Source: an uncultured Verrucomicrobiota bacterium (lineage in GTDB: Bacteria; Verrucomicrobiota; Verrucomicrobiia; Opitutales; Opitutaceae). From it: 33,690 nt of DNA. The translations under genes were made by a program, and so were the position numbers. The DNA is taken from positions 1 to 33,690 of the forward strand of contig CAJCBL010000090.1 of the NCBI GenBank assembly GCA_903960515.1. The letters are read 5' to 3'. Shown in pieces: positions 1-33,690 of the stretch. The first letter of the stretch is position 1, and each line of letters begins with the position of its first letter. The notes under the pieces were generated by a model that saw nothing but the letters and a program-made list of their open reading frames with translations, was not told the DNA's origin and searched no databases.

Positions 1-49
1 CTTGCACGCGATCTGTGCTCTGGATCGCGTGCAAGCACGCTCCTGCTAC
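1..49. repeat. REP-like palindrome, family a, cut by the window start
   Basis: The arms at 1-12 and 24-35 are perfect inverted copies (CTTGCACGCGAT against ATCGCGTGCAAG) around an 11-nt loop. The right arm continues to a CTCCTGCTAC end, which on the other strand gives a GTAG foot. The same family occurs as a pair plus a half-site at 28879-28986, so this is a dispersed element and not a local hairpin. The left foot lies outside the window. REP elements with a GTAG foot next to a hairpin are known substrates of RAYT transposases; the family assignment here is by resemblance. Confidence 0.75.
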
Positions 50-106
50 AGACACCGGAGCTTGGGCACTGGCCGAGCGCATCGCGGTGCGAAAGCCGGC
101 TACGCC

Positions 107-892
107 TCAGAACATGTATTTGCGTGCCACTGCCGATGGCGCGTTGTCCATGTCCATCAGCGTGAGGAAATCGATGGTCTTGAACTCGCGATCGATCGCC
201 GGCTCGCCGCAGATGCGGCAACCGATCATCAAATAGGCGGCCATCAGACGAGGAATCTTCGCGCTGATCTCGGGCATGGGCGTGAGCGGAAAGGCGTGGC
301 CGGGCATCGGCGTTGTGCGGAACTCCGGTGGGGCGAGGTACTTTTCGGCGAGTTGGTGGTACATCGCCGCACCCTCCGCCATGCTTTGCGAGGTGATCGA
401 GCTGCAGCCGATGAGGAAGCGGGCACCGCAACTGCGGGAGAAAATGGCGATGCCGCGCCAGAGGATCCCTACTACGGTCTGGTTGCGGTGGTCGTGGTGC
501 ACACAGGCCCGCCCGAGCTCGAGGATGCGGGCGCGGTGCGGCTCGAAGGGGGCGAAGTCGAACTCCTGCGCACTGTAATAGCCGAGCCCGGACGAGGCGG
601 CGAGCGGGCCGGGCAGCATGCGGTAGGTGCCCACGATGGTCCCGGTGGAGTTCTCCTCGACCAGGAGGTGCTGGCAGACGTTGTCGAAGCGGTCCTCGTC
701 GTGGCCGGTTAGCCAGGCGGACTCGAGGCCCTCGTGCAACTCGCGGTTGAATACCTCGAAGCGCAGGCGTTGGGCCGCCCTCAGGTCGTCGTCGCAAACG
801 GCCAGCCGCACCCGGTAAAGATCCGTGATGTACGGGAATCCCGGGGCGCGGGCAGCTGAAGGGTCGATGTGTGTGGTGGGCGGCACGGGCAT
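107..892 (-). CDS. GNAT-type N-acyltransferase (OlsB/FeeM-like, Acetyltransf_5 fold)
   Basis: The 261-residue protein resembles the long-chain acyltransferase branch of the GNAT superfamily, which includes the ornithine lipid enzyme OlsB and N-acyl amino acid synthases. Visible hallmarks are the block LRAAQRLRFEVFNREL near the N-terminus, a conserved acidic DEDRFDNVCQHLLV stretch, IVGTYRMLP, and the acyl-CoA/ACP-binding-like ELGRACVHHDHRN followed by a GARFLIGCSS core. By family, such proteins transfer acyl chains from acyl-ACP to an amino group and contribute to aminolipids, but the acceptor cannot be read from the sequence. I chose the ATG at 892 (MPVPPTTH) over one 14 codons upstream, because the upstream residues are an arginine-rich run unlike a protein start. 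No ornithine-lipid partner gene (OlsA-like) lies in the window. It is divergent from the TRAP genes, and the 274 bp between them shows no promoter I would defend. Confidence 0.72.
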   Translation of the reverse strand: MPVPPTTHIDPSAARAPGFPYITDLYRVRLAVCDDDLRAAQRLRFEVFNRELHEGLESAWLTGHDEDRFDNVCQHLLVEENSTGTIVGTYRMLPGPLAASSGLGYYSAQEFDFAPFEPHRARILELGRACVHHDHRNQTVVGILWRGIAIFSRSCGARFLIGCSSITSQSMAEGAAMYHQLAEKYLAPPEFRTTPMPGHAFPLTPMPEISAKIPRLMAAYLMIGCRICGEPAIDREFKTIDFLTLMDMDNAPSAVARKYMF

Positions 893-1166
893 GGTTGGAC
901 GCCGGCAGCGTGCGCGGCGGCGGGGCGGGCACAATACTTTTGCGCCAGGCTGTGTGACGGTAGGGTTAAGTTGGACGCCGACACGGTGCGGATACGCGGT
1001 GGTGCTCTAGGGCTGAACGGCATGAGCACGGCGTGCGCTCGGCAGCGATGGCGAGTAGCGCGCCGGGGGCGGAGTTCGCCGCTGAGGGCGGCCGGCTGGT
1101 CGGAGGGCAACTGCGTCGGGATTTCTGTTCGCCTTGCCGGGCCTCCTTTGGTTCAACGCCTCCGCC

Positions 1167-2114
1167 ATGCAGCCTCTCCCGACTACGCTCCGTTGTGTGC
1201 TCGCCGTGCTTTTCGCCGGCGGTTTGGCCGGTTGTTCGATCAACCGGCTGGCGGTCAACAAACTCGGCGACGCCCTCGCCGGCGGTGGGAGCGGCACCTT
1301 TGCCACCGACGACGATCCCGAGTTGGTGAAGGCTGCGGTGCCCTTCAGTCTCAAGCTCATGGAGAGTCTGTTGTTGGAAAGTCCCGAGCACCGCGGGCTG
1401 CTGCTGGCCTCCTCGAGCGGCTTCACTCAATACGCCTTCGCTTTTGTTCAGCAGGAGGCCGACGAGCTGGAGTCCCGCGACTACTCCGGGGCGCAGGCGA
1501 TGCGCCTGCGGGCGAAACGCCTGTACCTGCGGGCTCGCGACTACGGTCTGCGCGGCTTGGAGGTGCGCCAGAAGGGCGTGCGCGCGGCCCTCGCCGCCGA
1601 TCCGCGCCGGGCTTTGCTGAGTTTCCAGAAGGCCGATGCTCCCCAACTTTATTGGACGGCGGCGGCCTGGGCGGCGGCGATCGCTCTGGGCAAGGACGAT
1701 CCGGCGCTCATCGCCGAGGTGCCTCAGATGGAGGCACTTATCGACCGCGCCGCCGCGCTTGACGAGAGCTGGGGCGGGGGTGCGATCCACTCCTTCCTTA
1801 TCACCTACGAGATGAGCCGCCAGGGGCTGGCCGGCGACTCAGCGGAGCGCTCGCGCCGGCAATTCGACCGTGCCGTCGAGCTGGCCGGGGGCAAGCAGGC
1901 CGGGCCGTTCGTGAACTTCGCCGAGGCCGTGTGTGTGGAGCAGCAGGATTTTCGGCAGTTCGAGTCGCTGTTGCAGCGTGCGCTCGCCGTGGATGCCGAT
2001 GCCCACCCCGAGTTGCGTCTTGTCAACCTGGTGATGCAGCGCCGCGCCCGCTGGCTGCTCTCGCGCAAGGATGACCTCTTCCTGTTGCCCGCGCCCGCTG
2101 CACCGGCCCACTAA
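1167..2114 (+). CDS. tatT: TatT-family TRAP-associated lipoprotein (T component)
   Basis: The 315-residue lipoprotein has a hydrophobic signal and the lipobox LAGC with the lipidated cysteine at residue 23. The rest is mostly helical, with TPR-like content, and the block DAPQLYWTAAAWAAAIALGKDD is typical of the TRAP transporter T component characterised in Treponema (Tp0956). In that system TatT forms a trimer that binds TatP-type substrate proteins in the periplasm and is thought to hand hydrophobic ligands to the transporter. The ATG at 1167 places the signal peptide at the start; the upstream ATG at 1134 would bury it. The next gene starts 16 bp after the stop and encodes the partner solute-binding protein, which supports the call. 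No Shine-Dalgarno motif is visible before the start. Confidence 0.85.
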   Translation: MQPLPTTLRCVLAVLFAGGLAGCSINRLAVNKLGDALAGGGSGTFATDDDPELVKAAVPFSLKLMESLLLESPEHRGLLLASSSGFTQYAFAFVQQEADELESRDYSGAQAMRLRAKRLYLRARDYGLRGLEVRQKGVRAALAADPRRALLSFQKADAPQLYWTAAAWAAAIALGKDDPALIAEVPQMEALIDRAAALDESWGGGAIHSFLITYEMSRQGLAGDSAERSRRQFDRAVELAGGKQAGPFVNFAEAVCVEQQDFRQFESLLQRALAVDADAHPELRLVNLVMQRRARWLLSRKDDLFLLPAPAAPAH

Positions 2115-2130
2115 ATAGCTTCCCTCCCCC

Positions 2131-3159
2131 ATGCCCACGTCGTTTGTCTCCGCTTTTCTCCGTCGTTCGCTGGCCGCCGTGCTCGGCGCCGGATTGGCTG
2201 TGTCCGCTGCCGCCGCGCCCAAGCTCAAGCTGGGCACCCTCGCTCCTGTGGGCACCTCCTACCACAAGGCGATCATGGGCATGGCCGAGACGTGGCGCCG
2301 GGAGTCGGGGGGGACGGTGGATCTCAATATCTACGCCGGCGGCAAGCTCGGCGGCGAAGCGGAGATGGTGGGGTTGATGAAGGTCAACTCGCTGCAGGCC
2401 GCGCTGCTCACCGGGGTGGGGCTCTCCGAGATCGAGCCGGGCGTCACCGGGTTGCAGAACATTCCGATGGGTTTCCACTCCCTGTCCGAGGTGGATTTCG
2501 TGGCCCAGCGGCTGCGGCCGATGCTCGAGGAGCGCCTCGCGCAGAAGGGGTTTATCGTGCTTTTCTGGGTCGACTCGGGCTGGGTGCGCTTCTTCGCCAA
2601 CAAGCCGATGCTTCACCCCGGTGACCTGCGCGAGCTCAAGCTCTTCAGTTGGTCGGGCAATCCGGACCAGATTGAGCTCTACAAATCCGCTGGCTTCAAC
2701 GCCGTGCCCTTGGAGACTGCCGATATCGTGCCGGGGCTGCAGACGGGGTTGATCGACGCCGTGCCGCTGCCGCCCTTTTACGCGATGGCTGCGCAGGTCG
2801 ACACCCGGGCCGGTCACATGATCGACCTCAACTGGGCGCCTCTGGTAGGCGCGCTGGTGGTGCGCAAGGAGAGCTGGGAGAAGATCCCCGCAGCGACTCG
2901 CGCGGCCCTGTGGCAGGCGGCTGTGACTGCAGGCAAGGAGATTACAGCCACTGGCCGGCGCGAGATGGACGAATCGGTTTCCGCCATGGAGAAGCGGGGA
3001 CTGAAGGTGGCGCGGATCACTCCCGAGATTGAGGCGGAGTGGAGGGCGATCTCAGAGGAGGTGTATCCGATGATCCGTGGCAAGTTGGTTCCGGCCGATA
3101 TCTTCGACGAGACGATGCGCCTGCTGGTCGAGTATCGAGCCTCTCATCCCGCGCCCTGA
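2131..3159 (+). CDS. tatP: TRAP transporter substrate-binding protein (TatP/DctP family)
   Basis: The 342-residue exported protein has a signal peptide at about residues 1-29, ending AVSAAAA before PKLKLGTLAP. The mature part follows the DctP fold: GTSYHKAIMGMAETWRRESGG, IYAGGKLGGEAEMVGLMKVNS, then DLRELKLFSWSGNP and a GLIDAVPLPP segment where DctP proteins contact the ligand carboxylate. Together with TatT just upstream it would form the periplasmic part of a TPR-associated TRAP transporter that imports an organic acid or hydrophobic ligand using an ion gradient. In related loci a TatQ/M membrane gene follows. Here the coding strand instead runs into duplicated repeats, a RAYT and an IS element. 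The last codons (SHPAP) and the stop lie inside an 80-bp segment repeated at 3384-3463. Confidence 0.9.
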   Translation: MPTSFVSAFLRRSLAAVLGAGLAVSAAAAPKLKLGTLAPVGTSYHKAIMGMAETWRRESGGTVDLNIYAGGKLGGEAEMVGLMKVNSLQAALLTGVGLSEIEPGVTGLQNIPMGFHSLSEVDFVAQRLRPMLEERLAQKGFIVLFWVDSGWVRFFANKPMLHPGDLRELKLFSWSGNPDQIELYKSAGFNAVPLETADIVPGLQTGLIDAVPLPPFYAMAAQVDTRAGHMIDLNWAPLVGALVVRKESWEKIPAATRAALWQAAVTAGKEITATGRREMDESVSAMEKRGLKVARITPEIEAEWRAISEEVYPMIRGKLVPADIFDETMRLLVEYRASHPAP

Positions 3160-3496
3160 GCCGGTTTTTCACGCAGCCCCTCCAGTGGGCCTGTTGAGGC
3201 CGTACCGCCGCTACGGTGGACCCAGAAGGGAAGTCAGAAAACTTAGACGAAGTGGTTCATCTGGGTATCGGGCCTTGAGTGCGTACAGGTTTGATCGCAG
3301 ACGGTGCGTCGGCAAACGACGACCTTATCCCCTAGAAGGGACAGGTCGGATCCCATAGAAGGGACAGGTCGGAAATTTTAGACTCATCCCGCGCCCTGAG
3401 TCGGTTTTCACGCAGCCCCTCCTGTGGGGCCCGTTGAGGCCGTACCGCACCTACGGTGGCCCCCTCATCAGAAGGGACAGGTCGGAAATTTTAGAC
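3144..3496. repeat. Duplicated tatP 3' end plus four short repeats upstream of the RAYT gene
   Basis: An 80-bp segment at 3144-3223, covering the last codons and stop of tatP, recurs with a few changes at 3384-3463. Both copies contain a short GC hairpin of the form GCCC(C)...(G)GGGC. Each is followed by a copy of a 27-nt motif with core GGGACAGGTCGGAAATTTTA. The motif stands at 3357-3383 and 3470-3496 in full, at 3334-3350 truncated, and at 3224-3248 degenerate. No open frame of interest lies between the copies. The layout suggests tandem duplication or repeated insertion linked to the adjacent transposase, with the motif acting as that element's left flank. This mechanism is inference. Confidence 0.8.
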
Positions 3497-3527
3497 ATAG
3501 TCCCCGTCGTGAACAAATTGCGGCGTT

Positions 3528-4511
3528 ATGAGGCTGGGGCGTATCAAGGTTTCGCCTGAGGAGGGGCCGGCAGCTTACCACTGCATGACGCGCGTGGTCG
3601 CGGGGGAGAAGCTCATCGACGATCCGGCCAAGGAAATCTTGCGACGTCAGCTCTGGCTAGTGGCTGAGTTTTGCGGGGTCGAAATCCTCACCTACGCAAT
3701 CCTCAGCAACCACTTCCACATACTGGTGCGCGTGCCGCAGAAGATTGCCCCATCGAATACGGAATTGCTGCGCCGCTACCGCCTGCTCCATCCCAAGCCG
3801 ACCAAGTACCAGCAGGCGCGCATCGAGGTGATCGAGGCGCAGTTGGCGGCCGGCGGTCCCGAGGGCGAGGCGTGGCGGAGGCGCCAACTCGCGCTCATGG
3901 GCGATGTCTCCAACTTCATGAAACTGTTGAAGCAGCGTTTCGCCATCTGGTTCAACAAGGCACACCGCCGCTACGGCACTCTCTTTGCCGAACGCTTCAA
4001 GTCCGTGCTGGTGGAGTGCGCAGGCAATGCCTTGCGTACGATGGCCTTCTACATCGACCTCAATCCCGTGCGCGCCGGACTGGTCACCGATCCCAAGGAC
4101 TATCGCTTCTGCGGCTACGGCGAGGCCGTCGCCGGCCATGCCGCCGCCCGGGCCGGCCTCTGCCAGGTGCACGCCGTGAAATGGCAACAAGCCCACGCCG
4201 CCCATCGTATCGGCCTGTTTGGCACCGGTTCGGCCCCTCGCCTTGCCGGCTCAACCATCGCCCCGGCCGCCTTCCAAAAGGTGCTGCGACAAAAGGGCCA
4301 ACTTCCTCTCTCCTCGGTGCTGCGTTGCCGGGTACGATACTTCACCGACTCGGCTGTGCTCGGTTCGCAGGCCTTTGTCGCCCTGCATCTGGCTGCGTAT
4401 CGTCGCCGCTATGGCGCCCGCCAGCGCAGCGCCCCGCGTCCGCTCCTGCCCATCACCGATTGGGGCGGACTCACAGTCCTGCGCGCCCTGCGCCAGAGCC
4501 CCTTCGGGTAG
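3528..4511 (+). CDS. IS200-like Y1 transposase / RAYT
   Basis: The 327-residue protein belongs to the Y1 HUH transposase superfamily. The HUH metal-binding motif is at residues 62-64 in LSNHFHILVRVP, and the FYIDLNPVRAGLV block containing Y175, a candidate catalytic tyrosine, is the usual RAYT signature. RAYTs are single-copy domesticated relatives of IS200/IS605 transposases that act on single-stranded hairpin DNA and are tied to REP elements. This one exceeds the usual RAYT length (often 150-250 residues) through a C-terminal region of about 125 residues with a basic YRRRYGARQR stretch. It is preceded by repeated GGGACAGGTCGG motifs; I found no matching copy downstream before the IS630 insertion. 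The ATG at 3528 has no ribosome site. Confidence 0.85.
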   Translation: MRLGRIKVSPEEGPAAYHCMTRVVAGEKLIDDPAKEILRRQLWLVAEFCGVEILTYAILSNHFHILVRVPQKIAPSNTELLRRYRLLHPKPTKYQQARIEVIEAQLAAGGPEGEAWRRRQLALMGDVSNFMKLLKQRFAIWFNKAHRRYGTLFAERFKSVLVECAGNALRTMAFYIDLNPVRAGLVTDPKDYRFCGYGEAVAGHAAARAGLCQVHAVKWQQAHAAHRIGLFGTGSAPRLAGSTIAPAAFQKVLRQKGQLPLSSVLRCRVRYFTDSAVLGSQAFVALHLAAYRRRYGARQRSAPRPLLPITDWGGLTVLRALRQSPFG

Positions 4512-4573
4512 ATGGACAGGATTAGTGGCTGGCGGGACCGGAACGGGTGCGGGCGGAGAATTGGGGGGACGGG

Positions 4574-4589
4574 CAGCAGCAGCAGCAGC
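4574..4589. repeat. (AGC)5 triplet run in the RAYT-IS630 spacer
   Basis: Five AGC units lie in the 143 bp between the RAYT stop and the left end of the IS630 element. No gene is seen in this spacer. It is a short simple repeat of no evident function. Confidence 0.8.
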
Positions 4590-4654
4590 GCGCCACGGCG
4601 ACGACCTCCGATCCAGCCCGATTCATAGCGCGAGGCCGCCGCGCCCGACTCATA

Positions 4655-4681
4655 CCATTTTGCTTTCAAAAGAATAATAAC
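4655..4681 (+). repeat. IS630 left terminal inverted repeat
   Basis: The repeat begins CCATTTTGCTTTCAAA and ends AATAATAAC. It pairs with 5759-5785 with four mismatches, at positions 4, 10, 17 and 19. Confidence 0.93.
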
Positions 4682-4716
4682 CCCGCCTCCATGGGCCAGC
4701 CCTCGGAGGCATTTTT

Positions 4717-5220
4717 ATGCGCCCACCCAAAGACTTCCCCGCAGGAACAGCACAGCGCATGCAGGTTTTGCTACGGCAGGCCAAGACTGTCAGCGACCAG
4801 CGACGCATTCAGGTGGTATTGATGCGAGCATTGGATGGGTTACCCCCGGTGCGCATCGCCGCGCTGACCGGCTTAAGCGTCCATACCGTGAGAGTCATCC
4901 ACTCTCGTTTCCTTCGGGAGGGGGAAGCGTGGCTGACAGGCCGACCGGGGCGCGGTGGGCGGCGGCGCACCTTGCTTAGCGAAGCCCAGGCGAGTGCACT
5001 GCTTGCACGCCACGCGCTGGCCGCAGGCCAAGGGCAAGTGGTGGAGGCCGGGCAATTCAAACGCGACTACGAGAGCACAGTCGGCCACAAGGTCGCCGCA
5101 TCCACTGTTTACCGTCTATTGGCCAGAGCGGGATGGCGCAAGGTCGTGCCCCGGCCCAGCCACCCCCAAAAGGATCCTGTCGCGGAAGCAGCTTTAAAGA
5201 AAACTTCGCAGCGCGGGTAG
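4717..5220 (+). CDS. IS630 transposase, first frame (DNA-binding half)
   Basis: The 167-residue frame begins MRPPKDFPAG and carries two helix-turn-helix-like regions: DGLPPVRIAALTGLSVHTVR (about residues 40-60) and the winged part near KVAASTVYRLLARAGW, followed by the linker PRPSHPQKDP. In IS630 transposases this N-terminal half binds the terminal repeats. It lacks catalytic residues and ends at 5220. The next frame overlaps it from 5133 in the -1 register. A slippery heptamer at 5193-5199 would join residue 161 of this frame to ENFAARVAAI, giving a 352-residue protein of normal family length and without an alignment break. The short product could also be made and act as an inhibitor, as in other frameshifting IS families. 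Confidence 0.88.
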   Translation: MRPPKDFPAGTAQRMQVLLRQAKTVSDQRRIQVVLMRALDGLPPVRIAALTGLSVHTVRVIHSRFLREGEAWLTGRPGRGGRRRTLLSEAQASALLARHALAAGQGQVVEAGQFKRDYESTVGHKVAASTVYRLLARAGWRKVVPRPSHPQKDPVAEAALKKTSQRG

Positions 5221-5774
5221 CCGCTATCCACAGCCAGCACAGTCGGGCGCCAGTGGTGGTGTTCATGGATGAGGGGCGTTTCGGGCGTATCAGCCAGTTG
5301 GCCGCTTGCTGGGCGCCCATGCCCGTGCGGCCCAAAGTGCCACGGCAAATCGTGCGCGAGTCGCTTTACGCCTTTGCTGCGGTAGTCCCTGCGCCGGGCA
5401 AGTTGGTCTATCGCCTGTCGGCCAAGTGCAATACAGAGGCGATGTCCTTGTTCCTGCTCGATGTACTGGAGGCGTGGCCCGATTCGCCGGTGCTTCTGGT
5501 TCTCGACGGTGCCGGCTGGCACAAGGCCCGCACTCTGCCCGTGCCCGACCGGCTAATACTGATGCACCTGCCCCCTTACTGCCCCGAGTGCAATCCGACC
5601 GAACACATCTGGGACGAAGTTCGAGAAAAAGGATTCGCCAACCACCTCTTCGCCACCCTTGAGGCAGTCCAAGTTCGACTAATTATCCAACTTGAAGAAC
5701 TCGCCGCAGACACGCCGCGCCTGCGCGGCCTCACTCATTTTTCATGGCTTAGCCCGAAGTTATTATACGTTTGA
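5133..5774 (+). CDS. IS630 transposase, second frame (DDE catalytic half)
   Basis: This frame carries the RNase H-like catalytic core. The three acidic residues can be placed as D185 (VVFMDEGRFG), D264 (LVLDGAGWHKA) and E296 (ECNPTEHIWDE), numbered in the frameshifted 352-residue product. The LPPYCPECNPTEHIW block is diagnostic of IS630. The in-frame ATG at 5133 lies inside the first gene and is probably not the real start; translation most likely enters by -1 slippage at 5193-5199. The reading frame ends at 5774, inside the right terminal repeat. All catalytic motifs are intact. Confidence 0.88.
   Translation: MAQGRAPAQPPPKGSCRGSSFKENFAARVAAIHSQHSRAPVVVFMDEGRFGRISQLAACWAPMPVRPKVPRQIVRESLYAFAAVVPAPGKLVYRLSAKCNTEAMSLFLLDVLEAWPDSPVLLVLDGAGWHKARTLPVPDRLILMHLPPYCPECNPTEHIWDEVREKGFANHLFATLEAVQVRLIIQLEELAADTPRLRGLTHFSWLSPKLLYV
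5193..5199 (+). promoter_or_regulatory. Probable programmed -1 ribosomal frameshift heptamer
   Basis: The zero frame reads GCT TTA AAG, so the heptamer T TTA AAG has the X XXY YYZ form needed for simultaneous slippage to TTT AAA. Slippage joins the two transposase frames at a point where the fused sequence stays family-like (ALK-ENFAARV). The zero-frame stop TAG follows at 5218. I did not identify a clear stimulatory stem-loop by eye. Confidence 0.72.
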
Positions 5775-5785
5775 ATGCAAAGTGG
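5759..5785 (-). repeat. IS630 right terminal inverted repeat
   Basis: Read on the minus strand it begins CCACTTTGCATTCAAAC and ends TATAATAAC. It matches the left repeat at 23 of 27 positions and abuts the TA at 5786-5787. Confidence 0.93.
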
Positions 5786-6500
5786 TATCAAGCGCCACCA
5801 TCCCCCGGCGAGCTAATGCTTCCCCACGCACCGTCCGGCGGGCGTGTGTGTTCACTTCCGGCTCGCGCTTGGCCGGGATCGGCCTGCGGTTCGCCTTGCT
5901 GCGCTGCCTGCGGCCTGGGGCCGTGGAGGTTCGGCGCTCGCGGGGCCCCGTATTTTCGAAGCCAGCCTGCTCAAGGGGGAGACCGCGAATATGCGCCCAA
6001 CGTAGGGCCAGAAAGTCCGGCGTTATGATACCCCCGACAGTTTCGCGACATCGACATGGCCGCCGCACCAATGGAAGCCCAGAGCGTAGGCAACCTCGAT
6101 CCCGTGAATACCCTCTCCGTCGCTCGGAGCGGTTGGTTGGGACGTGAGCGGTAACGATTTAGCCGAATATGGGACCGGACTTTGCGGCCATACCGGTTCG
6201 ATCGCCGCTGGCACCCCTCGCCGTCTGCGTTTGAACCGGCCCGGGGAAGTTACGGCCCTACGACCGAAACGCAGTATCACGAAATTAGACGGCGGTGCTT
6301 TGAATCCCCAATACCAGATCGACATTCCCCGGGCGGATCAATTGCATCTGCGCTACCGTGGCCATGTACGCGGCTGTTCCGCAGGGTCGATTCCTTCCAG
6401 GAGAGCACCCTTGGACTCCGGAGGTCAGCGAGTTCCCATTCACCCAATCGTTTCACGCGGCTCGACGGTCGCAGCTGCGAAGCACAACCAGTTTCTGCAT
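5786..6500. other. 715-bp stretch with no convincing gene
   Basis: Open frames exist here but they are short and arginine/serine rich, resemble no family I know and have no ribosome site. The frame that reaches the next gene from 6144 adds 119 residues of such sequence before its signal peptide, so I treat it as non-coding. I see no tRNA, CRISPR or terminator. Composition stays GC rich. Together with the IS and RAYT just upstream this looks like decayed or accessory DNA. Confidence 0.6.
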
Positions 6501-7097
6501 ATGAATACTCCCAGATTGATGTTGCTCGGTGCGTTGGCCGTGATGGTGACGGCATTCTCGGCGGTGACCGGCGTTGCTGCCGACAAGGTGCCCGGACCGG
6601 CAGAAAGTAAGGTGACTTACAAGGTCGTCCGGATGGATGCCTACCAGAACTTCCTCAAGAACTGGGACGAGGAGAAGCAGGCCGTGTTGTATGCACTGAT
6701 CCGTACGCCCGCCCAGTATGGGGCCTTGTTCAATCCGGCCGCCGTGATGGGGGCTCATCGCCCCTACGCGCCCGAAGCCAAATCTTTCGAGAAGGAGCAG
6801 CTTTTGGTCGTGAGCAGAGTCGTGCTCTCGTCCGGGAAACGGGAGAAAATCTTTGAGGTGGAGCGGCTAGTTGAAAAGGACCACGCCCTCGTGTGCTCCT
6901 ATCGCTTCACCGAGCCCAAGAACAACTCCACATCGTACGAGAAGAACTGGTTGTCGCTCCAGATACCCCAGCACGACTACGCCAAGGTGATCTTCATCGA
7001 GAACGGCAAGCAGGTGGGGGAGTTGGACACAGCCAAAGGGCAATGGGCGGTGCCGGCTGTTACGCCGGACAAGGTGGACGAAGAGCCCGCCAAGTGA
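6501..7097 (+). CDS. Exported protein of unknown function, 198 residues
   Basis: I do not recognise this family. The ATG at 6501 opens a clear signal peptide (MNTPRLMLLGALAVMVTAFSA, cleavage probably after GVAA near residue 27). The mature part is soluble and charged, with the segment YQNFLKNWDEEKQAVLYALIRTPAQYGALF and a later beta-rich region (LVCSYRFTEPKNNSTSYEKNWLSLQIP) that ends in KQVGELDTAKGQWAVP. There is no lipobox, no PEP-CTERM tail and no cysteine pair. It is probably periplasmic. It stands alone, between the long non-coding stretch and a convergent gene. The start is chosen because the signal peptide begins there. Confidence 0.7.
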   Translation: MNTPRLMLLGALAVMVTAFSAVTGVAADKVPGPAESKVTYKVVRMDAYQNFLKNWDEEKQAVLYALIRTPAQYGALFNPAAVMGAHRPYAPEAKSFEKEQLLVVSRVVLSSGKREKIFEVERLVEKDHALVCSYRFTEPKNNSTSYEKNWLSLQIPQHDYAKVIFIENGKQVGELDTAKGQWAVPAVTPDKVDEEPAK

Positions 7098-7280
7098 TCG
7101 AAGTGAATTGGTGCTCGATTTCTGAATCGCAGGGGGCGACCACTGCTTGCGTCTCGGGCTGCCTATTCGGCCCCGGTTGCTCTGCAGCCTTCTCGACCGG
7201 AGACGGTGTAGTGCCGCTTACAGGATGTCGGAAGGCCGAACCTGGATAGGCGCCACCGCCCGCGGTGAAGCGGTGCGGCC

Positions 7281-7297
7281 GCGAGGTCTCGCCCTAC
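7281..7297. repeat. REP-like half-site, family c
   Basis: Read on the minus strand it is GTAGG followed by a GCGAG/CTCGC stem with a 2-nt loop. The CTACAATCGGACT flank is shared with 10513-10529. It sits in the 301-bp gap between two convergent genes (7098-7398), which otherwise holds nothing I can name. Confidence 0.6.
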
Positions 7298-7398
7298 AAT
7301 CGGACTCCAGGGAAACAGCGCCCTGGTTCTTCGGGTCCTGGATAAAATGCCTTTTGCGCTGGGGCCTGAGTCGCAACGGACGAGTGAGCGCGGACAGC

Positions 7399-8919
7399 CT
7401 ACTGGCCGCGATGGGCGGCTAGGGAGGCGTCGAGCTGGCGGAACGAGGCGCTGAAATCTCCCTCGAACTCGCCCTTCCAGCCGGGAACGCCCAATTTCTC
7501 GAGACAGTAGAGGTAGCGGGCGAGCAGATCCTCCTTGGAGAGGGGCACGGGCTGGTCGTCGCGCATCGACAGGCCCATGTAGTCGTGTTTGGTGCCTAGG
7601 GCGGCCCAGTAGAGTTGCGCGGCCGGCCCGTAGCATTCGAGGCGCAGGGCGGCGTCGGCGAAGCAGCCGATCTTTTCGCCGAATTTTTCCGGAGGCTTGT
7701 TGGCGAGCCGGTGAAGGACGAGGCGATCGAGCATCGCCCCTACAGAGTGGCCTCGCACCGCGCCGAACTGGGAGTCGTAGAGCGGATTGCAGCGGTAGAT
7801 CTCGGGGGCGATCTGATCCCAGAGCTTGTTGGCGCGCTTAACCTTCTTCTTGGAGTCGAGGCCGTCGCGGGTGACGGTGGAGAAGAAGAGTTCGTAGCGG
7901 GCCCAGGCGGAATTGGGATACGCGGTGAGTACGCCTTGGTAGCAGGCGATGGCTTTGTTGAACTCTCCCTGGTCGTGCAGGGCGATGCCTCGCTCCATCT
8001 CGGCGGTGAGCTGGCGGCGGAAGGGCCCGATGCGCGCTGCCAGTTCGTTGAGGATCTGGCGGCCTAGAGGGCCGTCGCGGCTGAAGCTGAGCACCAGGCT
8101 GAGTTGCGTGCTGGCCTGATCGATCTCGCCGGCGGCGGTGTGGAGTACCGCCGGAAGCGCGGAGATGAGCGGATCGCCCGGCGCTGTTTCCATTAGTCCA
8201 CGCCAGAAGTCGGCCCGACGGAAGGTGAGTTGCTCGACGGCGATCGGGGTGTCGGGGGCCAAGGCGGCCAGCGCGCTGCCGGTGGCAACCACTCCGGTGA
8301 ACTGCGGGTCGACGTTGGCGGCGTGATGGGCGAGCAAAGGGAGGGCTTGAGTGCGGGCCCAAGCACGCAGTTCGCGGTACTGGGTGGGGAGATCGGCTGC
8401 GATGAAACGGTTGAGCGCGGCCTCATCGGGAGGGAGCAGACGGGGGGTGAACGCGGCGGCTTCGGCGAGGGGGTTGTCGGTATTGCCTGGAGTCTGTACT
8501 CGCACGCACACCTGACAGAGCGGTGGTCGGTGGTCGGGCAGGGCCGCTAGGCGTGCGCCAAGCGCGGTAACAAAGGTTCCGTTGAGGGGAGGGTTGCCGG
8601 CGATCTCGAAGGAGGGAGGGGCGTAGGGCCGCAGACTGATCTGCACGAGCAGGTCGGGGTGGCTCGGCTCGGCGGCTACAGCGGCGTCGCAGACTGCGAG
8701 TACGGGTTTGAGCCAGGCGGCGAGGGTGGCCGGGGACGGGTAATTCTCACGCAATACCGCCTCGGGCGTGACGAAGACGACAGAAAGCGGTTCGAGGGCC
8801 AGCACTGCTGCTGCTGCGGATACAGGAGCTCCCGGTGTGGCCGAGCCCGAGGCAGCGCGGGAACTGGTGCACAGGACCAGGGGGATGAGCAGGCAGCGCA
8901 GCAGTTGGCCGAAAGGCAT
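7399..8919 (-). CDS. Exported TPR-containing protein of unknown function
   Basis: The 506-residue protein opens with a signal peptide (MPFGQLLRCLLIPLVLCTSSRAASG) from the ATG at 8919. A longer frame to 9054 adds arginine-rich residues and was rejected. At about residues 310-340 there is one good TPR-like helix pair (MERGIALHDQGEFNKAIACYQGVLTAYPNSAWARYELFF). The C-terminal third is rich in conserved-looking aromatic residues (YGPAAQLYWAALGTKHDYMGLSMRD), a pattern seen in large exported proteins of this phylum, but I cannot assign a function. It lies downstream of mnmA on the same strand, about 170 bp away, and may be cotranscribed with it. Near 8521-8541 the gene contains three copies of a 7-bp unit encoding the DHRPP region. 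Confidence 0.72.
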   Translation of the reverse strand: MPFGQLLRCLLIPLVLCTSSRAASGSATPGAPVSAAAAVLALEPLSVVFVTPEAVLRENYPSPATLAAWLKPVLAVCDAAVAAEPSHPDLLVQISLRPYAPPSFEIAGNPPLNGTFVTALGARLAALPDHRPPLCQVCVRVQTPGNTDNPLAEAAAFTPRLLPPDEAALNRFIAADLPTQYRELRAWARTQALPLLAHHAANVDPQFTGVVATGSALAALAPDTPIAVEQLTFRRADFWRGLMETAPGDPLISALPAVLHTAAGEIDQASTQLSLVLSFSRDGPLGRQILNELAARIGPFRRQLTAEMERGIALHDQGEFNKAIACYQGVLTAYPNSAWARYELFFSTVTRDGLDSKKKVKRANKLWDQIAPEIYRCNPLYDSQFGAVRGHSVGAMLDRLVLHRLANKPPEKFGEKIGCFADAALRLECYGPAAQLYWAALGTKHDYMGLSMRDDQPVPLSKEDLLARYLYCLEKLGVPGWKGEFEGDFSASFRQLDASLAAHRGQ

Positions 8920-9059
8920 GGCGAGAGTGAGAGGCAGGCGGCGCGCGCGGGCAAGCGTGGCGGACGGTGGGCGGTGGAGGGGGGATTTGTCCGACAGGTC
9001 TGACCTGTGATCCCCGGCAGATGCTAGCGGCTGCCAGGGGCCGGTAGATAGCATTCACG

Positions 9060-9091
9060 CTTCACTCCCTCACTCCTTTACTCCCTTCACA
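9060..9091. repeat. 8-bp-period tandem tract overlapping the mnmA stop
   Basis: Four units of 8 bp (CTTCACTC, CCTCACTC, CTTTACTC, CCTTCACA) run into the end of mnmA, whose stop is at 9087-9089. The tract resembles the 7-bp-period tracts elsewhere in the window but has a different period. Confidence 0.65.
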
Positions 9092-10367
9092 CATACACTC
9101 CGCCGCCGAGCAGCCGCTCGCCGTCGTGGAGGGCGAGGATCTGCCCGGGGGCGAGACCGCGTTGCGGTTCGCGGAAGGTGATAAGCGCGGTGCCGTTGGG
9201 CTGCGGCTCGAAGCGCAGGGCGACCCGCGGATCGCGGTAGCGTACCCGGCCCTCCAGATCGGCAGCAGTCGTGATGGGTTCTCCGATCCAACTGAGTGCA
9301 TGCACCTGCACGGTGGTGGTATGCAGCCCGGGGGCCTGCGGCTCATCAAAGGCGACCAGGAGCGCGTGGTCGCCGGCGCGCTTGCCGACTACGACATAGG
9401 CCTTGTTTTCGGTGTTGGAGGGAATGCCGATGCCCTTGCGCTGGCCGAGGGTGAAAAGGTGGAGACCGCGATGCTCGCCAAGTATTCTACCATCGGTGGC
9501 ACGGATGATCGGGCCGGGGGCGTCGGGCACATAGGCGCGCAGGAAGTCCTGCATGCGCACCTGGCCGATGAAGCAGATGCCCTGGCTGTCCTTCTTGGCG
9601 GAATTGGGCAGGCCGGCGGCGGCTGCCAGCGAGCGGACCTCGGGTTTGGTAAGCTCGCCCAGCGGGAAGCGTGCGGCGGCGAGTTGTTCCTGCGCGAGGA
9701 GGGACAGAAAGTAGGATTGGTCCTTGTTCTTGTCGGCTCCCTCGTGGAGTTGGAAATTGCGGACTGCGGATTGAGGAGTGCGGATTGGTCCGGAGAAGTC
9801 CTGCGGACTGTGGGCTGAAGGCTGAAGGCTGAAAGCGGATGACTGAGGGCCGTGGACTGTAGACGGTGGACTGTGGCCGGCGCCAACGGTGGTCGCTACG
9901 GATGGTCCGCACGCAAGGTCTGCCTCTGCCTCAGGCGCTGCGGCGAAAGCGCTTCCGCTACAGGGAAGAGCAGGCGTGAATTCGATGCGTCGGGCGTAAT
10001 GGCCGGTGGCGACGGCGTCGAAACCGTGGTCGCGGGCCCATTGGAGGAACACTCCGAACTTGATCTCGCGGTTGCACATCACGTCGGGATTGGGCGTGAG
10101 GCCGCGGCGGTAGCCGTCGAGCAGGTAGTCGACGATACGCGACCGATACTCGTGCATGAGGTTGACGACGCGAAACTCGATCCCGAGGCGCTCGGCGCTG
10201 GCGCGGGCATCGTCGATGTCCTGCTGCCAAGGGCATTCGCCTACGAGGTTGTCCTCGTTGATCCAGTTTTTCATGTACGCGCCCACGAGTTCGTGGCCGG
10301 CGCGCTGTTCGAGCAGGGCGGCCACGGAGCTGTCGACTCCTCCGGACATGGCGACGAGGACGCGCAT
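9087..10367 (-). CDS. mnmA: tRNA-specific 2-thiouridylase MnmA with a large internal insertion
   Basis: MnmA uses ATP and a persulfide donor to thiolate U34 of tRNA Lys, Glu and Gln in the cytoplasm. The PP-loop SGGVDSS is at residues 8-14, the catalytic cysteines are C98 ([13 protein letters not shown]) and C265 (SQGICFIGQ), and the [10 protein letters not shown] motif starts at residue 212. The protein is 426 residues against roughly 360-370 in E. coli. The excess lies between [11 protein letters not shown] (ending near 130) and [10 protein letters not shown] (near 208), where the family normally has a dozen residues. The insert at about 9744-9978 consists of a 7-bp repeat tract and a REP-like palindrome, read in frame as Ser/Pro/Gln-rich sequence. 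All catalytic parts are intact, so it is probably functional. The ATG at 10367 starts at [10 protein letters not shown] and is preceded by a perfect 12-bp palindrome (10371-10382) but no ribosome site. Confidence 0.95.
9756..9876. repeat. Heptamer tandem tract inside mnmA
   Basis: Two blocks keep an exact 7-bp period. The first, from 9756, uses units such as ATTGCGG and ACTGCGG. The second, 9800-9876, has eleven consecutive units such as CCTGCGG, ACTGTGG, GCTGAAG and ACTGTAG. The blocks are offset by 2 bp. The reading frame of mnmA stays open through the whole tract and encodes about residues 165-204. Confidence 0.9.
9941..9961. repeat. REP-like palindrome with GTAG foot inside mnmA
   Basis: On the minus strand it reads GTAG followed by a near-perfect 16-bp palindrome centred on AAGCGCTT (GCG G AAGCGCTT T CGC). 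It lies in the same insertion as the heptamer tract and is read in frame. Confidence 0.6.
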
Positions 10368-10755
10368 GGTGTGTGCGCACACGCTGGAAACGCCCCGCCG
10401 CGAGTCCAGCGCCGAAGCGCTGCTGGCTCTCGGCGCGAGGGGAAAGCGCCGCGGCGAATCCCGGTCTTTTGGCTCGGGCGTCCTCGGTGCGCGGAGTCGG
10501 TCCGGTCCGGACGCGAGGTGCGCCCCTACAATCGGACTGCATGGCCAACGCCTGCGCGGACACCGGCGAGCTCCGCGGTCTGGCGAAGGTGGTTACGCAG
10601 TGCGGCGCCGCCGGCGTATGAAGCGGGGGGCGCAGGATAGTCGGAAAGACAAGAGCAGGATGGCTGAGGCTGGTATTGGATCAGCGGAGGGCGGGGTACG
10701 CCCGCCAGGAAATTTCTGTTGAGCGAGACGCGCCGGGCGGAAAGCATCGGCCCAC
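10368..10755. other. 388-bp divergent spacer between mnmA and the pullulanase gene
   Basis: The spacer starts with the palindrome GTGTGCGCACAC (10371-10382) just upstream of mnmA. It contains a REP-like half-site with foot GTAGG at 10513-10529, whose flank is shared with 7281-7297, and a GGCGGGG/GCCCGCC hairpin near 10688-10705. It must contain promoters for both flanking genes, but I cannot place them with confidence. No gene is seen. Confidence 0.55.
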
Positions 10756-13197
10756 ATGAGCTCGCGCCGCACGCCGATCGCCCAAGCTTGGTTGGAAACT
10801 CCGGACTCGGGAGTGATCGAACTTACCCGCGACTGGTTTGGCAAAGCGCCGCCGCCCATCTTCCTCGGTGCCCCGCCGCGCCCATTCCGTGTGCTGCGGC
10901 CGATCCCCGGGGTGTTCTTCGCTGAGGAGAGCGGTTTTTTCGTGAGCAACCGTCAGGAAATCTGGTTTCTGCTGGAGGCGGAGCGTTACCCGTGGCTGAA
11001 AGCGAAAACCACCCAGATCTATGTGGCCGGCGACTTCAATGGTTGGAGCCACGCCGTGGGGCGAGCGGAGTGGGAGCTGAAGCTGGAGGATTTCGGCGGG
11101 CAGCAGGTATTCATTCTGCGAAAACCGGCGGGCAGTTTCTTGGCGCAGGCCCACCAGAGGTTCAAATTCGTGACCGGCGAACAACATTGGCTCGATGTGC
11201 CGTTTACGGCGCCCAACGCGGTGCGCGACGAGTCGGGGAACTCCAATTACTCGATCGACCCCGATCGCACCGGTCAGCATCGCTTCTTCTTCGAGACGGT
11301 GGCCCCGCTGGAGCTTTCGGAGAACATCGTGGTGCTCTGGAGCGACGTGGATGGTGAGCAGAAAGTGCCGCTGCGCCCCGACGGGTTCTTCTTCAAGATC
11401 CACTCCAACGCCGAGTTGGGTGCGCTTGTGGAGGAGGAGGAGACGGTGTTCCGGCTGTTCGCTCCGCGGGCGCGGCGGGTACGCTTGAAATTGCAGCAGG
11501 AGCTGGAGCCGGTGGAGGAGCCTACGGTTTTCCCTTTGGCGCGCACGAAGGACGGAGTGTGGGAGGTGCGGCTCAACCGCAATCTGCACGGCTGGTTCTA
11601 CTGGTTTGTGGTCGAGGGGCCGGCCAACGCCTTCGGGCATTTCGACCGGCAGTTCCAGCTGGTCGACCCATACGCGAAGGCCGTGGTGGGCCGGCTGGGA
11701 CCGGGTGTGGTGTTGGCCGATACTGCATTCCCCCCTCCCAAAGTCCCCTTCAGCACGCCGCAGTGGCAGGATCTGGTCATCGCCGAGGCGCATGTCCGGG
11801 ATTTGGTGGCGCAGGCACCGCTGCCCTTGAGCGCAGAGGAGCGCCACGGGTTCGCCGGGCTCACGCAATGGGTGAGCAGTCCCGATTTCTACCTCAAGCG
11901 GCTCGGGGTGAACGCGGTGGAGCTGCAGCCGGTGCAGGAGTTCGACAATCGCACCACCGGGGAATACCACTGGGGCTACATGCCGGTGAACTGGTTCGCG
12001 CCCTCCAGCGCCTATGCCAGCAATCCGGCGAAGGCCTCCCAAGTGGCCGAGTTTCGCGACTTGGTGGACGCCTTCCATAGGCAGGGAATCGCGGTGATTT
12101 TGGATGTGGTTTACAACCACCAGGGCGAGCCCTCGCACCTGATGTTTGTAGACAAGCACTACTACTTCGAGGATGGCCGCGACGGCTCGCTCACCAACTG
12201 GAGCGGTTGCGGCAACGACTTTCGCGCCTCCTCGGCGATGGCGCTGCGCCTGATCATCGACAGTTGTGCGCATCTGATCCGCGCCTACGGCGTGGACGGC
12301 TTCCGCTTCGACCTGGCCGAGCTCATCGGCCTGGAGCCGCTCAAGCGCATCGAGACGGCGCTCAAGAAGGTGAAGCCCGACGTGATCCTCATCGCCGAGC
12401 CGTGGAGTTTCCGCGGGCATCTGGCCGGAGCACTGGCCGAAACCGGCTGGACGTCGTGGAACGACGGCTACCGCAAGTTCCTCCCCTCCTACGTGCGCGG
12501 CGAGGGGGCGAGGGAGGGCTTCGAGTATTTCCTCAAGGGCTCGCCGTGGTACTTCGCCAAGTGGCCGGCTCAGACGGTCAACTACACCGAGTCCCACGAC
12601 GACCGCACGTGGATGGATGTGATCACCGAGAACGCCGACGGCAACGGCCACAACCCCACCGCCAACGACCGGCGCCGCACCCACCTGATGTGCGCCGTGC
12701 TCATGAGCTCCGTGGGTATCCCGATGTTGGCGGCAGGACAGGATTTCCTGCGCGCCAAGCAGGGAGTGACCAACACTTACCTGCGCGGCGATCTCAACGC
12801 GCTGGAATACCGCCGTATCTTCCGTTTCCCGACCACGTTCCGCTACTTTGCCGACTGGATCCGCTTCCGCAGGTCGGAGCGCGGGCGCCTGCTGCGGCTG
12901 TTCACCCGCCCCAGCGAGGAGTTCTTCCAGTTCTCCTTCGCGCGCGACTGCACTGCAGCGGCGGTGGTCTACAACGCCGATCTCTCGCAGGGGAGTTCGC
13001 GGCTGCTGCTCGCCTTCAACCCGCACCTACACGAGGTGGCGATTCCAGTGAGCACCTTCCCCAAGGCGCAGTGGCGGCAGGTGGCCAACCACGAGCATTT
13101 TCTGGCGAGCCACGACTACGAGCCCGCGTTGCCTCTCGACGGCGAGCTCTACCTGCCCCCGCTCGGCTGCGCGATGTGGGAGGCCGATGGGGAGTAG
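10756..13197 (+). CDS. GH13 alpha-glucan debranching enzyme (pullulanase/isoamylase type)
   Basis: The 813-residue protein cleaves alpha-1,6 branches in glycogen, starch or pullulan by family. N-terminal beta domains include TTQIYVAGDFNGW (about residues 92-104), the signature of carbohydrate-binding module 48. The YHWGYMP motif at 404-410 corresponds to the YNWGY signature of type I pullulanases. Catalytic GH13 motifs follow: D450 in VILDVVYNH, nucleophile D519 in GVDGFRFDLAE, acid/base E548 in ILIAEPW, and the third acid D615 in YTESHDD. No signal peptide is present, so the enzyme is probably cytoplasmic and works in glycogen turnover. The start MSSRRTPIAQAWLE has no ribosome site. The gene stands alone, followed by heptamer and REP repeats and then the glycolytic genes. 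Pullulanase versus isoamylase specificity cannot be settled by reading. Confidence 0.88.
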   Translation: MSSRRTPIAQAWLETPDSGVIELTRDWFGKAPPPIFLGAPPRPFRVLRPIPGVFFAEESGFFVSNRQEIWFLLEAERYPWLKAKTTQIYVAGDFNGWSHAVGRAEWELKLEDFGGQQVFILRKPAGSFLAQAHQRFKFVTGEQHWLDVPFTAPNAVRDESGNSNYSIDPDRTGQHRFFFETVAPLELSENIVVLWSDVDGEQKVPLRPDGFFFKIHSNAELGALVEEEETVFRLFAPRARRVRLKLQQELEPVEEPTVFPLARTKDGVWEVRLNRNLHGWFYWFVVEGPANAFGHFDRQFQLVDPYAKAVVGRLGPGVVLADTAFPPPKVPFSTPQWQDLVIAEAHVRDLVAQAPLPLSAEERHGFAGLTQWVSSPDFYLKRLGVNAVELQPVQEFDNRTTGEYHWGYMPVNWFAPSSAYASNPAKASQVAEFRDLVDAFHRQGIAVILDVVYNHQGEPSHLMFVDKHYYFEDGRDGSLTNWSGCGNDFRASSAMALRLIIDSCAHLIRAYGVDGFRFDLAELIGLEPLKRIETALKKVKPDVILIAEPWSFRGHLAGALAETGWTSWNDGYRKFLPSYVRGEGAREGFEYFLKGSPWYFAKWPAQTVNYTESHDDRTWMDVITENADGNGHNPTANDRRRTHLMCAVLMSSVGIPMLAAGQDFLRAKQGVTNTYLRGDLNALEYRRIFRFPTTFRYFADWIRFRRSERGRLLRLFTRPSEEFFQFSFARDCTAAAVVYNADLSQGSSRLLLAFNPHLHEVAIPVSTFPKAQWRQVANHEHFLASHDYEPALPLDGELYLPPLGCAMWEADGE

Positions 13198-13203
13198 GCC
13201 GGC

Positions 13204-13252
13204 GATTTCGGATTTCCGATTTTTGATTGCCGATTTGCGATTGGCAATTGGC
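13204..13252. repeat. Heptamer tract after the pullulanase gene
   Basis: Seven consecutive 7-bp units follow the stop codon within 10 bp: GATTTCG, GATTTCC, GATTTTT, GATTGCC, GATTTGC, GATTGGC, AATTGGC. The consensus GATTNNC is the rotated GGAYTGC unit found inside mnmA and metH. Confidence 0.9.
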
Positions 13253-13289
13253 GGAGGGGGCCGCGGACCGGCGGCAGCGCGTTTGGGCT

Positions 13290-13391
13290 GTAGGTCCGGT
13301 CTCTGACCGGATCGATGGGACGGCTGATGCTCCTCGTGAGCGGAGGTGAGCCACAAGCGAGAGTATGGAACCGGTCGGAGACCGGTCCTAC
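13290..13391. repeat. Inverted pair of REP-like elements, family b
   Basis: The left copy GTAGGTCCGGTCTCTGACC begins at 13290. The right copy, 13367-13391, is its near-perfect inverse and ends in CCTAC, so both show the GTAGG foot on opposite strands around about 55 bp. Each copy also contains its own CCGGTC/GACCGG hairpin. This paired inverted layout is typical of REP doublets. The remainder of the 447-bp spacer to gap (13392-13633) holds no gene I can see. Confidence 0.75.
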
Positions 13392-13626
13392 TCGGCAAGC
13401 GTGGTTGCACCTAAAGTACTGTTTGCGCGGTTTCGCCCCGCTTGCCCATGCATTCGGCTCATCTCCGCACGTATTGGCCGGCTTGGCGCATTTTTTGGCC
13501 GGCCCATCATCCCACTTGCCAAGCGCAGCCTTGTCCGGTGTCCTGCCCGGCTCCGGTGCGTGTGTGCAGCGGCGATAAAAGCCGAAGCGGACGCCTGCCG
13601 ATTCCCAATTCCATCCAGTAAGCTAA

Positions 13627-14691
<1,065 letters not shown>

Positions 14692-14715
14692 TACGCGCCT
14701 CCCGGCGCTAGCGAT

Positions 14716-14889
14716 GAAGGCAGAAGGCAGAATGCAGAAGGTCCGATCTCGGGCCTCTGCATCGGTCTTCTGCCTTCTTTGTATCTGAGTTCTGTACTCT
14801 GCATTCAGTTCAGCATTCTACATTCTGCGTTCAGACTTCTTCCTAGGTCCGCCGTCTACCCGCTCCCCGCTACTCGCTACTCACTACTT
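14716..14889. repeat. Heptamer arrays in the gap-pgk spacer, in inverted orientation
   Basis: The left array, 14716-14743, has units GAAGGCA, GAAGGCA, GAATGCA, GAAGGTC. The right array, 14784-14844, has TCTGAGT, TCTGTAC, TCTGCAT, a shortened unit, TCAGCAT, TCTACAT, TCTGCGT, TCAGACT. The right array read in reverse is the same repeat type as the left. The decamer GAAGGCAGAA also has an exact inverse, TTCTGCCTTC, at 14768-14777, so the transcript can fold into a long hairpin. A third array, 14858-14885 (ACCCGCT, CCCCGCT, ACTCGCT, ACTCACT), runs to within 12 bp of the pgk start, leaving no room for a normal ribosome site. Confidence 0.88.
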
Positions 14890-14897
14890 TCCTCGTC

Positions 14898-16142
14898 ATG
14901 GCTAAATTCAAATCCATCCGCGACCTCGATCTCGCCGGCAAGCGCGTCTTCATCCGCGTAGACTTCAACGTCCCGCAGGACAAGGCCACCGGTGCCATCA
15001 CCAACAACGCGCGTATCGTCGCCGCACTGCCCACGATCAAGTTCGCCCTAGAGAAGGGTGCCTCGGTTGTGCTCGCCAGCCACCTCGGCCGCCCGGACGG
15101 CAAGGTCATCGCCAAGTTCTCCCTCCAGCCGATCGCCGACGAGCTCGCCAAGCTGCTCGGAAAACCGGTGACGTTCCTGCCCGACTGCGTGGGCGCCGCC
15201 ACCGAAGCCGCCTGCGCCGCGCTCAAGCCCGGCCAGATCGTGCTGCTGGAAAACCTCCGCTTCCACATCGAGGAAGAGGGCAAGGTGAAGCTCGAAGACG
15301 GCACATCGATCAAGGCCGACAAGGCCGCCGTGGAAGCCTTCCGCGCCTCGCTCACCAAGCTCGCCGACGTCTACGTAAACGACGCCTTCGGCACCGCCCA
15401 CCGCGCGCACTCCTCGATGGTCGGTCTCTCGCTCGCCCAGAAGGGCGCCGGCTTCCTCATGGAGGCCGAGCTCGTCGCCTTCGCCAAGGTCATTGATAAT
15501 CCGGCACGCCCGTTGCTGGCCATCCTCGGCGGCGCGAAGATCTCCGACAAGATTCCGCTCATCAGCAACCTGCTCGACAAGGCCAACGCCATCATCATCG
15601 GCGGCGGCATGGCCTTCACCTTCAAGAAGGTGGTCGAGGGCGTCGAGATCGGCTCCAGCCTCTTCGATGCTGAGGGCGCCAAGATCGTCGCCGAGCTCGT
15701 AGCCAAGGCCAAGGCCAAGGGCGTGAAGCTCGTATTCCCGGTCGACTACATCGCTGCCGACAAGTTCGCCCCCGACGCCAACACCCAGCTCGTAGACGAC
15801 AAGAGCGGTATCCCCGCCGGTTGGATGGGCCTGGATGTAGGTCCCAAGTCGATCGAGCTCTTCCGCGAGACGATCCTCTCCTCCAAGACGATCATCTGGA
15901 ACGGCCCCGCCGGCGTGTTCGAGTTCGACAAGTTCCTGGCCGGCACCAAGGCGCAGGCCGAGGCCGTAGCCGAGGCCACCAAGCTCGGTGCGGTCACCGT
16001 CATCGGTGGTGGCGATACCGCTACCGCCGCCAAGAAGTTCAAGATCGTCGACAAGGTCACCCATTGCTCGACCGGCGGCGGCGCCAGTCTCGAACTGCTC
16101 GAAGGCAAGATCCTCCCCGGAGTCGCGGCCCTCGAAGTCTGA
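14898..16142 (+). CDS. pgk: Phosphoglycerate kinase
   Basis: The 414-residue enzyme transfers phosphate from 1,3-bisphosphoglycerate to ADP. Substrate-binding motifs [11 protein letters not shown] (residues 16-26) and [10 protein letters not shown] are in the N-domain. The central [18 protein letters not shown] block and the nucleotide-domain motifs [31 protein letters not shown] and [12 protein letters not shown] are all intact. Length is normal. The ATG at 14898 starts [17 protein letters not shown], matching family N-termini, though no Shine-Dalgarno motif precedes it; the upstream 30 bp are heptamer repeat. It lies between gap and tpiA, probably on a shared transcript. Confidence 0.98.
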
Positions 16143-16151
16143 GTACCCGAG

Positions 16152-16250
16152 GTGATAGGTCATGGGTTATGGGTGAGGGGAACTAGCCTCTAAACCAGAA
16201 CCCCGTCGCCTATTGCCCATGACCCATTTCCTATAACCCATCACCAATAC
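16152..16250. repeat. Inverted heptamer arrays in the pgk-tpiA spacer
   Basis: The left array from about 16153 reads TGATAGG, TCATGGG, TTATGGG, TGAGGGG. The right array, 16209-16250, reads CCTATTG, CCCATGA, CCCATTT, CCTATAA, CCCATCA, CCAATAC. In reverse complement it is the same repeat (TGATGGG, TTATAGG, AAATGGG, TCATGGG). The two would pair over roughly 25-30 bp in the mRNA. The right array ends 5 bp before the tpiA ATG. Confidence 0.88.
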
Positions 16251-16255
16251 CTCTT

Positions 16256-17023
16256 ATGGCCCGTAAAATCCTCATCGCTGGTAACTGGAAAATGAACAAG
16301 ACGGCCTCCGAAGGCGCCGACCTGGCCAAGGCCATCGTCGTTGCCGCCGGCAAGTCCACCGCCGTCGAGATCGTTGTCTGCCCGCCCTTCACCGCCCTCG
16401 AGTCGGTCTCCAAGATCCTCGAAGGCTCCGATATCAAGCTCGGCGCGCAAAACATGCACGCTGCCGCCTCCGGCGCCTTCACCGGCGAGACCTCCGCGGG
16501 CATGCTCCGCTCGCTCTTCTGCTCGTACGTGATCCTCGGTCACAGCGAGCGCCGTACCTACTTCGGGGAGACCGATGCGATCGTGAACCAGAAGGTTCTC
16601 GCCGCCCTCAAGTCCCAGCTCAAGCCCATCCTCTGCGTCGGCGAGACCCTCGCCGAGCGCGAAGGCGGCAAGGCCTTCGACGTTGTGCGCACCCAGACCA
16701 TCGCCGGCCTGGAAGGTGTCACCAAGGAGCAGGTGGTCGACCTCGTGATCGCCTACGAGCCCGTGTGGGCCATCGGCACCGGCAAGGTCGCCACGACCGC
16801 GCAGGCGCAGGAAGTCCACGGATTCATCCGCAAGCTGCTCATCGAGAAGTTCGGCGAGGCGGCCCAGCGCGTGCGTATCCTTTACGGCGGTTCGATGAAG
16901 CCCGACAACGCCCCCGAGTTGCTCGCGCAGCCCGATATCGACGGTGGCTTGATCGGTGGCGCGGCCCTCCAGGCCCCGTCGTTCCTCGACCTCGTGAAGG
17001 CCGGCGCTACCGCCAAGGCCTGA
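16256..17023 (+). CDS. tpiA: Triosephosphate isomerase
   Basis: The 255-residue TIM barrel interconverts dihydroxyacetone phosphate and glyceraldehyde 3-phosphate. Active-site residues are visible: N10 and K12 in AGNWKMN, H96 in LGHSERR, and E168 in AYEPVWAIGTGKVAT. The phosphate-gripping loop follows E168, with YGGSMKPDNAPEL and DGGLIGGAAL downstream. Length is normal. The start has no ribosome motif, because the heptamer array occupies the leader, so translation may rely on leader structure or an SD-independent route. The gene ends the glycolytic run and is followed within 25 bp by a strong terminator. Confidence 0.98.
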   Translation: MARKILIAGNWKMNKTASEGADLAKAIVVAAGKSTAVEIVVCPPFTALESVSKILEGSDIKLGAQNMHAAASGAFTGETSAGMLRSLFCSYVILGHSERRTYFGETDAIVNQKVLAALKSQLKPILCVGETLAEREGGKAFDVVRTQTIAGLEGVTKEQVVDLVIAYEPVWAIGTGKVATTAQAQEVHGFIRKLLIEKFGEAAQRVRILYGGSMKPDNAPELLAQPDIDGGLIGGAALQAPSFLDLVKAGATAKA

Positions 17024-17044
17024 GCCGAAGTTTGGTAAGCATTC

Positions 17045-17080
17045 AGCCGCGGCGCCGAACACTCGGCCCGCGGCTTTTTT
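17045..17080 (+). terminator. Intrinsic terminator after tpiA
   Basis: A perfect 8-bp stem, AGCCGCGG with CCGCGGCT, closes a loop of about 15 nt and is followed by TTTTT. It sits 22 bp after the tpiA stop and closes the gap-pgk-tpiA unit. Confidence 0.93.
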
Positions 17081-17278
17081 GTCGGCGTTGGGCTGGCCCA
17101 GATCGTGTTGTGGCAGTCCGCCGATACGCAGCTGCGAGCGCCGAGAATGCGGGCCTACTGTGGGAGGTGCCTGTCCCGCTCCGCCAGTCATGCGGGCGTT
17201 CCGGGCCAGTTCTCCTTGTCGTCGTCAGTGAATCGATGCCCGAGTCCGAAATCTCATTGCCCAGAGACGACCCCGGGC

Positions 17279-17313
17279 TCCACTGTGCATTGGATACTCA
17301 GCATTGTGAATCC
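17279..17313. repeat. Weak heptamer tract spanning the DUF2157 start
   Basis: Five 7-bp units can be drawn: TCCACTG, TGCATTG, GATACTC, AGCATTG, TGAATCC. The period is less regular than in the other tracts. The chosen GTG start at 17306 lies inside it. Confidence 0.55.
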
Positions 17314-18289
17314 TCCCGATAGCAAATCGCACCGCAGCGGCGTTCTCGACTGGTCCGATCAGGGCCGTATCCGCGATGGGCGGTTGCGCGATGCGCTCGA
17401 ACTCGCTGGCGTGCTGCCCGGTGCGAAGGATTGGCGCCGCTTTCTCGATCGATTGCTTCTCTTCCTGGGAGTGGTGCTGTTCGCTGCCGGTGTGATCTTT
17501 TTCTTCGCCTTCAATTGGCAGGCGATGGGACGGCTCACGAAGTTCGCATTGGTGGAGATCCCGCTCGTCGCGGTGCTTGTGTTGGCCTGGCGGCTCGGGG
17601 TCGATAGTATCGCCGGTAAGGCGACGCTGCTCCTCTCCTCGCTGCTCGCCGGGGCGCTGTTTGCCCTCGTCGGGCAGACCTACCAGACGGGCGCGGACAC
17701 GTTCGAATTGTTCGCGGTCTGGGCGGCTGCGATCCTGCCTTGGGCGTTGGTGGCCCGGTTCCCGGCGCTTTGGATCGTCTGGCTCGCGCTGCTGAACGTC
17801 GCGGCGGCCCTCTACTACCGCACCTTCGGGCTCTTCGGGGGAATGCTCTTCGGGCCGGAACGGTTGATGTGGGTTTTGTTCGGTTTGAATACCGTGGCCC
17901 TCGTGCTTTGGGAGGGGCTTGCCGCTGGAGGACTCAAATGGCTGCGCGAGCGCTGGTCGGTGAGGGTCATCGCCACGGCGAGCGGTGGATTGATCACGGC
18001 GCTGGCGTCGCAGGACATCTTCGAATGGCACAGGGCCAGCCACTGGGGCGTGCCGCTGTGGCTGGCGTGGATGGTGGCGGCGTATGTGGTGTACCGGCAC
18101 TTGGCCCGTGATGTCTACGTCCTCGCGGTTGGGGTGCTGTCGGCGATCGTCGTCGTGGCCTCGTTTGTCGCCAACGGAATCAGTCATGCGGAGGCCGGGG
18201 TGTTTCTGCTCGTCGGTCTGCTCGTGGTCGGCATGTCGGCGGCGGGCGGATATTGGCTGAAGTTGGTGGCGACGGAGGAGGCCTCATGA
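17306..18289 (+). CDS. DUF2157 family multi-pass membrane protein
   Basis: The protein is 327 residues from the GTG at 17306 (MNPPDSKSHRSGVLDWSDQG). The N-terminal cytoplasmic segment contains the DUF2157 pattern of a short helical region (LRDALELAGVLPGAKDWRRFLDRLLLFLGVVLF). At least eight hydrophobic segments follow, including FAAGVIFFFAFNWQAMGRLTKF, which in this family typically has the FN.W motif. The motif LVGQTYQTGADTFELFAVWA is another family hallmark. Function is unknown. It is the first gene of a tight three-gene set with a DUF4401 and a GDYxxLxY protein, an arrangement found in many proteobacteria and other phyla. Its stop overlaps the next start (ATGA at 18286-18289), so the two are translationally coupled. 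An ATG further upstream gives implausible leading sequence. Confidence 0.85.
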   Translation: MNPPDSKSHRSGVLDWSDQGRIRDGRLRDALELAGVLPGAKDWRRFLDRLLLFLGVVLFAAGVIFFFAFNWQAMGRLTKFALVEIPLVAVLVLAWRLGVDSIAGKATLLLSSLLAGALFALVGQTYQTGADTFELFAVWAAAILPWALVARFPALWIVWLALLNVAAALYYRTFGLFGGMLFGPERLMWVLFGLNTVALVLWEGLAAGGLKWLRERWSVRVIATASGGLITALASQDIFEWHRASHWGVPLWLAWMVAAYVVYRHLARDVYVLAVGVLSAIVVVASFVANGISHAEAGVFLLVGLLVVGMSAAGGYWLKLVATEEAS

Positions 18290-19377
18290 GCGCAGCGACG
18301 AGGGCGGCCCTTTGGGGGCGGTTGCGGGACGGCGGTCTGGTCGTGGGCGAAATGCCGGTGGGGGGCGATGCCAGTGCTCCTTGGTTTGTGCGTGTGATGC
18401 TCGGCATCGCGGGCTGGATCGGCGCTTTGTTCCTACTGGGTTTTGTCGGCGCCGGATTCGCCTTTGTCTTCAGAAATTCTGGAGCGGCGGCCGTGCTCGG
18501 GGCCGCAGCCTGTGCCGCTGCGGTGGCGATTTTCCGTGTGGCACCGAAGAACGATTTTGTCGCCCAGTTCGGTCTGGCCGTGAGCCTGGCTGGGCAGGCG
18601 TTGCTGGTGTATGCGGTCGGGGACTGGATGGATGGCTCGATCGTCGCCATCGCCTTCTTTGTCGCGCTGCAGCAGGCGCTGCTCTTTGTGCTTGTTCCGA
18701 GCTTTGTGCACCGCCTGTGGGCGGTGTGGTCGGGCGTGGTTGCGGCGACCATAGCCCTGATGGATGCAGGCCTGTTCGGGTTTGTGCCGGCTGTGACTAC
18801 CGCCGCGTTTGCGTGGGTGGCGTTGTCGGAATTCCGGGTGGCCCGCCATGGCCCTTTGGTGCGGGCTGGTGTGTATGGCCTCGCGCTGGCAGCGGGGCAG
18901 GTCGCTGTGCTGCCGGGCGGCTTGCTGAGCGAGTTGTTCTATGGCCACAGTCATCGTGGACTGTCGCTGGGCATGCCGGGCGTGTGGCTGGCGCGCCTCG
19001 CTTTGGCTGCTGTATTGGTATTTGCGGCGGTGGTGCTCTTGCGTCGGGAGCGGGTGGCGCTGGATTCGGGGCCGGGACGTATCGGACTGGCGGTGGCGCT
19101 GCTGCTCGGCCTTGTCTCCATCAAGGCGCCTGGCGTAGGCCCGGCCGCGGTGATTCTAATCGTTGGCTATGCCAATGCCGACCGTGTGCTCACGGGGCTG
19201 GGCATCGTGGCTCTCCTGGGCTATCTCTCCCAGTACTATTACTCGCTGCATGCCACGTTGCTGGAGAAATCCGGGCTGCTTGTGGCCGCCGGGCTTGCGC
19301 TGCTCTTGGTACGATTGGCGATGAAGTATGTGTGGCCGGAAACTTGCGATACATCGGAGGAGCGCCCACATGCGTAA
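18286..19377 (+). CDS. DUF4401 family membrane protein
   Basis: The 363-residue protein begins MSAATRAALWGRLRDGGLV at the ATG that overlaps the DUF2157 stop. It has about ten hydrophobic segments and features seen in DUF4401 proteins: GWIGALFLLGFVGAGFAFVF, then FVAQFGLAVSLAGQALLVYAVGDW, and near the C-terminus LTGLGIVALLGYLSQYYYSLHATLLEKSGLLVAAG. The function is unknown. It is encoded between DUF2157 and GDYxxLxY genes with overlaps at both ends, which points to one operon and probably one membrane assembly. Confidence 0.85.
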   Translation: MSAATRAALWGRLRDGGLVVGEMPVGGDASAPWFVRVMLGIAGWIGALFLLGFVGAGFAFVFRNSGAAAVLGAAACAAAVAIFRVAPKNDFVAQFGLAVSLAGQALLVYAVGDWMDGSIVAIAFFVALQQALLFVLVPSFVHRLWAVWSGVVAATIALMDAGLFGFVPAVTTAAFAWVALSEFRVARHGPLVRAGVYGLALAAGQVAVLPGGLLSELFYGHSHRGLSLGMPGVWLARLALAAVLVFAAVVLLRRERVALDSGPGRIGLAVALLLGLVSIKAPGVGPAAVILIVGYANADRVLTGLGIVALLGYLSQYYYSLHATLLEKSGLLVAAGLALLLVRLAMKYVWPETCDTSEERPHA

Positions 19378-19870
19378 GGCGATTGCTGTGATGGCCGGGG
19401 TGCTCCTGCTCGCCGCGGTGAACTGGGGCATCTACGCGCGTGAGCGACTGCTCGCTGACGGTCGGGTGGTGTTGATGGAACTCGCCCCGGTGGATCCGCG
19501 TTCCCTGATGCAGGGCGATTTCATGGCGCTGCGTTTCAAGGTGGCTTCCGAGGTCCTCCAGGCCGGGGGCAGTTCCAATGCCCCGGCGGAGAACGGCCGC
19601 ATTGTCGTGAAGCTGGATGAGCGCGGGGTAGGCAGCTATGTGCGCCGCGATGGAGGCGGGCCGCTGGGCCAAGGGGAGGTCGCTTTAGTCTATCGGATAC
19701 GCAATGGCCAGGTGAAGTTCGCAACCAACGGGTTCTTCTTCCAGGAGGGGAGCGCCCAGGACTATCAACGCGCCCGGTATGGCGAATTCCGGGTCGCGCC
19801 TTCGGGCGATCTGCTGCTCGCCAGGTTGCGCGGCGAGAATCTGGAGCGGCTGGGACCAGCCCAACACTGA
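19370..19870 (+). CDS. GDYxxLxY domain protein
   Basis: The 166-residue protein has one N-terminal hydrophobic segment (AIAVMAGVLLLAAVNWGIYARE) and an extracytoplasmic domain with PVDPRSLMQGDFMALRF, the eponymous motif with F in place of the first Y. The end of the domain, GEFRVAPSGDLLLARLRGENLE, also fits the family. The ATG at 19370 is preceded by GGAGG at 19356-19360, a good ribosome site, and overlaps the upstream stop by 8 bp. The molecular role is unknown; the domain is nearly always encoded beside DUF2157/DUF4401 proteins, as here. Confidence 0.88.
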   Translation: MRKAIAVMAGVLLLAAVNWGIYARERLLADGRVVLMELAPVDPRSLMQGDFMALRFKVASEVLQAGGSSNAPAENGRIVVKLDERGVGSYVRRDGGGPLGQGEVALVYRIRNGQVKFATNGFFFQEGSAQDYQRARYGEFRVAPSGDLLLARLRGENLERLGPAQH

Positions 19871-20280
19871 GGCGTGCCGGTCCGGTTCGATTGTATGGTT
19901 GGACTATGGTGGCGGGTCAGGCGACCAATGGTCCCTGATCCACAACACCTCGAGTGGCCGGTTGGCCCGAAGGGCGGCCCCTTCCGCTATTGGAGCGCCG
20001 GGGCGGGGTTCCGGTAGGGTACTGAGCGGGAGGACTTCACTTCCCAGTTACGCCTATCGGTATCAGCCGACCCGACTCAAGGCGCTGCGATTGAGTTCGC
20101 AACCGTGATCCCGTTCGTTCGGCCGTGACTCCGCTCCGAGCTGTGGATGGTCGGCAGCCAATAGTCCTCCGCAGGTGGAAACGGCGCGATTTCGGCGATG
20201 ACGAGATTTGTGCCTTTTCCGCGGGGTTGGCTTCGTCAACTCTGCGCGCTCCGACACCCCAAACGACCAATTCCCATTCC
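19871..20280. other. 410-bp spacer with no visible gene
   Basis: The spacer follows the GDYxxLxY gene and precedes a TPR-like protein. Open frames run through it in phase with the next gene, but the implied residues are unlike any domain. I see no terminator with a T-run, no heptamer tract and no REP foot I would defend. Confidence 0.5.
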
Positions 20281-22275
20281 ATGAGTTTATTCAGGAAGAA
20301 TCCGGGCGAGAAATCGACCAATCCGGCGGGTACAGACCAGACCCCCACTACGCCCGCCGCCACGGACGCGCATCCTCCGCTGTCGGAGTGCGCGAATACC
20401 GCGCCCGCAATCCCCGCCCAACCGGACCCGGCTTCCCAGCCCACCGACTCCTCCCAGATGCCGATGCTCGACGAGCATGGTCGCCAGGTGATGGTGCCCC
20501 GGGCCGAGTGGCGGGAGCGGGTGCTGCTGCCGCATCTCGCGCAGGTCCGCGGCAATCCCGACGAGCTTGCCTCGACCATCATGCAGTCGCTCACCAATGG
20601 CTTCTTGGCCGACATGGAGGAACCCGCCGAGCACTTGGCCCGCAGCGATGCGAATAAGGAGCGCGGAGCGGTGATCCTCTCCGTAGTACACCGCGAACTC
20701 GGCCGCACCGACTCCGCGGAGTCGGTATTGCGCGAGTACATCGGGAAGCACGGCACCAGCGCCAACGTGGTGGTGAATCTCGGCCTCGTCCATGCGGCCC
20801 GCGGCGATACGGTGCTGGCCGAGCAGTCGTTCTGGCGTGCGCTGGATTTGGATCCCAACCACCCCGAGGCATTCGGCGCCCTCCTCATGAGCCGGCACAA
20901 GCAGGGAGGCGACGAGATGGTGAAGGAGGCGCTGGTTCGCATCGGGGCGTTGCCGGGCAACTGGCGGTCCCGGATGGTGAATGCGCGCGCAGCCCTTGAT
21001 CGCAAGGAGGTGGATGCAGCGCTTGGCTTGTATCGCGAGGCGATCGCGCTTGCGGGCAAGCCCGTGCCCCTCGACCTGCTCATGCAGATGACCGGCGACC
21101 TCGGCCATACCGGCCATCCTGACGTCATGCTCAGGGAAGCCGCCCAGCTCTACGCCGTGGAGGCCCATGGCCTGCAGGGCGCCCACAACCTTTTCCGGGC
21201 CTGCCTTGAGACGGGGCAACTGCAGGCGGCCCGGGGTCTGCTCGATCTGCTCTTTGCCCAGGTGCGTTTCGACTGGCGCGCCGCTCTGGGTAGTTGGGAA
21301 AGCGATCTTGCTCGCGCGCGGATGGCCCATCTCGGGAAGAATGCGCAACCGGGCGAGCGGAAGATCGCCCTTCTCGTCGACGACGGCCCGATCTGGCTGC
21401 CGCCGCGTTCGCTGGCGGCCGAGCTGTTCGAGGTGCCGGTGGGCGATGTGCCCAGTATCGCGTTTATCGGCAGCTCGGCGGATTCGCCCGCGCCGGAGGG
21501 AGGCCAGGGTGCGCCGCACGTCTCGGATACGGCGGGGCGTTTCAGCCGCGCGGTGCCGCTGTTTTTGGCGGAGCAGATTCGTTTCAGCCTGCAGGCGCGA
21601 GTGCGCCCGATCGCACCGTGGATTGCCGGGGAGGCGCCGGCGTTTGTTGTTGCGCGGCAGCCTTGGACGGCCGCCGAGGCCGCCGAACAGTCGCGCTCGG
21701 TGAATCCCGAGTGCGGGTACGCCATTGTTTCGCACATCCAGGTGCAAACCGAGCCGTGGACTGTGGAGGCGCGGCTGGTTCGCGTGGCCGATGCGGCCGT
21801 GCTTGGCAGTGCCTCGGCACAACTCACCATCAACGAGCCGGAGGCGGCGCTGCGCGCGCTGGCGGCTGACGTTATCGGGCTGTTGCAGCGCGAGGCGGGG
21901 ATCGCCCAGGCGACACCGCCGGCCGACTACGTGGTGCCGGCCGGACGCGATTTCGGTCTGTATCTGCTGTGCCTGGAGCGGCTCCATTGTGTCCGCTGCC
22001 ATGCGCTGCCGAACGTTCCCGAGGGCACCCTGATGGGCGAGCGTGATGTGCTGGATGGAGCGCTTCATCTGTGCATCACCCAGCCCACGAACCTCGGTGC
22101 GCGATTGATCTTGTCGGAGCTGTTGCGGCTGCTGTGCCCCCCACGCCCGTCGGTGGTCGCCGAGTACGGAGCGAGAATTGAGCTGCTGCAGAAGGACAAG
22201 CCGCTCAACGCGCCCGCCCGCGACGTCGTGCAAGGGATCTTCGGCATGGTGTATGGCGCCTTGAGGAAGTTGTAG
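20281..22275 (+). CDS. Large TPR-like cytoplasmic protein of unknown function
   Basis: I do not recognise the family. The 664-residue protein starts MSLFRKNPGEKSTNPAG at 20281, followed by a low-complexity Pro/Thr/Ala region to about residue 60. From about 120 to 300 it contains tetratricopeptide-like helices: VVVNLGLVHAARGDTVLAEQSFWRALDLDPNHPEAFGALLM is a classic TPR pair. The C-terminal half is a mixed alpha/beta region (RKIALLVDDGPIWLPPRSLAAELFEVP, then ECGYAIVSHIQVQTEPWTVEARLVRVADAAVLGSASAQL) that recalls proteins computing or binding nucleotides or polymers, but nothing decisive. There is no signal peptide or membrane segment. A CVRCH sequence near residue 572 is unlikely to bind haem in a cytoplasmic protein. 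A perfect hairpin follows the stop. Confidence 0.75.
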   Translation: MSLFRKNPGEKSTNPAGTDQTPTTPAATDAHPPLSECANTAPAIPAQPDPASQPTDSSQMPMLDEHGRQVMVPRAEWRERVLLPHLAQVRGNPDELASTIMQSLTNGFLADMEEPAEHLARSDANKERGAVILSVVHRELGRTDSAESVLREYIGKHGTSANVVVNLGLVHAARGDTVLAEQSFWRALDLDPNHPEAFGALLMSRHKQGGDEMVKEALVRIGALPGNWRSRMVNARAALDRKEVDAALGLYREAIALAGKPVPLDLLMQMTGDLGHTGHPDVMLREAAQLYAVEAHGLQGAHNLFRACLETGQLQAARGLLDLLFAQVRFDWRAALGSWESDLARARMAHLGKNAQPGERKIALLVDDGPIWLPPRSLAAELFEVPVGDVPSIAFIGSSADSPAPEGGQGAPHVSDTAGRFSRAVPLFLAEQIRFSLQARVRPIAPWIAGEAPAFVVARQPWTAAEAAEQSRSVNPECGYAIVSHIQVQTEPWTVEARLVRVADAAVLGSASAQLTINEPEAALRALAADVIGLLQREAGIAQATPPADYVVPAGRDFGLYLLCLERLHCVRCHALPNVPEGTLMGERDVLDGALHLCITQPTNLGARLILSELLRLLCPPRPSVVAEYGARIELLQKDKPLNAPARDVVQGIFGMVYGALRKL

Positions 22276-22290
22276 TTCCAAGCCGGCGTC

Positions 22291-22313
22291 GGCCCGCAGG
22301 TGCACTGCGGGCC
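22291..22313 (+). terminator. Perfect hairpin after the TPR-like gene
   Basis: The 9-bp stem GGCCCGCAG / CTGCGGGCC closes a 5-nt loop, 15 bp after the stop. No T-run follows, so termination is a guess; it could protect the transcript 3' end instead. Confidence 0.45.
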
Positions 22314-22524
22314 GTTGCCAGGGGCAGGGTTTCCAGCGGTGGGCGATGCGCTTCCAGCCGACAGTGACAGGCTTGTGGCGTAGCCCACGGGTTGGGGGCA
22401 GGTCCGCTTCCCCCGGTATATTCACGGCTCCATGTTCAGCGGCATAACGACAACAGGGCGTGCCGTCCCGGTGATGGCCGCGCGCCCCGTTGACTTGAGG
22501 CGAGGCGCCGGCCAGCGTAGAAGC

Positions 22525-22722
22525 ATGTCGGCGAACAAGATTGGTTTTACTTTTTGGGAGGATGGCGGCTTCTGGGTCGGCCAGCTCGACGAGTATCCAG
22601 ACTATCTCACCCAAGGGACCTCGTTGGAGGACTTGAAAGAGCATCTCGCTGATTTGCACCGTGAATTGACCTCTGGCTCGATACCGAACGTACGCCGCCA
22701 CGCCGAACTTGAGGTGGCATGA
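22525..22722 (+). CDS. hicB: HicB family antitoxin
   Basis: The 65-residue protein has the short HicB fold: IGFTFWEDGGFWVGQLDEYPDYLTQGTSLEDLKEHLADLHREL. This matches the partial RNase H-like antitoxin domain that masks HicA. There is no C-terminal helix-turn-helix or ribbon-helix-helix domain, so autoregulation through DNA binding would need another factor. The ATG at 22525 fits the family start; an upstream ATG gives unlikely sequence. Its stop overlaps the start of hicA (ATGA at 22719-22722). The order antitoxin-then-toxin is the less common one for hic pairs. Confidence 0.87.
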   Translation: MSANKIGFTFWEDGGFWVGQLDEYPDYLTQGTSLEDLKEHLADLHRELTSGSIPNVRRHAELEVA

Positions 22723-22898
22723 AACGGCGGGATCTGGTCCAGCGCATTGAGGCGTGCGGTGGCGTGTTTATCCTCCACGGCGCAAAGCACGACTGGTATC
22801 AGAATCCGAGTACGAAGATGGCTCAACCCGTTCCTCGGCATGCCGAGATCAATGAGATGCTCGCGAAGCATATTCTCCGAAAGCTGAGCGGAAAATAG
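22719..22898 (+). CDS. hicA: HicA family toxin (mRNA interferase), 59 residues
   Basis: This small gene starts at the ATG overlapping the hicB stop and encodes MKRRDLVQRIEACGGVFILH, then GAKHDWYQNP, then QPVPRHAEINEMLAKHILRKL. The double-stranded RNA-binding-like HicA fold is clear: the conserved glycine pair, the catalytic histidine position H24 in GAKHDWY, and the PVPRH.EIN block. HicA toxins cleave mRNA and tmRNA in the cytoplasm and are held inactive by HicB. The reading frame ends at 22898 and shows no truncation. The ATGA coupling keeps the antitoxin translated first. Confidence 0.9.
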   Translation: MKRRDLVQRIEACGGVFILHGAKHDWYQNPSTKMAQPVPRHAEINEMLAKHILRKLSGK

Positions 22899-23075
22899 CT
22901 GCTACCGGGGCAGGGCGATTTCGGTGGCGTGCGGTGGTTGTGCCGGAAGCCAAAGTTGCCCGTCATGCTCGCCCAAGTTCAGAGGGGAGAAATTGAGATA
23001 CGATTGTGTAGTAAAATGATTACGCCGTGTTTCCATCTGGCCGAATAAGGGAATACAACCAGTGTTCGGCTGTAC

Positions 23076-23726
23076 ATGAAAACAATTACAACGCTCGGAA
23101 TCCTTTGCGCCTTGGTCGGGCCTGCGGTGGCGCAAGATATCGAATATAGATTTCTCGGTTCAGTTAGTGTGACGTTTCAGACCGAGCTTGAGCCGCCTTA
23201 TCATCTATGGGATGCCTCGATTGAGGTTGGAACCCCGTTCGATCTGAGGTTCCGCATGCCACTTGCGACGGTCGATGGGCATACTAGCGCACAGGTGGGC
23301 GATTTCTCGCCGGTCGAGGCGAGATTGCAGGTTGGGAGCTATTCATTCTCGTCTGGGGCGGCATCCTTCAGCCTTAGAGACAATCTCGGAGGAATGCCCT
23401 ACACCGATGGCTTTGGCGCTTCATTTACTTCTAGCGAATCGTATTTCGGCGCACCGTTTGGAGTGCATCTGGCGATGCAAACGGCTGATCTCAATTTCCT
23501 TGGTTCCGATCAACTGCAGACGTTCTCACAGAAGTCCTTCGCAATCGTGGACCCAGGTAGTTTCAGTGAGGTAAATTTCATTCGAGTCGTTTCGGACGCC
23601 GCTCAAATCTGGCTCCGGACGGATTCCGTCTCCGCAATCGCAATCCCTGAGCCAAGTGTTGCTTCCTTAGCCTTGGGTGTATTGGCGGCGGGGTTTGCAG
23701 TGTTGCGTAAACGGTTCCAGCGGTGA
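23076..23726 (+). CDS. PEP-CTERM sorted exported protein, unknown role
   Basis: The 216-residue protein has a signal peptide at residues 1-20 (MKTITTLGILCALVGPAVAQ) and a C-terminal sorting tail, IPEPSVASLALGVLAAGFAVLRKRFQR region: a PEP motif, a hydrophobic segment of about 16 residues and a basic end. PEP-CTERM tails are recognised and cut by an exosortase and direct proteins to the outer surface or biofilm matrix. The middle is beta-rich and serine-rich without a known domain. The coding sequence is less GC-rich than its neighbours, with more A/T at third positions, which suggests recent arrival or weak codon selection. No exosortase gene is present in this window. Confidence 0.85.
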   Translation: MKTITTLGILCALVGPAVAQDIEYRFLGSVSVTFQTELEPPYHLWDASIEVGTPFDLRFRMPLATVDGHTSAQVGDFSPVEARLQVGSYSFSSGAASFSLRDNLGGMPYTDGFGASFTSSESYFGAPFGVHLAMQTADLNFLGSDQLQTFSQKSFAIVDPGSFSEVNFIRVVSDAAQIWLRTDSVSAIAIPEPSVASLALGVLAAGFAVLRKRFQR

Positions 23727-23771
23727 TCGCAGCAAACCCACGACGACAGCATCAAGACTGTGATCGCCGAG

Positions 23772-24052
23772 GCTCGGCGGGCTGTTTACCAGCCTGAGCG
23801 GAAGCACTGAATTGGGGGCGAAGGGCGCAGGTTTCTCGCCCTTCGGAACACGGTTCGCGCGCCTCACGCCTCGTACCCGAGGTACCGAGCCAGCCACTTT
23901 TCGATTTCGGAGACGGGGCGGGCGCTGCGGGCGGCGTAGTCTTCGACTTGGTCGCGGGCGAGTTTGCCCACGGCGAAGTACTTCGAGTCGGGGTGGTTGA
24001 AGTAGAAGCCGCTCACGCTGCTGGCAGGCTTCATCGCGCAACTCTCGGTGAG
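23772..24052. repeat. Direct repeat copy 1: metH 3' end plus downstream flank
   Basis: About 280 bp repeat the region 24872-25149 in the same orientation. The metH-coding part (23864-24052) is about 93 percent identical by my count, and the flank (23772-23863) is more diverged. The second toxin-antitoxin pair lies between the two copies. Confidence 0.88.
23864..24052 (-). pseudogene. Orphan 3' fragment of metH (last 62 codons)
   Basis: The minus strand encodes the end of the methionine synthase activation domain, in frame to its own stop: [15 protein letters not shown], then [16 protein letters not shown], then [14 protein letters not shown]. It has no start and breaks off abruptly at 24052 where the match to the intact gene ends. 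Changes from the intact copy are mostly synonymous or conservative (I to V, V to I, G to S), which suggests divergence as part of a working gene before it was stranded here. It is not expected to make a product. Confidence 0.88.
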
Positions 24053-24124
24053 TGCTCAGCCAATAGAGCAATTCCGAACTGATCCTGGCGTTGCGCTGGG
24101 ACGGCGATCGGCAATGTTCGGGCC

Positions 24125-24562
24125 ATGAGCACGACCGAAATATTGGCCCTTCTCGTGACGCTCAGCCCGGCGGAGCGGGCGACGATTCGTGATCGTCTCG
24201 ACGCTCTGGATGATTCGGTTGTGGCGCCTTCGTCGGGCAAGCCTCAGATGACTCCTCACCGGGACGGGGGGCATGGAAGGAATCCGAATTCTGGTACAGA
24301 TTGGGTGGTTGGGGAGGATTCGAAATCGTGGCCATGGACCTTTGACAAAGTTGTCGAGGAGATCAGTCGGTGGCCTGTCGATGCTGTGGTCGAATTGGTG
24401 GATCGTATTCTTATCCCCGAACACGGAGGCTTGGATGAGTCGGCCGACTCTGCATGGCGGCGTGAGGCGCAGCGCCGGGTCGCAGAACTGGAGATTGGGC
24501 AAGTTCAGGGGATCCCGCTTGAGGAAACCTTGGCGAAGGCCCGCAAATTGATTGGCCGGTGA
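24125..24562 (+). CDS. Antitoxin-like protein (addiction module component family), extended
   Basis: The 145-residue protein ends in DSAWRREAQRRVAELEIGQVQGIPLEETLAKARKLIGR, which is the C-terminal pattern of the small addiction module antitoxins paired with RelE/ParE toxins. The usual length is about 70 residues. Here an extra N-terminal part, MSTTEILALLVTLSPAERATIRDRLDAL, itself resembles the start of the same family, followed by a charged linker, so the gene may be an internal duplication or fusion of two antitoxin halves. The stop overlaps the toxin start (GTGA at 24559-24562), the usual coupling. The likely role is neutralising the toxin and repressing the pair. Confidence 0.75.
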   Translation: MSTTEILALLVTLSPAERATIRDRLDALDDSVVAPSSGKPQMTPHRDGGHGRNPNSGTDWVVGEDSKSWPWTFDKVVEEISRWPVDAVVELVDRILIPEHGGLDESADSAWRREAQRRVAELEIGQVQGIPLEETLAKARKLIGR

Positions 24563-24855
24563 AACAGGTGCTCCATCCCGAGGCGGATGCGGAGTTTCTG
24601 GAGGTGGTGCGTCACTACGCGGCGATCAGTCCCGAGTTGGGCGGACGTTTCTACGACGAGATTGAGGGCTTGATACGCGCGGCGTGTGCGCACCCGCTTC
24701 GCCATCAACTCTACGACCCGCCGGTGCGCCGGGTTCTTGCGCGGTCGTTTCCCTATGGCGTGCTCTTCGTCGCGCAACCCGACCGCGTTTGGATCGTCGC
24801 GATCATGCACCTCAAGCGGCGGCCCGGCTATTGGAAGCATCGGCTGGCTGAGTGA
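24559..24855 (+). CDS. RelE/ParE family toxin
   Basis: The 98-residue protein starts at the GTG overlapping the antitoxin stop: MKQVLHPEADAEFLEVVRHYA. The RelE/ParE fold is recognisable from the N-terminal PEA..EF..... HYA helix, RFYDEIEGLIRAACAHP, the central RRVLARSFPYGVLFVAQPDRVWIVAIMHLKRRPGYWKHRL strand pair, and the terminal RRPGYW motif typical of ParE-like members. Such toxins cleave mRNA on ribosomes (RelE) or poison gyrase (ParE); the sequence favours the ParE-like group, but activity is not proven. With its antitoxin it sits between the two metH 3' copies. Confidence 0.87.
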   Translation: MKQVLHPEADAEFLEVVRHYAAISPELGGRFYDEIEGLIRAACAHPLRHQLYDPPVRRVLARSFPYGVLFVAQPDRVWIVAIMHLKRRPGYWKHRLAE

Positions 24856-24960
24856 CACTGGAAATAGTGGCCCCGGCGGGGTGTTTGCCTGCCGGAGCGG
24901 AATTACGGAGAGGCGGGGAATGGCGCAGGTTTTTCGCCCTCCCGAATACGATCCCTACCC

Positions 24961-27720
<2,760 letters not shown>

Positions 27721-27734
27721 GGTGGGAGGGAAAG

Positions 27735-27776
27735 GCTGAATGCTGAAGGCGGAATGCGGAAGGTAGAAGAGAGCGG
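27735..27776. repeat. Heptamer tract in the leader of the cobalamin-half metH
   Basis: Six units, GCTGAAT, GCTGAAG, GCGGAAT, GCGGAAG, GTAGAAG and AGAGCGG, lie 15 bp upstream of the metH ATG on the minus strand. Confidence 0.88.
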
Positions 27777-27840
27777 ATCGGTGATGAGCCTGATCGGTAT
27801 GGTCCACCGGATCGGCAGAGGTAGGAGAACCAATAGGAGC

Positions 27841-28854
27841 CTACAGAAGGAGAAAGGCCACACCAGCGAAGGCGGCGTAGGTGATCACTGTGGACAGGAT
27901 GAGCAGGGCGTAGGTGCGGCGGATGTCGCGCGGCTCGGCGCCGGCGGGGTCGGTGGGCTCGCCAAGCCAGAGGTCGCACACCTGCACCCCGTTCTTGAAG
28001 AGCGGGCCGATGAGCCGGCGCTGGAGGGCACCGGCGATGGTGCACTCCGGCCAGCCGCTGTTGGGGCCGGGCACCAGCGCGTGTTGCGCGAGCCCGCAGC
28101 GCCAGGCCTTGCGCCCGCTGTAGCCGGGAATCAATGCCGCCAGTGCGGAGAGCAGCAGCCAGCTCCAGCGGGCGGGCAGCAGGTTGGCGAGGTCGTCGGT
28201 GCGGGCGCCGCACCAGCCGAAGCGCAGGTAGCGGTCGGATTTGTATCCGACCATGCTATCCATGGTGCTCACGATCTTGAAGAGCACGGCGGCCAGGGGA
28301 CCGAAGAGCAGCAGGAAGGCCAGCGGCGATAGCACGCCGTCTACAAGGTTCTCCGCCATGCTCTCCACGGCGCCGCGGCCGCAGGCGGCGAGGTCCATCT
28401 TGTCGGTATCGCGCCCTACCAGCATTGAAACGTGGTGACGGGCGGCGGGCAGGTCGCCGCGGCCTACGGCGCGGGCGATGCGTTCGCCGTGGGCTATGAG
28501 GTCGCGCAGCGCGAGGCAGGCCCAGGCGATGAGTCCGGCCGCAGCGTGGAGGGCATACGGATGCAGGGCGTGGGCGGCGGCGAGCAGCGCCAGGCAGAGC
28601 GGCAGCACGGTGCCGGCGAGCAGGAACAGCAGGGCGATGCCGCCAGCGTATCCGTGGGCTCCGAGGCGGAAGAGGATGCGCTCGTAGAAGGCGAGCAGGC
28701 GGCCGAGCAGCCGGATCGGATGCGCGGCGAAAACAGGATCGCCGATGAGCGCGTCGAGCCCGAGGCCAAGCGCGGCCCAGAGAAAGAAGCGCGGCTGGAG
28801 AAATCCGATACTCTGCCCAAGCGCTGCGGTGAAAGTGGAGACGAGGTCGGCCAT
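27841..28854 (-). CDS. cbiB: Adenosylcobinamide-phosphate synthase CbiB/CobD
   Basis: The 337-residue multi-pass membrane enzyme attaches aminopropanol or its phosphate to adenosylcobyric acid. Family marks are LGLGLDALIGDPVFAAHPIRLLG near residues 30-52, RDTDKMD, the ACGRGAVESMAENLVDGVLSPL block, and VSTMDSMVGYKSDRYLRFGW. These residues fit CobD from many bacteria. The gene lies on the minus strand between cbiZ and the cobalamin half of methionine synthase, with about 120 bp to the latter, so it is probably expressed with them. Together with CbiZ it allows salvage of incomplete or foreign cobamides. No other corrin genes are present in the window. Confidence 0.95.
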   Translation of the reverse strand: MADLVSTFTAALGQSIGFLQPRFFLWAALGLGLDALIGDPVFAAHPIRLLGRLLAFYERILFRLGAHGYAGGIALLFLLAGTVLPLCLALLAAAHALHPYALHAAAGLIAWACLALRDLIAHGERIARAVGRGDLPAARHHVSMLVGRDTDKMDLAACGRGAVESMAENLVDGVLSPLAFLLLFGPLAAVLFKIVSTMDSMVGYKSDRYLRFGWCGARTDDLANLLPARWSWLLLSALAALIPGYSGRKAWRCGLAQHALVPGPNSGWPECTIAGALQRRLIGPLFKNGVQVCDLWLGEPTDPAGAEPRDIRRTYALLILSTVITYAAFAGVAFLLL

Positions 28855-28878
28855 CGGCTCAGCAGTTGCCCCGCCTTG

Positions 28879-28986
28879 TGTAGGAGCGTGCTTGCACGCG
28901 ATCTGCGCCGGGAATCGCGTGCACGCACGCTCCTACGACGGTAGCGGAAACCAAGCCCGGAATCGCGTGTAAGCACGCTCCTGCAT
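28879..28986. repeat. REP-like doublet plus half-site, family a, between cbiZ and cbiB
   Basis: A 23-bp arm starting GTAGGAGCGTGCTTGC at 28879 pairs with its inverse ending at 28935, with one mismatch. A third, partial copy with CTCCTGC end lies at 28962-28986, next to a GTAGCGGAAACC segment. The family also occurs at the window start. The element lies inside the presumed operon and would form a very stable hairpin in its RNA. Confidence 0.85.
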
Positions 28987-29037
28987 CAGGCAAATGCGGC
29001 CGGGGGGCGGATGTGTGGGCCAATCGCATTGTGGCGC

Positions 29038-30234
29038 TCAGCTCTGCCACTTGCGTTGCCAGCCCAGTGCGATGGCGCGGGTGACCAGTTCCATCGCCGC
29101 AGGCAGGAGTTGTTCGGGCACTGCAGTGAGGTCCACCGGTAGTGCCGGAATGAGCTCGGAGCGCAACGAGGCGAACTCCTCGGGGCGCGCGGCGAGCCCG
29201 GCGGCCAGCAAGGCGGCCTGTCCGATGAGCGCCTCGCGAGCGGTGGAGGGCGACAGTGTGCCGGCCAGGGTGCGGTCGAGCACCGAGGCCAGCGCGTAGG
29301 CGGCCGCGGCCGACTGCGGCTCGTAGACAACCGGGTTCCAGTTGTCCTTGAGAAGCTGGCACTGCGCGGGGTCGAGCCAGCGGCCGATCTTCTCTTTGAA
29401 TTCCTCCTCTTTGAGACCGAAGCGGCCCAGGGCGTGGAAGAGAGAGCGTGTGTAGCTGGGCTCCAGCCCGTTTTGCCAGCGCAGCGCTTCGAGCGTGGCG
29501 TCGCGCACGGCGCGGCCGATGAGCTCGCCGGCCTTCGTGTGCTTTCCGGTCCATGTGCGTGCCGACGATCCGGCTACTGGGGCGGCGATGGCGTACTGGT
29601 CGGTGCCGGTGCCGGTCGCGAAGCGCCAGGAAGACTTGCTGCCGATGGCGAGCTCCAGGAGCGCGGAGGTCTTGGCCTCGGTCATCGTCATCACGGCGCG
29701 GGCCAGCGCGGTGTCGTTGAGCGGTGCGGAGAAGAGCAGCAGCGTATTTATTGTTCCACTGTGCGTGCCGGGCGGTTTCGCCGCGGCGCCGGCGGGGGCG
29801 GTGCGCACCCATTTGCCGTCGGCCTCGTCGTAGTGGGCTGGATCTCCGGCGCTGCCGGCATTGCCTGTGACGCCGCCTGTCACGATGGCGGTGATCGCCA
29901 GCTCGCCGTAGGTGTGCGTGACCAAGCCGAGGTATTGCATAGCCGCGGCGGTGCCCATCACTGCGGTGGTGGCGGGCGCGAGGTCTAGCTCGGCGCACAC
30001 GGAGTTGTGGTAGCCCTCGGAGCCGAGGCCGGTGATGAAATCGAAGCGTTCCTGGTGCTTCACCGGCTCGCAGCTCTGGTGGTTTACGAGGTGGCGCACA
30101 TCGGTGCGGAAGCCCCCGTTGACCGAGCAGGTGCTGAGCACTTTTGCCGGTGCCCGAAGTTCGGCGACGACATGCCGGCCCCGCCGTGCCACTAGGGCGA
30201 AGGGTGAGTCGAATACCGGGAGGGCGTTGTGCAT
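29038..30234 (-). CDS. cbiZ: Adenosylcobinamide amidohydrolase CbiZ with C-terminal extension
   Basis: CbiZ removes the aminopropanol arm from (pseudo)cobinamide or cobamides, giving adenosylcobyric acid that can be rebuilt with a preferred lower ligand. The CbiZ core spans roughly residues 25-245: KVLSTCSVNGGFRTDVRHLVNHQ, TTAVMGTAAAMQYLG, ITAIVTGGVTGNAGSAGDPA, GTINTLLLFSAPL and SSWRFATGTGTDQYAIAAP, all close to family patterns. Length is 398 residues, against about 200-250 for typical CbiZ. The extra C-terminal 150 residues (GRFGLKEEEFKEKIGRWLD and onward) form a mostly helical domain I cannot name. The gene lies just downstream of the homocysteine half of methionine synthase and is preceded by a 35-bp heptamer tract. 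Confidence 0.88.
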   Translation of the reverse strand: MHNALPVFDSPFALVARRGRHVVAELRAPAKVLSTCSVNGGFRTDVRHLVNHQSCEPVKHQERFDFITGLGSEGYHNSVCAELDLAPATTAVMGTAAAMQYLGLVTHTYGELAITAIVTGGVTGNAGSAGDPAHYDEADGKWVRTAPAGAAAKPPGTHSGTINTLLLFSAPLNDTALARAVMTMTEAKTSALLELAIGSKSSWRFATGTGTDQYAIAAPVAGSSARTWTGKHTKAGELIGRAVRDATLEALRWQNGLEPSYTRSLFHALGRFGLKEEEFKEKIGRWLDPAQCQLLKDNWNPVVYEPQSAAAAYALASVLDRTLAGTLSPSTAREALIGQAALLAAGLAARPEEFASLRSELIPALPVDLTAVPEQLLPAAMELVTRAIALGWQRKWQS

Positions 30235-30235
30235 G

Positions 30236-30270
30236 GAAGGCGGAAGGCTGAAATCGGAGAGTTGGAGAGG
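30236..30270. repeat. Heptamer tract at the cbiZ start
   Basis: Five units, GAAGGCG, GAAGGCT, GAAATCG, GAGAGTT and GGAGAGG, begin one base upstream of the cbiZ ATG (30234-30232 on the minus strand). The tract leaves no room for a ribosome site. It is again 35 bp. Confidence 0.85.
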
Positions 30271-30285
30271 CGGCCGGTGATCGAG

Positions 30286-30312
30286 GCTATACGACCTATA
30301 GGACCTATAGGG
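30286..30312. repeat. 9-bp-period CCTATAGG tract
   Basis: Three units of 9 bp, the last two CCTATAGGA and CCTATAGGG, contain the self-complementary core CCTATAGG. The tract lies between the stop of the homocysteine-half gene and cbiZ. Confidence 0.65.
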
Positions 30313-30342
30313 CTTTAGCGGACCTATTCGCTCGGCGCAGCC

Positions 30343-31416
30343 TCAGCCCACCACCAGCGGCTCCAGACCGCTGAGACGCAGGGCGGGCGCGAGGGCGGGA
30401 GTGCGGCGGGGGGGGAGGTCGCGCACGGCGGCGGCGATGGCGGCGATGTGGTCGGGGGTGGTGCCGCAGCAACCACCTACGAGATTGAGCCAGCCCTGGG
30501 CGGCGAAGTCGCGCAGCACGGCGGCCATGTCAGCGGGCGTTTCGTCGTAGCCGCCGAAGGCATTGGGCAGGCCGGCGTTGGGGTAGCAGGTTACATGGCA
30601 CTCGGCCAGGCGGGCGAGTTCCTCGAGGTAGGGGCGCATGTCCTTGGCCCCAAGGGCGCAGTTGAAGCCCACGGAGAAGGGGCGGGCGTGGCGCACGCTG
30701 TTGTAGAAAGCCGCTACAGTTTGGCCGGAGAGGGTGCGGCCGGAGGCGTCGGTGATGGTGACGCTGATCATCACCGGGATGCGGATGCCGAGCTCCTCGA
30801 AGAGCGAGGCGGTGGCGAAGAGGGCGGCCTTGGCGTTGAGGGTGTCGAAGATCGTCTCGATGAGCAGCGCGTCGACGCCGGCCGCGATGAGCGCGCGGAT
30901 CTGCTCGGTGTAGGCCGCCACGACCTGCGGCCACACGACGGCGCGGTATTCAGGGCGGTTGACGTCCGGCGACATCGAGAGCGTGCGGTTGAGCGGTCCC
31001 ACGGCCCCGGCTACGAAGCAGCGGCGGCCCGGCCTGGCGGCCTCCGCCTGAAGGGCGGCGCGGCGGGCGCAGGCCACGGCGGCTGTGTTGATCTCGGTGA
31101 CCAGCGACTCGGTACGGTAGTCGGCCTGCGAGATGGAGGTGGCGTTGAAGGTGTTGGTCTCCACCAGGTCGGCGCCGGCGGCGAAATAGCGTCCGTGAAT
31201 CTCGGTGACTACGTCGGGCCGGGTGATGCTCAGCAGGTCGTTGTTTCCCTTCAGGTCATGCGGGTGTGCGCCGAAACGAGTCCCGCGAAAATCGGCCTCC
31301 TGGAGACCGTAGCCCTGGATCATCGAGCCCATGGCGCCGTCCAGCACGACGATACGTTGCGCGAAGAGAGCTGCGAAGGCGGCGGACGAAGCGGAGGTGA
31401 AGTCTGCGGTGGCCAT
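30343..31416 (-). CDS. metH: Methionine synthase, homocysteine half (Zn-dependent S-methyltransferase)
   Basis: The 357-residue protein is the homocysteine-binding TIM barrel of cobalamin-dependent methionine synthase. It opens with [25 protein letters not shown] and [14 protein letters not shown], as MetH does. The zinc ligands are C253 (FNCALGAKD) and C316-C317 ([11 protein letters not shown]), with spacing very close to E. coli MetH. It ends just after this barrel, so the methyl group must come from the separately encoded cobalamin half at 24961-27720. Split methionine synthases are known in several phyla. The order here is homocysteine half, cbiZ, cbiB, cobalamin half, all on the minus strand. 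I found no B12-box or other riboswitch core in the 270 bp upstream. Confidence 0.95.
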
Positions 31417-31533
31417 GTAGGGTCAAAATGAGGAGGCGGTGTGCTCGGTCAAAGCAAAACATATCAACGAATCCGCAGGCGATGATGGGAGTGGGGCGGG
31501 CATGGTTCCCGACGCCGCTGCCCGTGCGGAATG

Positions 31534-31575
31534 CCAAACCGTTTGTCCTCACGACCGTGAGGGCAAACGGTTTGG
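31534..31575. repeat. 42-bp near-perfect palindrome upstream of the methionine synthase locus
   Basis: The two 20-nt arms, beginning CCAAACCGTTTG on each strand, pair with one mismatch (a T:G wobble in RNA) across a 2-nt loop. There is no T-run on either side, so it is not a standard terminator. It lies 118 bp upstream of the homocysteine-half start and about 113 bp downstream of the GH3 stop. Confidence 0.9.
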
Positions 31576-31631
31576 GGTGTCGGTGGTCGTTCGTGACGCG
31601 CGGATGTGGAGGTGGATGACGCCTCTGCGAA

Positions 31632-31649
31632 CGCGGGTCGCGACCCTAC
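31632..31649. repeat. REP-like half-site, family c
   Basis: The minus strand reads GTA followed by the perfect 12-bp palindrome GGGTCGCGACCC. The flanking CCTACAA is shared with 7281-7297 and 10513-10529. Confidence 0.55.
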
Positions 31650-31687
31650 AAGCGGAGGTCCCAGTAGCGGCCTTAGCGGTGACTTTA

Positions 31688-33690
31688 CTATTTTGAGCGC
31701 AGAATGAAGGAAACCGGCTGGTCCGCCTCGGAACTGTTGCCCACAAACACCTGAAATTCCCCGGGCTCGGCTTCCCAGACGCCGCGCGGGGTGAAGTAGG
31801 CGAGATCTGCGGACGTGAGCGCGAAGGTCACCTCGCGCGTCTCGCCGGGCTGGAGTTCCACTTTGCGGAAACCCTTGAGCTGCCTCACCGGCCGGGTCTC
31901 GCTGCCCACGACATCACGCAGGTAGAGTTGCACCACTTCGGCACCGGAGCGTGTTCCAGCGTTGGTGACCGTCGTGGTGACCTGGAGAGTGTCGCTCGGG
32001 CCGATGGCGCTGGCGCTCAGGTGCGGCGCGGAGAGCCGGAAGGTGGTGTAGCTCAGGCCGAAGCCGAAGGGGTAGAGCGGGGTGTTGGGTGTATCGGAAT
32101 AGTGGGACCAGAAGACGCGCGGGTCCTCCGGCACAGGCCGGCCGGTGCTCTTGCGGGCGTAGTAGACCGGGCACTGCCCCACGGCGCGCGGGAAGCTGGC
32201 CGGCAGTTTGCCCGAGGGGTTGTACTTGCCGAAAAGTACGTCGGCGATCGCGTGGCCGGCCTGCGAGCCCAGGTGCCAGGCCGCGAGCAGCCCGGGCGCC
32301 TTCTCTGCCACCGGCCCGAGGACGAGCGGGCGGCCGCTCATGAGCACGACGATGGTGTGCGGATTGGCGGCGCTCACTGCGGCGAAGAGCTCCTGCTGGA
32401 GCCCCTTGAGTCCGATGTCGGTCTGGCTGCGGCCTTCGCCGGTTTGCCAGGCGTCCTCGCCCAGCGCTAGCACGACAACATCGGCCCGGCGCGCAGCGGC
32501 CACTGCGGCGCGGAATCCGGAGCGGTTCGTAGTGTTGTACTGCGAATCCACGAAAGCATGGCGGTCGCCTACGGTGAGCTCCGCCCCCTCGGCGTAGTCG
32601 ACGATGGTGCGGGGGCCGACGGCGGCGCGGATCCCCTCGAGTAATGAGACTGCGGAGTCGATCTGGCCGTGCCCTCGCCAGTTGCCCAGCGGAGTGTCCT
32701 TGTCGGCCGCGAGCCAGCCGATGACGGCGATACGGCGGGTCTTCGGGTCGAGGGGCAGGAGGGAGCCGGAGTTCTTGAGCAACACGATCGACTTGCGGGC
32801 CACATCGCGGGCGGCGGCCAGATGCTCGGGCGCGCCCATCACGCGCTTCTCGCGCTCGGGGTCGCAGCGCCGGTACGGGTCGTCGAAGAGGCCGAGTGCG
32901 AACTTGACCCGCAGGATACGGCGCACGGCGTCATCGAGCGTGGCGGCCTGCACGGAGCCGGCAGCGAGGAGCGAGGCGAGGTGGCGCGAGTAGGCGGAGG
33001 ACTCCATGTCCATGTCGTTGCCCGAGTTGATGGCGAGGCGCGCGGCGTCGCGCAGATCTACGGATACTCCGTGGGCGATGGATTCGCGGATCGCACCCCA
33101 GTCGGAGACGATGAAGCCGGGGAAGCCCCACGCGCCCTTGAGGGTTTCGCGCTGGAGCCGGGTGTGGATGACCGCCGGCAGGCCGCCGATGTCGTTGAAG
33201 GACGACATCACCGTGGCGGCACCGGCGTCTACGGCGGCGCGAAAGGGGGGCAGCACAATGTTTTGCAACGTGGATTCGGAGATATCGGCAGTGTTGTAGT
33301 CGCGGCCGGCCTCGCCGAAGCCGTAACCGGCGAAATGTTTCACGCAGGCGGCCACGGCGTCGGGTGCGCGAAGGTCGGGTCCCTGGAAGCCCCGCACGCG
33401 GGCTGCGGCTATGGCGCTGCCGAGGCAGGGGTCCTCGCCGGCGCCCTCCATGATGCGGCCCCAGCGCGCGTCGCGGGCGATGTCGACCATCGGTGCGAAG
33501 GTCCAGTCCACTCCGGCGGCGGCCGCCTCGGTGGCGGCGATGCGGGCGGCTAGGGTGATGGCGTCGAGGTCCCAACTGGCGGCCTCGCCCAGTGGTACGG
33601 GGAAAATGGTGCTGTAGCCGTGGATTACATCGTATCCGAAGATCATGGGGATGTGCAGGCGGCTGCCCTCTACGGCGAGCTGCTGGATAC
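31688..33690 (-). CDS. GH3 beta-glucosidase (BglX-like), 5' end outside the window
   Basis: At least 667 residues are visible. The frame continues upstream of the ATG at 33646 through QQLAVEGSRLHIP to the window end, so that ATG is internal. By family the enzyme hydrolyses beta-linked glucosides from the non-reducing end, usually in the periplasm. The N-terminal barrel includes IFGYDVIHGYSTIFPVPLGEAASWD, KHFAGYGFGEAGRDYNTADIS and the nucleophile aspartate in GFPGFIVSDWGAI (codon 33103-33101). The alpha/beta sandwich contains AVIGWLAADKDTPLGNW and VVVLALGEDAWQTGEG, and the C-terminus is the fibronectin-like domain ending FQVFVGNSSEADQPVSFILRSK. All parts are intact. Substrate preference cannot be read. 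Confidence 0.92.
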   Translation of the reverse strand, partial: IQQLAVEGSRLHIPMIFGYDVIHGYSTIFPVPLGEAASWDLDAITLAARIAATEAAAAGVDWTFAPMVDIARDARWGRIMEGAGEDPCLGSAIAAARVRGFQGPDLRAPDAVAACVKHFAGYGFGEAGRDYNTADISESTLQNIVLPPFRAAVDAGAATVMSSFNDIGGLPAVIHTRLQRETLKGAWGFPGFIVSDWGAIRESIAHGVSVDLRDAARLAINSGNDMDMESSAYSRHLASLLAAGSVQAATLDDAVRRILRVKFALGLFDDPYRRCDPEREKRVMGAPEHLAAARDVARKSIVLLKNSGSLLPLDPKTRRIAVIGWLAADKDTPLGNWRGHGQIDSAVSLLEGIRAAVGPRTIVDYAEGAELTVGDRHAFVDSQYNTTNRSGFRAAVAAARRADVVVLALGEDAWQTGEGRSQTDIGLKGLQQELFAAVSAANPHTIVVLMSGRPLVLGPVAEKAPGLLAAWHLGSQAGHAIADVLFGKYNPSGKLPASFPRAVGQCPVYYARKSTGRPVPEDPRVFWSHYSDTPNTPLYPFGFGLSYTTFRLSAPHLSASAIGPSDTLQVTTTVTNAGTRSGAEVVQLYLRDVVGSETRPVRQLKGFRKVELQPGETREVTFALTSADLAYFTPRGVWEAEPGEFQVFVGNSSEADQPVSFILRSK

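Follow-up and report, generated by a model that had tools for sequence, protein, structure and literature searches.

The window, by which the whole analysed stretch of 33,690 nucleotides is meant, carries on its minus strand the gene of a tRNA-modifying enzyme, mnmA, with repetitive DNA in the middle of its frame. The gene, the insert with its two parts and the predicted structural elements around it are the following:

9087..10382, minus strand: mnmA, tRNA 2-thiouridine(34) synthase, 431 residues from a GTG start, assigned by a profile match
9741..9977, minus strand: repeat-derived insert, T135-E213, 79 aa, directly after GHYARRIEF
9938..9963, minus strand: REP-like palindromic piece GTAGCGGAAGCGCTTTCGCCGC, a 15-nt palindrome with 80% complementarity
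9748..9873, minus strand: degenerate heptamer tract, CAnTCnn/TTCAGCC units on the coding strand
9978..9995, minus strand: hairpin strand 1, residues 129-134 (DSSP of the model)
9741..9758, minus strand: hairpin strand 2, residues 208-213 (DSSP of the model)
9771..9947, minus strand: predicted disordered tip, residues 145-203 (pLDDT below 50 in 145-194 and 196-203, residue 195 excepted)

The GTG-started frame has an alternative ATG start (MRVLV) 15 nt further inside, and the residue numbers of the insert refer to the 430-residue mnmA frame counted from position 10379. The ORF scored above the cut-offs of two profiles, in each case in two stretches: NF001138 with 374.9 bits (cut-off 284; best stretch 207-428) and TIGR00420 with 353.4 bits (cut-off 236.95). 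The alignment to solved MnmAs covered residues 5-130 and 211-428 of the window protein, leaving out the loop. The PP-loop SGGVDS (12-17), D99, C102 and C269 were invariant in all 48 aligned MnmAs, the last three being the counterparts of the catalytic residues Asp99, Cys102 and Cys199 of the E. coli enzyme, as given in PMC11784392. This confirmed the first-pass annotation, made from the letters alone, in which the catalytic cysteines and the PP-loop had been described as intact. Judging from the conserved residues and from the structure model, the repeats appear not to have broken MnmA.

In the coding-strand order the REP-like piece comes first and the heptamer tract last, both being read in frame. 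Between GHYAR and D.NKDQSY the window MnmA has 85 residues, compared to 14-17 in short-loop relatives. The insertion in the middle of MnmA claimed earlier is real, with its size and place mended from some 78 residues at 9744-9978 to 79 residues at 9741-9977. The mean pLDDT of the MnmA model was 85.2, the low-confidence insert being embedded in an otherwise confident fold. The model matched the MnmA structure 2hma over 350 residues (Z 44.7, rmsd 1.7) and the tRNA complex 2det over 353 residues (Z 44.6, rmsd 1.6), while the best non-MnmA rows of the structure comparison were at Z of about 14. The model shows the insert as a predicted disordered extension on the tip of an MnmA beta-hairpin.

Heptamers and palindromes in the host genome

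The mnmA tract had a phased-heptamer score of 44, which was reached in none of 500 codon shuffles of that loop, so that the first reading of this part as a heptamer tract translated in frame stands; its longest perfect run comprises three units of TTCAGCC. Within the 5.5-Mb genome, a 4-unit heptamer pattern gave 81 matches (9 with the reversed control) and a 3-unit CANTC pattern 157 (0 with the control). The window together with 37 regions around 4-unit pattern matches elsewhere in the genome contained 63 tracts. According to the codon model, 11 of these were intragenic with CAnTC on the sense strand, none was intragenic in the opposite orientation, 18 were located ahead of a sense gene, 31 were classed as 'other' and 3 were left unclassed. 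Two tracts counted among the 11 intragenic ones (L162 and L172) resemble leaders on inspection, and the other nine belong to seven genes, i.e., mnmA, metH, a NuoG-like gene, a U5-methyltransferase gene (three tracts) and three more. Of these three, one encodes a pyridine nucleotide-disulphide oxidoreductase, another a DEAD_2 helicase, and the third a membrane-protein-like product without a Pfam match. Stop codons alone are insufficient as a cause of the one-sided orientation of the intragenic tracts in this genome, and the opposite orientation is present in other genomes. A stop-free unit was considered as a special trait and rejected: the canonical CAnTCCG reads without a stop on either strand, which is true of 8264 of the 16384 heptamers.

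The second gene of the window with such DNA is metH, where three places were recorded:

26782..26835, minus strand: heptamer tract inside metH, in frame, of the same class as the mnmA tract
25825..25875, minus strand: second heptamer-like insert inside metH, seen by eye and missed by the tract caller
27732..27763, minus strand: heptamer-like tract in the metH leader, directly 5' of MTRSASS, the likely start

Downstream of metH, a 278-bp stretch (23775-24052) is 87% identical to the metH 3' end (24874-25149), representing a partial duplication. Heptamer arrays of CGATTTC and GAAGGCA are located at 13203-13242 and 14716-14741, each closely following a gene (10756-13197 and 13645-14691, respectively). 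Elsewhere in the genome, the U5-methyltransferase-like gene (L168:2122-3759, minus strand) has three separate heptamer inserts, two of which, by eye, read as minus-arm and then plus-arm peptides (for example, GIRNADS ... PHSALGTPRSS).

A sense start was present within 15 nt after the tract in 12 of the 63 cases (11 ATG and one GTG within the NuoG-like gene) and on the antisense side in none of the 63; as 678 of 7600 random positions have such a start, chance would give about 6 in 63. Eleven of the 63 tracts end 3-12 nt ahead of an ATG opening a sense coding frame, with none on the antisense side; start-adjacent tracts of this genome were found in L162, L163, L169, L170, L175, L176, L184, L186 and L195. 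By analogy with the TAACTGA heptamers (PMC4679880), lying ahead of starts may be the main role of the heptamer tracts.

The REP-like half is the weaker part of the repeat assignment than the heptamer half. A 14-mer from one half of the palindromic piece, AGCGCTTCCGCTAC (9948-9961 on the plus strand), has 15 copies in the genome (control 0), and seven other copies viewed in context were palindromic by eye. With up to three mismatches, a 22-mer of the piece was found twice in the genome, itself included, and a BLAST search of the genome with the 110-nt REP-like half gave, besides itself, 17 weak matches with E values from 0.08 to 0.98. The piece starts with GTAGCGGAAGCG and its 15-nt arms have 80% complementarity; GTAG REPs are defined by a GTAG at one end of a palindrome of 20-40 bp. 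Of the earlier claim, the presence of a REP-like palindrome read in frame in the loop was upheld, while the element turned out to be a decayed copy rather than a clean one. The piece was also considered as a REPIN and rejected, the best inverted pair in the window loop having 7 bp and no inverted partner.

No copies of AGCGCTTCCGCTAC were present in the 44 kb around the genome's 17 Y1_Tnp matches, where a transposase link of the REP-like half was looked for. One of these 17 is in the window, an IS200-like gene at 3528-4511 on the plus strand, with two copies of a 23-bp repeat upstream of it (3327-3373). Overlapping HTH and DDE_3 frames at 4717-5774 on the plus strand look like a split transposase, presumably of the IS630 type, which such a pair resembles.

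The hairpin tip in related MnmAs

The loop set consisted of 150 loci, of which 110 were MnmA loci and 40 were picked for a long-looking MnmA, so the set is enriched for long loops. A loop was obtained from 147 of them (none from L201, L222 and L227), leaving 129 distinct ones after removal of 18 duplicates. Aligned to a short-loop MnmA, 66 of the 126 distinct proteins that could be obtained from this long-loop-enriched set had an insert of at least 8 residues at the tip. A hairpin of the C-terminal barrel was the site of an insert in 12 of the 126, seven of which also had one at the main tip, and six inserts at other sites all came from four rows of a Patescibacteria clade. This clade comprises six rows, three assigned by name and three by tree placement.

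In the family survey, 145 of 150 genomes were matched and 132 were scored (106 with a full-length or nearly full-length MnmA and 26 whose match is interrupted at the loop), the scoring leaving out 13 partial or unlisted genomes. Over the whole protein, MnmA was lengthened by at least 8 residues in 61 of the 132, mostly at the tip; since their loops are short, G006, G429 and G509 must be lengthened elsewhere (at least 3 of the 61). The loops of two congeners have 60 and 62 residues by the measure that gives 85 in the window, and both bear heptamer tracts, preceded upstream by differing sequence. The idea of the insert as a one-off had to be given up, as every one of the three sampled genus members has the heptamer tract and the loop has been hit recurrently. 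Orthologues sharing a conserved insert without a repeat period, which would have made it an old domain, were also looked for and not seen, some other family members having 14-17 residues at the site and others unrelated repeats.

At a strict threshold, heptamer loops were found in 12 of the 126 rows: three of this genus, three of genus g2, L017, L032, L034, L200, and L056 and L058, the latter two belonging to Verrucomicrobiales. These exclude L049, which passed the threshold and was removed by hand as a C-rich run, and L038, L093, L103 and L207, with scores of 14-16. When the loop was left out of the tree, the 12 rows corresponded to 8 label changes, at least 5 of them forced by starred branches, such changes not separating gain from loss. 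The loops of L017, L032, L034, L200 and L203 read, by eye, as minus-strand heptamers followed by plus-strand ones, similar to inverted pairs. Long loops without a repeat class made up 46 of the 126 rows, a few of them being weaker heptamer candidates.

Heptamers also occupy the tip in the Patescibacteria clade (L103, score 16, reached in 0 of 500 shuffles). The L110 loop has matches to two further tracts within its locus (E values of 3e-9 and 4e-8; six loci searched), the second of them further along the same MnmA gene, and fails the heptamer unit model, its score being reached in 187 of 500 shuffles. Four MnmAs of this clade (L102, L104, L105 and L109) have a common loop element with an inner palindrome, the arms of which differ and yet pair (TCCGCC/GGCGGA, TCCACC/GGTGGA); it is either a repeat or a conserved RNA structure.

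Other loops are filled by REP doublets. A perfect 29-bp inverted pair was present in the L197 loop, and inverted pairs 25-29 bp long, mismatched at 2 or 3 positions, in those of L044, L225, L214, L226 and L037. At least three REP families found in the loops are genomic repeats, with 5 to 97 matches per carrier genome. The doublet from the G458 loop gave at least 97 matches in G458, 32 in G440, 2 in G018 and 0 in G000, G019 and G036, and that from the G318 loop gave 20 in G318, at least 64 in G428, 12 in G016, at least 44 in G200 and 0 in G000 and G019, with 40 candidate places scored in G458, G428 and G200; as a palindrome can match in both orientations, the elements are fewer than the matches for both doublets. 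The GTAGGGCGGGACC... REP had 11 matches in G001, 37 in G389, 45 in G373 and 5 in G426, compared with 0 in G000, 1 in G002, 3 in G019, 4 in G036 and 0 in G029, the reversed control being 0 throughout. Upstream of its heptamers, the G001 loop consists of a REP that was matched 11 times in G001, once in G002 and not at all in G000.

The genomes with heptamer loops (n = 10) were richer in heptamers than 13 hand-chosen others (p = 0.002; 0.0009 after subtraction of the control). Many heptamers also occurred in genomes without a heptamer loop (41, 50 and 32 matches in G004, G432 and G008, with controls of 13, 13 and 60, respectively), and G431, which has such a loop, gave 123 matches with a control of 102; the link between heptamers in the loop and in the genome is a loose one. 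Altogether, the classable loop inserts match repeats of their own host genome, and unrelated repeats have repeatedly landed on the MnmA hairpin tip in separate lineages.

Origin of the insert and its precedents

Most probably, repeats of the host genome, namely the heptamer tract and the decayed REP-like piece, became fixed in frame at a solvent-facing hairpin tip and are translated as a disordered passenger. This reading proceeds from the observed repeat make-up, frame, intact catalytic residues, hairpin position and recurrence in relatives and from the predicted disorder. The repeats would spread through the genome by their own means, reaching the whole gene at some rate; insertions breaking the frame or the core of the fold would be purged, while those in frame at the presumably solvent-exposed tip would survive as an unstructured tether. 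Survival would occur mainly here and, to a lesser extent, at a tip in the C-terminal barrel, and the enzyme would keep working with a segment that probably has no use. With passive retention at the tip, the loop would sample whichever repeat is common in its genome. The preference for one tip could instead reflect an insertion bias or selection for the insert. Two observations count against the passive account: all 11 intragenic tracts are on the CAnTC strand with 0 on the other, and 46 of the 126 rows have long loops without a repeat class.

Use of the translated repeats by the enzyme is improbable. The disordered tip would in this case tune the binding of tRNA or of a sulfur carrier, or 7-nt changes would switch the frame upstream of Cys269, resulting in phase-variable U34 thiolation. 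That repeats were fixed time and again at one tip, in separate lineages and two phyla, favors such a role, as does the length of the unit, whose copy number cannot shift by one without a frameshift; phase variation through heptamer number is reportedly known for Haemophilus HMW1A. However, the units are degenerate and the longest perfect run is three, which should make slippage rare; by eye, loops from different lineages have no common residues beyond those of the repeats, and REP doublets fill the tip as well as heptamers do. The scatter of REPs over unrelated proteins was also taken as an argument against functional constraint by the authors of PMC3733652. Similarly improbable is the broader proposal that the tip is more than tolerant and that the repeats act on the enzyme, for instance as a slippage switch 5' of Cys269, which would make wobble-uridine thiolation and codon reading heritably variable and would have arisen convergently in Verrucomicrobiota and Patescibacteria.

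An old structured MnmA domain, whose repeat appearance would be a coincidence of composition, is very improbable: many family members have long loops (61 of 132 scored genomes), but the heptamer score was not reached in any of 500 codon shuffles, the pLDDT of the insert is below 50, and relatives have 14-17 residues or unrelated repeats at the site. There is equally little to recommend an assembly or binning error in this draft metagenome genome, since, although the window makes up an entire contig of an assembly with 379 contigs and repeats provoke misassembly, heptamer-bearing inserts occur at the same place in the separate assemblies of two congeners, the same tip bears a REP doublet in G318, a single-contig genome, and heptamers in G433, on a contig of 2.7 Mb, and the mnmA frame is open throughout.

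The preferred reading, a translated passenger derived from host repeats, has precedents of several kinds. PMC3733652 describes palindromic repeats in frame within real genes, dimers or groups of which encode 20-30 residues, the GTAG kind being mostly from Opitutus terrae, where the GTAG-20 end motif is mostly GTGG; truB and truA, both for tRNA modification, are among the REP-hit genes in other species. The GTGGAGCG doublets in the loops described here likewise end with GTGG, a likeness limited to the end motif. According to the same paper, genes of the same category were hit at different sites, except for recB of two Xanthomonas, in contrast to the many lineages using one tip here. The Rickettsia palindromic elements, mentioned there as in-frame inserts in many genes, including truB, that likely encode functional proteins, are similar in the in-frame mode of insertion only, the host being different. 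REPINs, described in PMC3116915 as extragenic inverted REP doublets, are comparable with the loops of L044, L196, L197, L214, L225 and L226, which are inverted doublets of families with many genome matches; unlike REPINs, the loop doublets are coding, and the window's own piece is single and decayed.

The TAACTGA heptamers, as presented in PMC4679880, are often located just 5' of start codons, with some inside ORFs in the stop-free orientation and there mostly outside the parts with an assigned function. The repeats described here share the seven-nucleotide unit and the location of some of them within ORFs, and the 12 of 63 tracts closely followed by a sense start may point to a similar placement ahead of starts; in contrast to the fixed TAACTGA, the unit is a degenerate CAnTCnn/TTCAGCC and is internal to conserved enzymes. 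In view of the in-frame REPs of PMC3733652 and the ORF heptamers of PMC4679880, the kind of event is already known. The main text of PMC3733652 mentions neither MnmA or TrmU nor the word heptamer, and none of the matches listed in our literature searches dealt with MnmA loops as repeat sites or with Opitutaceae heptamers. Within the literature searched, the heptamer class in Opitutaceae and the reuse of one loop by unrelated repeats are, therefore, new.

The in-frame repeats described earlier are distributed among many proteins, whereas here, in separate lineages, unrelated repeats have come to fill the same short loop of one conserved enzyme. What was an anecdote thereby becomes a natural experiment with replicates, showing where repetitive DNA can be fixed as protein, and the choice between tolerance and use becomes testable in a single assayable enzyme.
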